Positions 1 through 64,000 of a stretch of DNA of 64,000 bases are shown piece by piece. The first letter of the stretch is position 1, and the number at the start of each line of letters is the position of its first letter. Position numbers and translations under genes: made by a program. Source of the DNA: a bacterium (GTDB lineage: Bacteria; B130-G9); NCBI GenBank assembly GCA_035527515.1, contig DATLAJ010000132.1, positions 1 through 64,000 of the forward strand. Direction: 5' to 3'. The notes under the pieces are model-generated. The model was not told the DNA's origin, did no database searches, and was given only the letters and a program-made list of their open reading frames with translations.

Positions 1-1452
1 AATGCTCTGGGCGAACTGTGCGATCTGCTCCACCCGTCCAGACAGGTCTGCAATCGCAGCGTCAGAGACCTCGTGTCCTGAGGGCACTGGGACCATCAGA
101 CCGGGTCGGCTCTTGATTTCCTCTGTCCACGAGTCGTCGGCAGAAGTCGGACCACGGGTCACCTCGAGTCGGTTGCATAACTCAAACTCTATCTCGCCGA
201 TCTCGTAGAACGTCGCGAGTATGCCCTCAAGCTCTTTGGAATTGTAATCCGAGGCGATGAGGAACTTGAAGCGGAAGTAATACTTGTTGACGTCGTATTC
301 CGTTATGTCAGGCACTTCCTCAAGGATGGGCAGGTTCAGCAGCACATCGCCTGCGACCTCCAGCATTCCGTATAGGTCCAGAGGCTCGAGCCCTGTTTTG
401 AGTATCCCTTCTGATGGCCGGATGGAGACGATGTAGCACTCTTTACCCCGCTCAACAGCGTCAAGAAGGAGCCTTCTTTCAAACGGAGAAGCTGACTCGA
501 GGAACGCTGGGTCAAGGTTAAGCTCCGCCTCAAGCGCGTTCTGCTCAGGAGCATCCAGCCTAAGTTGACCTGAAGCGAACAGCACGAACAATGCCCTTAA
601 CTGCTCAATGTGTGTCTCGATCTCCTTGACGCTCGCCTCGCCTCTGTCGGACTTGATCACGAGTCGCGGAAGCAGACCGATGCTGCTCTGGAGCGCCTCG
701 AGAGATGCGTCATCGAGAGTCTCATCGCTCTTCAATGCACTCTCGAGCGACCACTCAATGGTGTAGGCGAGCTTGGCAACGCCCTGCAAGCCGAACATGA
801 TCCCCAAGCCTTTTAGCTTCTGGATTGACCTCAAAACGCCCTGCAAGGCTTGGCGGTTGTCGCGGTCGGCCATGAACCGCGCAAGGCCGCTCAAGGCCCG
901 GTCGATGGTTCTAAGCGAGTTCTCCTTGAATCGGTAGGCAAAATTGAGCGTGCCGCGAGAGGCTCTCTCGGCCCGCTCTCTCATCAAATGCGTGTCCGGC
1001 GATTCGCTGGAAGCCCGCTTGACTCCCCCTGGGGGAGCGTCCGTGGGTGCGGTCAATCCCGGGGCCTCTTTGGCGTCACAAACTGCTTCGTAAGGGATTC
1101 TTGACACAATCCTAGCATTAAACTGTGAGAGCAACTCCCTGAGGCGTTCCTCATCCTCCCTTGACGCGACAAGCAGCCTGACCTCGCACCGATCGGTGTT
1201 AGCACCGCCGTTGCCGCCAGCGGGGCCTATCGAGCGGGCCAGCAGCTCACAATGAGTTACCACGGCCCTGATCAGACCGTTCACGTGATCGCTTTGTCTC
1301 TGCTCATCAAGCTCGGATGGCCCGGTGAGCGCGTATAGATTGTAATCCAGCTCCCTCGCCAGTCCAAGCAACCGCTGGTCGAGACGCTCAGCGTTAAACC
1401 ACTTCAAGTATTGCTCTACGCTCCCGCTGGAGCTGCTCTCTTGGTCAGCCAA
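1..1452 (-). CDS. CheA-like chemotaxis histidine kinase, N-terminal part (runs off the window)
   Basis: The minus strand is open without a stop from about position 1479 to the left edge, so the gene is partial. An Hpt-like helical segment reads LRSIQKLKGLGIMFGL and is followed by a segment like the CheA region after Hpt (GLEPLDLYGMLEVAG, then YYFRFKFLIASD). In CheA the Hpt helix carries the phosphorylated His; here the aligned residue is Gln (codon 820-822). The kinase core, if present, lies outside the window. An in-frame TAG at 1480-1482 bounds the 5' end, no ATG follows it closely, and TTG at 1450-1452 is the first candidate start, so the start is uncertain. It lies 141 bp downstream of fliA on the same strand, which suggests a motility or signalling operon. 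Family assignment is by motif only. Confidence 0.55.
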   Translation of the reverse strand, partial: MADQESSSSGSVEQYLKWFNAERLDQRLLGLARELDYNLYALTGPSELDEQRQSDHVNGLIRAVVTHCELLARSIGPAGGNGGANTDRCEVRLLVASREDEERLRELLSQFNARIVSRIPYEAVCDAKEAPGLTAPTDAPPGGVKRASSESPDTHLMRERAERASRGTLNFAYRFKENSLRTIDRALSGLARFMADRDNRQALQGVLRSIQKLKGLGIMFGLQGVAKLAYTIEWSLESALKSDETLDDASLEALQSSIGLLPRLVIKSDRGEASVKEIETHIEQLRALFVLFASGQLRLDAPEQNALEAELNLDPAFLESASPFERRLLLDAVERGKECYIVSIRPSEGILKTGLEPLDLYGMLEVAGDVLLNLPILEEVPDITEYDVNKYYFRFKFLIASDYNSKELEGILATFYEIGEIEFELCNRLEVTRGPTSADDSWTEEIKSRPGLMVPVPSGHEVSDAAIADLSGRVEQIAQFAQSI

Positions 1453-1593
1453 CGAATGTTTTATCCATTGAGAATTGTGCTAATCACTCGCAGGTTTCAT
1501 CAGTCTTTTCGATCGCTTGTGTTGGATCGTTTAGCTCTCATATTCTGTCCGGGACGTGTTGGGGGGGACACTTCGACCGGGTCCGCTCGAGCG

Positions 1594-2349
1594 TTATTTC
1601 CCAAAGAACGATCTCAACCTGGAGCGGAGCTTCAGGATAGCCCCGGCGTGGAGCTGGGAGACCCTACCTTCTGTTATGTCAAGTATTGTCGCGATCTCCT
1701 TCATCGTCAGGTCCTCGTAATAGTAAAGGGCGAGGACCAGCCTCTCTTTTCGCGACAGTTTATCTATCTCCTTCGCCAAGAAGGATTTTGCTTCCTCGGT
1801 CAGGTATTTGGTGTCGGGTGTGGGAACTTGTGACGAGGCGTCCAGAAACAGCCTGTCCTGACTCCACTTGTCATCCTCGCTGGCCAGAAACGAGTCGAGG
1901 CTTAGCAGCGTAACGCTTGAGACCTTCGACAGTAGGTGCTCGAACTGCGCGAGCGAGAGGTTCATTGCGTCGGCGACCTCCTCGTTGGTGGCCATCCTGT
2001 TTCTGTCCTGCGAGACCCGAAGTATCGCGTTCTCGATCTGGCGCGATTCTCGCCGCACCGAGATCGGTATCCAATCCTGTGAACGGAGCTCGTCGAGAAT
2101 GGAGCCGCGGATACGGCTCTCAGCATAGGTCTTGAAGCGCACCTCGCGGTCTGGGTTGAACTTGTTCATCGCATCTATAAGGCCGAGTATGCCCGCATTG
2201 ACAAGGTCGTCAGTCTCAATGTGCGGCGGCAGTCTGAACGCTATGCGCTGCACGATATACTTGACGTAGGGGACCATCTCAATTATCTGCCGCTCCCGAA
2301 CATCAGGATCGGAAAAATCAACTAGCTCCACCGTATCACTCTTCTCCAA
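1594..2349 (-). CDS. fliA: RNA polymerase sigma factor, sigma-28 (FliA/WhiG) family
   Basis: A 251-residue alternative sigma factor of the flagellar class, directing RNA polymerase to late motility and chemotaxis promoters. Region 2 (about residues 25-95) contains DDLVNAGILGLIDAMNKF and FKTYAESRIRGSILDELRS, typical of FliA. Region 3 follows at WIPISVRRESRQIE, where most family members have WVPRSVRRKAR. Region 4 helix-turn-helix is at about 195-245 (LTMKEIATILDITEGRVSQL). Length matches the family (about 240-260). The CheA-like gene lies immediately downstream on the same strand, consistent with a motility cluster continuing off the window. WhiG-type sporulation or developmental sigma factors share the fold and are the main alternative. 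Confidence 0.9.
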   Translation of the reverse strand: MEKSDTVELVDFSDPDVRERQIIEMVPYVKYIVQRIAFRLPPHIETDDLVNAGILGLIDAMNKFNPDREVRFKTYAESRIRGSILDELRSQDWIPISVRRESRQIENAILRVSQDRNRMATNEEVADAMNLSLAQFEHLLSKVSSVTLLSLDSFLASEDDKWSQDRLFLDASSQVPTPDTKYLTEEAKSFLAKEIDKLSRKERLVLALYYYEDLTMKEIATILDITEGRVSQLHAGAILKLRSRLRSFFGK

Positions 2350-2822
2350 GCTGAAAGCCTAGCTCTTACACTGGTCCGCAATCCTCAAACGAATCTACTG
2401 AATACGTTGCCTAACTTCAACAGATTGACGGGCGAGATAGCAAGTCGTGGGAGAGAATCTGCGAGCTAGCCTTGCCTGATACTAGAAGACCATTTGTTTA
2501 TCTTGCTTAACTACGAATGCACATAATAGGAAAGACTCTTTTTTCTCCATGCCTTATGTGTCTCTGATTTGCAGTCCCGAGGCTGACGAAAAAACGCCGG
2601 CCTCAGCGCCGAGAGACGGTCTGTTTTGTTACTCAGCCTGGCAGTTTTTGGGGTCTTGGTCAGGATGTTGACTTGCCGAGTCGCTGATTGTATGTTGCCT
2701 CCAGCAGTTTCGGTGAGTGGTCGCGTCGGCTTGTCCTCGCTGGTGCGATGAGCTTGCCGATGCGGTCGATTGCACGATGAGTTAGAAGTGGTGCGCGGTG
2801 TTGCACGGAGCGAAGGCAGACG
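2350..2822. other. Divergent intergenic region, fliA / folK
   Basis: This 473-bp gap separates divergent fliA and folK and must hold both promoters. I find no convincing -10/-35 pair and no gene. Open frames on either strand here have no recognisable motif and no good ribosome-binding site. Confidence 0.5.
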
Positions 2823-3398
2823 ATGGCAGTGGAGGTTTCGCGAGTGAAGAGGGCTCAACGGGGGTCGCCGCCCCCCAAGGCCGAAGTTCTGGCATTCGTA
2901 GGGCTTGGCTCGAACCTGGGCGACCGCCAGAGTAACATACGAACGGCCCTTGATTTGGTTGATTCTGTCTCCGGTCTTAGCGTTCTAGGCGTATCGTCGT
3001 TTTACGAGTGCGAGCCGGTCGGTCGGTCGGACCAGCCGGACTTCATCAACGCTGTGGCCGAGGTCAGGACATCGCTCTCGCCTCGTTCGCTGCTCAAGGC
3101 TCTTCAGGGGATAGAGAAGAGGATGGGCAGAGCTCCTTCGCGTCAGCGGTGGGGGCCGAGGCTCATCGACCTCGACATTCTCCTTTATGGTAACGAGCTC
3201 GTGCTTGCGCCTGACCTCGTAATCCCTCACGCTTTGATGCACGTGAGGCGTTTCGTGCTTGCGCCTCTTTGCGAGTTGGAACCTGACGTTGTGCACCCGG
3301 TTCTTGGGCTAAGGTGCCGGGAGCTTCTGCGGCGTCTGAGTAGTGGCATGAATCGCGAGAGCTTCTCTGGCCAGTCTGTTCGGGTAGCTGTTCAATGA
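2823..3398 (+). CDS. folK: 2-amino-4-hydroxy-6-hydroxymethyldihydropteridine pyrophosphokinase (HPPK)
   Basis: HPPK transfers pyrophosphate from ATP to 6-hydroxymethyl-7,8-dihydropterin in folate synthesis. The family N-terminal motif GLGSNLGDRQSNI is at residues 28-39, FYECEPVG and QPDFINAV follow, and the signature RWGPRLIDLDILLYG with its metal-binding Asp pair is in the middle. Length of 191 is slightly above the usual 160-180, because of an extra N-terminal stretch of about 20 residues; the true start could lie later. Its stop overlaps the start of the deoxynucleoside kinase gene by 4 bp (ATGA). It opens a seven-gene plus-strand operon running to pdxJ. Confidence 0.92.
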   Translation: MAVEVSRVKRAQRGSPPPKAEVLAFVGLGSNLGDRQSNIRTALDLVDSVSGLSVLGVSSFYECEPVGRSDQPDFINAVAEVRTSLSPRSLLKALQGIEKRMGRAPSRQRWGPRLIDLDILLYGNELVLAPDLVIPHALMHVRRFVLAPLCELEPDVVHPVLGLRCRELLRRLSSGMNRESFSGQSVRVAVQ

Positions 3399-4042
3399 AG
3401 GATACGAGATATTTCGCAGTTGAGGGCCCGATAGGGGTAGGGACGACAAGCCTTGCTAGGATTCTGGCCAGCCACTATAAGGGCAAGGCGGTGCTGGAGC
3501 AGCCGGGCAAGAACCCGTTCCTGTCGGACTTTTACAGGGACAAGGAGCGTTATGCGTTCCAGACTCAGCTGTTTTTTCTCTTCAACAGGTATCAGCAGCT
3601 GTTGCATCTAAGCCAGCAGGAGATATTTGGGACGGTAACATTCACCGACTACATCTTTGGCAAGGACAGGATATTTGCGAACTTGAACCTCGATGAGAAC
3701 GAGCTAGCATTGTACAACAGAATCTATGGGTTTTTAGATGCCCGCTTGGTGAAGCCGAGCCTGGTGGTCTTCATTCAAGCCACGACAGACGTCCTGATGA
3801 ACAGGATTCGGACGCGGGGACTCGAGTATGAGAGACCGATCACGGAGGAATACGTGGACCAAGTCAATCGGGCATATAACTGTTTTTTCTTCCATTACGT
3901 CGAGACGCCGCTTCTCGTCGTCAACACGTCCGACATCGACTTCGTCAATCAGCCAGAGGACTTGATGGACCTGGTCGGCGAGATCGACCGAATGGGGGAG
4001 GGTACGAGATACTATAGACCGCTTGGATCCACGAGCAGATAG
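3395..4042 (+). CDS. Deoxynucleoside kinase (dAK/dGK-type) with altered P-loop
   Basis: A 215-residue protein of the deoxynucleoside kinase family, which phosphorylates deoxyadenosine or deoxyguanosine for nucleotide salvage. The N-terminus reads YFAVEGPIGVGTTSLARIL; the segment DRIFANLNLDENELALY resembles the family ERS/DR region, and FIQATTDVLMNRIRTRG resembles the LID Arg region. The Walker A motif is normally GxxGxGK(S/T); the Lys position (residue 17, codon 3443-3445) is Thr here, one substitution from AAG. That may impair ATP binding, or be a lineage-specific variant or a consensus error. It overlaps folK by 4 bp, so it is co-translated with it; panB follows after 110 bp. Confidence 0.82.
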   Translation: MKDTRYFAVEGPIGVGTTSLARILASHYKGKAVLEQPGKNPFLSDFYRDKERYAFQTQLFFLFNRYQQLLHLSQQEIFGTVTFTDYIFGKDRIFANLNLDENELALYNRIYGFLDARLVKPSLVVFIQATTDVLMNRIRTRGLEYERPITEEYVDQVNRAYNCFFFHYVETPLLVVNTSDIDFVNQPEDLMDLVGEIDRMGEGTRYYRPLGSTSR

Positions 4043-4152
4043 GACCGAGACGGATGCGCGAGGCGCAGGTTTTCCCTTCCTGTTGAACGAGGCTCTGCCT
4101 CGGGTCCATTTTTCTTGCTCAGGGGTGCAAGCTGTGCAACGGAGGAAGGAAG

Positions 4153-5022
4153 TTGGCTGAGAATAGCGTAACTATCCCGGCGCTGCTATCCATGAAGCGG
4201 GCGGGTCAAAAGATCGCGATGGTTACTGCCTACGACTATCCAACGGCGCGCGTCGCGGATGCAGCAGGTGCGGACGTGGTGCTGGTGGGTGATTCTGTTG
4301 GCAACGTGGTGCTCGGCTACGATGGCACAATGCCTGTTACACTGGATGAGATGTTGCATCATACGAAGGCGGTTGCGAGAGGCCTGAGCCGGGCACTGCT
4401 GGTCTCGGACATGCCATTCATGAGCTTCAACGTCTCCGCGGAGGAGACGATCAGAAACGCCGGGGTCCTTATCAAGCAGGGCGGCGCCTCAGCCGTCAAG
4501 ATAGAGGGCGCGGGGCCCAGGTGCGACACGGTTCGGGCGCTGTGCGAGGCCGGCATATCGGTCATGGGACATATCGGTCTGACGCCGCAATCGATTCATC
4601 AGCTTGGTGAGTTCAAAGTCCAGGGGTCGGCCGCGGACGATGCGAGCAGGTTGGTGGACGAGGCCAAGTCGCTTGCTCGTGCCGGCGTGTTCTGCATTGT
4701 AATCGAGGTTGTGCCGAGGGAGGTGGCCGCCGTCATAACAGGCGAAGTGAGCGTGCCTGTGATCGGGATAGGCGCCGGGCCTGATTGTGATGGCCAGGTT
4801 CTCGTATTTCATGATCTATGCGGTCTCAATGGGCCTGGCGAGAAGAGGCCAAAGCACGTTAGGGAATACGTGGACGGATTTGGCGTGCTGAATGAGGCGG
4901 TCACAAGTTACGTGCGGGAGGTCCGCTCGGGGGTATTTCCCACGGATGGGCACTCATTTCACCTGAAAGCTGATGAGCGTCGGGCTTTTTTTGCCCGTCA
5001 ACAGGATGCTGAGAAGGTGTGA
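4153..5022 (+). CDS. panB: 3-methyl-2-oxobutanoate hydroxymethyltransferase
   Basis: PanB converts 2-oxoisovalerate to ketopantoate with 5,10-methylene-THF, the first committed step of pantothenate synthesis. The 289-residue protein has family motifs ADVVLVGDSVGNVVLGYDGT (metal-binding Asp), GGASAVKIEGAG, and GHIGLTPQSIHQLGEFKVQG. The start is a TTG at 4153 preceded by a strong Shine-Dalgarno (GGAGGAAGG, 4141-4149). panC begins 3 bp after its stop, so panB and panC are translationally coupled. The substrate one-carbon donor links it to the folate gene at the head of the operon. Confidence 0.96.
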   Translation: MAENSVTIPALLSMKRAGQKIAMVTAYDYPTARVADAAGADVVLVGDSVGNVVLGYDGTMPVTLDEMLHHTKAVARGLSRALLVSDMPFMSFNVSAEETIRNAGVLIKQGGASAVKIEGAGPRCDTVRALCEAGISVMGHIGLTPQSIHQLGEFKVQGSAADDASRLVDEAKSLARAGVFCIVIEVVPREVAAVITGEVSVPVIGIGAGPDCDGQVLVFHDLCGLNGPGEKRPKHVREYVDGFGVLNEAVTSYVREVRSGVFPTDGHSFHLKADERRAFFARQQDAEKV

Positions 5023-5025
5023 GAG

Positions 5026-5892
5026 ATGAAGTTTGCAGGAAGCAAGCGCGAAGCTGGGAACCTCATAGCCCGGGCAAGAGCTGATGGCAAGACGGTCGGC
5101 TTTGTGCCGACGATGGGTGCGCTGCACAAGGGGCACACGAGCCTGATCGAGGCATCGTCGTCAGAGTTTAGCTACACAGTCGTCAGCATTTTCGTCAATC
5201 CGACACAGTTCGGGCCTGACGAGGACCTTGGCCGCTATCCGAGAGACCTGAAGCGCGACCTCCGCATCGCAGAGGGCGCTGGGGCCAGCCTCGTCTTCGC
5301 ACCATCGGTCGAGGACATGTATCCTTCTGGGTTCACAACTTTCGTGGAGGTCAAGGCCCTCGGCGATGTGCTGTGTGGCGCCTCTAGGCCTGGCCACTTC
5401 AGAGGCGTTACGACTGTGGTTGCGAAGCTTTTGAATATCGTCAGGCCGGATGCTCTCTATCTCGGTCGCAAGGACGCTCAGCAGGCGATCATTCTGAGCC
5501 GTCTGGTTCGCGACCTTGATCTTGATGTTAAAGTAAGGGTGATGCGGACGGTGCGCGAGCCGGATGGGGTTGCGCTATCATCGCGCAACGAATACATCTC
5601 CTCGGGGCAGCGCGCTTGCGCCTCGAGGTTGTTCGAGTCGCTTAGTAAGGCTGGGCGTCTGTTCGAGGCTGGAGAGCGGGATGTGCGGCGGATTGTTGCT
5701 GCGGCGCGCGTTATTCTCGATGGTGAACCTCAGATAGATGTGGAGTATTTGGAGGCTAGGGATGCTGAGAGTCTGGCGGAGCTGTCGCGGGTGGAGAGTA
5801 GGACGCTGCTGGCCTTGGCGGCGCGTATTGGGGGCACTAGGCTGATCGATAACATCATTCTGGACCCCGGCGCAGGTTCATTTGAGGCTTGA
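5026..5892 (+). CDS. panC: Pantothenate synthetase
   Basis: PanC ligates pantoate and beta-alanine with ATP. The 288-residue sequence carries the nucleotidylyltransferase HxGH motif as FVPTMGALHKGHTSLI near residue 30, then FVNPTQFGP, YLGRKDAQQAII and the KMSK-like LSSRNEY. Length is usual for the family. It begins 3 bp after panB and is followed by panD after 40 bp, so all three pantothenate genes are contiguous in the order B-C-D. Confidence 0.96.
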   Translation: MKFAGSKREAGNLIARARADGKTVGFVPTMGALHKGHTSLIEASSSEFSYTVVSIFVNPTQFGPDEDLGRYPRDLKRDLRIAEGAGASLVFAPSVEDMYPSGFTTFVEVKALGDVLCGASRPGHFRGVTTVVAKLLNIVRPDALYLGRKDAQQAIILSRLVRDLDLDVKVRVMRTVREPDGVALSSRNEYISSGQRACASRLFESLSKAGRLFEAGERDVRRIVAAARVILDGEPQIDVEYLEARDAESLAELSRVESRTLLALAARIGGTRLIDNIILDPGAGSFEA

Positions 5893-5932
5893 TGGTGGGA
5901 GTTAATTGTTTTTTTAATGAGGTTTTCAAAAG

Positions 5933-6286
5933 ATGCTAAGGATTGTTCTCGGCGGTAAGATTCATAGGGCCAGCGTAACAAGCTGCGAGCTTGAATACGA
6001 GGGCAGCTTAGAGGTGGACCAGGACCTTCTGGACAAGGTTGACATAGTTCCTGGAGAGAAGGTTGATGTGTACAACGTCATGAATGGGGTGCGGTTTTCG
6101 ACGTATATGATCGCTGGCAAGCGAGGAAGTAAGGTAGTTTGCGTCAAAGGTGCGGCGGCCCGGTTGTGTGAGCCGGGCGATAAGATTATTATAGTTACTT
6201 ATAGAATGATTGACGAATCGGAGGTTCGCACCTTCAAACCGCGCATATTGAGAATGGACGATGACAACACGCCGACCGGCCAGTGA
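5933..6286 (+). CDS. panD: Aspartate 1-decarboxylase proenzyme
   Basis: PanD makes beta-alanine from aspartate and supplies panC. It is a pyruvoyl enzyme produced by self-cleavage between Gly24 and Ser25; here residues 21-25 read EYEGS, in the correct place. Lys9 and His11 of the active-site region are present (KIHRASVT). Length of 117 is slightly short of the usual 125-130 but complete. It lies 40 bp downstream of panC in the same operon. Confidence 0.95.
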   Translation: MLRIVLGGKIHRASVTSCELEYEGSLEVDQDLLDKVDIVPGEKVDVYNVMNGVRFSTYMIAGKRGSKVVCVKGAAARLCEPGDKIIIVTYRMIDESEVRTFKPRILRMDDDNTPTGQ

Positions 6287-6319
6287 GTTAGTTACGGCGT
6301 ATTTGTATTATGAGACGGG

Positions 6320-7345
6320 ATGGTTTTGGTAGCTGCAATGGATAGCGCCCCGCAAGGTAAGGATAGCAATGAGAGCTCTCGCTCTTCGCTGGCCTGGTGG
6401 AGTAGAATCAGGCTAGGGCAATTGCACCTGTTTGCTGATTGGCCACTCAAGTTGTTCGCCGGACTAATAGCGATATTCCTCTGGATTATGGCGGCGTCAG
6501 GCTACAAGGAGAACATAAGGATGCCGGTTGCCTTGAAGTTCGAGGGACTGAGGCCTAATCTCCTGATTCTTGAGCAGTCGGTGGAAAAGATCGACGTAAC
6601 AATCCGCGGAACGTCTCGCGTGATCAGTTTGCTGACGGCTGACCAGATAAGTGCATCGTATAGTTTGGCGGATGTTTCCTCGCCCAAGGAGCTCACGGTT
6701 CGGATATTTCCGGAACAGATTAAGGTTCCTGCGGGGACGTTGGTGACCTCGGTGATGCCGTCATCCATTCGGCTCAAGGTCGGCAGGAAAGCGACGGTGA
6801 GGGTTCCCATCGATCTCGACATCAAGGGGACGCCAGCGCCCGATTTCACGATCGTGAGCAAGACTTCGGAGCCCAAGTCCGTCCTCCTGGAGGGGCCAGA
6901 ATCCGTGCTATCCCACGTGGACTCCCTCAGGACCGAGGCGATAAATGTGAGTGGCGTGACCGAGCCATTTGCTGGACGGGCCTACCTGATCCCCATACAT
7001 CCGCTCGTGAACTTCGTCGATACCAAAAGCGTTTTGGTTAGAATCGATGTTCAGGAGAGGACCACAATCAGGAAATTCCTCTCGGTCCCGATCCAGCAGG
7101 TCCCGCCGGAACGGCCGGTCTCGATAGTCCCGCCGCGGATCAACGTTGACCTGAGAGGCCCTGTGTCGGCACTTGCGAACGTGCAGGAGGAGCAGCTAGT
7201 TGGCATAGTTGATGTAATGGACCTGGGAAAAGGGCGCTATCTGCGGACTCCACGGTTCGATTTCCCGGAGGGAATATCAGTCAAGAGCAGGGACCCAGAC
7301 AAGGTAACTATCATCATTAGAGACGACTGTGTAGGAGGAGAGTGA
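6320..7345 (+). CDS. YbbR-domain membrane-anchored protein (CdaR-like)
   Basis: A 341-residue protein with one N-terminal transmembrane helix (about residues 38-56, LFAGLIAIFLWIMAASG) followed by repeated YbbR domains predicted outside the membrane. The phrase ADWPLKLFAGLIAIFLW is typical of YbbR/CdaR proteins. In Firmicutes CdaR regulates the diadenylate cyclase CdaA; in many other bacteria ybbR lies beside cdaA, glmM or pdxJ. Here pdxJ follows by 1 bp but no cdaA is in the window, so any c-di-AMP link is inference. Start could be 6320 or the in-frame ATG at 6338; neither has a clear Shine-Dalgarno. Confidence 0.8.
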   Translation: MVLVAAMDSAPQGKDSNESSRSSLAWWSRIRLGQLHLFADWPLKLFAGLIAIFLWIMAASGYKENIRMPVALKFEGLRPNLLILEQSVEKIDVTIRGTSRVISLLTADQISASYSLADVSSPKELTVRIFPEQIKVPAGTLVTSVMPSSIRLKVGRKATVRVPIDLDIKGTPAPDFTIVSKTSEPKSVLLEGPESVLSHVDSLRTEAINVSGVTEPFAGRAYLIPIHPLVNFVDTKSVLVRIDVQERTTIRKFLSVPIQQVPPERPVSIVPPRINVDLRGPVSALANVQEEQLVGIVDVMDLGKGRYLRTPRFDFPEGISVKSRDPDKVTIIIRDDCVGGE

Positions 7346-7346
7346 T

Positions 7347-8081
7347 ATGGCGGAGCTTTGCGTCAACATCGACCATGTTGCGACCATGAGACAGGCGAGG
7401 CGCACGTTTGAGCCAGACCCCGTTTTCGCAGCTACCATTGTTCATTTGGCGGGGGCGCACGGGATCACGATCCACTTACGTGAGGATAGGCGGCACATCA
7501 ACGATCGCGACCTGCATCTGATTCGAGAGGTCTGTCAGATAAAGCTCAATCTAGAGATGGCCGCGACTGAGGAGATGACTAAGACCGCTTGCGAGGTCAT
7601 TCCCGACCAGATAACGTTGGTGCCGGAGGGTCGCCAGGAGATCACGACGGAGGGTGGTCTCGACGTGGACACTGATCAAGGCTCGGTCAGAAGGGCGGTA
7701 GAGGCTGCCAAGGACGCTGGAATCGAGACGAGTCTGTTCATAGACCCTGTCAAGAAACAGATCGATGCATCCAAAAAGATCGGCGCTGACGCGGTTGAGA
7801 TACACACAGGAAGTTACGCTAACGCTCGTGGCTTGCCACAGCAAGCCCATGAACTGGAGATAGTCGCCGAGGCGTGCGCGTACGCTGACAATATCGGCCT
7901 GGATGTATATGCCGGCCACGGCCTAACTTACTACAACGTTGTGCCCGTCGCCGGGATCGGCGATATTCAGGAGCTAAACATAGGGCACAGCATCATAGCT
8001 CGAGCGGTGCTCGTGGGCCTTGACAGAGCCATCAGAGAGATGCTGGCGCTCATAAAAGGAGCTCGCTCCACACCCAGTTGA
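7347..8081 (+). CDS. pdxJ: Pyridoxine 5'-phosphate synthase
   Basis: PdxJ condenses 1-deoxyxylulose-5-phosphate with 3-amino-2-oxopropyl phosphate to form PNP in the DXP-dependent vitamin B6 route. The 244-residue sequence starts with the family signature NIDHVATMRQARRTFEPDP and has ITIHLREDRRHINDRDL, NLEMAAT, and the GLDVYAGHGLTY phosphate-binding end. A strong Shine-Dalgarno (GGAGGAG) precedes ATG 7347. It is the last gene of the folK-pan-ybbR operon; its 3' end overlaps the convergent membrane protein gene by about 30 bp. Confidence 0.96.
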   Translation: MAELCVNIDHVATMRQARRTFEPDPVFAATIVHLAGAHGITIHLREDRRHINDRDLHLIREVCQIKLNLEMAATEEMTKTACEVIPDQITLVPEGRQEITTEGGLDVDTDQGSVRRAVEAAKDAGIETSLFIDPVKKQIDASKKIGADAVEIHTGSYANARGLPQQAHELEIVAEACAYADNIGLDVYAGHGLTYYNVVPVAGIGDIQELNIGHSIIARAVLVGLDRAIREMLALIKGARSTPS

Positions 8082-8847
8082 TCCCATAGACGAGCAGGTG
8101 CGCGATCAAGGTTATCGTCACGACCTCGGGGAATTTGCCCTTGATGGCCGCGCGCCATTCCGGGGGCACGCAATCGATGTCGTCCTTCTTGATTGTGATA
8201 TCGGCACCTATGACTGTTGATGCCACAACGCATTGAAACATCGCCGCCGGCATTGGTTGGCCGAGGCAAGTTGCCCTGATGCCCCCCAGAATGATGCCTA
8301 AGAGTATCCCTATCAGCCATTCCAGACCGAAGATGCCCATGAAGATGCCCGTGAAGTAACCCTCAATAGCGGCAAGACCCGCACCGAGCAGTAGCGAGAG
8401 AAACAGCAGCTTGACAGCAGTGCTTCCAGGGAAGAAAAGCGTCCTAAGAAGCTCAAAGGGCGAAAGAAAGAACAACAGCTCGAGAAACCAAATCCCGCCG
8501 AAGGCCAACATCCCGGTGATGCCCTGGTCCATTACCGAGCGCCGGTAATCCTTTTTTGGGCTGACGAACGCACCACCATCCGTGCGCTTGTCATATTCGT
8601 TGACGACACGTCGCAATCGTCCGCTAAACCCTATGTCCTCGAACGTGGCCTCCTGGAGCTGCGCCTCGATTACCGTAAGCTCGATCGGCAGCTCTCCCCT
8701 GTCTCCCAGAAAAAGGTCAGTCAGTTCCTCCATGCTCAGCATAACAGCGCCGGACTCATAAAGCGACGCAGCGGCCCTTTGAGCGGTCTCTGGCGCCTCG
8801 TTGCCGTCATAAAGCAACATATACGGTATCTTCCTGAGTCTGGCCAT
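8050..8847 (-). CDS. Hypothetical multi-pass membrane protein
   Basis: I do not recognise this family. The N-terminal ~130 residues are soluble and charged (MLLYDGNEAPETAQRAAASL near the start), then about four hydrophobic segments lie between residues 130 and 215 (for example LLFLSLLLGAGLAAIEGYF and WLIGILLGIILGGI), followed by a polar loop and a final hydrophobic stretch near the C-terminus. ATG at 8847 has AGGAGGAG just upstream and is preferred to the GTG at 8850. It converges on and overlaps the end of pdxJ, with no partner gene on its own strand. Confidence 0.65.
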   Translation of the reverse strand: MARLRKIPYMLLYDGNEAPETAQRAAASLYESGAVMLSMEELTDLFLGDRGELPIELTVIEAQLQEATFEDIGFSGRLRRVVNEYDKRTDGGAFVSPKKDYRRSVMDQGITGMLAFGGIWFLELLFFLSPFELLRTLFFPGSTAVKLLFLSLLLGAGLAAIEGYFTGIFMGIFGLEWLIGILLGIILGGIRATCLGQPMPAAMFQCVVASTVIGADITIKKDDIDCVPPEWRAAIKGKFPEVVTITLIAHLLVYGINWVWSELLL

Positions 8848-9247
8848 CACCCTCCTCCTGGAAACGAGTCTCCCGCCACGCAGTTTTATGCTGTTGTGAC
8901 TCTACCAGACTATTTTTAGCGAGAAAAGCTCAATAGGTCTTCCCAAAATCAGATTGACCGTCGGCGAAGTTGTCTCTTGAAGTTGCCTGACACGTAGATA
9001 GATGAGTTCATGTTGGAGTCCGAACTGCTGCCTCCTTCACCTGGCGGGTGTAAATGAAGGAGTGAGGCTGCAATCCCCGACAGGGGATACCGTGGGTAGC
9101 CGTGCATGCAATGCAACGGGAGGGTTATCATCGAGGCATAGGAGCTCTCTTTTACCGTCAGGCTGACGCCTGCGGCTACCTGTGGTGTGCCCTTTCGGGC
9201 AGCATCCCATGCGCCCCGTCCCCGACGCGGCCGCAACATTCCCCTCT

Positions 9248-9287
9248 TCAATCTGATTATTGGGGGTCTGCCGAATAATCAGATTGA
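9248..9287. repeat. Perfect inverted repeat, 14-bp arms
   Basis: Arms TCAATCTGATTATT (9248-9261) and AATAATCAGATTGA (9274-9287) are exact reverse complements around a 12-nt spacer. The core AATCAGATTGA recurs near 8948 and at about 45410, so this is one member of a dispersed family. It could form a hairpin at RNA level but lacks a T-run. Confidence 0.85.
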
Positions 9288-9334
9288 GCCAAGCCAGGGG
9301 CGGCCTTTTGGACTGCGGTGACTGGTCTTCGTGT

Positions 9335-9363
9335 CCGCAGATTACGCAGATTTCACAGATTGA
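9335..9363. repeat. CGCAGATTACGCAGATT-type dispersed repeat
   Basis: A short quasi-tandem array of CAGATT units (CCGCAGATTACGCAGATT then TCACAGATTGA). The same type occurs at 43574-43604 and, inverted, at 43711-43740. Confidence 0.85.
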
Positions 9364-9546
9364 CGTGGCGTGTCCTCGAGCTGAAGAATCGGTCCCCGCA
9401 AGCTGCGATGCTGATGCGAGGTTCATGTTGCATTCTGTTCAATAGGAGGTATAGTCTAGAGTGTGGGAACTGTCTTGGCTGATGCGTTGTTAGGTTGAAT
9501 GCAAGCGTTGGTCTGGGGCAGGGGGCATAAAGTAGCGTTTTTGATA

Positions 9547-9575
9547 TTGGATGAATTGTGGATGGCGAGTAATAG
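9547..9575 (+). promoter_or_regulatory. Putative sigma-70-type promoter of groESL
   Basis: TTGGAT (9547-9552) and TAATAG (9570-9575) are separated by 17 nt, and the -10 overlaps the left arm of the CIRCE operator, the usual layout for HrcA repression. Confidence 0.55.
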
Positions 9576-9598
9576 CACTTGTTGAGAATGAGTGCTAA
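9572..9598 (+). promoter_or_regulatory. CIRCE operator (HrcA site)
   Basis: ATAGCACTT, nine bases, GAGTGCTAA matches the CIRCE consensus TTAGCACTC-N9-GAGTGCTAA at 16 of 18 arm positions. It lies 36 bp before groES, so heat-shock control by HrcA is expected; hrcA itself is not in the window. Confidence 0.9.
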
Positions 9599-9634
9599 TA
9601 CCAAATACTAACAACTTCAACAGGAGGTTCGTTT

Positions 9635-9925
9635 ATGAAGTTTGAGCCCTCTCAGGACAGAGTGCTAGTCAAGAGAACGGAGGAAACCGAGGTCAAGAAG
9701 GGCGGGATCATCATTCCCGATACCGCGAAGGAGAAGCCTGTCCAGGGCAAGATTGTCGCGGTCGGCCCCGGGCGCATGAGCGATTTTCAGGGCAAAGTGA
9801 TTCCGGTGAAGTACAAGGTTGGCGAGAGAGTCTTATTCGGCAAGTACTCCGGGACCGACGTGAAGATAGATGATGAGGAGTATGTGATGATGAAGGAAGA
9901 CGATGTTCTTGGTACCTTCAAATAG
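9635..9925 (+). CDS. groES: Co-chaperonin GroES
   Basis: The 96-residue co-chaperonin caps the GroEL folding chamber. It starts MKFEPSQDRVLVKRTEETEV, has the mobile loop region (KKGGIIIPDTAKEKPVQGKI) and ends with the beta-barrel motif VLFGKYSGTDVKIDDEEYVM. AGGAGG lies directly upstream. It is first in a two-gene operon with groEL 56 bp downstream, under a CIRCE element. Confidence 0.98.
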   Translation: MKFEPSQDRVLVKRTEETEVKKGGIIIPDTAKEKPVQGKIVAVGPGRMSDFQGKVIPVKYKVGERVLFGKYSGTDVKIDDEEYVMMKEDDVLGTFK

Positions 9926-9969
9926 GATTCCTCATGATAACTTGCAGACAACTCACAACTCCACATTGA

Positions 9970-11601
<1,632 letters not shown>

Positions 11602-11638
11602 AGACCCATCGGAAAGCCGAAAATATCGCAGTTTCAGA

Positions 11639-11667
11639 AGGGCGCGGCCTTGATGCCGCGCCCTTTC
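11639..11667 (+). terminator. Intrinsic terminator after groEL
   Basis: A ten-bp perfect stem (AGGGCGCGGC / GCCGCGCCCT, 11639-11648 and 11655-11664) with a 6-nt loop is followed by a short T-containing tract. It ends the groESL operon. Confidence 0.85.
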
Positions 11668-12056
11668 ACTTTGGAGGCATTCTCTGCCGGCACTTCCGCT
11701 GCAAGTGGAACGAAGGTTTTGTGACAAGGGGAGCCTGGCAGACCGGGGGCATGGGGTATTGTTCTTGGAGTGTAAACTGGGCTTTCACGCCTATATTATG
11801 ATGTTTTGTGCACGTATATGTGAGTCGCAATGAAGGCATCATAAATACACAACAGGGAGCCTAAAAGCATTTTATATGTTCAAAATGGTATGTCTAAAGA
11901 TTGCCTCTTGACAATGTTGAAGTGGATAGCGAAAATATATAGTTGTAATCAAGAGTTATGTTTGGTATGTCATATATGCTGACATGTAAAGTGATGTGAC
12001 ACCTACGTGCAGGTTAGGGAAGGTGTCAGGTATTAATTAACAACAGGAGTAGCGAA
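11668..12056. other. AT-richer intergenic region before the IclR-type gene
   Basis: No gene is seen. A TTGACA at 11908-11913 could be a -35 but no good -10 lies at 16-18 nt. The segment is richer in A/T than its surroundings and ends with a palindrome close to the start of the regulator gene. Confidence 0.5.
11997..12028. promoter_or_regulatory. Palindrome TGACACCT-N16-AGGTGTCA, possible operator
   Basis: Exact 8-bp inverted arms (11997-12004 and 12021-12028) end 28 bp before the start codon of the IclR-type regulator. Autoregulation is common in this family, so an operator is plausible; a mRNA hairpin is the alternative. Confidence 0.45.
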
Positions 12057-12743
12057 ATGGCGCGAGTAAGCGAGCAAACTCTCTTGCTGCCTATGGTCTC
12101 TCACTGCCTCAAGGTTCTAGAGGTGCTGTGTTGGAGTGAGAAAGAGATGACGGTCAGCAAAATCGCTGACAGGCTTGATGTGAGCAAATCGACTGCTCAT
12201 CACGTCCTTCAGGTTATGAAGACGCACAAGTTTGTTATCCAGAAGCCCAGGGGTGCGTACAGAGTGGGTCCCAAGTTATTGTCCCTTGGCTCTGCTGTGT
12301 TGCGCAGAACCTTTGATAATGCCAGGATTGAGCCAGCCATGGACGAGATCGCGGCGGCCACACAGGAGACAGTGGTATTCGCTGTTACTTGTCCTGAGTG
12401 TCCCGGCCTGTTGGTCATTTCCGAGCGGGAGACGCCAGACCCTATGCGGCTTCAGTCGTATCTCGGCAAGTGCATCTCGGAGGATTTCTTCGGGATCAAG
12501 CTTGATAACGTTGATGCAGTGATTCGGGAGGCGATGCCGGCGAGCGACTTCACGACCTCTCACGAGGACGAAAGGATACAATGCATCAGCTCGATCGTCT
12601 CTGACAACAAAAAGGGTGTCACAGGTGTTCTGGCGATCCTAGTGCCTAAGGACCGACTGAACAAGAACAAGATCAAAGAGTATTCGACGCTGTGTCAGGA
12701 GAAAGCGCTTACGTTGGGGGCGGCTATCGGCAAATTTGAATGA
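12057..12743 (+). CDS. IclR-family transcriptional regulator
   Basis: A 228-residue DNA-binding regulator. The N-terminal winged helix-turn-helix is at about residues 18-75 (VSKIADRLDVSKSTAHHVLQ, then RGAYRVGPKLLSLGSAVLRR), and the rest is a degenerate IclR ligand-binding domain. The C-terminal half is less conserved than usual, so the ligand cannot be guessed. CAGGAG precedes ATG 12057. It stands alone with no adjacent catabolic operon; the palindrome upstream may be its own operator. Confidence 0.85.
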   Translation: MARVSEQTLLLPMVSHCLKVLEVLCWSEKEMTVSKIADRLDVSKSTAHHVLQVMKTHKFVIQKPRGAYRVGPKLLSLGSAVLRRTFDNARIEPAMDEIAAATQETVVFAVTCPECPGLLVISERETPDPMRLQSYLGKCISEDFFGIKLDNVDAVIREAMPASDFTTSHEDERIQCISSIVSDNKKGVTGVLAILVPKDRLNKNKIKEYSTLCQEKALTLGAAIGKFE

Positions 12744-13073
12744 GGCTCAAACTGTAACGATGCCTTCAGCTTGTTCTTAAGATAGGTCTTTTGTGCCCGC
12801 CGCTGTGCTCTCAAGCAGTGGCGGGCGCAGCTGCTGTGTAAGGTGGTGTGTACTGCCATGTGTCGTGCGAAGCCCTATCTCCCTTTGCAATGTCGTCTCT
12901 TGACCCCGCGCAAAACGTCTCCTTCCTGCATGCCGCAAGAAAGAGAAAAGGCCAACCCTTCAGAAGGCCGGCCCTTTCCGTATAGTCTAAAGCCTACGAG
13001 GCAAACTCGTGCGAGGCTAGATCGATCCTCACCCAGGTGTGCCTGGCAAGAAAGCGTTGGTTTTCTCAGATTA
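12744..13073. other. Convergent intergenic region with hairpins
   Basis: The space between convergent genes holds a stem-loop at about 12797-12826 (CCCGCCGCTG / CAGTGGCGGG, one G-T pair), likely ending the regulator transcript, and a second weaker GGCC-rich hairpin near 12957-12985. No gene seen. Confidence 0.5.
12797..12826 (+). terminator. Stem-loop after the IclR-type gene
   Basis: CCCGCCGCTG pairs with CAGTGGCGGG across a loop of about 10 nt. No T-run follows, so efficiency is uncertain. Confidence 0.45.
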
Positions 13074-14834
13074 CTACTTCATCACGACCAGTTCGTGCAT
13101 CATCTCAGGTTCTAGGGGCTTAGCTAGCCTGACAGGAGTTTGGGCCATGAGAGGGCCATGCGCAGTCCAGTTACCGCTCGTGTCGATGTCGACTAGATAG
13201 TAGTAGTACGTTGCGCCCTGCCTCACATTTGTGTCCATGAACGAATAGTCTGCGCCCGCGGCGGCAAACGCTGTTGCAGGAATGAACTCGCTTACCTTGC
13301 TACACCCGGTAGCCTCGCCATCGCAACGATATACTAAGAAACCGGCGTTGTCGATCTCGGTTGCTGTCTCCCAGCGCACGAGAGCTTTGTTGAAGCCGGC
13401 CTCAACCGTGAACGAGGATAGCTCGATGTAGTTCATTCCATACCAATCGTAGTGGTAGCCTAGATCGATCCTGTAATGGTCGTCATGGTTGTTTCCGTCG
13501 TTGCACCAGAAATCCTTGTCCTCCACAGTGCTCAAGTGAACGCTATACCTCGTGTCCTTGCCCTGGCCGGTCGTGGTGTTGACGAACTCGCAATGTCCCT
13601 GGCCCCACTCGTCAGTGTAGGCTGGAATCCCTGCATCGAGGCAAGGGCTGTTCTCGGAGAGGAAGTAGAACGTGGAGTTACACGGCCTCTCCTCATCCTG
13701 GTCGCCCTCAAACTCCGGGCGCTGGTCAATGTTCCCTGTGCCCGGATAGGGCGAATTGGTCCCTGTCATCTGAACATCTGAGTACATAACCTCGATGTTA
13801 CTGTGGATGTTTACGTCGTCGAATCCCGGCGGACCGTTGAAATAGACGATGTTGTGGATCATCCTCAACCAGTAGCCCTCCGTGTCGCAGCCCTTAATGC
13901 CATAAACATCCAGAGTAGGCGGGCCGCCAGCGGCATCCTTGCCATACGTCGGCATATTGTCGTCACAATGATAGTTGTCAACAACTGTGTTGTTCTTGGC
14001 GTAAACCCGCGCGCAGTTGCTCTCGATGCCCGCGCCTGCGCCCTCTGTTCCCACGCAATTCTGGCGTATCAGGTTGTTCTGGACCTCGCTGCTGTTGTGA
14101 TCGCCGGAGACCAAAATGCCGCCGCCCTGAGCCTGGGCCTCGTTCCAGAAAATGCAGCAGTCTCGAACGTAATAGCCCTCATAGGTGTTAGATGCAGCTG
14201 GCCACATCAGGAAGATGCCGCCGCCGCCGCCGCCCGCCCCCGCGGCGTTCCCCGGAGCTCTGTTGTCCCAGATACAACAGTTTGAGATAACGCCGCAGCT
14301 GTACTCCCAAGCCATGCCACCACCTTTGGCGTAGCTTGTGTTATTGGTGATTTCCAAGTCAAACATCACGATGTCAACGTTCTCATCACCGTCGGTCCCA
14401 ACCACCCTGATGCCGCCACCGTTGCCGGTCGCAGACCCGTCAGAGACCTTGAAGTTCTTGATCGTGATGTCCGAGCAGTGTTTGATGACGGTGATCCGGC
14501 TCTGGCCGTCGCCCTGAAGCCAAGGACCATGGCTACTCTGACCGTAGCCCAGCATGGTGATGCCCGTCTTGCTGTCGATGTTTATCGGATACGACTGTTC
14601 ACCCCCGTTGGACACGGCCTTGTACGTCCCGTTGGCAATGTGTATCGTGTCCGCTCCGCTGACACAAGCGCCAACCGCGGCCTGTATCTCGGCGAACGCG
14701 TTGCCCCAACTGGAGCCATCGTTCGCACCAGCACCCCCCACAGAGACGTAGTAGTTTGCCGCGCTGACGTAGCCGATCGCGATAAGCATCAACAGGACGG
14801 ATAGAAAAGTCGTTAGTATCTCTCTTCTAATCAC
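13074..14834 (-). CDS. Secreted right-handed beta-helix protein 1
   Basis: A 586-residue exported protein of unknown function. Residues 1-25 form a signal peptide (LSVLLMLIAIGYVSA). The mature N-terminus NYYVSVGGAGANDGSSWGNAF is followed by parallel beta-helix coils rich in GGGI/GGGM and N-N-x-[IV] steps. The last ~120 residues form an Fn3-like module (ALVRWETATEIDNAGFLVYR) shared with the proteins at 15080-17464 and 21788-23446. The start is GTG at 14834 with AGGAGA upstream. It is the third gene of a minus-strand set after another beta-helix gene and a 39-aa peptide gene. Polysaccharide binding or degradation or a surface-adhesin role are both possible for this fold; no catalytic residues are recognised. 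Confidence 0.8.
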   Translation of the reverse strand: MIRREILTTFLSVLLMLIAIGYVSAANYYVSVGGAGANDGSSWGNAFAEIQAAVGACVSGADTIHIANGTYKAVSNGGEQSYPINIDSKTGITMLGYGQSSHGPWLQGDGQSRITVIKHCSDITIKNFKVSDGSATGNGGGIRVVGTDGDENVDIVMFDLEITNNTSYAKGGGMAWEYSCGVISNCCIWDNRAPGNAAGAGGGGGGIFLMWPAASNTYEGYYVRDCCIFWNEAQAQGGGILVSGDHNSSEVQNNLIRQNCVGTEGAGAGIESNCARVYAKNNTVVDNYHCDDNMPTYGKDAAGGPPTLDVYGIKGCDTEGYWLRMIHNIVYFNGPPGFDDVNIHSNIEVMYSDVQMTGTNSPYPGTGNIDQRPEFEGDQDEERPCNSTFYFLSENSPCLDAGIPAYTDEWGQGHCEFVNTTTGQGKDTRYSVHLSTVEDKDFWCNDGNNHDDHYRIDLGYHYDWYGMNYIELSSFTVEAGFNKALVRWETATEIDNAGFLVYRCDGEATGCSKVSEFIPATAFAAAGADYSFMDTNVRQGATYYYYLVDIDTSGNWTAHGPLMAQTPVRLAKPLEPEMMHELVVMK

Positions 14835-14888
14835 TTCATTGTCTCCTGCTGCTCATAATGTTGTCAGCTTTGTGCGACTCCAACCTGG

Positions 14889-15008
14889 CTAACAATCGAC
14901 TGCGCCGCCGAAGCCTGTGCACGAAAGTGATGGTCCAAGCTGGGACATCAGCTCCCTGCTCCCAAGCGTTATAACCTTCGGCGCCTCATAGGTTGTTTTC
15001 TCTGTCAT
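14889..15008 (-). CDS. 39-residue peptide, RiPP-precursor-like
   Basis: A short gene between two beta-helix genes on the same strand. The frame reads MTEKTTYEAPKVITLGSREL at the N-terminus and ends PSLSCTGFGGAVDC, then TAG. GGGAGA lies about 9 nt before the ATG. The leader-like part fits Y-x2-P-x-[LV]-x3-G (YEAPKVITLG), the leader motif bound by the RiPP recognition element in lasso-type and related clusters. The C-terminal part is Gly/Ser/Cys-rich with two Cys nine residues apart, as in a modified core. No B, C, radical-SAM or protease gene lies in the window, so it would be an orphan precursor or a peptide matured elsewhere. Lasso cores usually need Asp/Glu at ring position 7-9, which is not obvious here. 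Coding status rests on the ribosome-binding site, location and motif. Confidence 0.55.
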   Translation of the reverse strand: MTEKTTYEAPKVITLGSRELMSQLGPSLSCTGFGGAVDC

Positions 15009-15079
15009 CGTCGTTTTTCTCCCTTCTCGTGTTAAGAAATGCTCTTGAATTACCTTCAGTTCACAAGTTCACAAAGAAT

Positions 15080-17464
15080 CTATCTTGCGGTTCCTATCTT
15101 GATCGGTGCGAGGTCGCTGTGGGGCTCCCCGTCGCCCTGTAGCGACGGGAGGTCAAGTGAGTATGGTGTGGCACTCACAGGCTCGTGAGATGTTACGTTG
15201 CCCTTCGTGTCGATGTCACATAGGTAATAGAGATACGTTGTCCCGCTTACAACGCCTGTATCGACAAAGGAATACGAGGCGCCGCCACCGGCCGTCCCCC
15301 GCCCCGAAATGAGCGAGCTATTCACCTTCACTAGACTGGCGCCGCCTTCTTCCTTCCGGTAGATGTCGAAGCCAGCGTTGTCTATCTCAGTCGCCGTTGT
15401 CCAGCTCAAAAGAACTCTCTTGTTAAGCCCTTTGGCATTGAACGACACGAGCTCGATATAGGTTGCGCCCTCGTGGAGATAGTGATAGCCCATGTCCATG
15501 TCGCCGGTGTCGTTCTCGGCGTCGGTTCGCGTGCAATACTCGTTTGTGAAATACGCTGCCGCAGTTGTTGAACCTGCGTCAACACAAGGGCTATCGGGGG
15601 GGCTCTGGCCAGCCGCAGTCTGGCTGAGGAAATAGCCCTCCGGGTATCCCCTCGCTCCGGCCAATGGCACGAACAACGGTTCCTCGTTCATATTATCGGA
15701 CCCAGTCCCCGACCAGCCGCCCTGGATGTCGCAGTAGAAAAGCTCGAACGTCGCGCCTCCTGGGGTTACACTAGTTCCGTTGCCCCAGATGATTGTGTCC
15801 CAAATCCAGACGTTGCCCAGGACGCCCTTGATGCCACAGTCCGGATGGTCGGCGATCGTCAAGTTCCTAATGGTAAGGTCTGCATTGCCTACGACCTCGA
15901 TGCCAACGCCCTGATCATCATTGCCATTGCTTGAGAAGATCAGGTTGTTGAATAGCGTAACACTCCCGCCGTTCACCAGAATCCCGTCGCCTCTGTCGGT
16001 GGCGTCATTGTCCCAGATGCCGTTGTCCTGCACAGTGAAGTTGGAGGAATTGGTCAGACACAAACCGCCGCCGCGATTGGCCGTGTTGGCCCAGAGATTG
16101 TTATTGTCGAAAGTGCTCCCTGTGTCTCCACTCTTGTATCCATTCTTGAAGTAAGCGCCGCCGCCCTCGTCGCCTGCATCATTGTGATGGATCCAGTTGA
16201 TGGCGAAAACAGCATGACCGGAGCCCGCGGCATAGTCCTCCTCGCAGTAAATACCTCCGCCCGCCTGATCTGCGTAATTCCATCCTATCCAGTTGTTCTC
16301 GACGCTGGCCTTGCTTTTGTAGCCGAAGATCGCTCCACCGTTCAGCCCCGCGGCCTGGTTCCAGAAGAGCTCGTTGCCTTCGATAACGGGCTCGCACCCG
16401 ACTCCATTGATGTACATCCCGCCGCCGCTCGTGTCCGCCCAGTTCTCAGCTATCTCGTTCCAGCCGTCGATAAGTGGATCGGAGTTGCCAGTCATGTATA
16501 TCCCGCCGCCTGCGTAGGCGTGGTTGCCAGGGCCATAGTGATAATTAGCGAGGGTTGCGCGTATCTGGTTGTGTTCAATGTGCGGACTTGAGTTCTTGAG
16601 GTATATCCCGCCGCCGTAACCGGAATCGTCAGGACTTGCGATGTTCCCGAGGATGTAGCAGTCCTTGATCAGCCCGCCGGCGTCCTCCATGAATATCCCG
16701 CCGCCGTGACATCCCTGACCGTCCCCGAAGAATGTCTCGTTATGCTGAATGAGACAGTCAACGATGTTCACGGTGGTATCATTGTCAGCGGCAATACCGC
16801 CCCCGTAGTTCGCCTGGTTCTCCTGGTTCTCATTACCGATAATGCAGCTGGTTATGTCAACGTCGCCCCCCGGGTAATTCGGGCTTCCTACTTTGATCCC
16901 TCCACCTCGCGTTACAGTTCGACACGCCTCCACCACGCAGTTGTCCACCGTAACGTCCGCGGCCGCGGTGTAAATGCCGGCCCCATCGTCGTCGCTCCGA
17001 CCATCACGGATCGTCAGCGTCGAGATGGTTACGTCATTGAGGTATTGCGCGAAGCCGATAACCTCGAAAAGCCCGAGCTCTTCCTCACCAGAACTTGCCC
17101 AGTTGCCGTAAGACACAATTGTTGAGTCGCGATCGTCTCCAATAAGCCAGACGTGTTGGAGCTGGCGTTCTGACCAGCTAATTGGGAAATCCTCGTCGTC
17201 CGAGCCGCCTGTCGTGTACGTGTAGGTGCCCGGCGCAACGTGGATGATGTGCGGGTTGGCCCATGTCCCATCGGTCGGAACTGTGTCGATCGCATACGAG
17301 ATCGTTCGCCATGCGTCGACTGCGCTCGTTCCGGTGTTGCTGTCGCTCCCACCGGTCGATACGTAAAAATCGTCGGCGCTGACCAACATCGTCGCAAATG
17401 TAACGATCAAAGTGCAAACCACAAAGATCGTCGTCAGAAGAAACTGCCTGTCTGCTCGATACAT
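15080..17464 (-). CDS. Secreted right-handed beta-helix protein 2
   Basis: About 794 residues from the preferred ATG at 17464, which has GAGGAAGG upstream; the frame is open to an ATG at 17509 that would put extra charged residues ahead of the signal peptide. Residues 1-30 are a signal peptide ending MLVSA. The mature start DDFYVSTGGSDSNTGTSA parallels protein 1, followed by a long series of beta-helix coils (GGGIY, GGGMY, N-NW-I steps) and a C-terminal module (RVLLSWTTATEIDNAGFDIYR) homologous to the other two beta-helix proteins. No catalytic motif is recognised. It is upstream of the 39-aa peptide and protein 1 and probably leads their transcript. Confidence 0.8.
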   Translation of the reverse strand: MYRADRQFLLTTIFVVCTLIVTFATMLVSADDFYVSTGGSDSNTGTSAVDAWRTISYAIDTVPTDGTWANPHIIHVAPGTYTYTTGGSDDEDFPISWSERQLQHVWLIGDDRDSTIVSYGNWASSGEEELGLFEVIGFAQYLNDVTISTLTIRDGRSDDDGAGIYTAAADVTVDNCVVEACRTVTRGGGIKVGSPNYPGGDVDITSCIIGNENQENQANYGGGIAADNDTTVNIVDCLIQHNETFFGDGQGCHGGGIFMEDAGGLIKDCYILGNIASPDDSGYGGGIYLKNSSPHIEHNQIRATLANYHYGPGNHAYAGGGIYMTGNSDPLIDGWNEIAENWADTSGGGMYINGVGCEPVIEGNELFWNQAAGLNGGAIFGYKSKASVENNWIGWNYADQAGGGIYCEEDYAAGSGHAVFAINWIHHNDAGDEGGGAYFKNGYKSGDTGSTFDNNNLWANTANRGGGLCLTNSSNFTVQDNGIWDNDATDRGDGILVNGGSVTLFNNLIFSSNGNDDQGVGIEVVGNADLTIRNLTIADHPDCGIKGVLGNVWIWDTIIWGNGTSVTPGGATFELFYCDIQGGWSGTGSDNMNEEPLFVPLAGARGYPEGYFLSQTAAGQSPPDSPCVDAGSTTAAAYFTNEYCTRTDAENDTGDMDMGYHYLHEGATYIELVSFNAKGLNKRVLLSWTTATEIDNAGFDIYRKEEGGASLVKVNSSLISGRGTAGGGASYSFVDTGVVSGTTYLYYLCDIDTKGNVTSHEPVSATPYSLDLPSLQGDGEPHSDLAPIKIGTAR

Positions 17465-17965
17465 GCTGCCTTCCTCTTCTTGAGTTTGATAAAGTTTTTC
17501 GTATCGCATTCCGATACATTAGAGGTGGGAACCATTGCGTCTCGTCGGGGTACCTCCAAACAGATGCGCTCGCTCCCGCTTCCGCACAAAGTATTACCAA
17601 TTTTTGTGCAGGTGTCAAGTTCCGCTCTCATAGGCAGTTTTTGGCAAGTCTCAAGCGACTCTCCGCCGCCATTCTCCCCCCAAGTCCGGAGCGTTCGCGC
17701 AAGATTCAGCTAATTAAACCCACGTCCGAGTCCGATAAGCTTGAGTTAGCTCTGAATCAGTGCCCTGGAACTCGACAATGCAGACAGCATGGCCGGGCGA
17801 GGCAAGTTCAGGCTAGCACGCCCTAACGACAGTAAGCTGTTGCGTGATAACCAATAGCGAATCCCGGGACATTCGAGCTGATATACAACCCTCGATGGCG
17901 ACATAACCAACCAAAAGATCGAATCCGCATCAAGCACTAGACCGGATTCTGGGGGAGAGTCTCGG
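17465..17965. other. Intergenic region upstream of beta-helix protein 2
   Basis: About 500 bp between the beta-helix gene start and the PCMT stop, both on minus. I see no supported gene and no recognised repeat. The beta-helix promoter should lie here. Confidence 0.45.
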
Positions 17966-18706
17966 CTACTTCTCCCGCCCAGTAACCCACCCGTGAGGGC
18001 CCAGAAGTGGCACAAAGACGCAGCCGGTGATGTCCTTTTTGTGGAGTATCCCGTTCTTCTTCTCAAACAGTGTCAACGTCTGATACGAGAGGCTCCCGCC
18101 GACCGGAATCACCATCCGACCGCCCTCGCCAAGCTGCTCCACGAGCGGCTGTGGCGCCTCACGACAGGCGCACGTTACGATGATGCCATCAAATGGGGCG
18201 TGCTCCGGCCAGCCAGCATATCCATCCCCGATGCGCACGTGAACGTTCTCGTAGCCCAGCTCTTTCAACCTCGCCTCCGCGGACTTGCCAAGCGCCTCGA
18301 TTATCTCGATCGTCCAGACCTCTTTCGCAATCTCGGCAAGCACCGCCGCCTGATAGCCCGAGCCTGTCCCGATCTCCAGCACCCTCGAATCCTTGTTCGC
18401 CGCCAGAAGCTGCGTCATCAACGCCACGATGTAGGGCTGCGAGATGGTCTGGCCCTCGCCGATCGGCAAAGGATAGTCGCTATAAGCTGCGCTACGCTGC
18501 GCCTCGGGCACAAATAGATGGCGCTTCACCGTGCGCATCGCCCGCAGGACGTTGGCGTCTGTGATGCCTCGTGGGACGAGCTGGGTCTTGACCATCTTCT
18601 CGCGGTAATCTGCGCCGTCCTTGTTCTGCTTACCCCCCGCACATCCCGAAAACAGACCGCTCATGAGCATGAACCCCAACGTTATGGCAAGTAGTGCATT
18701 CTTCAC
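17966..18706 (-). CDS. pcm: Protein-L-isoaspartate O-methyltransferase, predicted lipoprotein
   Basis: PCMT methylates L-isoaspartyl residues using SAM to start repair of aged proteins. Family motifs are clear: AYSDYPLPIGEGQTISQPYI, VLEIGTGSGYQAAVLA (SAM-binding motif I), and GGRMVIPVG. Unusually, the 246-residue protein begins with a lipoprotein signal peptide (MKNALLAITLGFMLMSGLF then SGC lipobox at residues 20-22), so it should act at the periplasmic face rather than in the cytosol. Exported PCMTs are known in some Gram-negatives, but a SAM source outside the cytoplasm is unclear. No operon partner is evident. Confidence 0.9.
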   Translation of the reverse strand: MKNALLAITLGFMLMSGLFSGCAGGKQNKDGADYREKMVKTQLVPRGITDANVLRAMRTVKRHLFVPEAQRSAAYSDYPLPIGEGQTISQPYIVALMTQLLAANKDSRVLEIGTGSGYQAAVLAEIAKEVWTIEIIEALGKSAEARLKELGYENVHVRIGDGYAGWPEHAPFDGIIVTCACREAPQPLVEQLGEGGRMVIPVGGSLSYQTLTLFEKKNGILHKKDITGCVFVPLLGPHGWVTGREK

Positions 18707-18952
18707 AATACATCCGCCCTTCTTAATGGGATATTACTTTCGCCCCATTATACAGCTTCGCCGCCAATTCCGTAGCCGACTCAATCCCATCTTCAGATTC
18801 AGGAACTTGACGTCGGGCTGCTCTCGAAATAATATCCTAGAGATTAGTCCATCTTTCAACTCACATCTAGATGTTAGCGGATGAGGCTATCCACAGGTGG
18901 GGGAGGACACAGACCAGTAACGGTCGGGAGTATCTAGGAAAACATAAGAAAA

Positions 18953-19552
18953 ATGTCCAAGGCTTTTCTTATCTCGTGTTTCCTGGGCGGTCTTGTGCTG
19001 AGCTTCATTGCTCCATTGCTATATCGGGCCGCGTGGTCCGTCTTCCGGGGCACAGAAGCGTGGAATGTTCTTCAATGGGTGGGGGCGCCCCTAGGCACCT
19101 TCTTTGGGTTTTGTTCCGTATTGGCAGTCATTGTCTTCATCATTGATATGTGGCGCTCGATACAGGACGGCCACGCCCGCACATCACCGGGTCTTGCGTT
19201 TGCGTTGCTTCTGATCCCGGTATTCAACGTCTATTGGGCATTCCAGGCGTTGTGGGGATTGGCCAGGGATTACAACGCATACATACGCCGCTACCATGTC
19301 AGAACGCCTGCGCTTCCCGAAGGCTTGTTCCTGACCGCATCGATCACATTCTCCCTCTCGTATCTGCCGAAGATCCTGAGACTGTTGGGGCTCTTGATCG
19401 ATTTCGCACCCGGAGGCGGAACACTCAATACCGTGACTGGCTCAATATTGCTCGTGAGCAGATTAGCGAGCCTGGCCAACCTTGTCATCATACCGATCAT
19501 CATTTCCAGAGGCTGCGACGCGGCCAATGCAATCAGGCAGGTCGCCGCGTAG
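18953..19552 (+). CDS. Hypothetical multi-pass membrane protein, paralog A
   Basis: A 199-residue protein of unrecognised family with hydrophobic segments near residues 3-25, 45-68, 77-105, 120-145 and 165-185. It shares with the next gene the motifs MW-x2-IQDGHAR-x2-PG, IP-x-F-x2-YW-x-F, DYN, and a final SR-x-CDA-x-NAI, so the two arose by tandem duplication. Start ATG 18953 follows an A-rich stretch with AGGAAAA. Function unknown; the conserved QDGHAR and CDA-x-NAI motifs on either side of the membrane helices suggest a shared structural core. Confidence 0.7.
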   Translation: MSKAFLISCFLGGLVLSFIAPLLYRAAWSVFRGTEAWNVLQWVGAPLGTFFGFCSVLAVIVFIIDMWRSIQDGHARTSPGLAFALLLIPVFNVYWAFQALWGLARDYNAYIRRYHVRTPALPEGLFLTASITFSLSYLPKILRLLGLLIDFAPGGGTLNTVTGSILLVSRLASLANLVIIPIIISRGCDAANAIRQVAA

Positions 19553-19595
19553 GCTTGGGGAATTGGGCCTTGAACGCAAGCCGGAAGGTTGCCGC

Positions 19596-20204
19596 ATGAC
19601 GCAGAGAGTCTCAAAGCGGGTCTTCATTTGGTCAATCGCAGGAGGGTACGCACTGGGCATTCTCCTCCTTCTCCTCGCCGCGTTTTCTCTCCTTGAACGC
19701 AAGCCAAGAATAGCGATCGAATGGCTATTCGTGGCGCTGGTGCCCTTGGCCTACGGCGCCATCGTCTGGCTGTGCCTCGTATATGTGATGTGGCAGGCGA
19801 TACAGGATGGTCACGCCAGAGTAACGCCCGGCACGGCTGTCGGATTCCTATTCATCCCCTTTTTCTGCCTATATTGGGTATTCCGAGCAGTGGCCTGTTT
19901 CCCGAAAGATTACAACAACTTCGTGGATCGACACGAACTCAACGCCCAGAAGCTGGAGCCACACATGTTTGTCGCCTGCTCTGTCCTCTCTTGCACTCAA
20001 TTCCCCATCGGACTTCCCCTGTTGGTTATCACGTGCATTCTGGCATCGAGAATCTGCGACGCGATCAACGCCATCCCCCTAGAAGCTATCGCTGATGGCG
20101 ACTCAGACGCCCGACGTTCCCTCTTCAAGCCCAAGGTCCGCAGCCACAAGAAAGTAACACCGGGCCCGTTCGATCTTGGCGCTCAGCTGAAAGACGACGA
20201 ATAG
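19596..20204 (+). CDS. Hypothetical multi-pass membrane protein, paralog B
   Basis: Second of the tandem pair, about 202 residues from ATG 19596 (GGAAGG upstream), 43 bp after paralog A. It repeats the motifs MWQAIQDGHARVTPGTA, LFIPFFCLYWVFRA, KDYNNF and SRICDAINAI with the same spacing, and adds a basic C-terminal tail (RRSLFKPKVRSHKK). The reading frame is open further upstream but that segment overlaps paralog A and has no start signal. Function unknown. Confidence 0.7.
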   Translation: MTQRVSKRVFIWSIAGGYALGILLLLLAAFSLLERKPRIAIEWLFVALVPLAYGAIVWLCLVYVMWQAIQDGHARVTPGTAVGFLFIPFFCLYWVFRAVACFPKDYNNFVDRHELNAQKLEPHMFVACSVLSCTQFPIGLPLLVITCILASRICDAINAIPLEAIADGDSDARRSLFKPKVRSHKKVTPGPFDLGAQLKDDE

Positions 20205-20328
20205 CGTTTCCCCCCTGGTGGAGTGTCTTTCTGTTGACATGATCGCAAACAAGGGCATTCTTACCACAATAGGGCACGCAATAGAGCCAAACGCTCGTTG
20301 AACCACGATCACAATCAAAGGAGCCGAC

Positions 20329-21267
20329 ATGAAAATACTGGTTACCGGTGGGGCGGGGTTCATCGCGTCGCACCTTGTGGACAGGTTGATTGCAGAAGGG
20401 CACTCGGTCGCTATCGTTGATGATCTCTCGACGGGCTTTGCGGAGAACATCAATCCGAAGGCCACCTTCTACGAGATGGACATCCGTGACCACGCGATCT
20501 CGGAGGTGTTCGAGAAGGAGCGACCGGACATAGTCGATCACCACGCCGCACAGATGGCCGTCATAAAGTCCGTCTCGGAGCCGCAATTTGACGCGGACGT
20601 GAACATTGGCGGCTCGATCAACATCATCCTCAACTGCCTCAAATACGGCGTCAAGAAACTCGTCTATATCTCGACCGGCGGGGCCGTCTATGGCGAACCG
20701 CAGTATCTCCCGACGGATGAGGCGCACCCAATCAACCCCATCTCGCAGTATGGCATATCGAAACACACGGTCGAGCACTACCTTTTTCTCTACAACCTGA
20801 CAGATGGGCTGAAATACACGGTTCTTCGCTATCCGAACGTCTATGGCCCCAGGCAGTATCCCTATGGCGAGGCGGGCGTTACGGCGATTTTCTCGGCCAA
20901 GATGCTGAGGGGCGAGACAGTAACCATCTTTGGCGATGGAGAGCAGCTCCGCGACTATGTCTATGTGGATGACATAGTCGAGGCGAACGTCCTTGCGATG
21001 ACCAATCCGGCCTCGGACAACCAGATCATCAACATCGGCTCCGGAAGAGGCTCATCGGTCAACGAGACATTCAGGATAATCAAGCAGGCGACCGGCTTTG
21101 ACGGCAAGCCAATCTACGCCCCCGCTAGAAAGGGCGAGGTCTATAAAATATACATCTCGGCCGACAAGGCCAGAAAAGTCATGGGCTGGACGCCGAAAGT
21201 CTCCTTCGAGCAAGGCCTCAAGCGCCTCGTCGAGTATCAGCGCAGTCAGTTGGCAGTTGGCAGTTGA
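20329..21267 (+). CDS. NAD-dependent epimerase/dehydratase, UDP-glucose 4-epimerase type
   Basis: A 312-residue extended short-chain dehydrogenase acting on nucleotide sugars. The Rossmann motif TGGAGFIASHL is at residues 6-16, the catalytic Ser/Thr at 115-116 (YISTGGAVYG), and the YxxxK pair at Tyr141-Lys145 (QYGISK). YPNVYGPRQYPYGEAGVTAIF is typical of GalE-like epimerases, but UDP-glucuronate epimerase or related activity is possible. AAAGGAG precedes the ATG. The last residues (SQLAVGS) are encoded by a heptamer repeat array that begins at the 3' end, so the native C-terminus may have been replaced. Likely part of surface-glycan synthesis. Confidence 0.85.
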   Translation: MKILVTGGAGFIASHLVDRLIAEGHSVAIVDDLSTGFAENINPKATFYEMDIRDHAISEVFEKERPDIVDHHAAQMAVIKSVSEPQFDADVNIGGSINIILNCLKYGVKKLVYISTGGAVYGEPQYLPTDEAHPINPISQYGISKHTVEHYLFLYNLTDGLKYTVLRYPNVYGPRQYPYGEAGVTAIFSAKMLRGETVTIFGDGEQLRDYVYVDDIVEANVLAMTNPASDNQIINIGSGRGSSVNETFRIIKQATGFDGKPIYAPARKGEVYKIYISADKARKVMGWTPKVSFEQGLKRLVEYQRSQLAVGS

Positions 21268-21353
21268 CGGTTGGCAGTTGGCAGTTGACGGTTGGCGGTT
21301 GGCAGTTGGCAATTGGCAGTTGGCGGTTGGCAGTTGGCAGTTGACGGTTGGCG
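21247..21353. repeat. Tandem heptamer array (GGCAGTT/GACGGTT)
   Basis: About 15 copies of a 7-nt unit, mostly GGCAGTT with variants GACGGTT, GGCGGTT and GGCAATT, run from the last codons of the epimerase gene into the intergenic space. Heptamer arrays of this sort are known as STRR elements in cyanobacteria; here it may be a recent expansion. Confidence 0.9.
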
Positions 21354-21787
21354 GGTCTCAAGTTCTGAGTTGCTTAATACGTAGTCCGCAATTTCCCCTC
21401 CCAGTTTGTCCCTTCTTTCAAAAACACTTGACAGCGCACAGATTGAGGCATAAGTTATACAAGGTAGACCGTGAAATGAAAGTGCGAGTAGGGAATCGGA
21501 AACGAGGCTAGGATGCTGGGTTTCGCCTATCTCCTATCTTCCTTTCTGAGTGGGTAATTTACCTGCAATCTCCCTCCCTTTGTATGACTTTTGAGCACGT
21601 TCTATGGAGAAAGAATCAGGTGTGTGGTTGTGACTCTGGGGCGCTTGACGCCCGTATTATGCAACAGGTGTGGAAACATGTGGGAGGTGATGCCTATCGG
21701 CTGGTGTGCTTGGAGATGGGATGAATTTTTCTTGTGTTTGTCGTTCTGTAAAGACGAAGCAACAATTTCTCTTGGAGAAGGAGAGAG
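21354..21787. other. Intergenic region upstream of beta-helix protein 3
   Basis: A plausible promoter, TTGACA (21428-21433) with TAAGTT (21451-21456) at 17-nt spacing, lies about 330 bp upstream of the next gene. No gene is supported; short open frames here have no recognisable motif. Confidence 0.45.
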
Positions 21788-23446
21788 ATGTACTGTTATC
21801 GAGAGATGAGATTGGCGCTCGCCACCATCATCATGATGCTCACGATCATGGTAGCTGGCGCCATGGGGGCAAACGTCTATTATGTTGATGGAAATGTAGG
21901 AAGCTCGGGCGGCGGCTCCAGCTGGGCCAACGCCTTCGAGACCATTAAGGAGGGAATCGACGCCTGCAATACTGGTTCCTCGGGGGGTCCAGACTTAGTC
22001 AAGGTCGCGGGTTCAACATCCGGATTGACCTACGAAGAGAACATCGTGCTCGACAGCTACATTACGCTAGAAGGTGGTTGGGACCCTGGCACCGATACAC
22101 GCGACCCTGAGGCTTATGAGAGTATCATTGACGGCTGCGCTGCTGGCACAGTTGTTATGATTGACTCCAAGTTCGGCGTGAGGATTGATGGCTTCACGAT
22201 TCAGAATGGGAGCGCGGGCTACTATGGCGGCGGGATATACTGCTACTACAGTTCGGCGACGATCACCAACAACGAGATTACGGCAAACTCCGCGGGCTAC
22301 GGCGGCGGCGGGATATACTGCTACGACAGTTCGCCGACGATCACCAACAACGAGATTACGGGTAACTCCGCGAACTATGGCGGCGGGATATACTGCTACG
22401 ACAATTCGGCGACGATCACCAACAACGAGATTACGGCAAACTCCGCGGACAACGGCGGCGGGATATTCTGCTACTACTACAGTTCGGCAATGATCACCAA
22501 CAACGAGATTGCGGGTAACTCCGCGACATACAGTGGCGGCGGGATGCGCTGCTACTACTACAGTTCGCCGACGCTGATCAACAACGAGATTACGGGTAAC
22601 TCCGCGACATACAGTGGCGGCGGGATGCACTGCTACTACTACAGTTCGCCGACGCTGACCAACTGCACGATTGCCGACAACGTGGCGTCTTCTGGCGGGG
22701 GGATGTACTGCAATGATTACGAATGCGAGCCGGAGCTTTTGAACTGCATCCTTTGGGGCGATAGCCCTGACGAGATTGCCGGAGACACGACCAACCTCAC
22801 CGTCACCTACTCCGATGTTGAGGGTGGCTGGACAGGGACCGGGAACATCGGCAAGGATCCGTTGTTCGTGCCGATATCCGATGCGCCGTACTACTTGGCG
22901 CACACAGGCGCTCAGGCGGCCAACAGCCCCTGCGTGGACGCCGGAAGCGGAAGCGTCTCCGACTACGGCCTCGAGGGCACCACCACATGCACCGACGGTC
23001 GCGAGGATGGCGAGGATGGCAATGATGACGGCGACCCTTACACCGGGCCGATAGACATGGGCTACCACTATCCAGCAAAGGGATACTCGGGGAGCGGGGA
23101 CACCTACATCGATCTGGTGTCTTTCACTGCCAGGCCGGCTGGCTCTAGTGTCGTGCTCGACTGGGAGACCGGAGCCGAGATCGACAACGCCGGGTTCGTC
23201 GTCTATCGGGCGGTCGCGGGGACATTTGACTACGAACAGATTAGCGACCTGATCGCCGCTGAGGGCGCACCAGCCTCGGGTGCCTCATACAGCTTCATCG
23301 ACCGCGATGTTGAGCCGGGCGTCAGTTACAACTATTGGCTGGTTGACATCGACACCAGCGGCAAATGGACTGCACACGGGCCAGCGACCGCGAGGCTGAG
23401 CCTTCGACCGGTCGGCCCAAGAGGTCTTCACGAGTTGTGTATGTAA
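21788..23446 (+). CDS. Secreted right-handed beta-helix protein 3
   Basis: A 552-residue exported protein. A signal peptide covers about residues 1-28 (LATIIMMLTIMVAGAMGA); ATG 21788 has AAGGAG four bases upstream, and ATG 21806 is an alternative start. The mature start NVYYVDGNVGSSGGGSSWAN matches proteins 1 and 2. From about residue 144 to 302, seven near-identical coils of about 23-26 residues repeat GGGI/M-YCY-x-SS-x-TITNNEIT-NSA. The C-terminal module (SSVVLDWETGAEIDNAGFVV) is shared with the other two. Unlike them it is on the plus strand and alone. Function unknown; the fold suits carbohydrate contact or adhesion. Confidence 0.8.
   Translation: MYCYREMRLALATIIMMLTIMVAGAMGANVYYVDGNVGSSGGGSSWANAFETIKEGIDACNTGSSGGPDLVKVAGSTSGLTYEENIVLDSYITLEGGWDPGTDTRDPEAYESIIDGCAAGTVVMIDSKFGVRIDGFTIQNGSAGYYGGGIYCYYSSATITNNEITANSAGYGGGGIYCYDSSPTITNNEITGNSANYGGGIYCYDNSATITNNEITANSADNGGGIFCYYYSSAMITNNEIAGNSATYSGGGMRCYYYSSPTLINNEITGNSATYSGGGMHCYYYSSPTLTNCTIADNVASSGGGMYCNDYECEPELLNCILWGDSPDEIAGDTTNLTVTYSDVEGGWTGTGNIGKDPLFVPISDAPYYLAHTGAQAANSPCVDAGSGSVSDYGLEGTTTCTDGREDGEDGNDDGDPYTGPIDMGYHYPAKGYSGSGDTYIDLVSFTARPAGSSVVLDWETGAEIDNAGFVVYRAVAGTFDYEQISDLIAAEGAPASGASYSFIDRDVEPGVSYNYWLVDIDTSGKWTAHGPATARLSLRPVGPRGLHELCM
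22218..22692 (+). repeat. In-frame DNA repeats encoding beta-helix coils
   Basis: Units of about 66-75 bp recur seven times with very high identity; conserved blocks are GGCGGCGGGATATACTGCTA and ATCACCAACAACGAGATTAC. All unit lengths keep frame. Such near-identity suggests recent unequal recombination or slippage, so copy number may vary between cells. Confidence 0.85.
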
Positions 23447-23701
23447 AGTTCTGCAATCTGTGAAGGGGAGCGGAGGCTCTCCGCCGCTTGAGGCATAGTG
23501 GGTTGGAGGCGAGCTGGCGCAGCCACCGTGCCGACCAGCTGCGTCCAGGTTCGAAGAATCTATACGAGTGCCGTTGGCACTCCGCCGGTGAGGCGCGAGA
23601 TGATTCTGCTGGCCAAGTCCCTCAACCTACATTGAACCACTCCCCCGAGCAGCAGCGCAAGCCGCAAGAGCCTCGCTAGCGAGTTACAGCGGTGGCACAT
23701 A
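23447..23701. other. Intergenic region after beta-helix protein 3
   Basis: A GC-rich hairpin at about 23467-23490 (GAGCGG...CCGC) may terminate the beta-helix transcript. Nothing else recognised. Confidence 0.4.
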
Positions 23702-24394
23702 CTAAGGCATGAATCCACGCTGTATCTCCGCCGTTCTGCTTTCGACGTATTCCCGCAGAGCAGCACGATCGTCGTCGGAGATAGCAGTGAAGGCGACTGC
23801 ACAGTTGAGAGCTGTGGTCCTGACGACTCTCGCATCCACCTGAATAGTCCTGCTAGGCAACCGCAGCTGCATGTGTGCTATCGTCTTGCCAGCCTCGAGA
23901 GTTGGTGCGAGGACCTTCGATGTGAACAGCGCTCCGCCAACGGAGATATCGACCACGGCCCCCAGAAAGGCCTCGTCTTCCACAACCCCATACACCCCGA
24001 CGGGCTTGCCAGCAGGCGGCTCGACGCGGATATGCCTCCTCTGCCGCATAAGCTCCGCACTTGAGGGGAACACTATTTGCCAGAGCCAACTGCCCTCTTC
24101 CTTCCAGCCTTTCTCAAACGGCGCCGAGAATCTGACCGCGAAATTGCCGGTGCTGAACTGGACCGAAAGGAACCGGTTGGAGCTCAAGAGCTCGTTGCCG
24201 TATTCGGGAGACAAGGATTCGAGGACAAGATGGTGAGTCTCAAGGTTGGTCTTTGAGGCAAACCGGGAGTGAAACCTGAGCGTGAACGCCTCGATCTGGA
24301 TGTTGAGCGGTAGGCCCTTCTCCGTGGCATGGCGAAGAAGTCGCGCTACGTTTTCGGGCTTGGCGAACAACCTTCTCATGGCATGCTGGCTCAT
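23702..24394 (-). CDS. PilZ-domain protein (probable c-di-GMP effector)
   Basis: A 230-residue protein with a C-terminal PilZ domain (about residues 115-225). The c-di-GMP-binding residues are present: RxxxR at Arg119/Arg123 (RRHIRVEP) and DxSxxG at Asp149-Gly154 (VVDISVGGALF). The N-terminal half resembles a YcgR-N-like flagellar brake region in position but not clearly in sequence. It lies downstream of a GT2 gene on the same strand (36-bp gap), so it may respond to c-di-GMP for envelope glycan or motility control; the window also holds fliA and a CheA-like gene, though far away. Confidence 0.8.
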   Translation of the reverse strand: MSQHAMRRLFAKPENVARLLRHATEKGLPLNIQIEAFTLRFHSRFASKTNLETHHLVLESLSPEYGNELLSSNRFLSVQFSTGNFAVRFSAPFEKGWKEEGSWLWQIVFPSSAELMRQRRHIRVEPPAGKPVGVYGVVEDEAFLGAVVDISVGGALFTSKVLAPTLEAGKTIAHMQLRLPSRTIQVDARVVRTTALNCAVAFTAISDDDRAALREYVESRTAEIQRGFMP

Positions 24395-24430
24395 TCTGTC
24401 AAATGGAACACTACTGTTACCTGCCTCTGG

Positions 24431-25120
24431 TCAGCCTCGGCGCCCCGGCGGACGAAGGCGTCTCAGGAAAAGCTGGACAAGGGCGGAGACGCCCGCACTC
24501 CAGGCCGGCAGTTTGACCTGTCCCATCCTGACCTCGTAGGGTATCGCTATCTCGCCGCATCTCTCGCCGCTGATGGCCAATGCCTCCAGCTTGATGTCCT
24601 GGGAGAACGACCAGCCATCGCTTCGAAGCTGCATGCGAGAAAGCAATTCGCGCTTGAAGACCCACATCCCTGAAAGGATGTCATTGAACTTGGCAGAAAA
24701 CAAGAGCCGGGCACAGACTGTGAAGATTCTGTTGCCTATTGCGTTCCTGAGACTCATGGCATCCCTGCGCTGGAGCGGGAAGCGAGATGCGCTCGCAAAA
24801 TCCAAGCCACGGGCCTCGAATTCGTCCAGGAGCTTCGCCAAGAGATGTATCGGATAGGTCCCGTCCGCGTCCGTTGTTGCGATTATCTCGCACGTTGCGC
24901 TCCTTAGGCCTGTGCGATACGCTCGACCGTAGCCCCGATTTGGCTCGACCATCACTCTTGCCCCGAAGGACCTCGCTATCGCAACCGACTCGTCCTCCGA
25001 GCCGTTGTCAACAACAACCACCTCGTCCACGAAATCGGGAACGGCCTCGAGAACGCCCCCGATTCCCTCCTGCTCATTGAGGCACGGAATAACTACGGAT
25101 ATGGTTCTGTCTTTGTACAT
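24431..25120 (-). CDS. Family 2 glycosyltransferase (dolichyl-phosphate-sugar synthase-like)
   Basis: A 229-residue GT-A enzyme. It starts ISVVIPCLNEQEGIGGVLEA, has VVVVDNGSEDESVAIAR and the metal-binding DxD as DAD at 84-86 (ATTDADGTYP), then SRFPLQRRDAMSLRNAIGN, as in enzymes that transfer sugar from a nucleotide donor to polyprenyl phosphate. No membrane segments follow. Such polyprenyl-phospho-sugars feed GT-C glycosyltransferases, of which three candidates lie at 43.7-53.2 kb; this link is inference. It is probably co-transcribed with the PilZ gene. Confidence 0.85.
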   Translation of the reverse strand: MYKDRTISVVIPCLNEQEGIGGVLEAVPDFVDEVVVVDNGSEDESVAIARSFGARVMVEPNRGYGRAYRTGLRSATCEIIATTDADGTYPIHLLAKLLDEFEARGLDFASASRFPLQRRDAMSLRNAIGNRIFTVCARLLFSAKFNDILSGMWVFKRELLSRMQLRSDGWSFSQDIKLEALAISGERCGEIAIPYEVRMGQVKLPAWSAGVSALVQLFLRRLRPPGRRG

Positions 25121-25443
25121 CAGATCGCAAAATTACTTTGTCGAAGGTCGCAAAGGAAGGCTAAACATAAGCGTCATAGCACAGCAAAGTCAATTGAAAG
25201 CCGAATGTGGGGTCTGACCCTGGATTGAAGGAGCTATGACTTACGTTATCTTGGCCGTGTTTCAACACGGTTGAATCGGTGGGCACGATTGTATTGGCGT
25301 TCTGGCTTCAGAGGTAATTCAATAGGCGCTGGCGCATTGGATTCTAGTGGTTGCTTTCGGGTGGTTACGCCAAACCAAGCTCTTATTTGACTGCTTTGGG
25401 ACCTTGTTGTCGCGGTGCCCGGGATTCGACCTTCGGGTTGGAG
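25121..25443. other. Intergenic stretch with a degenerate palindrome
   Basis: Contains GGGGTCTGACCCT (25206-25218), the core of a widespread palindromic intergenic repeat, but no gene on either strand with support. Confidence 0.35.
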
Positions 25444-25573
25444 ATGTCGAACGTTGACATCGCCAGCGAAATGGTGGATCAGATGCTGTCCCAACGAGGG
25501 GCCCAGGCAAAGGTCAAGAGCATCCAAGGAGAGCACCGAAATGCTCGGCGCCGTCCTAGACATCGTGGAGTAG
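25444..25573 (+). pseudogene. YjfB-like small motility-protein ORF split by a +1 frameshift
   Basis: The frame from ATG 25444 reads SNVDIASEMVDQMLSQRGAQ then AKVKSI; dropping one base near 25525 leads into KESTEMLGAVLDIVE and a stop at 25571-25573. The joined product of about 42 residues has the length and pattern of the YjfB family of putative motility proteins (MDIA start, helical Val-x-Lys middle, leucine-rich end). As read, the first frame continues to a Arg-rich tail without family features. The extra base may be a sequencing error or a real lesion. Weak ribosome-binding site (TTGGAG). Confidence 0.4.
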
Positions 25574-25685
25574 ACCGGCTAACGCTTGGCGCGGAGCTCA
25601 GGTCTCGTCCGTTTTGGATAGAACGCGCCGTCCGGCGCCTGCACCGGTCATTGCCCTCGTTTCTTTCCGGAACTCAAGAGCAACG

Positions 25686-26894
25686 TCAGTTCTCCTTTCT
25701 CTTGGACCTGTAATAGTCCATAACATCAGACAACCGGAATATCCTGAATCTGCCGAGGATTACACCCTCCAGCGACTGAATGACCACATCTGATTCGTCG
25801 AAATACGCGATGACTCCCCAGTCCGGACTCCAATCATACGACCAGAACCGGCCGGTTGGTCTTATTGGTTTTTCGAGGCGGAAATGTTGGATTGCCTGTC
25901 CATTCACGTCGAGTATGTGAGCCCCGACAATAACGCATTGATCTCGCTGGTCTGCCTTCTCGGTTTCAAGAAAGCCGAATCTCTTGGAGTTGCCTGTGAC
26001 GCGAAGGCGGTCGCCCTTCCATTCCATGAGTCTCTGCGTAGTTCCCTCATTAGGGAGGTATGTCCATAGCGCAGAAACCGTTGCGCCACTTGCCTGAGAC
26101 TCGTGCTTGACGAAGAAGACTCGCTCGAGGTCAGGAGTAACGCCCAAGATGTCATATACGTTGTCGGCGACCTTCTCGCCGCGGCGTGAAAGGTAACCTG
26201 GCCTTTCAGAATACATCTCGTCGGAGCGCCCGGATTGAGCATCGTAGCCAATGCCAACGTAATCCTGCTCGCCAAGAAGAATGAGTCCCCGATCGAGCTT
26301 TGTTGGGTCTTGTATCGTGCTGAAGGTAGCTTCTGTCAAGGAGAAGATCGTCGGGACCTTTACCCCCCAGCCCCCGCCCGCGAAATCCCAATTGTATGCC
26401 ATGAAGCGACCATCCAGACAGTTGAACGCGTGGAGAGCGTCAATGACCCCCTCGGTCCTCATGACAAGGTGAGTCTCAAGCGAGTTGAGATGAAGCTGCC
26501 AGAGGTATGACCAGTCCGGGCAAGGGAATTCTGTGAGACGCTTGGAAAGCGCTGGCCTCTTCTCCCATTCTAGAAGGGGAATCGAATTGTCGGTACCCGG
26601 ACTGCAGGAACTCGGAAGAAGGGGAGAGACCAGCCTCTTTCTCCCGGCCATCCTCACCGAGACCTCCTCAAGCCCCCCGTCTGCTCCCGTTCGAATTGCG
26701 CGGATCGAGGCCAACGTAGTGAAGAGAATCGTCTGCGTTCCCTGGGGAATACATATCTGCTTGCCCTGACCAAAGCCGAAATGGAGCCACCACCTCGCAG
26801 CCAGGCTAACCAGAACGGTGGTCAGGAGGACTAGCAAAAGAGCGAGAACAAGGAGCACCTTTTTCCAGGTTGCGAGCTTTGACCAGAACTTCAT
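25686..26894 (-). CDS. Hypothetical membrane-anchored extracytoplasmic protein
   Basis: A 402-residue protein with one N-terminal transmembrane helix (residues 14-32, VLLVLALLLVLLTTVLVSL) and a large outer domain of repeating beta-strand segments with W-D/W-S turns (for example YNWDFAGGGWG, WSYDWSPDWGVIAYF), suggestive of a beta-propeller. I cannot name the family. GGAGG precedes ATG 26894. It may be the last gene of a minus-strand group with the two small membrane proteins upstream, separated by 113 bp. Confidence 0.6.
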   Translation of the reverse strand: MKFWSKLATWKKVLLVLALLLVLLTTVLVSLAARWWLHFGFGQGKQICIPQGTQTILFTTLASIRAIRTGADGGLEEVSVRMAGRKRLVSPLLPSSCSPGTDNSIPLLEWEKRPALSKRLTEFPCPDWSYLWQLHLNSLETHLVMRTEGVIDALHAFNCLDGRFMAYNWDFAGGGWGVKVPTIFSLTEATFSTIQDPTKLDRGLILLGEQDYVGIGYDAQSGRSDEMYSERPGYLSRRGEKVADNVYDILGVTPDLERVFFVKHESQASGATVSALWTYLPNEGTTQRLMEWKGDRLRVTGNSKRFGFLETEKADQRDQCVIVGAHILDVNGQAIQHFRLEKPIRPTGRFWSYDWSPDWGVIAYFDESDVVIQSLEGVILGRFRIFRLSDVMDYYRSKRKEN

Positions 26895-27007
26895 CGTAAT
26901 AATCCTCCTGCCAGATCAGGCCGTCCCCGGCAATCCGGAATTGAATGACTTGATCATTTAGATGCTAACGCCGCGTTTGAAGCGATTGAATGGCCAAGCG
27001 CCGACGG

Positions 27008-27355
27008 TCAGTCCTCATCAGTCCTCTCCGCTCCCATGTGCTCAATCGCGTCCTTCAGTAGGCGAACGTGCCTCCTGGAGCGCACCTTGTCCCTCAACAG
27101 CTTTATAGCAATGCAAGCTATACATAGGACGAGAGCCGCAATAGACATCGCCGCACGAAGCCTGTTGGCCCAGTCTGTGAGCAGGCCAAGCGACGCGCCG
27201 ACTGCAAGGCACAAGATTCCCAGCCAAAAGAATAGCCGCCTTCGGCTGAATGCTCGCTCGAGGCTAATGAGCAAAAGAACCGTCCCCGCGCCCCAGAAGC
27301 CGATATAAACCTGCACGAGCGGTCTAGTCGAGGAAGCGATGCCCGGCTCAATCAC
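27008..27355 (-). CDS. Hypothetical small membrane protein
   Basis: A 115-residue protein with three or four hydrophobic helices (for example VQVYIGFWGAGTVLLLISL and AMSIAALVLCIACIAIKLL) and a charged C-terminal tail. It starts with GTG overlapping the stop of the upstream gene by 4 bp (GTGA), so the two are coupled. Function unknown. Confidence 0.55.
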   Translation of the reverse strand: MIEPGIASSTRPLVQVYIGFWGAGTVLLLISLERAFSRRRLFFWLGILCLAVGASLGLLTDWANRLRAAMSIAALVLCIACIAIKLLRDKVRSRRHVRLLKDAIEHMGAERTDED

Positions 27356-27684
27356 GCACCATCATCTCCCGCCTCACCCATTTCGCCTGCTGTGCGCCCT
27401 GCGTCCACGCCGCTCGTTTCGGAATCAAGAACGAGGCGCCTGAGCGCCATCGCATAGACGACTCCGCGCAGGATGATGCAATCGACCACCAAGAAAGCGA
27501 TTCCGACGGTGAGCATCACCCTCCCAGGGGCGAGGCCCATAATCGACAGAGCAACGGCCAGAACCGCCAGCGTCGCGACGCCGACGATAACGGTGGTGGC
27601 GACCTCTTGCCGATACCGCTTTTTCGAGGACATTCGCTCGCGGGCCCACGCGACAGGTTCCTTGAAATCGTAGCCCAAAAACAT
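27352..27684 (-). CDS. Hypothetical small membrane protein
   Basis: About 110 residues from ATG 27684, which has AAAGGA six bases upstream; a longer open frame to 27981 would overlap the divergent Sel1 gene and is not preferred. The sequence starts MFLGYDFKEPVAWARERMSS and has two hydrophobic segments (VATTVIVGVATLAVLAVAL, and the region after RVMLTVGIAFL). It is translationally coupled to the next gene. Function unknown. Confidence 0.55.
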   Translation of the reverse strand: MFLGYDFKEPVAWARERMSSKKRYRQEVATTVIVGVATLAVLAVALSIMGLAPGRVMLTVGIAFLVVDCIILRGVVYAMALRRLVLDSETSGVDAGRTAGEMGEAGDDGA

Positions 27685-27880
27685 GTCGTCCTTTCTTTCT
27701 GTGAAGGGGCAAGAAAACTGCCTCGCGCCTCGCTTCACCGGAACGAGGATACAACAGCTGCGATTCGGTTCCAACATGAACCCAATCAGACCTTGCTTAG
27801 GGCCGCCTGCTTCGGTATCGTAGCATCTGAAGTCGAGGCGCTGCCCCTGCAAGCTAGCTTTACAGGAGAAGACTGGTGAA

Positions 27881-28822
27881 ATGAGAGCGCGAAGGTTAGA
27901 TTGGCTCATCCCAGCGCTCCTTGTGTCGTTGCTGACGCTCAGCTGTGCCGCGCCCGAGTCTAGCCTTGAAAACGCCCGCACAATCCTTCAGAAGGCCATC
28001 GGCCTCTATACGGGCACATCTGGCTGTGAGGACCATGCCGTGGCCAAGTCTTTTTTCCTGAAAGCGTCCGAGACAGGCGATCCTCTGGCGCAGATGTGGG
28101 TCGCGAGTTTGAGTCGGGCTGGCCAATGTGGCTTCAAACGGGACGCCAAATCAGCCCGGAAGATGGCAGAGGAGGTCATTGACCAGGTTCGTTCGCTTGC
28201 TGGACAGGGCGACATCGAGGCGGCATACTTGCTGGGGATAGCCTACTGTCGCAGCCTCGGCGTCAAAACGGATAAGAAGAAGGGCCTCATGTGGTTGGTC
28301 AAGGCCGCTGAGGCTGGGCATGCGGAGAGCATGAACGTTCTAGCGAACGTTTACGGCGGAGGATGGTTCGGTGTCCAGAAGGATTTCGATAGGTCTTTCG
28401 CGTGGTGTCTCAAAGCAGCGGCGGTAGGCCATGCATACGCCATGGCATCGGCGGCCTGAAGTTACTTCCGCGGCCGGCGTGTCCGGCAGGACTGCGAGAA
28501 GTCGCTGTATTGGCGGCGCAAGGCTGCTGCGGCGGGTCAGTCCCACTCGATATATTTCCTCGGATACATGTATTACAAGGGGGAATGCGTCGAGCAGGAT
28601 TATAGTGAGGCCGCGAAGTGGCTTAGCAAAGCAGCCGAGGCGGGTGACAAGGACGGGATGTATTATCTCGGCAAAGCCTATGAGAACGGCAACGGAGCTG
28701 AGCGGGACCAGGACAAAGCGCGGGAATGGTATGAGAGAGCCTCCCGCCTTGGGCACAAGAAAGCAAAGAAAGCTCTAGCCAGGTTCAAGACCGAGCGGGA
28801 GAGCCTGCCGAAGCCTCAATAA
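27881..28822 (+). pseudogene. Sel1-repeat lipoprotein with an in-frame TGA at codon 193
   Basis: The frame encodes a lipoprotein signal (LIPALLVSLLTLSC, Cys22) and consecutive Sel1-like repeats of about 36-40 residues (for example GIAYCRSLGV, GYMYYKGECVEQDYSEAAKW). A TGA at 28457-28459 interrupts it, but the same frame continues for 120 codons with intact Sel1 repeats (SYFRGRRVRQDCEKSLYW onward), so the gene is one unit of 313 codons. The TGA falls at a variable repeat position where Trp or Arg is common; a TGG or CGA to TGA change is the simplest explanation. Because selA lies 5 kb away, selenocysteine cannot be excluded: a 5-bp stem with a CGTGT loop sits 13-27 nt after the TGA. Sel1 proteins scaffold protein complexes; the partner here is unknown. 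Confidence 0.7.
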
Positions 28823-28967
28823 AGCTCTCGGCCTATGCCGCTTCAGTATTGGACCCCACCGGATTCTCTTGTGGCTACACATCCTCTTGCGGACAGCGCT
28901 TAACCTTGAAACAATACTCGCCAATAGTGACGCTTTTGGATTCAATGGGATCAAACGAGGTTGAAGC

Positions 28968-30362
28968 ATGACAGTCGCTTCGGATAACAAGCTCAAGGGC
29001 TACCGCGGCCGAGCCAAAGATGTTTTGACAGGTCTCGGCGCGAGGGTCTGGGCCGACGTTGAGGTCTCAACAACGAAAGGCCATTACGTCGGGTTAATCC
29101 TGCCGAGGTCGGAGACTGCGGACGACCAGCACATGGTCCTGAAGCTCCGCACTGGATACAACATCGGCATAAGCGTGAACACTATCACCGAGATCAAGGA
29201 GGTTGGCTACAAGGAGGCGCACTACAAGATACCGGAGAAGGAGTTCCCGAAGGACCCCAGCAAGCCGAACGTTACGCTACTGGGGACCGGTGGCACGATC
29301 GCATCGCGCCTCGATTACAGGACTGGTGCTGTGATTCCGGCGTTTTCGCCGGGCGAGCTTTACGGGGCTGTGCCGGAGCTTGCCGACATCTGCAATCTGA
29401 AGACGATCAAGCTCTTCGGCATCTTCAGCGAGGATATGTCGCCGCTTCAGTGGACCACTCTCGCAGACGGGATAGGACGTGAGATACGAAAGGGCGTCGA
29501 TGGCATCGTCATCGGCCACGGCACGGACACGATGCACCACACGAGCGCCATTCTGAGCTTCATGGTCCAGAAACCGCCGGTGCCTGTGGTCCTGGTTGGC
29601 TCCCAGCGCTCGAGCGATCGACCTTCGAGCGATGCGGCGCTCAACCTCATCAATGCGACGAGGTCTGCGGCGTTCGGTGAGATAGCGGAGGTTCTGGTCT
29701 GCATGTTCGGGCCGACGAGCGATGAATACTGCCTGCTGCATCGCGGGACACGCGTCCGCAAGATGCACTCCAGCTATCGCAGCACCTTCAGGACGATCGC
29801 TGACACACCCGTGGGACGCGTCTCGCCGACGGAGTACGTTGTTCTGAGAGAGGACGTCAACCGCCGGCGGAGCGACAGGAATGTGATCATTGATACGGCC
29901 TTCGAGGAGAAGGTCTCCATTGTCTATTATTACCCGAACATGAAGCCGGACATAATCGAGGCGCTGGTCGATAACGGGTATAAAGGGATCGTAATCGCAG
30001 GGACAGGCCTCGGCCACGTGAATAAACCGCTTTACGAGCCCATCAAGCGGGCGTGCGACAAGGGCGTCCACGTCTTTATGACGGTGCAGACGCTTTGGGG
30101 CTACGTTCAGATGTTCGTCTATGAGACCGGACGCGAGCTGATGCAGCGTGGCATCGTTCCAGCCGCGAACATGCTCCCCGAAGTCGCCTACATGAAGCTC
30201 TGCTGGGTCTTGGGCCACACGCTCGAGCATGAGAAAGTCGTTAAGATGATGCTGACGCCCGTAATGGATGAGATAACAGAGCGTGAGCCTCATGACGGCT
30301 ACCTGGTATTTCAGGGCGGCCTGCCCGAAGTGCAAGAGATGCTCAGACACCTAGTCAAGTGA
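28968..30362 (+). CDS. gatD: Glutamyl-tRNA(Gln) amidotransferase subunit D, archaeal type
   Basis: GatD is the glutaminase subunit of the archaeal GatDE enzyme that amidates Glu-tRNA(Gln). The 464-residue protein has the GatD-specific N-terminal SH3-like domain (residues 10-80; GHYVGLILPRSETADDQHMV, KLRTGYNIGISV) and then an L-asparaginase-I-like domain: GTGGTIAS with Thr110, GHGTDTMHHTSA with Thr186-Asp187, and the GatD phrase GSQRSSDRPSSDA at 211-223. Length matches archaeal GatD (about 420-450). Bacteria normally use GatCAB, so this is unexpected. gatE is not adjacent; without it the protein may act as an asparaginase or partner a GatE elsewhere. Confidence 0.9.
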   Translation: MTVASDNKLKGYRGRAKDVLTGLGARVWADVEVSTTKGHYVGLILPRSETADDQHMVLKLRTGYNIGISVNTITEIKEVGYKEAHYKIPEKEFPKDPSKPNVTLLGTGGTIASRLDYRTGAVIPAFSPGELYGAVPELADICNLKTIKLFGIFSEDMSPLQWTTLADGIGREIRKGVDGIVIGHGTDTMHHTSAILSFMVQKPPVPVVLVGSQRSSDRPSSDAALNLINATRSAAFGEIAEVLVCMFGPTSDEYCLLHRGTRVRKMHSSYRSTFRTIADTPVGRVSPTEYVVLREDVNRRRSDRNVIIDTAFEEKVSIVYYYPNMKPDIIEALVDNGYKGIVIAGTGLGHVNKPLYEPIKRACDKGVHVFMTVQTLWGYVQMFVYETGRELMQRGIVPAANMLPEVAYMKLCWVLGHTLEHEKVVKMMLTPVMDEITEREPHDGYLVFQGGLPEVQEMLRHLVK

Positions 30363-30435
30363 GGCGCTGACGGATTCGGCCCTGACAACCTGCCCGGTAT
30401 TCATAACGAGTTGTGTTTCCCGGCAGGTTCCGTCC

Positions 30436-30567
30436 GCAATTGCGGATGGCGTTGCGGAACTTCGCCAGGCTTTGATTGACGCTGGCGCCTCGCAGCGCGG
30501 CGACAAAGACTTCGCGGGTGACACTGACGGGAATCCAGAGCCGCTGGCCGACGCCGAAACTCTATGA
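30436..30567 (+). pseudogene. Decayed fragment of the S8 peptidase gene
   Basis: A 43-codon open stretch ending in TGA reads [20 protein letters not shown] then NPEPLADAETL. It matches residues of the downstream S8 peptidase just after its catalytic Ser ([20 protein letters not shown] then [11 protein letters not shown]), at protein and DNA level. It has no start and lacks the rest of the gene, so it is a relic of a duplicated or older copy. Confidence 0.8.
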
Positions 30568-30650
30568 AACGGCTCAACGATTCCTATTTTGTAGAAGTTT
30601 ACATGCACAACTGATTTGTGAGGCAGATCCCGAGTCCAACGAGAAAACTG

Positions 30651-30679
30651 TTGACATTGATTGTACCTGTGGGTATGCT
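30651..30679 (+). promoter_or_regulatory. Sigma-70-type promoter upstream of the S8 peptidase
   Basis: TTGACA (30651-30656) and TATGCT (30674-30679) are separated by exactly 17 nt. Transcription would start near 30686 and give a ~295-nt leader. Confidence 0.65.
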
Positions 30680-30697
30680 TCGCTTGAGACGGAGTCT

Positions 30698-30757
30698 GTT
30701 GGCGGTCTGAGCTGCGCGCGTAGGGCCAAAGAACGCAGGCTCACAAACCCCGCCAAC
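30698..30757 (+). ncRNA. Predicted structured leader RNA (two-stem element)
   Basis: An outer 8-bp stem GTTGGCGG (30698-30705) / CCGCCAAC (30750-30757) encloses an inner stem TGAGCTGCG / CGCAGGCTCA with one bulge and a loop containing TAGGGCCAAAGAA. It starts about 12 nt after the expected transcription start. It matches no riboswitch class I know. Confidence 0.4.
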
Positions 30758-30981
30758 TTGCTTCCAGCAGAAGATTGTGGACGAAATGTTGAGGCAGTCA
30801 TTGGAACCAAGAGACTCGAAAGGGGTGATGCCTTGAGGTGAGAGCGAGAGAAGTCGTAAGCGCCACGTATGGAATAGTCTGACGAGGCGGCGAGTCGTTT
30901 CGTCGCCACTGCAACAAATGCACAGGACGCGTTTGTTCTTTTAGTCCAAACAGACTTATTTCCTCAAGGAGGAAGATTCCG

Positions 30982-32880
30982 ATGAGAAGGATTAGCATGA
31001 TTTCGTTTCTGGTCTTGACGCTAGCCTTTGTGATTGCGGCTGATTCATCAGCCCAAACCCCGGGGCGGTCAGGCGAAGTAATTCCGGGTCGGTTTATCGT
31101 TGTCTTGAATGATGACGTGGACAGCCCGGCAGATGTGGCTTTTGAGTTATCAGCTCGGCATGGGTTAGCTCTCGGCCATGTTTACCACATGGCCCTGAAG
31201 GGATTCTCTGCACACATTCCCGCTCAAAGACTGTGGGCCGTGGAATCCGATCCCCGGGTGAGTTTCGTTGAACCTGATAGGATTGCCTATGCCATAGGGG
31301 AACTTCCCACGGGCGTCGATCGCATTGACGCTGATTTGAGTCCGGCGGCCAACATTGATGGCAAAGATGATCGCGTGGATGTCGATATCGCCATCATAGA
31401 TACTGGCATCAGCAACACACATCCGGACCTCTATTATTATACCGGTGTCAACTTCACAGACACAAGTGGTACGAATCCGGGCGGCGACGATGACTACGGC
31501 CACGGCTCCCATGTTGCAGGGACCGCAGCCGCTATTGACGATGGCATCGGCGTGGTTGGCGTGGCCCCCGGCGCCAGGCTATGGTCAGTGAAAGTGCTCG
31601 ATAGCACGGGCTCCGGATACTTTTCCTGGGTCATCGCCGGGATAGACTATGTGACCGACCATGCCGACGAGATCGACGTTGCCAACATGAGCCTGGGTGG
31701 CACCGGAAATCTTCAGTCTCTACGCCAGGCCCTTCAAAACAGCGTCGCTGCTGGGGTCTTTTATGCCGTCTCTGCTGGAAATGACAAGAAAGACGTCTAT
31801 GGTCGTGATGGCAGGTTCGGAACCCGAGACGATTTTATTCCCGCGGCTTATCCTGAAGTGGCGGCTGTGTCGGCTCTGGCTGATTCAGATGGGGAACCTG
31901 GTGGACTGGGCGGCGGAACAAGCTACGGAGCCGACGATACGTTCGCGACTTTCAGCAACTTCAGCCGAAGTGTCGTTGGGGGCAATCCGGTCGATTCTCC
32001 TGGCGCGGCAATCGACCTAGCCGCCCCGGGCGTTGACATCCTTTCCACCTTCAAAGGAACCGACTACGCGATTGGAAGCGGGACCAGTATGGCCTCACCT
32101 CACGTTGCGGGCGCCGCTGCTCTGTACATTTCGGTTCACGCCAAGCCCACAACTGCCGCTGACGTTGCGGCAGTTCGCCAGGGCTTGATTGACGCTGGCG
32201 CCTCGCAGAGCGGTGAGAAAGGCTTCACGGGCGATCCTGACAAGAACCCGGAGCCGCTGGTGAACGTTGAGGGCCTGGGGGGCGAGGGCGACTCCGACGG
32301 CGACGGCATCCCCAATGCGGAGGACAACTGCCCGAATACTGCGAATCCAGGCCAAGAGGATGCAGATAACGATGGCGTCGGCGACGTCTGCGACAACTGC
32401 CCGACCGACTATAACCCAGGCCAAGAGGACTGGGACGGCGACGGCGACGGCGACGTTTGCGACGATTATGACGGCGACGGCATTATGGATGATGTTGACA
32501 ACTGCCGCGAGGTTCCGAATCCGGGCCAGGAAGACTCCGATGGCGACGGAGTTGGCGATGCCTGCGAGGGCGCTCAATGCGACATCAACGGCGACAGCGT
32601 CGAGGACAACCTGAACGACGTTGGCACATACATCAACGGCTTGACGATGGACAAGACGCTTAAGAGAACGCTCGTCGGCATTCTGAGGACTGCTCAGAGG
32701 TACTTCGATCAGGGCAAGACCAGCGACGGCTGCACCCAGCTCCAGAACTTCATGGATCAGGTTGCTGCGAATGCCGGCAAGTTCCCAGCAGGGGAAGCAG
32801 ACAAAGTCCGCGACGGCGTGTGCTGCATCAACGACAGGGAAGCTGACTGGAATTGCAGCGGCTCGTGCCCCTGGGAATAG
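30982..32880 (+). CDS. Secreted subtilisin-like serine peptidase (S8) with thrombospondin type 3 repeats
   Basis: A 632-residue exported protease. Residues 1-24 are a signal peptide, 35-105 an I9-type propeptide ([29 protein letters not shown]), and 135-385 the S8 domain with Asp140 (AIIDTG), His174 (GHGSHVAGT), oxyanion Asn267 (SAGN) and Ser369 ([11 protein letters not shown]), all intact. Residues 425-535 are acidic calcium-binding TSP3 repeats ([15 protein letters not shown]-type). A ~100-residue Cys-containing C-terminal domain follows. A long leader and strong promoter precede it; an older fragment of the same gene lies 400 bp upstream. Confidence 0.93.
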
Positions 32881-33217
32881 GATAGGTTAGATAGGGTTGA
32901 GAGGGGAGTGATCCCCTGACATAAACGTGCTGCGATATAAACGCCGGAGGGTTGCGCAGGGGCGAACCCGGGTATTCGCCCCTGACCTTCCGGAATCGTG
33001 CCGTAGGCGCGGCGCTTGCTCCGCCCTATGTCTGTTTGGCAGATCATAAGCAGGGTGCAGCAAGCGGCACCCCTACACGAATCTGCGACCTACAAGGCAG
33101 GCTGGAAAGCCCGTCCTACGCTGGCGCCCTTCAAACACCCCGCCTCGGATTTTGCTCTTTGCTTCGTGGTGGTATAGTCCTGATTGATTGATACTATAAG
33201 AGCGTAACGACGATAGG
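32881..33217. other. Repeat-rich intergenic region
   Basis: No gene. It has several short fragments typical of dispersed intergenic repeats: GTAGGCGCGGCGCTTGCTCC near 33003, an inverted GGGTGC/GCACCC (33053-33071), and CTACAAGGCAGGCTGGAAAG with its partner CCGTCCTACG (33089-33120). Confidence 0.5.
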
Positions 33218-33427
33218 ATGATGTCCAAGATGGAGTGCAAACAGAGGCAGAATCTGAAGTTCTGTAACTGCACGTATTCGTGCGACAAGAAGGGTGTGTG
33301 CTGCGAGTGCATCGCCTACCATCGGCGGCTGGGCGAGCTGCCTGCGTGCTATTTCCCCAACGATGTCGAGAAGACCTACGATCGCTCCATAGCACGTTTT
33401 GTGGCGCTTCATGCATCGCGCAGATGA
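33218..33427 (+). CDS. Small cysteine-rich protein, DUF6485-like
   Basis: A 69-residue protein with eight Cys in the N-terminal two thirds (residues 7, 16, 18, 22, 28, 29, 31, 44), reading [20 protein letters not shown] then [19 protein letters not shown]. The pattern CNCTY-Cx5CCECI-x2-H-R-x3-GELPAC-F is that of DUF6485, a family of unknown function, likely metal-binding. Starts are possible at 33218 or at ATG 33230. It lies 65 bp upstream of selA; co-occurrence with selenium metabolism is a hint only. Confidence 0.75.
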
Positions 33428-33492
33428 GTCAAGATTCGCCAATGGGCTCGATCAGAACGAGCGCTCTGTGAACTGCTTAAAGGAATCTGAGT

Positions 33493-34947
33493 ATGGCTAC
33501 TAGGGCTGAGCTCTTGAGGCAGCTGCCTTCGGTCGAGAAGCTACTGAATCGGCCGGAGCTACAGAACATCTCCCCCGATGTGGAGAGGTCCGTCGTCTCG
33601 CGCTGTGCGGGCGAAGTGCTGGAGGCGCTGCGCGGCTCGATTCTCTCCGAACAAGAAAATCCGCGCTGTTTCGTTGAAACACAGGGCAAACTGCGGCTCG
33701 ATCTCAAGGCCTTGCTCGATGATGTAACCAAGAAGGTTCACGCGACGGTCTCGTGCAGCATGAGGCGCGTCGTGAACGCTACTGGCGTTATCCTCCACAC
33801 CAACCTCGGCCGGTCGGTTCTCCCGAAGGAGGCCATAGAGGCCGTGGTAATGGCTGCGTCGGGCTACAGCACGCTGGAATACGACGTTGACAAGGGGATG
33901 CGCTCCAAGCGCTGGGAGCATGTGGTCGAGCCGCTGGTAGCTCTATCCGGGGCCGAGGACGCCCTCGTCGTCAATAACAACGCCGCCGCAGTTCTACTCT
34001 GCCTCAACACGCTCGCGGCTGGCAAGGAGGTCATCGTCTCACGAGGCGAGCTCGTCGAGATTGGCGGGAGCTTCAGGATGCCGGACGTCATGGCAGCTTC
34101 CGGCGCCGTCCTTCGCGAGGTTGGCTCAACGAACAAGACGAAGCTTTTGGACTATGAGCATGCGATAACGGACGACACGGCGCTCATCCTGAAAGTTCAC
34201 ACGAGCAACTACCGAATCGTCGGCTTTACGGAGGACGTCTCCGCACAGGACCTGTCCGTGTTGAGCAAGAGATACAAACTCCCGTTGATGGTCGATTTAG
34301 GCAGCGGACTTCTCGCTTCCGAAGAGTCGCTTGCCATGCCTGATGGCCTTAGGCTAGACGAACCAGTTGCACGGGACGTGGTGGCGGCAGGGGCGGACGT
34401 CGTAACCTTCAGCGCGGACAAGCTGCTGGGTGCGTCACAGGCCGGCGTCATCGTTGGCAAGAGCGATTACGTCAGGAGGATCGCGGCCAATCAGCTGGCC
34501 AGGGCGCTTCGGATAGACAAGCTCTCGCTTGCTGCGCTGGACGCAACGCTCAGGCTCTACGTGAGGTGGCCGACACATTTCGCCGAGTTCATCCCCACGC
34601 TCTCGATGCTGACGGCCTCGGTCAATGGGCTGAGCGTTAGGGCGGAGGAGATTCGAGCGCGCCTTCGGCCCGCGCTGGGCGCCGACTTCGAGGTTGGGAT
34701 CGAGCCAGGCTGCTCAAAATCGGGCGGCGGCTCGCTGCCTCTTCTCGAGCTGCCGACCGTCCTCGTGTCGGTTTCAAGCTCAAAGATGTCCGCTGATGCG
34801 ATCGAGAGGGCGCTTCGCTTGGCCGAGGTGCCTATCATAACCAGGATAGCCGAGCAAAAGGTTCTAATAGACCCCAGAACCTTGCTTGAGGATGACATCG
34901 AGCCGCTCGTGGATGCGTTCCGAATGGCAGCCGCCAATGAAGACTAA
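33493..34947 (+). CDS. selA: L-seryl-tRNA(Sec) selenium transferase
   Basis: SelA converts seryl-tRNA(Sec) to selenocysteyl-tRNA(Sec) using selenophosphate and PLP. The 484-residue protein has the N-terminal tRNA-binding helices (LLRQLPSVEKLLNRPELQ), NATGVILHTNLGRSVLP, SGYSTLEYD, VNNNAAAVLLCL, VHTSNYRIVGFTE, VDLGSGLL, and the PLP lysine in FSADKLLGASQAG (Lys310). Length is standard. AAAGGAA precedes ATG 33493. selB, selC and selD are not in the window; the next gene encodes a CCA-adding-type enzyme. Its presence indicates that UGA can encode selenocysteine in this organism. Confidence 0.95.
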   Translation: MATRAELLRQLPSVEKLLNRPELQNISPDVERSVVSRCAGEVLEALRGSILSEQENPRCFVETQGKLRLDLKALLDDVTKKVHATVSCSMRRVVNATGVILHTNLGRSVLPKEAIEAVVMAASGYSTLEYDVDKGMRSKRWEHVVEPLVALSGAEDALVVNNNAAAVLLCLNTLAAGKEVIVSRGELVEIGGSFRMPDVMAASGAVLREVGSTNKTKLLDYEHAITDDTALILKVHTSNYRIVGFTEDVSAQDLSVLSKRYKLPLMVDLGSGLLASEESLAMPDGLRLDEPVARDVVAAGADVVTFSADKLLGASQAGVIVGKSDYVRRIAANQLARALRIDKLSLAALDATLRLYVRWPTHFAEFIPTLSMLTASVNGLSVRAEEIRARLRPALGADFEVGIEPGCSKSGGGSLPLLELPTVLVSVSSSKMSADAIERALRLAEVPIITRIAEQKVLIDPRTLLEDDIEPLVDAFRMAAANED

Positions 34948-35033
34948 TGAACGCTGATACCGGTCTGCGGGTGCGAGAGGCTGTTGTTAAAGGTCCGTGC
35001 GCATCCGTGGTTTCAACGTCTCTTGAACGTTAG

Positions 35034-36485
35034 ATGCCGCCAATGCAACGGGCTCACTTGCGCCTCGAGCCAAAGATAGCCTCAATCCTTCAAAGCGTCT
35101 CCCAGGTTGCCGATGCACAAAACGTGCCATGCTTTGTGGTCGGGGGCACGGTGAGAGACACTATCCTCGGAAGACCTGTCCTTGACCTCGATCTGCTCAT
35201 CGACACCGCCAACCGAGCCGGCATCTCGGCCGACGAGTTCGCGAACATCGCCTCAGACCACCTACACGGCACTCATCCGGTCTGCTTCGACCGCTTTGGC
35301 ACGCTTCACTTCGTGGTTGGTCCCGAGAGCGATTCAATGCAGGTCGAGATAGTTGGTGCTCCACTTCGCGTCTCCGACAGCTTCGTCATTGGCGATGAGA
35401 GCGACATCATGCGGAGGGATTTCACCGCCAACACGTTGCTTGTCGGCCTAAATGGGGGTAATTACGGACGATTGTATGACCTGACTGGGCGAGGCATCGA
35501 CGACATCAAGAGGCGTGTCCTGCGCTGCCCTCTTGAACCTCACATTACCCTCGCCGATGACCCCATCAGGATGCTCCGGGCGGTCCGGCTTTCTTGCTCG
35601 CTCGCTTTGGAGGTCCATAATTCGGTGCGAGAGTGCATTGCCCATAATCCGTCCCTCATCAATGAGGCGGCGGTGGAGCGCATCGGAAGGGAACTGGAGC
35701 TCATGATTCTCTCCGACAGGCCCAAAGATGGCTTTGAGATGCTGCACGACCTGAACCTCTTGCAGGTCGTCATGCCCGAGATCGAGGCGCTCGGCGGGAT
35801 TATGCAGGACAAGCGCTTCCACAGCCAGGACGTTCTTCACCACACGTTTTCTGTGCTGGCAAACGTGCACCGGAAGGACCTCGCAACGAGGCTCGCTGCC
35901 GTATTCCACGATGCCGGCAAACGTCAGGCGCAGATGTTTAAGGACAGCCGCGTCGTGTTCTACGGTCACGAGCACATCGGGGCCGAGATCGCGTTGAAAA
36001 GGCTCCGTGCACTGCGCTTTCCAAACAAACTCACCAATGAGGTCGCCTCGCTGGTGAGAAACCACATGATCAACTACTCCGGAGAGTGGACGGACGCCGC
36101 AATCCGAAGGCTTATCAAGCGCCTCGGCCAGTCGCTGCAAAAGCAGCTCGACCTTTATGAGGCGGACATCGGGGCGCTCACACGATCGCAGCAATTGCTG
36201 GACTCCGCTCGCGAGCTGCGCAGGCGGATCGAGACGATCGACGAGAGGGAGCAGGTCGCCAAGATTGAAGCCCCGTTGAATGGCCATGAGATATGTGCGC
36301 TTCTGGGCATCGAGCCTGGCCCACTCGTCGGCAAATACAAGGCCAGACTCCTCGATGCAGTGCTAACCGGCCAGATAGCGAACGAAAAAGACGCCGCCCG
36401 AGAATACCTTTTTGAGTTGTGCAAGGACGAGAGTCTGTCTGCCGAGGCGGCTTCCAACGGAGACCGAGGGGACCAGCCCGAGTGA
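35034..36485 (+). CDS. CCA-adding enzyme / poly(A) polymerase family nucleotidyltransferase with HD domain
   Basis: A 483-residue class II nucleotidyltransferase that matures tRNA 3' ends (CCA) or adds poly(A). The head has the signature GG-x(n)-DxD as FVVGGTVRDTILGRPVLDLD (Gly37-Gly38, Asp51/Asp53), then RRDFTANTL and DDPIRMLRAVRLSCSL, followed by NPSLINEAAVERIGREL. An HD-type domain follows (RLAAVFHDAGKRQAQMF). Specificity between CCA and A-adding enzymes cannot be called by eye; the HD domain occurs in both. It follows selA by 86 bp on the same strand, both acting on tRNA. Confidence 0.88.
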   Translation: MPPMQRAHLRLEPKIASILQSVSQVADAQNVPCFVVGGTVRDTILGRPVLDLDLLIDTANRAGISADEFANIASDHLHGTHPVCFDRFGTLHFVVGPESDSMQVEIVGAPLRVSDSFVIGDESDIMRRDFTANTLLVGLNGGNYGRLYDLTGRGIDDIKRRVLRCPLEPHITLADDPIRMLRAVRLSCSLALEVHNSVRECIAHNPSLINEAAVERIGRELELMILSDRPKDGFEMLHDLNLLQVVMPEIEALGGIMQDKRFHSQDVLHHTFSVLANVHRKDLATRLAAVFHDAGKRQAQMFKDSRVVFYGHEHIGAEIALKRLRALRFPNKLTNEVASLVRNHMINYSGEWTDAAIRRLIKRLGQSLQKQLDLYEADIGALTRSQQLLDSARELRRRIETIDEREQVAKIEAPLNGHEICALLGIEPGPLVGKYKARLLDAVLTGQIANEKDAAREYLFELCKDESLSAEAASNGDRGDQPE

Positions 36486-36527
36486 GCAAGCTGGGCGGAC
36501 GGATTCTTCACGAGTAAGGACTAACCC

Positions 36528-37505
36528 TCAGTCCCACCAATCGAAGAAGTCGTGGTCCCTGGTCAATGAGACCCTTCTGACCGGGTGCTGCGCGTCGTCT
36601 GCGTCAATGATGATCCCCCAGAGTGGTTGAAAGGTCTTCGCTCGTAAGGAGTAGCGCATGTCACCGACCACATCCGGGCGGTCCGAGACCTTTGCCGTAA
36701 AGCCGTCGGCGAATCTAGAGAACCTCCTGAAGTCCCTCAGGACGGCTTGTTGTGTCATGGGCCTGTTAATCAGACCGTCCTCCGCGAAGACCTCGACCTC
36801 GTCGCCCTCCTCAACACTGGCCTTCCTGAAGGGAGCAACCACGACCTTGTCCGCATATATCTGGCCTCCAGCCCGATAAATAGACCTGAAGACGAACAGG
36901 TTGGCGAGCGTGGGTGTGGCCCGTCCATGTTGGACGGAATGTCCGCGACTTTGGGCCAGCTCTCGTTGAACAGCGAGGGCTTGGTGATTCTGCGTGAAGC
37001 CGAACGTTATATAGCTGATCACGAACAGCATTGCGACTATGGCGGGCGCATTGCTTCGCCTTTTGGCGGACAGAATGCAGCCAATCAGGAGCGGGACAGA
37101 GACCACCAGATCAACGATCGAGATGCAGTCCAGCGCATATCTCGAACTATTAAATGGCCAGAGGATGACCGTCCCGTAGCTCGTGCAGAGGTCGAGGGGC
37201 CCGTGCGTGATGTATCCCAGAAAGCTTGCAAGATAGATTAACTTGAAGTTCTCCCTTCTCCTGTAAAGCAAGTGGCAGATTCCAGCCGCAATGAGGGCAC
37301 CAATGGGAACGAACGCGAGGGAATGCGTGAAGTGCCGGTGCATCGTCAATGCTAAGAGCGAGTCCTTCGAGGACCTAATGAAAACATCGACATCCGGCAG
37401 CGCTCCCGCGATGAGGCCGACGACCAGCGCCTTTGTGCCGAGCCTCTTGCCAAGAAACGACTGCACCAGTGCGGCCCCAAGGAGCGCCTGGGTGGGAGTA
37501 TCCAT
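36528..37505 (-). CDS. DUF457 / YdjM-type membrane-bound metal-dependent hydrolase family protein
   Basis: A 325-residue protein whose first 160 residues match the DUF457 (YdjM) family of inner-membrane proteins: MDTPTQALLGAALVQSFLGK, then GALPDVDVFIRSS, HRHFTHSLAFVP and GYITHGPLDLCTSYGT, giving the conserved Asp and His residues thought to bind metal. Four or five membrane helices follow, with a soluble C-terminal region of about 140 residues beyond. The substrate is unknown. CAGGAA precedes the ATG. It converges on the CCA-type gene. Confidence 0.8.
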   Translation of the reverse strand: MDTPTQALLGAALVQSFLGKRLGTKALVVGLIAGALPDVDVFIRSSKDSLLALTMHRHFTHSLAFVPIGALIAAGICHLLYRRRENFKLIYLASFLGYITHGPLDLCTSYGTVILWPFNSSRYALDCISIVDLVVSVPLLIGCILSAKRRSNAPAIVAMLFVISYITFGFTQNHQALAVQRELAQSRGHSVQHGRATPTLANLFVFRSIYRAGGQIYADKVVVAPFRKASVEEGDEVEVFAEDGLINRPMTQQAVLRDFRRFSRFADGFTAKVSDRPDVVGDMRYSLRAKTFQPLWGIIIDADDAQHPVRRVSLTRDHDFFDWWD

Positions 37506-37627
37506 CGATTCCTGTATCTATGTCATCTCAAAATGTGGTTTGGTCTTTCCTAGCACAACAGCTGTTCTTCGGTAGTTCAGAAAACGTTGGGGAGCTGACG
37601 GATGCTATCCAAAGTTGCTTTAACCTA

Positions 37628-37712
37628 CTACCCGGAGCTTTCCTCAACAATCCTAATCTCCGCCTCCGTCAGGTCGTAGAGCTTAAAAGGCCAGCCGGTC
37701 GATGTCGCCGTC
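37628..37712 (-). pseudogene. Relic 1: C-terminal end of a type IIG-like restriction/methylase gene
   Basis: The minus strand reads DIDRLAF, one extra base, then KLYDLTEAEIRIVEESSG and a stop. The phrase IDRLV-x-ELYGLTEEEIKIVEG is the usual extreme C-terminus of Eco57I/type IIG-like methylase-nucleases. Nothing of the rest of the gene is present. It is about 85% identical to relic 2, including the same extra T. Confidence 0.6.
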
Positions 37713-37729
37713 CGTCGGAAGTGGCAATC

Positions 37730-37797
37730 CACCAAGGACGCGAAGAACCACCAAGAAAGGAGGCGAACCACGAAGCACACGAAGAACCACGAAGAAG
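37730..37797. repeat. ACCACGAAG-type direct repeats
   Basis: CCACCAAGGACGCGAAGAAC then ACCACGAAGCACACGAAGAA repeat a CCACGAAGnACACGAAGAA unit about three times; one similar unit follows relic 2 at 38767-38793. Confidence 0.75.
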
Positions 37798-37826
37798 CGG
37801 GGATATAGCGACGCGGCCGCAACGTT

Positions 37827-37858
37827 CAATCCGCAATCCGCAGTCCGCAGTCCGCAAT
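37827..37858. repeat. Heptamer array CCGCAAT/CCGCAGT
   Basis: Four to five tandem heptamers CAATCCG/CAGTCCG; a shorter array lies at 38826-38846. The size matches the other heptamer array at 21247-21353 but the sequence differs. Confidence 0.75.
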
Positions 37859-37953
37859 CTGACCGTCTGTCGCCTCAATCTGCCGCTTGGAAGGAGCGCA
37901 CATTGAGGCTGTTTTTGCCAGAACGCAACCTTGAACCCGCTGAATTCGGACTA

Positions 37954-37981
37954 TTGCGTGCGCAGCAGTCGGCGATATACT
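37954..37981 (+). promoter_or_regulatory. Putative hicBA promoter
   Basis: TTGCGT (37954-37959), 16-nt spacer, TATACT (37976-37981), about 100 bp before hicB. Confidence 0.5.
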
Positions 37982-38083
37982 GTGTCTTAGAGCGTAGCGT
38001 ATTGTGTGAATCTTGACGTAGGGCGGTTATGTCTGAGTCAATGTGGGATTTCGCTGCGAGATGCTGGTTGGGAGGAGACTATA

Positions 38084-38296
38084 ATGCACAATGAATTTAC
38101 GGCAATTATTGAGCAGGATGAAGGCTGGTTCATAGCCTATTGCCCAGAGGTCTCGGGCGCTAATGGACAAGGGCGCACGAAGGATGAGTGTCTCAAGAAC
38201 TTGTCCGAGGCAATCGCTCTCATCCTCGAGGACCGGCGAGAAGACGCGTTTCGCGGTGTTCCAGAAAATGCTGAGCGGGCTATTGTCAGTGTATAA
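38084..38296 (+). CDS. hicB: HicB-type antitoxin
   Basis: About 70 residues from ATG 38084, which has GGAGGAG upstream. The sequence EFTAIIEQDEGWFIAYCPEV then GQGRTKDECLKNLSEAIAL is the HicB partial RNase H-like fold that binds and neutralises HicA. It lacks the extra C-terminal DNA-binding domain of longer HicB proteins, so autoregulation would need another means. The stop overlaps the start of hicA by 1 bp. Antitoxin-first order is common for this type. Confidence 0.88.
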   Translation: MHNEFTAIIEQDEGWFIAYCPEVSGANGQGRTKDECLKNLSEAIALILEDRREDAFRGVPENAERAIVSV

Positions 38297-38481
38297 TGAA
38301 GCGCAGTATCTTACTCAGAGATCTCCGGCGTAACGGCTGCTATCTCAAACGAGAGGGCAGATCGCATTCCCTGTGGTGTGACCCTCAAACTGGTCATATA
38401 GAGGCGGTGCCGCGTCATACAGAGATTCCCGACAAACTCGCGAGGAGAATCTGCCGTGCGCTGTCCGTGCCAGAACCGTAG
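38296..38481 (+). CDS. hicA: HicA-type mRNA interferase toxin
   Basis: A 61-residue double-stranded-RNA-binding-like toxin that cleaves mRNA. It reads ILLRDLRRNGCYLKREGRSH, with the conserved active-site His24 (GRSHSLW), and ends TEIPDKLARRICRALSVPEP. All family positions look intact, so the pair is probably functional. It sits in a repeat-rich interval between relics of a restriction-modification gene, suggesting a small defence or mobile region. Confidence 0.88.
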   Translation: MKRSILLRDLRRNGCYLKREGRSHSLWCDPQTGHIEAVPRHTEIPDKLARRICRALSVPEP

Positions 38482-38498
38482 GTGCAAGTCCCTTTGAA

Positions 38499-38663
38499 GT
38501 GCGGTGGCTTGACACCGCTTTGGCTCGTCGCGGCTTGATGCGACTTTGGCCATGATCAATTGCTTCCTATCATCCGCATTGCTTTTGTCGAGGCAAAAAG
38601 AGCTGTCCTTTAAGGGGCGGTGTCAAGCCACCGCAAATGAAAGCGGCGTCAAGCCGCCGCACT
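38499..38663. repeat. Palindromic GCGGYGTCAAGCCRCCGC family (three copies)
   Basis: GTGCGGTGGCTTGACACCGC (38499-38518), GGCGGTGTCAAGCCACCGC (38616-38634) and AGCGGCGTCAAGCCGCCGCA (38642-38661) are the same element in alternating orientation; further copies lie at 45443-45472 and 45589-45618. Confidence 0.85.
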
Positions 38664-38669
38664 CCAAAC

Positions 38670-38755
38670 TCAGGCTTTCCCCTCAACAATCTTAATCTCC
38701 GCCTCCGTCAGGCCGTAGAGCTCAAAAGACCAGCCGGTCGATCTCGTCGTCAGTT
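38670..38755 (-). pseudogene. Relic 2: C-terminal end of a type IIG-like restriction/methylase gene
   Basis: The minus strand reads DDEIDRLVF, an extra T, then FELYGLTEAEIKIVEGKA and a stop, close to the usual end of Eco57I-type enzymes. Relic 1 at 37628-37712 has the same breakpoint and frameshift, so the segment was duplicated after it had already decayed. Confidence 0.65.
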
Positions 38756-39151
38756 AGAACAGGGAATCCACCAAGGACACGAAGAACCACGAGGATTAGC
38801 GAAACCAGAACGGAAGCGGAGCTTTCAATCCGCAATCCGCAATCCAAAATGTGCCCCCCCTTCGGGGAACCAGAACGCGGCATCACGTCAATCCTAATTC
38901 CACTGCTACTCCGCGAAGGCTACGAAGCACGAGTTTCTTCTTGAGCAAAACCAGGCCCCACAGCCAACAACCCAACAAATCAGCTACCCATTTTGGGGAA
39001 ACTCCTGAAGAATAGAAGCTCCCAGTTCAATTGCATTGCCAAATCCTGAGAGAACTCGTAGGATAATCGAAACGATGGGGGCTACATCGGTGTTGTACTA
39101 CAGAGCTTTCGCCGAACGTTTTTGTGAGATGTAATAGGGAGACTCAGGGGC

Positions 39152-40024
39152 ATGTTCAAGGGGTCGTTTGTTGCGCTGGTAACGCCTTTCAAGGATGGGA
39201 AGGTATCTTTTGAGGATTACGAGAGGCTGCTGGAGTATCACTTGCAGTCGGGCACGAGCGGCGTGCTTCTGTGCGGCACAACGGGCGAATCGGCCACAAT
39301 TACGAGGGATGAATATCGGCAGATTCTCTCGTTCGTGAAGCGCGAGCTTCAGGGCAAGCTGCCGATAATAGCGGGCATCGGCTCGAACGACACACGCACA
39401 GCAATCGAGAACGCTCGCATCTGCGGGGAGATCGGAATCGACGGACTGCTTGCGATCTCCTGCTACTACAACAAGCCAACGCAGGCGGGGCACATCGCTC
39501 ACTTCACCAAGGTAGCCTCGAGCACACGGCTGCCGATAATCATCTACAACATCCCCGGCAGAACCGCTGTGAACCTACTCCCCTCGACGCTTGAGAGACT
39601 CTGCGACGTGCCAAACATCATCGGCGTCAAGGAATCGAGCGGCGACATGAAGCAGGTGCTCGAGATAAGGCGCCTCTGCAAAGACAGGCTGACGATTCTC
39701 TCGGGCGAGGACCTGATGGTCGTGCCGATCCTCTCGATCGGAGGCAGCGGGGTCATCTCGGCGTCTGCGAACATCCTCGCGAAGGAGATGGCGGATATGT
39801 GCAGGCTTTTCTTCGAGGGGAAGGTGGCCGAGGCGGCCAGCATTCAGGTGGAGATTTCTGACGTCATCAACGCCTGCTTCATCGAGACCAACCCGGCTCC
39901 CGTCAAGACCGCCCTGGCCGCTATGGGTATGTGCTCTGGCGAGCTTCGGCTGCCGCTGGTCGAGATGGAGCCTGACAACAAGGAACGGCTACTTGCGGTG
40001 TTGAGGGAATATGGCCTCATCTGA
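39152..40024 (+). CDS. dapA: 4-hydroxy-tetrahydrodipicolinate synthase
   Basis: DapA condenses pyruvate and aspartate semialdehyde in lysine and meso-diaminopimelate synthesis. The 290-residue TIM barrel has GTTGES at 42-47, the catalytic Tyr132 and Arg137 (IYNIPGRTAVN), Tyr106 and the Schiff-base Lys160 (GVKESSG). Length is standard. GGGAGA lies upstream of ATG 39152. No other lys/dap genes are adjacent. Confidence 0.96.
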   Translation: MFKGSFVALVTPFKDGKVSFEDYERLLEYHLQSGTSGVLLCGTTGESATITRDEYRQILSFVKRELQGKLPIIAGIGSNDTRTAIENARICGEIGIDGLLAISCYYNKPTQAGHIAHFTKVASSTRLPIIIYNIPGRTAVNLLPSTLERLCDVPNIIGVKESSGDMKQVLEIRRLCKDRLTILSGEDLMVVPILSIGGSGVISASANILAKEMADMCRLFFEGKVAEAASIQVEISDVINACFIETNPAPVKTALAAMGMCSGELRLPLVEMEPDNKERLLAVLREYGLI

Positions 40025-40147
40025 CGGCGATGCAGCTTCTGGCCCGCTAGAACTATGAAGACACGGCGTTGACCCTAACGACGATCGATGATTCATCCTT
40101 CATCCTTCATAATTCATCCTTCCAAAATGACACGGAGCCTTAGACTA

Positions 40148-43100
40148 ATGAAGTATAAGCCAAGCTTACTAATCGCAGCGATGCTCACAGCGTTTGCGGC
40201 GTTCGCCCTCTCGGCGCCAATCCTTCAAGCAGCAAGCACGCCGCTCTCAACTGAACCGCTCCTTCTCACACCGGATGCGCTTGCGGCCCAGGACCTCAAG
40301 ATAACCGACCTTGATGGGGACGGGAGTCTCGACATCGCCGTTGCCTGCTACAACTCGCCGAATGTCGTCTATCTCAACAAGTTCGGGGATTTCTCTGGAT
40401 ATTCTGAGTGGGAGTCGGCTGAGGCGGACTACACGCTCTCGCTGGCGCTCGCGGATGTTACAGGCGATGGCCTGCCGGACCTTTTTTCCGGCAACAGCAT
40501 TGGGCAGAGCAACCGGCTGAACGTCAACTCGGTGGGCGGTCTGTCACAGGCGGCCGGTTGGAGCTCTTTCGACGCACGGTGGACGAACGCTGTGCTCGCC
40601 TACGATTTCGATCACGATGGCAACATCGACATTTTCGCGGGGGGCTCGGGCGAGAACGTCATATACAAGAATCTGGGCGCTGGCCTCGACGCTGCGCCGT
40701 TCTGGGTCTCGCCGAGTCGCATCGAGACGCGTGCGGCGGCAATTGGTGAGATCAACGGCGATGGCGTGCCGTTCCTTGCGGTTGGGAACGTCGGCGTCAA
40801 CCGCATCTATCGCATCGCAGCGGGGCTTCCTGAGGACGACCCCGTCTGGACGTCGCCCGATTGGCAGGCCACGTACTCCCTCGACCTCGGGGATTATGAT
40901 GCTGATGGCGACCTCGACCTGTTGGTTGGCAATCTTGACGGAGCTGACCAGGTGTTCGCCAACAACGAGGGCGACTTCGGTGATGGGCCGGTTTGGACAT
41001 CGAGCGATGCTGGCGCAACGCGGTCGATAAGATGGTGCGATTTTGCGGATGACGGCTTTCCGGACGTGGCCGTGGCGACGTTCAGGTCCCAGGCTAACGC
41101 TATCTATTCGAACTCAAATGGCGTGATCGAGACCTCTGCCTCGTGGGTTTCTGACGATGCAGAGGACACAACCTCGATGCTGTGCACAGATCTGGATGGG
41201 AACGGGTCAACGGACATGGTCGTTGCCAACCAGGACGGATATGTCGTTGCCTACCTGTCTCTTTTGCATTCTGCTCCGTTTGTCGTCGAGACGACGCCCG
41301 AGGACGGGGATACAGACGTCGCAAGGGTCGCCCAGATAACGGTCTTGCTCTATGACTACGACGAGGACATGGATATTGGGGCGGTCGAGTTGCTCGTCAA
41401 TGGCGATAGCGTGAGTTTCGCTGTAACAACCTCGAGCGAGGGCGCGACGGTGCAGTTTGCGCCAGCGGTGGGCTATCCGCCTGATTCTGAGGTCCACGTC
41501 ACGGTTCGCGCTGCCGACGTCGAGGGCAACCAGATGCCCGACTACGGCTTTTCCTTCACAACTGCCGGCAACACAGCACCCACTCTCAAGAATGGCTCGG
41601 TGAACCCGCCGATCGGAGACACCGATGATGTTTTCAGCTTCTATGTGGATTACGTGGACGAGGACTACGACCGTCCCGATCGCGCTGATGCGGTGATTGT
41701 GGATGAGAGCGAGACGAGGGTGGCCACGCTCCCAATGCAGGTGCTCTCAACGTATTCATACAACGGCACGTATCAGGCGGCAACCAGCCTCGGGCAGGGC
41801 AGCTACTATTACTACTTCGATTTTGAGGATGCCTTCGGCGCCTCGTGTAGGCTGCCTGAGACGGGCTACTATTCTGGGCCCGAAGTTCAGAGGCACAACA
41901 CCGCCCCCATGCTCGCCTCTCCCATGCTCAGCCCCCCGACGGGCGATGCCGAGACGACATTCTGGTTCTCGGTCTATTACTGGGACCTCGATGAGGACGC
42001 AGCATCGACGGCGAAAGTTGTCGTCAAGAGCTCCACGAGCGAATACTCCTGGGACATGGTCCTTCAAGATGGCACCGCGGACGACGGGACCTTCTCATAT
42101 TGCGCCTCGCTTCCGGCGGGCACATACAGCTACTACTTCGACTTCGTCGATGAACGAGGCGCAAGTGTGAAGCTGCCGCCGGTCGGATATTTCATTGGCC
42201 CGGTTGTAACGGGCGAGAGTTCGCCGAGCATTCTCTCCTACGGTGGCGTTTCGCCGTCGCTGGGCTCAACGAGCACGGATTTTGAGTTTCGGGTTTACTA
42301 CTTTAGCGCGGCTGGGGACGAGCCTTCCGTCTCCACGCTTTACTACAAGACGGAGTTGACGCATTCGGCAGAGATGACGCTTGGCAACGGGATGCTCTTC
42401 GACGGGGACTACACGTTCAAGACCAGGCTTACAGCTCAGACGCAGTGGTATTATTTCCGCTTCGTGACGAAGGGCGGCGATTCGGTGCGCCTCCCCCAGG
42501 AGGGGTATTTCTATGGGCCGAATCTCGCGGGACAAGGGAACGAGACGCTTCTGGACACCGGCGGGGTCGATCCGGTCATCTCCAGCGGGAACGGGACATT
42601 CACTTTCTCCGCGCACTACTACGATGCAGCCGGGGGTGCTCCCTCCGAGGCTGAGGTTCACATACAGGCCTCGGGCTGGTCGAGCTCCGAGACGATGGAG
42701 CTCGTAACTGGCGAGTCGCCCTCGAACGGGGAATACACACTAGAAACTTCGCTGAGCACGAACACATACGAATACTACTTCGTCTTCGTAGATAGCAAGG
42801 GCGCACAGGTCAGGCTCCCCGAGACGGGCAGTTTCTCAGGGCCTTTCGTTGGCCAGTCAAATAACCCCCCGTCGCTTAGTGATGCCAGTTTCTGGCCGCA
42901 ATGCGGCACCGTGCAGGACACGTTCACGTTCTCGGTGCATTACTTCGACGAGGACGGCAACGAGCCTGGCATCGCGCGGGTGATTCTGCACGCTGGCGGC
43001 GAGGTAGTTCCTGCCCAGCTCGAACTCACATCGGGAACTGCCGCAAACGGGACCTACTCCGTCGAGACGAGCGTGCCGGCCGGCGAAGTGCGGTATCGTT

Positions 43101-43537
43101 TCCGTTTCGTCGATACGAAGGGCGGGGCGGCGGCGTCCCCTGAGGCCGAGCTGGCAGAGGGCCCGACCGTTGGCGACTTTACGCTATCGCTTGCGGTCGA
43201 TTCTGACGTCCTGTGGCCGCAGGACACTCTGAACCTGACGCTGAGCATCAACAACATGGCGTCAACCGATCTTGCGGCCATGTTCGCCGCAGCGATCGTT
43301 TTGCCGACGGGCGAGCTTATCTACTTTCCCGACTGGGGGATGTCGCTTGCCGGGCTTGATCTTGATTTCCCAGCAGGTTTCGAGCTATCAAACTATCCCA
43401 TACTCACGATGCAGGTGCCCGATAGCGCACCGACGGGAGACTACATAGCCTACGCCGGCATCTTCGGGACGGGCGATTTCGGCTGCGTCCTCAGCGACCT
43501 CGCGCAGTCCACCTGGCGCATCCAGCCGGGCAAGTAG
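40148..43537 (+). CDS. Large secreted FG-GAP/VCBS-repeat protein with five Ig-like modules
   Basis: About 1130 residues from ATG 40148; the frame is open to 40088, but that extension is encoded by a short ATTCATCCTTC repeat and would spoil the signal peptide (LLIAAMLTAFAAFALSAPIL). The N-terminal third holds FG-GAP/VCBS beta-propeller repeats with calcium-binding D-x-D-x-DG loops (DLDGDGSLDIAVA, DYDADGDLDLLVGN). Then an Ig-like domain and five tandem modules of about 107 residues follow, each with a YYF-x-FVD-x2-G and RLPETG-x-F-x-GP pattern. The C-terminal ~120 residues resemble a terminal beta-sandwich. Role unknown; a surface structural or binding protein is likely. Confidence 0.8.
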   Translation: MKYKPSLLIAAMLTAFAAFALSAPILQAASTPLSTEPLLLTPDALAAQDLKITDLDGDGSLDIAVACYNSPNVVYLNKFGDFSGYSEWESAEADYTLSLALADVTGDGLPDLFSGNSIGQSNRLNVNSVGGLSQAAGWSSFDARWTNAVLAYDFDHDGNIDIFAGGSGENVIYKNLGAGLDAAPFWVSPSRIETRAAAIGEINGDGVPFLAVGNVGVNRIYRIAAGLPEDDPVWTSPDWQATYSLDLGDYDADGDLDLLVGNLDGADQVFANNEGDFGDGPVWTSSDAGATRSIRWCDFADDGFPDVAVATFRSQANAIYSNSNGVIETSASWVSDDAEDTTSMLCTDLDGNGSTDMVVANQDGYVVAYLSLLHSAPFVVETTPEDGDTDVARVAQITVLLYDYDEDMDIGAVELLVNGDSVSFAVTTSSEGATVQFAPAVGYPPDSEVHVTVRAADVEGNQMPDYGFSFTTAGNTAPTLKNGSVNPPIGDTDDVFSFYVDYVDEDYDRPDRADAVIVDESETRVATLPMQVLSTYSYNGTYQAATSLGQGSYYYYFDFEDAFGASCRLPETGYYSGPEVQRHNTAPMLASPMLSPPTGDAETTFWFSVYYWDLDEDAASTAKVVVKSSTSEYSWDMVLQDGTADDGTFSYCASLPAGTYSYYFDFVDERGASVKLPPVGYFIGPVVTGESSPSILSYGGVSPSLGSTSTDFEFRVYYFSAAGDEPSVSTLYYKTELTHSAEMTLGNGMLFDGDYTFKTRLTAQTQWYYFRFVTKGGDSVRLPQEGYFYGPNLAGQGNETLLDTGGVDPVISSGNGTFTFSAHYYDAAGGAPSEAEVHIQASGWSSSETMELVTGESPSNGEYTLETSLSTNTYEYYFVFVDSKGAQVRLPETGSFSGPFVGQSNNPPSLSDASFWPQCGTVQDTFTFSVHYFDEDGNEPGIARVILHAGGEVVPAQLELTSGTAANGTYSVETSVPAGEVRYRFRFVDTKGGAAASPEAELAEGPTVGDFTLSLAVDSDVLWPQDTLNLTLSINNMASTDLAAMFAAAIVLPTGELIYFPDWGMSLAGLDLDFPAGFELSNYPILTMQVPDSAPTGDYIAYAGIFGTGDFGCVLSDLAQSTWRIQPGK

Positions 43538-43573
43538 CTCTCCGCTGACATGGGATAGAGCGAGGCGAGGTCT

Positions 43574-43604
43574 ATCCGCAGATTACACAGATTACGCAGA
43601 TTGA
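43574..43604. repeat. CAGATTAC-type dispersed repeat
   Basis: ATCCGCAGATTACACAGATT then ACGCAGATTGA, the same family as 9335-9363 and the inverted copy at 43711-43740, 110 bp away. Confidence 0.85.
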
Positions 43605-43710
43605 GAAGCTTGGTTAGGCCCATAATCGAGATAAAGAAGGACGAAGAAAGAGACCTGGCGTCTCTTTGTGTTTTTCGTGGACAGTCTGTTCGGTTGGAGG
43701 ACGCTCCATT

Positions 43711-43740
43711 TCAATCTGTGAAATCTGCGAAATCTGTGGA
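43711..43740. repeat. Inverted CAGATT-type repeat forming a gene 3' end
   Basis: TCAATCTGTGAAATCTGCGA then AATCTGTGGA is the reverse complement form of the CAGATT repeat. The first three bases, read on minus, are the TGA stop of the glycosyltransferase gene, and the repeat encodes its last nine residues (STDFADFTD). Confidence 0.85.
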
Positions 43741-45357
43741 CGCTTTCCTACTCAGTCGTTCCTTTATGGAGGGTTCTCCCAGCCGGTAGATGCGGATTGT
43801 CGGCCCGCCGCGGAGAGGATTCGGGGTGAACTCCTTCAAGAGATGGCCCTTCTGGAAGAGCTCCTTGTAGAACCTCACCTGACGGGGATAGCGACTCGGC
43901 ATCGAGCAGTACCTGCCATATATGGCGCTGCTGACCACGAGGTAGCGATAGCCGGCATCATAATAGTTCCGCAGGCTGCGGACTTCGGCCAGTGTGTAGT
44001 TGTCCTGAACCACGAGGTCCGTATTGTCGAGCACCGCGGAATACGTCTCATTGGCGACCTTGCTCCCAGGCGGCAGGTTCCGCAGCATCCACTCGCGGGC
44101 AATGACCCTTGCGCTCGGGCTCGCCTCGCGTAGTGTCATCAGGAGAACGTTTTTCAGCGGCATAGCTGAGATGCAGAGGATTAAGACAGTGGTCAGAGCG
44201 GCCCTTTGCTTCCGGTTGAGGTTGAAGATTGCGGATAGACCGAGAGCGGCTGAGTAAACCGCGTCGGCCGCCAGGATGGATATGAGCGGCAGAATCTGTA
44301 TCATCCACCTCGCCCAGTGGAGGCCTGATAGCGATGCCGAGAGGATAAACACCGCGACGAAGCCAAGCACGATGAGCTGCTCCGCTCGCCGTCTGATGAT
44401 CGTCAGAACCGCACCTGCAACTGCCAGGAGAGCGACCGGCCAGGTGATAGCTCTTGGAATCGCGGTAGTAATGTACCAAGTCAGGTTGCCGGTATAGGAG
44501 AGCCCGTCCGCGCCAAAATGCTGGGAGCGGTCTTCGGAGCGCAGGTTCGCCTTTGCCGTCTCAAAATCCAGGAAGAAATAGGGGCTGGAGAGCGCAAATC
44601 CAAGAATAAGAGCGACTAGTCCCACCGCGATTGGCCGCCACAGGGCTAGAAGCCGCTGCTTGTCGTTGCGGCGGCGAATTATGGCCAGTATGTCAAAGGC
44701 CACAAGAAGAGGGATGAGCGTAGCCATGAAGTATCGTGAGGCAATCGCAAGGCCTGTCGCGAGGCCCGCCAGCACCGAGTGCTTGAGGCAAGGCCGGTCG
44801 ATGAACTTCAAATAGAACCAGATGGCCACCGCCCCAAAGAACAGGCCGGCCATGTCCGTCCTGACCAGCCGAGCGTAGTAGATGATAAGGGGGGACAGGA
44901 TTGAAAGCCAGGCGCCGATAAGGCCAACGTTCTCGCCAAAGAGGCGCCGCCCGATCAGGAAGATAAACGGTATGCTGGCGAGGGCATATAACACGGTGAG
45001 CAGGCGGGCCAGCATGAAGAACTCGGATGAGTTCTCCTTTGCTGATCTCATTATTTGCTGGTCGGGGCGCAGGAAGTTGCCTCCGTGCTCGACGCAGTTC
45101 CAGACATTGAAAAGGAGAGCGAGTGGATAGATCACTGTGGAGCCGGGATTGCCGAACCAATGCGGGTTCAGGTCTCCTGTGGCGGCGATTCTCAGGGCCG
45201 GATTCACGAAGATCTCCTCGTCAACCTCGCTGATGTGTGGCAGGTCCTTACGGATGCCTGCGAGGAGCATCCCGGCCGCCACGCCGATGATGGCTACGAG
45301 AACCCAAGTGCTCTTGGCGGTGCTGCTTCTGTTGTCAGTCGAGCTCGATCGCTGCAT
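43711..45357 (-). CDS. GT-C glycosyltransferase, PMT/ArnT (GT39/GT83)-like
   Basis: A 548-residue protein with about ten membrane helices and the GT-C hallmark acidic pair in the first outer loop (HISEVDEEIF, Asp46-Glu47), followed by long loops and helices such as IPFIFLIGRRLFGENVGLIG. These enzymes use a polyprenyl-phosphate-linked sugar to glycosylate protein or lipid outside the membrane. The C-terminal nine residues are encoded by a dispersed CAGATT repeat, so the original 3' end was probably lost or extended. Neighbour of the terminase cassette (271 bp upstream). Confidence 0.8.
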   Translation of the reverse strand: MQRSSSTDNRSSTAKSTWVLVAIIGVAAGMLLAGIRKDLPHISEVDEEIFVNPALRIAATGDLNPHWFGNPGSTVIYPLALLFNVWNCVEHGGNFLRPDQQIMRSAKENSSEFFMLARLLTVLYALASIPFIFLIGRRLFGENVGLIGAWLSILSPLIIYYARLVRTDMAGLFFGAVAIWFYLKFIDRPCLKHSVLAGLATGLAIASRYFMATLIPLLVAFDILAIIRRRNDKQRLLALWRPIAVGLVALILGFALSSPYFFLDFETAKANLRSEDRSQHFGADGLSYTGNLTWYITTAIPRAITWPVALLAVAGAVLTIIRRRAEQLIVLGFVAVFILSASLSGLHWARWMIQILPLISILAADAVYSAALGLSAIFNLNRKQRAALTTVLILCISAMPLKNVLLMTLREASPSARVIAREWMLRNLPPGSKVANETYSAVLDNTDLVVQDNYTLAEVRSLRNYYDAGYRYLVVSSAIYGRYCSMPSRYPRQVRFYKELFQKGHLLKEFTPNPLRGGPTIRIYRLGEPSIKERLSRKASTDFADFTD

Positions 45358-45628
45358 GTCACGAGGATACTAAATCACAGATTGAGCGGCAAGGGGCTGA
45401 CCCGTCCCGAAAAATCAGATTGACCTGGGCAGGAGACGGCCGTTTGGAGTGCGGCGGCTCGACGCCGCTTTCTTTGGTGGTGGCTTTGTACCACCTTCTG
45501 ACTGAGTGCCGGCCAACCACCATACGTGACAATTGCGCACATTGCGGCGACTTCTCAAACCCAGCGCCGCGTCAAGCCACGGTAAGCTAAAGCGGTGTCA
45601 AGCCACCGCAGTCCAAAGCACCCAGCGC
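45358..45628. repeat. Repeat block between GT-C gene and terminase cassette
   Basis: AATCAGATTGACC at about 45410 starts a segment resembling 9278-9325; palindromic GCGGCGGCTCGACGCCGC (45451-45468) and AGCGGTGTCAAGCCACCGCA (45591-45610) follow. No gene is supported. Confidence 0.65.
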
Positions 45629-46042
45629 CTACATAAAGTCGCCGTTCGTCCGGGCCAAGAGGCGCTTGAGGCGCTTGCGGGCGCGGGTGTGCCTCTGCTC
45701 GATGGCCTTCTCGGTCAGACCTGCCAGCTCGGCGATCTCACGGTTGGTGTAGCCTTCCATCTTCTTGACGAAGACGAAGCGCTGGCCAGAAGACAACAAC
45801 GCTAAGGTCTGCTCCAGCAGCATGCGCAGATCGGTCCGGTCAGTCGGTTTATAGCTTATGGCCTGAATTGCGTCGATCTGGAAGCGGTTCATCGCTACCG
45901 TCGATTTGGCCTCCAAACCGTGATAATCCATGGGATATGTCCGACGCTTCCGACTCTTGCCGCCACCATAAGACAGCTTTCTGACCTTGTCACACAACTC
46001 AGTACACGTATCGCGCTTTTCACACTCGCCGCATATCGTCAT
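45629..46042 (-). CDS. Sigma-70 region 4-like small protein with Cys-rich N-terminus (phage-type)
   Basis: A 137-residue protein with N-terminal Cys cluster CGECEKRDTCTELC (Cys4, 7, 13, 17), likely zinc-binding, and a C-terminal sigma region-4 helix-turn-helix (about residues 88-130; GYTNREIAELAGLTEKAIEQ then RHTRARKRLKRLL). No region 2 is present, so it is not a full sigma factor and may act as a transcription activator, as late-gene regulators in phages do. It overlaps the upstream small ORF by 4 bp and ends a compact four-gene minus-strand cassette containing a terminase. Confidence 0.65.
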   Translation of the reverse strand: MTICGECEKRDTCTELCDKVRKLSYGGGKSRKRRTYPMDYHGLEAKSTVAMNRFQIDAIQAISYKPTDRTDLRMLLEQTLALLSSGQRFVFVKKMEGYTNREIAELAGLTEKAIEQRHTRARKRLKRLLARTNGDFM

Positions 46043-46212
46043 CTCGACACATCCTCCTGCTGGGAAAGGTTCTGAAGAATCGGCGTGCCCTGGGCCAATT
46101 GAGCCCGTCTGGCCCTCTCGATCCGCCTCTTTAGAATCGATGCTGTCTCGTCGTAACCATATTTGTGGCAGAGCCTCATCAGACGCACTCGCCTCCTCGT
46201 CTTTCTGTCCAT
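46039..46212 (-). CDS. Small basic protein in the terminase cassette
   Basis: About 57 residues from ATG 46212, which has AAAGGAG five bases upstream (a GTG at 46257 directly after the terL stop is less likely). It begins MDRKTRRRVRLMRLCHKYGY and is rich in Arg/Lys, suggesting nucleic-acid binding. Its stop overlaps the start of the sigma-like gene by 4 bp. Family not recognised. Confidence 0.5.
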   Translation of the reverse strand: MDRKTRRRVRLMRLCHKYGYDETASILKRRIERARRAQLAQGTPILQNLSQQEDVSR

Positions 46213-46257
46213 TGTTTCTCCTTTCTCGCCTTTCCCTATCTCGCTCATCATCTCCAC

Positions 46258-48192
46258 TTATCCTTTCACGCCCGCATATCTGTGCTCCGGCAGAGCAACC
46301 CGCGCCGTCGTCAACGCCCTGTATATGACCGAGATGACGGCGTCCAGCATGTCCTTCGAGCTGGTCGGAGGGTGGTCGGGGATGCCGCTGTCCGTTACCT
46401 GAAGCGACTTGATCTCCGCCTCGAGAATCGGATGCGGATACAGCGACACCCAGCCCTTATACAGGGCAAACTCGCCCAGCTGCCAACACTCTCTGCTCTT
46501 GTCAGGAGAGAAGTAGTCAACTTGCAAGCCGCGCTTCGTGAGCAGCTGCGACAACAGCTCCCGGTTGAAGCCATCGATGCTCACCGAAAGCCGATAAAAC
46601 CCCGCGCCGTCGTGCGTCTCCCACGGCTCGAGGCGCCTCGCCGGCCTGAACTCGCCTCGGCCAGCTTTCAGAAACTGCACGAAATCGCACAGGTCCTCCG
46701 CATCGACCGGCCTTTGGTTCGCATATTGAAATCTCGTAACAAGGTCGAAAAAAACACGATAGAGAACGTGTCCCCCTTGCCCGACGGCCTGCTCCACGTG
46801 CCCCAGTGCGAACCCGCAGGCGTCGCCCTTGCCAGATTTGCCGCCGGTTGCGAAGTCGATGTGTGCGAAGTACTCCCGCTCGGGATGGCCGGAGAACTCG
46901 TTTGAGAGCCGCCGTTTCTGCATCAGCACTGATTCGGGAATATCCATCTCAGGCTCGCCGGGTGGGGATAGAAACGGCAGCGGCGGCTTTCGATCGCGGT
47001 CAATGCAGCATGTGATGCGCGCAAAATCGAAGAACGGCGACTCGGCGAGGTAGGGCTGCGCTCCGAAGTCTCTCGCCGTCATTATTGGGTTGTTCTTGAA
47101 GTCATCCTCGTAGTCGAGGATTGTCTCGTCGTCCTTCAGCTCCCACGATGGGGCCTGAACCGCGAGCCGCGAGCCATCGGTGCACGCACAGATGCCCATG
47201 TCGAACTCTGAAAGCCCAGCCCTCCTGATCGCGTCGGCCTCGGCCACCTTCGGCGCATGGCAAGGCGCCCGCAACGGAACTGAATCGACGTCTATCACGC
47301 TGCCCGCCTGTTTGATGCGCTCGATCTTACGGAACAGGAAATCGCCCCGGTGCTTCGGCGAGGAGATCAGGATGATCTTGTAATGGTTGGGGAATCTGGT
47401 CCTACAGCTGCCATAGAACGCGTTGTAGTTCTTCTCGGCAAGGCTGGTCGGGTAGCCGCTGTCAGAAAGCGAACTCAATCCCTTCGCCTCAGTGAAATAC
47501 GAGGCCTCGTCAATGATGCCCAAGATCGTGTTGGCGCCGAGCCACGCCTCGGCCCTGGAGTGGCCGCAGAGTATCTCGATGTTGTTGGGGAAGATGAATC
47601 TGTCGGCTAGCTTCTCAAAGCCGAATCGCTCGAACCAGCGGGCGGGATTCTTGCCGGCCTTGCCGGCGATCTTGATCTCGAGCTCCTTGAAGACGGAGCG
47701 CCTGGCCTGCTGGCTATCAGTAGCGAGGTTTATGATCTGGATACCAGAGCCGGGGGCGATGTTGGGCAGGGCGTGCTGAGGCGACGGCACGAGGCACGAG
47801 AGCGTATAGACCATTCGGCAGGCCATACATGCCGCAAAGAACGACTTGCCCGAATCCTTCCCTAGGCAGAGATATATCTCCCTGATCGCATCGTCGTCGG
47901 CAAGGACCAGAAGCTGCATCAGCCGCCGGTGCACATAGGGTCCGCCAGCGGCGTCAGTGAGGCCCAAGTAGTCGTTTGAGAGCAGAAACTCCTCCATGCC
48001 GCAGGGAGGGCGCTGATAGACTGGGTCCCAAAATATGCTCCGCTGGATGTCCATGAACTCAGCCTCGGCCCCCTCGATGAGTCCCCAAAGCGCCTTCGCC
48101 ATCCTCACCCTCGTCAGCGGGTTCATCGAACGAAAGCTCTGCTTGATGCTCTTCTCTTTGCTGTACTTTCTGGTCTGTCTCGCCTTGTTCAC
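46258..48192 (-). CDS. Phage-type terminase large subunit
   Basis: A 644-residue protein with the ATPase and nuclease halves of a DNA-packaging terminase. Walker A is GKDSGKS (111-117), Walker B ILGIIDEASYF (Asp228-Glu229), and the coupling motif ISSPKHRGDF (276-285). The RNase H-like nuclease carries Asp446 (HIDFATGG), Asp540 (SVSIDGFN) and Asp617 (KDMLDAVISVI). All catalytic residues are intact. It starts with GTG 48192 inside the upstream terS-like gene (134-bp overlap). No portal, capsid or tail gene lies in the window on either side, so the cassette is isolated. Confidence 0.85.
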   Translation of the reverse strand: MNKARQTRKYSKEKSIKQSFRSMNPLTRVRMAKALWGLIEGAEAEFMDIQRSIFWDPVYQRPPCGMEEFLLSNDYLGLTDAAGGPYVHRRLMQLLVLADDDAIREIYLCLGKDSGKSFFAACMACRMVYTLSCLVPSPQHALPNIAPGSGIQIINLATDSQQARRSVFKELEIKIAGKAGKNPARWFERFGFEKLADRFIFPNNIEILCGHSRAEAWLGANTILGIIDEASYFTEAKGLSSLSDSGYPTSLAEKNYNAFYGSCRTRFPNHYKIILISSPKHRGDFLFRKIERIKQAGSVIDVDSVPLRAPCHAPKVAEADAIRRAGLSEFDMGICACTDGSRLAVQAPSWELKDDETILDYEDDFKNNPIMTARDFGAQPYLAESPFFDFARITCCIDRDRKPPLPFLSPPGEPEMDIPESVLMQKRRLSNEFSGHPEREYFAHIDFATGGKSGKGDACGFALGHVEQAVGQGGHVLYRVFFDLVTRFQYANQRPVDAEDLCDFVQFLKAGRGEFRPARRLEPWETHDGAGFYRLSVSIDGFNRELLSQLLTKRGLQVDYFSPDKSRECWQLGEFALYKGWVSLYPHPILEAEIKSLQVTDSGIPDHPPTSSKDMLDAVISVIYRALTTARVALPEHRYAGVKG

Positions 48193-48562
48193 GTGATTTG
48201 CTACCTCTTGTGCCGGGTCGTTTGCCCACGGGAAGGTTCAGTTCTTTCAGAATTGATGCGATCGCACTTCTGTCGCGCCTCGACAGCGAGAGCGCCCAGA
48301 GGTCCTTGGCGACCTCCTTCGCAGCACTGTTTTGCCCGTGGCCGTCCTGCTCGATCTGCTTGACCTCCTTGGCGAATGCCTGAAGCGTCTTGATGTAAGT
48401 CGCTACCGTCTTCTCGGTCTCGGGCCTCAGCCGTCCGTTCTTCTCTTCTTTTGCTACGGCCGTCTTGAACCGCCGCTCAACCACCCTCAACAGCGTCTGC
48501 CACTTGGCCATCAAGCCGCTTTGACACTCGCGTCCTGCCTCCTCGTGCTCGCTAGAAGTCAT
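48059..48562 (-). CDS. Terminase small subunit-like protein
   Basis: A 167-residue, highly charged protein immediately upstream of and overlapping terL, in the position of a small subunit that recognises DNA for packaging. The N-terminal half is helical (RRFKTAVAKEEKNGRLRPET then EKTVATYIKTLQAFAKEVKQ), and the C-terminal half is disordered and acidic/basic. No helix-turn-helix is obvious, so assignment rests on context. GAGGT precedes ATG 48562 by five bases. Confidence 0.55.
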   Translation of the reverse strand: MTSSEHEEAGRECQSGLMAKWQTLLRVVERRFKTAVAKEEKNGRLRPETEKTVATYIKTLQAFAKEVKQIEQDGHGQNSAAKEVAKDLWALSLSRRDRSAIASILKELNLPVGKRPGTRGSKSREQGETDQKVQQREEHQAELSFDEPADEGEDGEGALGTHRGGRG

Positions 48563-48808
48563 TTAAACCTCGCTCGTTACTTGTTGATCGTTCGCCCTGA
48601 AACCTACTCACCAAAGTCCGTGAAATGATCGGGGAATCCCTGTTTTGTTGGCCGAGATTCTCGTTTTGTTGGGGCCGGGCAACGCGCACTTCAGCGCATC
48701 ATCAATGTCCCCAACTTGTGTACGCGGTTTCGCGGCTTGACCTCGACCAAAAGCGCCTGGCCGGAGTGCTTGATTCTGCGAGCGTTCGTATTAGTGTACC
48801 GATACATC
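48563..48808. other. Divergent region, terminase cassette / PIG-V-like gene
   Basis: The region between the cassette and the next gene has a near-direct repeat GTTTTGTTGG (about 48642 and 48664). The promoter of the cassette should be here; none is clear. Confidence 0.4.
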
Positions 48809-48949
48809 ATGACAAGAGCGCTCAAAGACTATTGGTTCTGGCTGGCGTGTTGCCTTTTTGTTGTGTGCACGTTCGTATTCTTGAACCCCTACTCGTTCGA
48901 CCCGTGTATCCCCAGATTGCTCTGCGGAGGAAAGGCTGTGAATGCTTGA
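48809..48949 (+). CDS. Possible 46-residue single-pass membrane peptide
   Basis: The frame from ATG 48809 reads MTRALKDYWFWLACCLFVVC with a strong hydrophobic helix, and its stop overlaps the next gene start by 8 bp, which suggests coupling. No good Shine-Dalgarno and no known family. Confidence 0.3.
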   Translation: MTRALKDYWFWLACCLFVVCTFVFLNPYSFDPCIPRLLCGGKAVNA

Positions 48950-51338
48950 TCGGTTCACAAACGCGATAACAAGCGAATGGGCTACCAGGCTGGCCCTCGC
49001 TCTTTCTTATGTTGTCATGGCGGTGTTGGCACTCAGCCTCGTCGCAGCGATTCTGCTCCACGGCTCTGCGAGCGAGAACGCCCTGATCGCCTATCTTACC
49101 CCGAGGTATTACCGACTCGTGTGGGGACTGTTCGCATCGGTCGTCACGGCGGCATTCCTGGCAACGAGGCTGGATGCTGCTCGCAGGAAAGAGAAGCCCT
49201 TCCACGCGATCGCGGCAGATTGGGTCCGAAGCGCCTGGTCTTGGCTGGCGTTGCGGTCCCCATTGTGCCTCAGACTACCGATTATTGCTTGCCTGATGGC
49301 TGCTTTTGCTTTCTTCATTCCGTCTCAGGAAAACGCAAGAATCACGTATGCCTCGCCGGATGTGCCGGCGCCAATCGCCGGCTCGCCGCAATTGATAGCC
49401 GAGTCTCGAGGCGCGGGTGTTAGCGGTTATTCTCGCTGGCGACTTGGGGATCAGGTCTTTTACGTAAGAAGCAGTGGCTTCGGTCTGGGAATCATTTCGC
49501 CTCAAACCGGACGAATCATCTGGCAAGGCTCGCTCACGCACGAGACCGCGGACGACGGTCTGATGTTCTCAGAGGTCCTTGCCGGCATTCCCGACGACAT
49601 CGTGACTGTCGTGGTCGCCCACGATTTCTCGTCAGCATTCCTTTCCAAGGAGTTTCATACTCTGCTGACCGAAATGGGATGCAGCATCGAGGAGAATCCC
49701 GTCTGGAACGGGGGGCACATTCTTATTTCGGCGCGAAGAGACGGTCGCTTCTCCCCGGTCGCGGAGCTATGGGGAAAGCACGCCGTTCTTGCGCTCGACC
49801 CCAACCCGGTCATGAGGCTCTACTTCCTGTTCAGAAGGGTCCTGCCGGAGATCAACACAATCGCCCTGATCGCCATTCTTGTGCTCCTGATGGCCGCCTT
49901 TGCTAGGGGCAACCACGACACAGAGTGGCCAAGAGCTTTCAGAATCGGCCTGATCGGTGGTCCCATTCTGGGCATCGCGGTTCTCTGGCTTCTGCATTCA
50001 AGAGCCTTTCTGATTGTCTCGGCGTCACTTGCGATCCTTGTGGGAACCTACCTGTGGTATCGTGACGCATTCCTCAATCGAAAGAAGCTAGCCTACAAGA
50101 TCATTGTTGCCGCAATCGCCCTTGTGGCCCTTTGCTATCCTGATTTCCTCGCAAGAAACTACGCGTTTGTCCGGCTCCTGACTTTGTCGGTCGCGCTGTA
50201 TCTGGCGTGGAAGGCCTATTCGCTACTCTTCGGTGGAAGCCGGCTCGTGAGCTATTCGCTATTCGTCTTCTTCGCAACCAGAATCCCACTCGCGCTCATC
50301 GCCTACATCAGCCGCCTTTATTTCCACGGTGCACCAAAATCGTTGCGAGAACTGCTGGTGCATTGGGACGCCGCCTTTTATGTTGATATCGCCCAAGCCG
50401 GATATGAGTTTTCACATCCAGGTGGGACACCGGCCTTTTATCCCCTATATCCCTTCCTGATCAGAGCGCTGCATATCCTCTTCGGCAATATGACCATTTC
50501 GGGGATTGTCGTCTCTAATCTGGCATTCCCGGTGGCATTGTGTCTCCTATACAACCTCGCCGCTAAAAAGTGGGGTGAAGACGTCGCAAGGAGGTCAGTC
50601 TTCTTGCTGGCAGTGGGGCCAGTCTCCTTCTTCTTCTCCGCGATCTACACCGAATCGATATTCTTGCTCTTCTGCCTGGCCTTCTTCTCATTGGCAGGCA
50701 GCCGAAAATGGCTTGCGGCAGGCATCTGCGGCATTCTGGCCTTGCTGACCAGATCCGTCGGAATCATCCTCGTGCCCGTCGGGCTCTGGGAATACGCCAA
50801 GCACATTCGCTTCAACCCAAGGAGACTGAGGCTGGACGTCGCCTACTTATTGATGATCCCATTGGGGCTAGTGTTGTTCGGCTTCGTCCAGTACGCCCAG
50901 ACAGGCGACATGTTCGCAAGTGTGTCGGCCCAGAGAGCATGGGAGAGATATCCGATGCAGAACCCTATTTCAGTGTTGATCAGAGACTGGAAGACCTTCG
51001 ATCTCAACATCTCCGTGCAATACTTCAACAAGCTGCAGGTTACCATAGCAGACGGCGCGTGCATCGTTGCTGCGTTCCTTGTTCTTATCTTAATTGTGCC
51101 AATAGGCCGTCAGCTCGGCATTCCGGCCGCGATATTCGTAAGCATGGGGGCGTTACTTCCCTTATCAACGGGAACTCCTAACTCCATGCTCAGATACGCT
51201 CACGTGCTATTCCCGATCTTCATTTGGCTTGGTATCAAGACTAGTAAAGAAAGAGTTTTCATGGCCCTGGCTGCCGCTTTCCTTATGATCTTGGTCTTTT
51301 TCACCATACTGCATTTCAATGGCATACTCATGACCTGA
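48942..51338 (+). CDS. PIG-V-like GT-C mannosyltransferase with an ILEI-like outer domain
   Basis: A 798-residue membrane protein. The N-terminus has two or three helices, then a soluble outer domain at about 150-285 (FYVRSSGFGLGIISPQTGRI, ETADDGLMFSEVLAGIPDD, VAHDFSSAFLSKEFHTLL), whose pattern G-G-x-G-[IV]-x-[IV]-x-P-x-TG-x-[IV] resembles the ILEI/FAM3 domain of POMGnT1. From residue 330 on, many helices follow with the PIG-V-type motifs HWDAAFYVDIAQAGY, PAFYPLYPFLIRAL and AIYTESIFLLFCLAFFSLA. The enzyme likely transfers mannose or a similar sugar from a polyprenyl carrier outside the membrane. Both assignments are by eye; the ILEI one is tentative. Confidence 0.7.
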   Translation: MLDRFTNAITSEWATRLALALSYVVMAVLALSLVAAILLHGSASENALIAYLTPRYYRLVWGLFASVVTAAFLATRLDAARRKEKPFHAIAADWVRSAWSWLALRSPLCLRLPIIACLMAAFAFFIPSQENARITYASPDVPAPIAGSPQLIAESRGAGVSGYSRWRLGDQVFYVRSSGFGLGIISPQTGRIIWQGSLTHETADDGLMFSEVLAGIPDDIVTVVVAHDFSSAFLSKEFHTLLTEMGCSIEENPVWNGGHILISARRDGRFSPVAELWGKHAVLALDPNPVMRLYFLFRRVLPEINTIALIAILVLLMAAFARGNHDTEWPRAFRIGLIGGPILGIAVLWLLHSRAFLIVSASLAILVGTYLWYRDAFLNRKKLAYKIIVAAIALVALCYPDFLARNYAFVRLLTLSVALYLAWKAYSLLFGGSRLVSYSLFVFFATRIPLALIAYISRLYFHGAPKSLRELLVHWDAAFYVDIAQAGYEFSHPGGTPAFYPLYPFLIRALHILFGNMTISGIVVSNLAFPVALCLLYNLAAKKWGEDVARRSVFLLAVGPVSFFFSAIYTESIFLLFCLAFFSLAGSRKWLAAGICGILALLTRSVGIILVPVGLWEYAKHIRFNPRRLRLDVAYLLMIPLGLVLFGFVQYAQTGDMFASVSAQRAWERYPMQNPISVLIRDWKTFDLNISVQYFNKLQVTIADGACIVAAFLVLILIVPIGRQLGIPAAIFVSMGALLPLSTGTPNSMLRYAHVLFPIFIWLGIKTSKERVFMALAAAFLMILVFFTILHFNGILMT

Positions 51339-51351
51339 CACGCCCCTCGCG

Positions 51352-53193
51352 CTATCCTAAGTCGCGAGGCACGTACTTCTCGAGCGATGGGCCAAGCGGC
51401 GCCTCTATGACGGCGATCTCATCATTATGATAAAGAAGCTTGAAGCCCATGTGCTTGAATAGATACGCCAACTGACCTTCATTGTGAGCATTCAGGGACA
51501 GGCGATGGACAATTATTAGCTTCAGGTTGAGCCGGCGCACTTCGCGCATCACAACACTAGGTGGAAGTTCCTCCAGGGTCTCAGCTGTCAGCTTCCCGTC
51601 CTGTGCCTGAACAATGGCATGCAAGAGCGGATTATGTGACAGCTTCTGAAAAACCCCTGGATTCATCCTTGATGCCACAGTCCCAATGACAGGTTTCCTA
51701 TGGACGGTCTGCGCTGTGAGCCAATGCGACAGCTGCCCATCATTCCTGCCATACCAGTTGAGCGCATCCCCCACTCCGAACGGCACATCCAATACCGCGA
51801 ACTCAACCGGCATTCGGCCGATGATGTCATAGAGTCTCCCGAAGCGCATTGGCATCGTCATGTATGGGGCATACGAATAGTCAACGAACAGGCAAAGCAC
51901 CAGGAGGCCGATCGCAATACTACGATGACGTCCTGAGAAACGGGTCAAGATATAACGAAGCCCAAGCGAGGCCAAGCAGACGAGCGCAAGCTGGTATAGA
52001 ATGACGAAGCGGGATGCGACCCGGATGAGATTCAAGATTGGGACGATCTTGAAAACGACTGTGGGAAGCGGAACAAAGACCCATTGGCCGAATACCGTTG
52101 CCCCCCCACGCCCCAGAATGTGCAGCCTATCTCCCAATGCAGCCACGGCAAATAGAAGCGCCAGAACAGCCCACAGCCACTTGGACCTCTCTCTAGCTGA
52201 ATACATCGCGATCACAGCAGCGATCAGACAGGTTGTTCCGGCAAAGGCCAGACCCTCAACACACCCTGAATGCAAATGCCCGTAGGCGGGCCACACTAGC
52301 CAACCATAGGTCATACTGAATTCGGGCGGGACAAAGAACGCGAGCAGGTCCACACCGCCAGTGAAGCTCATCCAGGTGGGTGGGGCGAAGGAAGCGCCTG
52401 ATATCAGCATTGACCGGAGCTGGATGACTAGGACGGGTGATGCAGCGCCGAGGGCGCATGCTGCGGTGACGACGGGACACCAGAGCAGACTGCGGAGGGT
52501 TCGACGTTCGAAGATGGCGGCGTTAATCCATAGGAGCACGAATAGGATGGCGGCAAAAAGAGTGTAGTACATAGAGACCCCTAGCTGAAGGCCGGCGAAG
52601 AGCCCAGCTAGAGCGGCCCACCGAAACTTGCCGCTTTTGAAGGCGCGCATTGAGAACATGACAACTAAGGGTAAGGGCCAAGAGCCAATCAGGTTGATGT
52701 GGCCGGTCGCGCGCACGAGCATATAGGGCGAGAAGCCGAACATCACCCCGGCGGCCACTGCCGCAATCCGATGGCCACACACATCGAACGCGAGCCTGTA
52801 GGCGGTGTACGCAGCCATGATGAGCGAGAAGAAGACGATGAAGTTGTAGGCGAAACGTATCCCGAACAGAACGTGAATCGGCAGAGCGATGATCTGATTG
52901 AGAGGACACAACGTGTGGAATGCAAGGTCCGCCCCGTATGGGTAGAGTTGTAGCGGGCAGAAGAACGGGCTCTGCTTGAGCTCTAAAATAGCGTAGCGGA
53001 ACCACCAGTAGTTCCAGAAATTCAGATTCACGTCGCCCCAGCTGCCGAAGATCTCCCGCGTCATTCGAGGCGCAACCGGCCAGGTTACGGCTATCGCAAA
53101 GGCTGCCAGGAAGAGAATTATCAGCAGCTCGCGGCGCAGTCGGGGCCATCGAGGCCCTACCGGATGAGCTGTGTTTGGTGTCGCCTGTTCCAT
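51352..53193 (-). CDS. GT-C-type polytopic membrane glycosyltransferase (unclassified)
   Basis: About 613 residues from ATG 53193 (GGAG upstream); a TTG at 53205 is possible but less likely. It has about 11-13 membrane helices, a first outer loop with GSWGDVNLNFWNYWWFRYAI, then YPYGADLAFHTLCPLNQIIA, a pattern of bacterial YfhO-like/GT-C proteins, and a soluble C-terminal domain. The donor is likely a polyprenyl-linked sugar. It converges on the PIG-V-like gene with 13 bp between stops. Confidence 0.65.
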   Translation of the reverse strand: MEQATPNTAHPVGPRWPRLRRELLIILFLAAFAIAVTWPVAPRMTREIFGSWGDVNLNFWNYWWFRYAILELKQSPFFCPLQLYPYGADLAFHTLCPLNQIIALPIHVLFGIRFAYNFIVFFSLIMAAYTAYRLAFDVCGHRIAAVAAGVMFGFSPYMLVRATGHINLIGSWPLPLVVMFSMRAFKSGKFRWAALAGLFAGLQLGVSMYYTLFAAILFVLLWINAAIFERRTLRSLLWCPVVTAACALGAASPVLVIQLRSMLISGASFAPPTWMSFTGGVDLLAFFVPPEFSMTYGWLVWPAYGHLHSGCVEGLAFAGTTCLIAAVIAMYSARERSKWLWAVLALLFAVAALGDRLHILGRGGATVFGQWVFVPLPTVVFKIVPILNLIRVASRFVILYQLALVCLASLGLRYILTRFSGRHRSIAIGLLVLCLFVDYSYAPYMTMPMRFGRLYDIIGRMPVEFAVLDVPFGVGDALNWYGRNDGQLSHWLTAQTVHRKPVIGTVASRMNPGVFQKLSHNPLLHAIVQAQDGKLTAETLEELPPSVVMREVRRLNLKLIIVHRLSLNAHNEGQLAYLFKHMGFKLLYHNDEIAVIEAPLGPSLEKYVPRDLG

Positions 53194-53350
53194 TTGTTGC
53201 TCCAAGCTACAAGTTTCATTCTCGTGACGTGAATCTACGCCCTGGTTTCACGAAACGAAAGGCGGCGGGCTTATGTTGATCTTATGATGGCGCCGACGCA
53301 GAATGACAATGAGAAGCACTTGTGGGAAATGGGATTGAGGTAGGAACAAG

Positions 53351-54187
53351 ATGGCGACATGGAAAGGGAAGGCAATAGGAGCAGGCCTCGGCTGGTTCCT
53401 GATGGGTCCGCTTGGGGCGATCATTGGCGCCGTAATCGGGCACGGATACGATGAGAAGGCCAATAGGAGGGCGGCGCTTGAAGGCCACGGGGGTCCGGGC
53501 TCTGACCCGTGGGCCGGACAGACACACGCCTACCAACAGGCACAGCGAGCCAGGCCGCGGCAGACATACGATCGTGTCCGCGACCTCTCAAATGACGACA
53601 GGCAGCTTATCTTCGTGACGAATCTGGCGACGCTGCTGGTCTCGGTCGCGATGGCAGACGGCGTGTTTAGGCCCGAGGAGGAGCGCTCGATCCTCTCCTT
53701 CTTTAAGCGCAACGGCTTTGCAGGCGGCGATCTGGACCTCATAAAGCGCATCGTGAAGGAGGTTGCTCGACAGAAGCCGGACCTGGCCGCCGTGTGCAGT
53801 GAGTTCAGCCGTATCGCCAAGCGACAGGACCGTCTGCTGCTGCTCAGGACGCTCTACATGGTTGCGATGTCTGACCGCGAGTTCCATCCCGAGGAGAGGC
53901 GCGTCATCGACGCGATAGCAAAGCATCTCAGCATTTCCGAGAGCGAGAAGCGGTCGATAGCGTCCGAGTTCGTCTCGGACGAGGACCGTTATTATCAGGT
54001 GCTCGGTCTGTCCGAAGGCGCGACTGATGAGGAGATCAAGAAGGCCTATCACGAGCAGGCGGGGAAGTACCACCCGGACCGTGTTTCGCACCTCGGCAAG
54101 GAGTTCATTCAGCTTGCCAACCAGCGGTTCCAGGCGATCAACGAGGCGTATCATGCACTGCGGGACGCACGCCGACATGACGACTGA
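53351..54187 (+). CDS. TerB- and DnaJ-domain protein (DjlA-like co-chaperone)
   Basis: A 278-residue protein in three parts: a Gly-rich hydrophobic hairpin (residues 10-32, AGLGWFLMGPLGAIIGAVIG) that likely anchors it, a TerB-like helical domain at 85-205 (VAMADGVFRPEEERSILSFF, SDREFHPEERRVIDAIAKHL), and a C-terminal J domain at 212-272 with the HPD triplet at 241-243 (YHPDR). DjlA-type proteins act as DnaK co-chaperones at the membrane. 27 bp downstream a GT4 gene starts on the same strand, probably in one transcript. Confidence 0.85.
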   Translation: MATWKGKAIGAGLGWFLMGPLGAIIGAVIGHGYDEKANRRAALEGHGGPGSDPWAGQTHAYQQAQRARPRQTYDRVRDLSNDDRQLIFVTNLATLLVSVAMADGVFRPEEERSILSFFKRNGFAGGDLDLIKRIVKEVARQKPDLAAVCSEFSRIAKRQDRLLLLRTLYMVAMSDREFHPEERRVIDAIAKHLSISESEKRSIASEFVSDEDRYYQVLGLSEGATDEEIKKAYHEQAGKYHPDRVSHLGKEFIQLANQRFQAINEAYHALRDARRHDD

Positions 54188-54213
54188 GACGGTCTCGAAG
54201 TCACAGAAGTCCG

Positions 54214-55386
54214 ATGGCTGATCCCGCAGCAGCACGGGGCCAGGACGATAGCCCCAAACAGTTCTCGATCGCATGCCTGTCTCATCTGACCTGGGACAAG
54301 AACCTGTTCCAGAGACCGCAGCAGGTGATGAGCAGGCTGGCGAGGCGCCATCCGATAGAGTTCTTCTGTCAGGTGCCCACGAGGCTGTTCTGGTCTCTTC
54401 CGAGAGAGAGCACGTTTTGCTACAGTTTCTCGCCCGATGCGAACGTCAACGTCAACTACCTTCCGTTCGTGCCGATGACCGGCAAGTGGCGTTTGTTCAG
54501 GAGCATAAACCGGCGGCTTTACACGCGTAAGGCCGCCTCGATCATCAAGGGGAAGTCCACAAGACCGCTCGTGCTGTGGCTGTATCACCCCAAGGATTAT
54601 CGGATAATTGACCTCCTTGATGTTGACCTTGTTGTCTATGATTGCATGGACGAGTTCCGAGCCTTCATGCACTCGGAACCTGAGACGAGGGAGTGTGAAC
54701 GGCGCTTGATTGGGCGAGCTGACGTCGTCTTTGCCGGCGGGCGTTCCCTATTTGAGGCCAAGAGGGCATTGAACCGCAATACCCATCTCTTCCCCTGCGG
54801 CGTGGAGTTCGACCACTTCGCACGGGCTACGGCCCCGGATACGGAGCTTGCCGATGAGATGAGGCAAGTGCCTCGGCCCATCATTGGCTACGTTGGGGCG
54901 GTTGACGAGCGACTCGACTATTCGCTGCTCGAGGTAAGTGCAAAGAAGAGCCCGGGCTGGTCATTTGTGCTGATAGGGCCTCTTCTGAAGGTCAATCCAC
55001 AGAGGCTTTTCGGAATGCCGAACGTCTTCTATCTCGGGGCCAAGCCATACGCGGAGCTTGCGAGTTTTATGAAGGCGTTTGATGTGGCTATGATGCCGTT
55101 TGCGCTGACGGAGTTGACGCTGAAGATCAGTCCGACGAAGACGCTGGAGTACATGAGCGCTGGGCTTCCGGTCGTCTCGTCCAGGGTGCCAGACGTGGTC
55201 GCAGACTACTCCGAGCTCGTTGAGTTTTTCGACAGCCCCTCGTCGTTTGATGACGCAGTGAGCCGATGCCTGAGACTTGGCTCCGAGGCTAGAGCCCGGC
55301 TCGAAGATGCGGCCAAAGGTAAGTCATGGGAGGAAATGGTCAACGCAATGGAGCGGCTCGTGGCGCGGGCGCTCGCAGCGAAGTAG
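54214..55386 (+). CDS. GT4-family glycosyltransferase
   Basis: A 390-residue retaining GT-B enzyme. The N-terminal domain begins FSIACLSHLTWDKNLFQRPQ, and the C-terminal nucleotide-sugar domain has FVLIGPLLKVNPQRLFGMPN, VFYLGAKPYAELASFMKAFD and the family SPTKTLEYMSAGLPVVSS with its acidic Glu. It resembles TuaH/exopolysaccharide glycosyltransferases. No membrane helices. It follows the TerB-DnaJ gene by 27 bp. Confidence 0.82.
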   Translation: MADPAAARGQDDSPKQFSIACLSHLTWDKNLFQRPQQVMSRLARRHPIEFFCQVPTRLFWSLPRESTFCYSFSPDANVNVNYLPFVPMTGKWRLFRSINRRLYTRKAASIIKGKSTRPLVLWLYHPKDYRIIDLLDVDLVVYDCMDEFRAFMHSEPETRECERRLIGRADVVFAGGRSLFEAKRALNRNTHLFPCGVEFDHFARATAPDTELADEMRQVPRPIIGYVGAVDERLDYSLLEVSAKKSPGWSFVLIGPLLKVNPQRLFGMPNVFYLGAKPYAELASFMKAFDVAMMPFALTELTLKISPTKTLEYMSAGLPVVSSRVPDVVADYSELVEFFDSPSSFDDAVSRCLRLGSEARARLEDAAKGKSWEEMVNAMERLVARALAAK

Positions 55387-55485
55387 GCTGGATATATGTT
55401 GCGTTCTGGGCTGATGATGCTTTCGATGCTTCCGAACGGCGGTTTCCTGGCACTGGAGGTAGCGTCGAGTGGTCTGGCTGCCTCT

Positions 55486-58083
55486 TCAGGCGGTGAAGAA
55501 ATGTGCCGCCGGCGCTCGCCTGCCAACGGGCGACGCGGCAGCTGGCGCGGGGCCGTTGTGCGCTCGGGTTGACGTCTGAGATTCCACTTTCGTTCGCCGT
55601 GGGATGGGACTTAAGGGCATCCTGCGTAGCGCATGCACCAGGAGGTTCTTCCTAATTATCGAGCGACTCGCCTGCTTGGCGAGCTCTTTCTGAAGCGGCG
55701 GGCCGGTCTTCTCAATCTCTCGAAGGGCGGGGAGAGCGCGTCGCTCGCCGATGGCACTCAGGGCTCTTATAGCTGCGTCGCGGTCTCTCCATGCTGTGTT
55801 CGGATTGCTGAGCGTATTGACGAGCTCATCAACCGCCTGATTCGCCACGGTGTTTGTGTCCCGCTCGGAGTGTGGCAAGGAGGACAGCAAACTACCGAGC
55901 ACCGCGAACGACCGGTGTTTCTCTCCTTCCGGTCGTGCTGGCAGTGATTCGAGCACTTGTTGGACCTTGTCAAAGGTCTTCTGGACTTCCCGTAGTCTTA
56001 GTATTCTCTTGTAGATTCGTTCGATAGCCTTGCGAGAGATCGAGACCATTCTGAGCTGCTTCGGACTTGACGCAGACCGCATCATGGCAAACTTCTCAAG
56101 CAGTGCCAGCATTGTGGAGTATGATTTGAGGTTCAGCCCGCTTATGTGAAGTAGGATGCCAGCTATCTCGAGCCTTGATGCGTCGCCTCCCGAAAGGCTC
56201 GCCTGCTGGAAGATGCGAATCGCTCTTGCGACGAGCGTGTCATTTCGCTGCCAGGCCCGAGAGTTGATAATAGAGCCGATTGCGCGGATCAAAAGCGGCA
56301 GCCGGAAATCATCCGAACGCATCAACTGCTCCGCCTGACCGATGAGTACCTCAAGTGAGGCGTCGGTCGTGACATTGCCCAAACAGGACGCCGCGTCGGC
56401 GATGAGCTCCGGCGTGTCGCATCTCAAGAGAAAGTCTTGGATGGTTGGGATGCAGGTGGGGTCAGCAATCCTTCCCAGACTTTTGAGCGCCTCATGTGCA
56501 ACGTCCGGGTCATCGTCGAAGACCAGAGGGACGAGCTCAGAGACGGAGTCCTTGTCTGCCAGCCGGCCGAGCGCTGCTGCTGCTGAGCTTCTGATCCGGT
56601 CCTTCTGGTCCCCAAGAGCGCCTCTGATCTGTTCCTTCATTTTCAGTCGCTCCAGGGCTTCCATCGCGGAGTTGCTGACCGTGTGGTTAGGGTCATCAAT
56701 GAAACCACGGATCACATCGCGTGCGTGGGGACCGGGTGAATTGGCGACCGCCTGAAGCGCCGCCAGGCGCACTCGCCAGTCGCTTGACTCGATGCTTTTG
56801 GCGAGAAGTTCACAGCAGAGCGGTGTTCGTGAAAGGCCCACGATCTCTATTGCTTTGAGCTTCGTCTGTTTGTTCTTGGAGCGGAGATCGCGGGCGGCTT
56901 CCCGAGCTGCCTCAGGATGCTCTGCACTAGCGGACTTGAGTGTCGCGGCCAGCGCCTCTAGGTACGAGAGATGTTCCCTGGGGCTGTAGGGGTCCTTGAA
57001 AAAGGCCGTCTCACGAACCAGCTTGAATATCCTGAGCCTCCTGAAAATGACCCTTAAGGCGCTCTCGGTGCCTATCATGCCAAGACCCCTGATCACGGCG
57101 TCTTGAACCACAGGGCGGTTGAGCGCAAGGGCACTGGTCAGCACAGCTACCGCGAGTTCGCTGTCGCATATAGCGATCGCTGCGGCAGCCTTGCGTGCGA
57201 CCGAAGGGGGTGTCTTGTCGGAGAGCAGCCGCTCTGTGTGAAAGATTATCGGGTGTTTCCGAAGCAGTGTTTTACAGCCTCTCTTGGCCAGAGTCCTGAC
57301 TGTTGAGTTGGGATGTGTCTTCGCCAGTCGATCAAGCGCGAGTTTGGTTGTGCACGAGGGAATGAATGAGAGAAACCTCACCAAGAGCCAAGCTCGCTCG
57401 GGCGCTTCTTCTGTTTCACAGAGGTAGAGAAGCGCCGCCGCTGCACGGGATTTCCCAATCGTCTGGACCTCTTCCTCAAAAAAAGTCAGACGCGTGCTCG
57501 AATCTACGTTGGCCACAGCATTTGCGATACGCTTGGCATCCCGCACCACTGCCTCATCGAATACATCTGGTAAGGGCTTCAATCTGCCCATGTGATCGAC
57601 GATATCGATAGGATCGAGGTCGAGCGCACCACTGAAAAGCGAATCCGTGAGCGCAGAGCTCCCCTCGGAAAGCCGCCTCGTGCGGCAGCGAATCCGGGAG
57701 ACACTCCTGATCGAGGCGCCTATTGCCTCCCTATAGGCGAGTGGGCTTGTCTCCTCAGGGGAGACAGCGAGCACGCCGCATCCGTTCAGGACCGCGACGT
57801 CCGCCGCCCCGAGCTCCGAGTGCATGATAAGGAGCGCAGCGTCGGGCTGCCGCTGTCTCACGCCCTCGATGAACTCGAGCAAGAACTCATCCGAGACGCG
57901 CATTGCCCCTATGACGAGGTCGATCTTTTTCTCTTGAATGTGTTCGAGGGCCTCCTTCAGCTCTGAGAAGACCATCAGCCGAGCGCGGCTCGAGGCGAAA
58001 ACTTCCGAATAAACTGCCGCGCTCTGCGGGTTCCTGTCGAGGACACAGACCGAGAATGGACGAGCCTCACTCTGTTCAGGCAA
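55486..58083 (-). CDS. Pseudo-receiver + HEAT-repeat protein
   Basis: About 865 residues from the preferred TTG 58083 (AAGGAG upstream). Residues about 8-125 look like a response-regulator receiver (SVCVLDRNPQSAAVYSEVF, IDLVIGAMRVSD), but the phosphoacceptor Asp position (after DLV-x-x) is Ala, and the conserved acidic pair is reduced. A long run of HEAT-type repeats of about 30-40 residues covers roughly 250-850 (for example EALKSLGRIADPTCIPTIQD, AAALGRLADKDSVSELVPLV). It may act as a signal-independent scaffold. Function unknown; FrzS-like pseudo-receivers are a parallel. Confidence 0.72.
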   Translation of the reverse strand: MPEQSEARPFSVCVLDRNPQSAAVYSEVFASSRARLMVFSELKEALEHIQEKKIDLVIGAMRVSDEFLLEFIEGVRQRQPDAALLIMHSELGAADVAVLNGCGVLAVSPEETSPLAYREAIGASIRSVSRIRCRTRRLSEGSSALTDSLFSGALDLDPIDIVDHMGRLKPLPDVFDEAVVRDAKRIANAVANVDSSTRLTFFEEEVQTIGKSRAAAALLYLCETEEAPERAWLLVRFLSFIPSCTTKLALDRLAKTHPNSTVRTLAKRGCKTLLRKHPIIFHTERLLSDKTPPSVARKAAAAIAICDSELAVAVLTSALALNRPVVQDAVIRGLGMIGTESALRVIFRRLRIFKLVRETAFFKDPYSPREHLSYLEALAATLKSASAEHPEAAREAARDLRSKNKQTKLKAIEIVGLSRTPLCCELLAKSIESSDWRVRLAALQAVANSPGPHARDVIRGFIDDPNHTVSNSAMEALERLKMKEQIRGALGDQKDRIRSSAAAALGRLADKDSVSELVPLVFDDDPDVAHEALKSLGRIADPTCIPTIQDFLLRCDTPELIADAASCLGNVTTDASLEVLIGQAEQLMRSDDFRLPLLIRAIGSIINSRAWQRNDTLVARAIRIFQQASLSGGDASRLEIAGILLHISGLNLKSYSTMLALLEKFAMMRSASSPKQLRMVSISRKAIERIYKRILRLREVQKTFDKVQQVLESLPARPEGEKHRSFAVLGSLLSSLPHSERDTNTVANQAVDELVNTLSNPNTAWRDRDAAIRALSAIGERRALPALREIEKTGPPLQKELAKQASRSIIRKNLLVHALRRMPLSPIPRRTKVESQTSTRAHNGPAPAAASPVGRRAPAAHFFTA

Positions 58084-58318
58084 AACTTCTCCTTGCCCCA
58101 AAACTGGGCCTGAGATAAGCCATCAAAACGGCAATAGCCATGCTCCCTCGGCAAACCTGACCACTTGATACATCCTGATTCGGGCGCAGGTCTGCCTGTT
58201 CAAGAATCTCTCGCCACCGGAATCATCGGAATTACTACCCGATCGGATTAGCCTCTTGTGCGTCTTCTCGACCGTGTAGAATGCGACAGCCCCAGCAGTC
58301 AAGCCGTTCTGACGGTTG

Positions 58319-60472
58319 CTAGCTGCCCAGAGAGATGCTCTTCCCGTCCATGTATGCCGGCGGAGCGACACCGAGAATCGCAAGCGCCGTGGGAGCGAGG
58401 TCTAGGATTGTAGGCCGTTTTGTCATGATCCGTCTGTTGCAGAGAAGGATGCCCGGGGTGATCGCGACATCGAGCGAGCAGTGGTCTCCCGACCACTTGC
58501 GGTCATTATCTACGAAGACGTCTTTCGAGATGCCTCCCAGCGTGCTCTGCCACGAGACTCGATAGTTGCTTGCCGTCGCGACCTGGAGGTCTGGAGCGTC
58601 ATCAAACGCGGGCCCGAAGTAGATGTCGTCGCGGTCATAGACTGTCCTTACCGCGACCTCGCCGGTCTTGGGGTCCACGAGTCCGGACAGTCTGGCGATG
58701 ATCTCCTTCTTGAGCGAGCGATACTCAGGCCCCTTGGACACGGTCCCGAAGGCCTCGCGACCTCTTAGGTTGATGTAAATCTGCCCCAGGCCAAGCGAGT
58801 AGGCCTTGGTCCTCTCGAAATCGACGTTCGGCCAGAAATCACCCCGGCCGAAGAGGCCTTCTAGGTTGTAATCGCTCTTGCTCGCTCCCGAAAACTGCAT
58901 GTAGCCGTTGCGGACGAGCCATGTATTGAGGTTGACGCCGCGCCTAAAGGAATGGAAGGCGTGGTCGGAGAGCACTAAGAGGGTGGTGTCGGGGCCGATC
59001 TTTGCCAGCAACTCACCGATGACGGCGTCCATCCGCCTGTAAGAGTCGAGAATGGGGTTGTGAAGCCGTGAAGCAAGCGCTGCGTCGAACAGCGGATGGC
59101 CCTTGTCGAGCAGTCGGAAGAAGGCATGTTGGATGCGGTCGGTGCCTGAGAACAGCATGAATAGTAGGTTAAATGGGAGAGTCTCGAGCGCGAGATCAAG
59201 CATGCGCTTCCTTGCCTCGAATGTGCTCACCGCGTCCTGCAAGAAGGTCTCGTCCGAGAGCTTGCCCTCGTTGAGCGCCATCGTGTCGATTGCCCAGCCC
59301 TGGGTCTTGAACAGGCCGATGCGCTCGGCAATCTCCCGCGAGAAGCGCTTTGGATAGCAGATAGGGAGGACAGGGTCGGTGGGATCGATGTTGATCGGCG
59401 TCATGTAAACGCTCACCTGCGGCGAGACGGACTCAAGGTAGAAGCGGGCGATACCATTCGCAGAGACGATTGGGGTTACGTCGAACTTGATCGGCACGAA
59501 AGCAGACCACTGGCCCGGTTTGATCGCGATGCTGCGGTCCGAGACCTCGACGACGATCTCGCCGGCGCCTGTTCGCTGGAAGGCGATCGGCGAGACAAGA
59601 ACTGGCCTGCGGCTCTCGAGCTCCGCTTTCTTGCGCACAAGTTCTGCCCTTTCCTCGTTGAGCGAGGCGAGGCGCCGGGCGCTCGCGGCAGATGACGCGA
59701 TCCTATCGTCTATCCTGGCGATGTTGTGAGCCATCTGCTCTTTTTCTTGGAGCAGAACGGGGTTCCAGGGCCCCTGAACCTGTGCCCGAGCGACGTTGCC
59801 ATGAAACTCGAGCCTGACAAGTTTGCCCCCCATCTCAGTATCGCCAGTCTCAACGTCAGAAAGCCGCGTCGAGAAGTAGTGATAGGTTCCTTGAGTGCCC
59901 CTGAGGTCGGGCACGCCCAGCCCTGAGAGAACGTAGCCGCCCTCGAGTTCCTCCGGCTCGAAGCTGACCGGCGCAAGCAGCACTGTTGTGCGGATTCTGT
60001 GCTCGCTCGCGATCTTCCAGAACGTTTTGCCCTGCCGGCCGCAGATGGCTCCCGGGGGGCTGATCGGGATCAGCCCGAACAGGAATCTAGGCCGCTTGGG
60101 CTGGGCGATAGCGATGCTGGGGACGTAGGTCTTCGGGTCGCGTCTCAAAAAATCGAATATCCCGTGCTTCCCAGGGTTGCACCCAGTATTAAAGGAAGCC
60201 CATGCAACCGGCGATTCGGGCGGATTGGTTGTCCCCAGACGCCGGTAACCACCGAGGCGCATCAACTTCCGAACGTTCGGGAGCAGCCCTTTCTCCGCCC
60301 AGGGCTCAAGAAGATACGGAGAGACCCCGTCGAAGCCTACAATGATGACCTTCTGCCGGAGGTCTCGCATCCGGCTCGACTGGCACCCAGTCAACCCAGC
60401 GAGCGAGCCTAGCCCAGCTGCCGCACCGGCGCCGCCCACGAGCCGCAAGAACTCTCGTCTGGTAACTCTCAT
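58319..60472 (-). CDS. Tat-exported lipoprotein of the alkaline phosphatase/phosphodiesterase superfamily
   Basis: A 717-residue protein with a twin-arginine signal (RREFLRLVGG) and a lipobox LTGC at residues 27-30, so probably a Tat-exported lipoprotein. The catalytic domain matches type I phosphodiesterases/AP superfamily: GFDGVSPYLL with Asp48, nucleophile region PPESPVAWASF (Ser87), NPGKHGIFDFL, and late metal ligands in LLVLSDHAFHSF and GDHCSLD. A coiled-coil insertion at about 242-288 (NEERAELVRKKAELESRRP) is unusual for this fold. It could act on lipids or glycans of the envelope. Confidence 0.8.
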   Translation of the reverse strand: MRVTRREFLRLVGGAGAAAGLGSLAGLTGCQSSRMRDLRQKVIIVGFDGVSPYLLEPWAEKGLLPNVRKLMRLGGYRRLGTTNPPESPVAWASFNTGCNPGKHGIFDFLRRDPKTYVPSIAIAQPKRPRFLFGLIPISPPGAICGRQGKTFWKIASEHRIRTTVLLAPVSFEPEELEGGYVLSGLGVPDLRGTQGTYHYFSTRLSDVETGDTEMGGKLVRLEFHGNVARAQVQGPWNPVLLQEKEQMAHNIARIDDRIASSAASARRLASLNEERAELVRKKAELESRRPVLVSPIAFQRTGAGEIVVEVSDRSIAIKPGQWSAFVPIKFDVTPIVSANGIARFYLESVSPQVSVYMTPINIDPTDPVLPICYPKRFSREIAERIGLFKTQGWAIDTMALNEGKLSDETFLQDAVSTFEARKRMLDLALETLPFNLLFMLFSGTDRIQHAFFRLLDKGHPLFDAALASRLHNPILDSYRRMDAVIGELLAKIGPDTTLLVLSDHAFHSFRRGVNLNTWLVRNGYMQFSGASKSDYNLEGLFGRGDFWPNVDFERTKAYSLGLGQIYINLRGREAFGTVSKGPEYRSLKKEIIARLSGLVDPKTGEVAVRTVYDRDDIYFGPAFDDAPDLQVATASNYRVSWQSTLGGISKDVFVDNDRKWSGDHCSLDVAITPGILLCNRRIMTKRPTILDLAPTALAILGVAPPAYMDGKSISLGS

Positions 60473-60497
60473 TGAACGCAGCCCACAATGCGACCGG

Positions 60498-61499
60498 TCA
60501 TGAGACCTCCATGACCGCGGCGCCCTGTATCTTGCTCTGCTTCATCCGCAGCAGCGCGTCGTTTGCATCTTGAAGGGCGAACTTCTGCACCTCGGTGCGG
60601 ATGGGTATCTCGTCGGCGAGCTTCAGGATGTCGATTGCGTCCTGTCGTGTGGCCGCCGTTACACTCCGGAGCGTCCTTTCGTTGTAGAGATACTTGTCGT
60701 AATCCATCTCGGGAATCGGGTTCATGTAGATGGAAGCCAGCGCCAACGTCCCGCCCTTCTCAAGCGACAAGAGTGCGTCGAGCGTGAGCGGGCCGCTCGG
60801 AGCGAAGTGGACCGCAGAATCGACCTTGGCGGGCGGCCTATCCCTGGAAGTGCCCGTCCAAGAGGCGCCCAGCTCTTGAGCGAGCCTGCGGTGTTCCTCC
60901 GACCTTGAGAAGACATAGACCTCGCAGCCCCAATGGACAGCAACCTGTATGGCGACGTGAGCCGAGGCGCCAAAACCGTAAAGCCCGAGCCGCTGGCCGG
61001 GCCTGATCTCACTCAGCCGCAACGCACGAAAACCGATCACGCCTGCACAGAGAAGCGGAGCGGCGCCTACGTGCGAAAAGCGGTCGGGAATTGCGTAGGC
61101 GAAGTCCTCGTCAACAACCATGAGCTCAGCGTAGCCCCCGTCAACGTCAAATCCCGTGAACAGCGCCTTCTCGCAGAGATTCTCCTTCCCAGAAATGCAG
61201 AACTTGCACTTGCCGCACGTCCGATATAGCCACGGGACGCCGACCCGCTGGCCTAGTTTGAACCTGCCCGCTCCCTCGCCTCGTTTGTCAACCAAGCCGA
61301 CTATCTCATGGCCGATAACGCGTGGAAGCCCGGGGACTACGAGCTCGCCCTCGACCTCGTGCAGGTCTGTATGACACAGGCCGCAGGCCAGAACTTTGAG
61401 CCGAATCTGCCCCGGGCCTGGCTCAGGGTCAGGAAGGTCAGTATAAACAAGAGGTCTTTCTTCAATAGGTTTTGGCTCCCTGAGCAACATCGCTCTCAT
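60498..61499 (-). CDS. Zinc-dependent alcohol dehydrogenase
   Basis: A 333-residue medium-chain dehydrogenase. Catalytic zinc ligands are Cys42 and His64-Glu65 (VACGLCHTDLH-type, VIGHEIVG), structural zinc Cys95, 98, 101 and 109 (CGKCKFCISGKENLC), and the NAD(P)-binding motif is GLYGFGASAHVAIQ. The sequence resembles AdhA/AdhP-type aldehyde/alcohol enzymes. GAAGGAG precedes the ATG. Cofactor and substrate are not determinable from sequence alone. Confidence 0.88.
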   Translation of the reverse strand: MRAMLLREPKPIEERPLVYTDLPDPEPGPGQIRLKVLACGLCHTDLHEVEGELVVPGLPRVIGHEIVGLVDKRGEGAGRFKLGQRVGVPWLYRTCGKCKFCISGKENLCEKALFTGFDVDGGYAELMVVDEDFAYAIPDRFSHVGAAPLLCAGVIGFRALRLSEIRPGQRLGLYGFGASAHVAIQVAVHWGCEVYVFSRSEEHRRLAQELGASWTGTSRDRPPAKVDSAVHFAPSGPLTLDALLSLEKGGTLALASIYMNPIPEMDYDKYLYNERTLRSVTAATRQDAIDILKLADEIPIRTEVQKFALQDANDALLRMKQSKIQGAAVMEVS

Positions 61500-61876
61500 C
61501 GCAATCTCCTTCGATGTGTTGTCCAGCTCGTGTACGGCCGTCTTCGCAAGTCTTTTGGGGTTTTACCACAAAGAAGCACGCGAACACAGACAGATGGACC
61601 CGCTGAGGTTCTCTTTCTCCATTCCTGCTGATGTTTTCCCTCCCCAGAATCCTCATCCGAACGGGAAGGAGGGGATGTGTGCGGCTGCTCCAATTCCCCC
61701 GAATGAAGAGACTGTCCAATAAGTCCGTTTTGCCTATGTAGGGGCGATTCACGAATCGCCCTGGTCTGATCCGATCGGGCGCGTTAAGGGCGGTTCGTGA
61801 ACCGCCCCTACACGACGTCGATGTCGTTCTATAGCCACATTGGGGACGGCAGGTCCGGCGGCGATGCGCCTCCCCA
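61500..61876. other. Intergenic region with a composite inverted repeat
   Basis: No gene is supported. The recognised element is the repeat at 61738-61811; the rest shows nothing. Confidence 0.5.
61738..61811. repeat. Composite inverted repeat GTAGGGGCG...CGCCCCTAC
   Basis: Left arm GTAGGGGCGATTCACGAATC (61738-61757) and right arm GTTCGTGAACCGCCCCTAC (61793-61811) are imperfect reverse complements (two mismatches in 24), and each arm is itself a small palindrome (GGGCGATTC / GAATCGCCC). This resembles a widespread class of intergenic palindromes and may be mobile. Confidence 0.85.
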
Positions 61877-64000
61877 TCACTTCCCGTTCTGGCGCTCTTC
61901 GCCGGAAGAGCTGACGAGGTCGCGGAGCACCTTGGCGACGCCCTTCCTGATGTTATAGACCTGCAAGGGCTGCACGCTCGGGTTGGACAGGTCTCCATGG
62001 ACACAGAAATAGACTGGGACGATCGTCTTGTTGTGCAGAGTTATGACCGGCCCGACAAAGGGTATCTTGTGCGCAATGTTCCCCATAGTCGGCATCAAGA
62101 AAACGCCGATGGTCGCCTCGATCGTCCCGCTCATCAGGTCAACGTCGCAGACCCCGGTCATCTTCATCGAGCTGGCATCAACGACGAGGTCGCGGGTAGA
62201 TAGAACGCCGTCGTCGAGCGTTGCCGAGCATTTCAGAAGTTTGTATGGCGTGCCCAAGGTCACGAAGTCCCTGAAGTCCATCTTGAACACTTTGAAGATG
62301 TCCATTAGCGAGAATATCTTGGAGAGTATTCCGAATCTCTTGATGACGCCGTCCCTCGATTTCAGATCGAACCGTCCCCTGGCGAAGTTCAGAAGCTCGT
62401 CTGCGTTGCTTCCACAGCCTTGAAATTGCCCCGAGACCCTCGCCCTGCCGGTCGCAAGAACCTTGCTTATGCCCAAGAGCTTAAGGAGCTCCTCGAGCTT
62501 GACGTCTTTCATCTTGAAATCGGTTTCAAACGACAGGCCGCACTCTGATAGGAACTGCGACACGAGGTTTGCAGTTAGCGTTCCATGACAGAAGTTCGCC
62601 TTGAAATCCTCGATCTTCATGACGCCATTCCTGACCGGCGCCGTCAGATCAATCCCCCCAAAATCACGCTCACCGACGGAGAAATCATCGACGCTTAGCG
62701 AGGCATCCACCGTTCCACGCCCAATGAAGGGTAGGCTCTGGAGCTGCCCAAGGTCGCCGGGTGGTGCCAAAGGCGCGGTCACGGAGGTCGCCGGGGCCTT
62801 CTCGGCCGTCTTGGCCCCTGCTCTAGACAAGGCGTGCAAAAAATCCTCGGTATTGAGCCTCGGCGACTTGATCCTCACTTGGAGGACGTTCTCTGTGAAA
62901 TTGGCGCGGGCGTCGAGCGACGCCTGCGACTGGCCGATCTTGACGGTCAAGCTCTCAACGGACAAAAGACCCGGCGAAAGGTGGAGAGAGCCGCTTATGT
63001 CAGTGAATCGCAGGCCTGCCCGCACCAATCCGAGACCGACCGCGTTTGCGCGCAGTCGCGAGTAGATTGCGGCGCCGTTAGGGATTTTTGGTCCGAGCTC
63101 GCCCTTGACACTTAGGATGAACTCGCCCGCGGCCGCGTTGGGGTCGAGTGCGTGCAAAAGCCGCGATACGTCGGCCATTCTGACCGGGTCGCCCTCGACC
63201 TCGAACTCAAGCCGAGGTTGTGCAAAATCAGCTGCGCCCCCAGTGATTTTCAGCTCCGACGAGCCAACCTGCACACTGCCTCTTAACTTGCTGAGGCGAG
63301 CGAGCTTTTCAAGCTTCGCAGCGAGCGAGACCGCGAGCTTCGCGCGCTCAGGGTCGAGGCAGATGTCCCCCCATGAGACCTGGCCCCGGGGCGAAACGTG
63401 CACATCAAGGGCAAGGTCATCTAGGACTCCCTGGGCATCAAGCTGGACTTCTGGGAACTCTGTGCAAGACAGTTCCTCGAGAAAAGTGGGGCCGAAGAGT
63501 GTCCTTAGATCAGAAAGCAGCGGTTTGGCCGAGAGGTGCACACGAACAGCAGTTTTTCTCCATTGCTCGGGTGCAAAGGCAGCCACGAGAGGTCCCTCCG
63601 CCTGCCCCGCGAGCTCAAAGTCGCTCTGTCCGAGCGCACCTGTGAGTCGCTCTATGTGAAGTTTGTCTTCGGCGAGCGCGATCTTGCCCGAGAGACGGGA
63701 CAGGGCGAGGGGTAAGTCTCGATGCAACACCTGCATGTCCTTGATCGCAACCGAGCCTCCGAATCTTACCTCTTGCGGCTTAGCCAGCGGGAAGTTCGCA
63801 GTCGCCTCAATCTTGGCCTTCCCGGATGTAAAATCGAGCTCTTTGGCCGCACTTCTAAGCCTGTCAGGCATCATCTGGGCCGCAAGTAACTTTTTTATCG
63901 TCCCTCCATCTGTCGTCAAGACGAGACCAGCCTGGCACAAGTGCGACGATGGGCGTCGGTTGGGAGAGCCAGACTCTTCAGCCTGCACGCTTTCTGGAAA
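61877..64000 (-). CDS. AsmA/YhdP-like envelope protein, C-terminal part (runs off the window)
   Basis: Over 700 residues are open to the right edge, so the 5' end is missing; the first in-window start (GTG 63988) is not a likely start. The sequence is a long beta-strand-rich groove protein with repeated domains (GSVQVGSSELKITGGAADFA, GSLHLSPGLLSVESLTVKIG), a C-terminal AsmA-like domain (VSGQFQGCGSNADELLNFAR, GRFDLKSRDGVIKRFGILSK) and a final segment VGPVITLHNKTIVPVYFCVH typical of YhdP-type proteins. These bridge inner and outer membranes and are thought to move phospholipid. It implies a Gram-negative envelope. Confidence 0.82.
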   Translation of the reverse strand, partial: FPESVQAEESGSPNRRPSSHLCQAGLVLTTDGGTIKKLLAAQMMPDRLRSAAKELDFTSGKAKIEATANFPLAKPQEVRFGGSVAIKDMQVLHRDLPLALSRLSGKIALAEDKLHIERLTGALGQSDFELAGQAEGPLVAAFAPEQWRKTAVRVHLSAKPLLSDLRTLFGPTFLEELSCTEFPEVQLDAQGVLDDLALDVHVSPRGQVSWGDICLDPERAKLAVSLAAKLEKLARLSKLRGSVQVGSSELKITGGAADFAQPRLEFEVEGDPVRMADVSRLLHALDPNAAAGEFILSVKGELGPKIPNGAAIYSRLRANAVGLGLVRAGLRFTDISGSLHLSPGLLSVESLTVKIGQSQASLDARANFTENVLQVRIKSPRLNTEDFLHALSRAGAKTAEKAPATSVTAPLAPPGDLGQLQSLPFIGRGTVDASLSVDDFSVGERDFGGIDLTAPVRNGVMKIEDFKANFCHGTLTANLVSQFLSECGLSFETDFKMKDVKLEELLKLLGISKVLATGRARVSGQFQGCGSNADELLNFARGRFDLKSRDGVIKRFGILSKIFSLMDIFKVFKMDFRDFVTLGTPYKLLKCSATLDDGVLSTRDLVVDASSMKMTGVCDVDLMSGTIEATIGVFLMPTMGNIAHKIPFVGPVITLHNKTIVPVYFCVHGDLSNPSVQPLQVYNIRKGVAKVLRDLVSSSGEERQNGK

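Follow-up and report, generated by a model that had tools for sequence, protein, structure and literature searches.

Among described systems, those closest to the locus analysed here are the PqqD/rSAM-SPASM RiPPs (sactipeptides, ranthipeptides, SynChlorMet and HPr-rel-A), with which it has in common an RRE-type leader, PqqD, a radical SAM (rSAM) enzyme of the SPASM type and an HprK-like protein. PqqD-type RREs recognise leaders by a YxxP-like motif in several RiPP classes, of which lasso peptides are just one (PMC12710340), and for the rSAM enzyme PqqE the trans-RRE is a separate PqqD (PMC8326336). In the prochlorosins (ProcM/ProcA), a single enzyme acts on the products of many precursor genes, which may be spread across the genome (PMC10783134). 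Since RiPP genome mining usually starts from the modification enzymes, precursors scattered far away are missed. The present study concerns a small peptide gene within a 64,000-nucleotide stretch of DNA (the window). Judging from comparative genomics, the source of all the evidence presented here, the gene probably (probability roughly 0.8) encodes the precursor of an rSAM RiPP matured in trans, one enzyme set serving many dispersed pairs of precursor and partner.

The 39-aa frame was found on the minus strand exactly where the preliminary description of this DNA had placed it. It translates as MTEKTTYEAPKVITLGSRELMSQLGPSLSCTGFGGAVDC and is a real gene. The Shine-Dalgarno sequence, the Y-x2-P-x-V leader motif and the two flanking beta-helix genes on the same strand, all reported in that description, were likewise recovered (Table 1). 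The genes read in the order 809-aa protein, peptide, 586-aa protein, separated by about 72 and 55 bp, and both neighbours begin with N-terminal signal-like segments. Neither Pfam nor NCBIfam has a family for the peptide or its relatives.

Table 1. Coordinates of features at the peptide locus (window numbering).
Feature	Position	Strand	Basis
Precursor peptide gene, 39 aa, stop included	14889..15008	-	Translation, family comparison, dN/dS
Shine-Dalgarno AAGGGAG, 10 nt 5' of the peptide ATG	15019..15025	-	Sequence
Leader motif Y7-x2-P10-x-V12, presumed PqqD (RRE) docking site	14973..14990	-	Y7 and P10 conserved across phyla; YxxP an RRE motif in PMC12710340; docking presumed
Presumed core region G25-C39, GPSLSCTGFGGAVDC	14892..14936	-	Conservation; leader/core boundary presumed
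Upstream secreted beta-helix protein, 809 aa, FnIII tail at 15167-15457	15080..17509	-	Pfam Beta_helix match, tail domain search
Downstream secreted beta-helix protein, 586 aa, FnIII tail at 13140-13427	13074..14834	-	Pfam Beta_helix match, tail domain search, tail fold prediction

Six further relatives of the peptide were found in the window's genome (G000), on five other contigs; five are full length (E 1e-15 to 2e-7) and one is a fragment (E 5e-4). Among the 60 genomes searched, the sole matches outside G000 came from three genomes of the same family, G001-G003, with 2, 5 and 15 matches. Named records placed this group of four in Candidatus Coatesbacteria. A homologous ORF at the syntenic position, whose absence from close relatives was to count against the gene, is present in all four genomes, each time between the same two genes, both for FnIII-tailed secreted proteins, and the copy in a sister genome differs from the window peptide by a single residue. 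As judged from the four syntenic orthologues, the family is under purifying selection: dS is far above dN, and third codon positions take most of the changes. SD-like motifs precede all 25 copies examined. The family consensus consists of a YE-x-P-x-V leader and a core that hardly varies, GPSLSCTGFGGxxxC. When 27 full-length copies were aligned, the invariant residues were P10, G25, S29, T31, F33 and G34, and the nearly invariant ones Y7, E8, V12, T14, P26, S27, C30, G32, G35 and C39; the first core Cys is kept in 25 copies and the last in 26. Residues Y7 and P10 are kept across phyla. The YxxP motif alone proves nothing, because 12 of the 435 short ORFs in the window also carry it near their start. 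A variable core had been expected at the outset; the core turned out instead to be the most conserved part of the peptide. Two leaderless, truncated core copies (L030:576-632 and L043:4192-4260) adjoin contig regions with beta-helix-like ORFs; they have no FnIII-tailed partner gene and are probably decayed genes.

All 27 full-length Coatesbacteria peptides have, on the same strand and no more than 1.1 kb away, a gene whose product ends in one FnIII domain; in 22 cases the distance is at most 123 bp. The peptide may lie upstream or downstream of its partner, and a few copies overlap the partner's end. An AlphaFold2 model of a partner tail domain reached a pLDDT of 93.8, and its Foldseek matches were mainly FnIII domains. 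Among the partners scanned were beta-helix proteins, a papain-like protease (L034:8526-9803), C25 proteases and C25-propeptide proteins; thus, the FnIII tail is the feature common to them. Position between two beta-helix genes, at first taken as the key context, was dropped in favour of the FnIII tail once the papain-like and C25 partners had appeared. The proposed tie to surface proteins thereby survives as a genetic association, with an FnIII C-terminal domain and not the beta helix as its common denominator. G000 has 12 FnIII tail domains. Some FnIII-tailed proteins have no peptide, so that the pairing is strong when counted from the peptides but incomplete when counted from the partners. 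One FnIII-tailed secreted protein of a repeated beta-helix-like type is encoded in the window itself (21788-23446, plus strand), and no peptide of the window kind was found beside its gene.

The peptide had been called an orphan, with no modification gene nearby and with maturation by enzymes encoded elsewhere as one option. Locally the term is apt: neither PqqD nor SPASM matches occur on the window's contig. Genome-wide it does not hold. The suggested check for RRE and rSAM genes revealed, in each of the four Coatesbacteria genomes, a single pair of neighbouring PqqD matches above cut-off, located in a single-copy cassette: one is a free-standing PqqD of about 90-96 aa, the other a PqqD-rSAM-SPASM fusion of 462-463 aa. 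An HprK-like gene comes next in all four (the G003 copy is cut by the contig end), then a large C25-type gene in G000, G001 and G002, with PorU as the best named family in G000, and then an S24/S26 signal-peptidase-like gene in G000 and G002. The other contigs end earlier, several cassettes being cut in this way. The cassette proteases carry signal-like segments. A simple motif for the catalytic Cys found no match in the C25 proteins of G002 and of G044 (see below), and none of the cassettes had a recognisable gene for a dedicated peptide transporter. The rSAM enzyme has a CxxxCxxC motif and seven further Cys, all ten of which are invariant in the seven orthologues compared. No precursor was seen beside the maturase in the Coatesbacteria cassettes, so that within this group the link between peptide and maturase rests on homology and co-occurrence.

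A link of a different kind came from outside genomes. A blind profile, built from Coatesbacteria peptides only, was run on 386 genomes and gave just one convincing match beyond the four Coatesbacteria genomes, in G140 (E 2.5e-5). The matching peptide, ..YEAPKVITYHEDDILEELGPAQACTSPCPAP, is encoded between genes for PqqD and for a PqqD-rSAM protein, after which comes an HprK-like gene truncated by the end of the contig; the rSAM is 34% identical to the Coatesbacteria maturase over 453 alignment columns. Full-length orthologues of the maturase (E below 1e-50) are present in 7 of the 386 genomes: the four Coatesbacteria, G140, G190 and G044. The chance of the lone blind match landing in one of the latter three is 3/382 = 0.008. 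The G190 precursor, ..YIPPEVITYSSDEILEELGTVQACNSYDSSC.., adjoins the rSAM gene; no stand-alone PqqD or C25 gene was found by that gene, and the HprK-like protein of this genome is without the canonical P-loop pattern. The G044 precursor, ..YVQPEVITYTNDDVIKHLGPAQACSTTPC.., lies inside a cassette that reads PqqD, precursor, secreted protein, PqqD-rSAM, HprK-like, C25, S24/S26-like. G140, G190 and G044 represent two other small phyla, and in each of them the cassette holds a precursor of the window type. An FnIII-tailed secreted protein is encoded in the cassette region of all three, the one in G140 being the only one found genome-wide. Since these cassettes contain both precursor and FnIII-tailed protein, they support the idea of maturation by enzymes encoded elsewhere, as does the presence of one cassette per Coatesbacteria genome. 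The four Coatesbacteria genomes are related and do not count as four independent events; a later profile search (A3) included the outside precursor sequences and is not an independent test. Profile matches with E above 0.001 in G261, G168, G159, G051, G052, G154 and G211 were taken as chance, and the loci in G261, G168 and G159, when scanned, had no matching short ORF.

A relative of the peptide, MRYEPPLIITIDNAVLAAAIGPSISCTGFGGAVNCD, was observed on a phage contig, at L087:6007-6117 (JAFDGR010000001.1) and L091:8007-8117 (IMG/VR UViG_3300033148_005052), the two records being identical over more than 8 kb. Its start codon overlaps the stop codon of a 950-aa gene (TAATG), and matches to endolysin and phosphoesterase families are close by. 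The deltaproteobacterial bin to which the contig was assigned had no full-length maturase; rSAM matches were partial (24-33% identity), the PqqD domain was never fully covered, and the stretch around the two best matches had no precursor of the window kind. A search of a phage collection returned a chance match only.

In the mechanism we propose, the YxxPxV leader would dock on the PqqD domains, and PqqD would present it to the rSAM enzyme. The modification is inferred from the class of this enzyme, which may cross-link the core at SCTGFGGxxxC, most likely via one or both of the conserved Cys; the simplest chemistry would use these residues as in sactipeptides or ranthipeptides. A cassette protease could cut off the leader near LGP, and the FnIII-tailed protein of the neighbouring gene would then be what the product works with, or on, outside the cytoplasm. 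A core nearly fixed across paralogues speaks for a single product with one job, and the neighbouring partner gene suggests that this job is with the FnIII-tailed secreted protein. Binding, joining and co-expression alone are each a possibility for the relation between the two. A bolder version, which we rate as rather unlikely, has the PorU-like C25 protease acting as a sortase that joins the rSAM-made peptide to FnIII-tailed secreted proteins as a surface tag or anchor, most tagged proteins bringing their own precursor gene.

Maturation in trans by the rSAM cassette has to be weighed against other readings of the same data. The modified peptide might be kept in the cell as a cofactor or signal, like mycofactocin or PQQ, its closeness to secreted-protein genes reflecting shared regulation only. 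The nearly fixed core would suit such a role, and among NCBIfam families the maturase matches the mycofactocin rSAM best (TIGR03962; 130 against a cut-off of 265 bits, hence under it). However, up to 15 copies per genome, their pairing with FnIII-tailed secreted proteins and the signal-like segments of the cassette proteases speak against it, and we consider this reading unlikely. Less credible still is a small protein that goes unmodified and has no relation to the rSAM cassette, for instance a chaperone or effector for the neighbouring secreted protein: it would account for the frequent, close pairing with a partner gene, but not for the RRE-type leader motif, the relatives inside three rSAM cassettes or the co-occurrence of peptide and maturase across 386 genomes.

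A lasso peptide precursor, served by a B1/B2/C set elsewhere in the genome, had also been entertained, and YxxP is the leader motif of lasso peptides too (PMC12710340). Contig C54 of G000, the genome in which B2 and cyclase genes were searched, has a lasso-type set (L072:1132-4815) of HprK-like, B2, PqqD and cyclase-like genes, with no obvious precursor alongside. Against this, ring positions 7-9, counted from G25, lack Asp and Glu in all 27 cores, and a lasso identity was rejected for lack of this ring-closing residue; moreover, a third PqqD match above cut-off is absent from G001-G003, and the peptide's relatives sit in rSAM cassettes. We regard the lasso reading as very improbable. As for a chance ORF or a cis-regulatory leader peptide, the small size and intergenic position of the frame and the presence of YxxP in other short ORFs (see above) would be in keeping with either, whereas the many conserved copies and their substitution pattern, the occurrence both upstream and downstream of partners and the relatives in other phyla make this the most far-fetched of the readings, with a negligible likelihood.

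Precursors paired with FnIII-tailed secreted proteins and served by one common cassette point to a RiPP that may serve the cell surface, not competition. In this uncultured phylum they also provide a system that can be tested, and two other phyla have compact versions, each in a single operon, that a laboratory host could express.

The general hallmarks of PqqD/rSAM-SPASM RiPPs are found here: the precursor is short and has a conserved leader motif, the same genome encodes PqqD and an intact rSAM-SPASM enzyme and, in G140, G190 and G044, a precursor is encoded with its maturase. Within this kind, the system is set apart from the named subfamilies because maturase, HprK-like protein, PqqD and C25 protein all score under the respective cut-offs; for the maturase this applies to all 25 NCBIfam families listed. 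Conserved core Cys are present as possible thioether donors, as in sactipeptides and ranthipeptides, but the maturase falls short of StsB (128 against 625 bits) and of PapB (83 against 340). The HPr-rel-A families gave 52.6 against 200 bits (TIGR04352) and 29.7 against 35 (TIGR04353), both under cut-off. Mycofactocin, the best-scoring named rSAM family, has a conserved core as well, but here there are many copies per genome and the core ends in Cys. Prochlorosins rely on a class II lanthipeptide enzyme and variable cores, as opposed to an rSAM enzyme and a nearly fixed core. The YxxP leader is common to lasso peptides and the window family, whose cores are without the acidic ring residue. With type IX secretion the resemblance lies in the cassette C25 protein, which is most like the PorU sortase, at 259 bits in G000 and 284 in G044, under the cut-off of 420. 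No T9SS sorting domain (TIGR04183) was found on the window's partners; the secreted protein of the G140 cassette (L122:2264-3490, G140:C103) has an FnIII domain and, after it, a T9SS type A sorting domain (35.7 against a cut-off of 23 bits). In papers searched, a scope that most subscription journals fall outside, the string 'LGPAQA' did not occur, and the only paper returned for the combination of PorU, sortase, type IX secretion, radical SAM and RiPP was without the term 'radical SAM'. The papers and family libraries searched contained no description of dispersed precursors beside FnIII-tailed proteins with a single cassette. It is this layout, precursors dispersed and paired with FnIII-tailed secreted proteins and a PorU-like C25 protease following the cassette, that distinguishes the Coatesbacteria system from the PqqD/rSAM-SPASM RiPPs it otherwise resembles.
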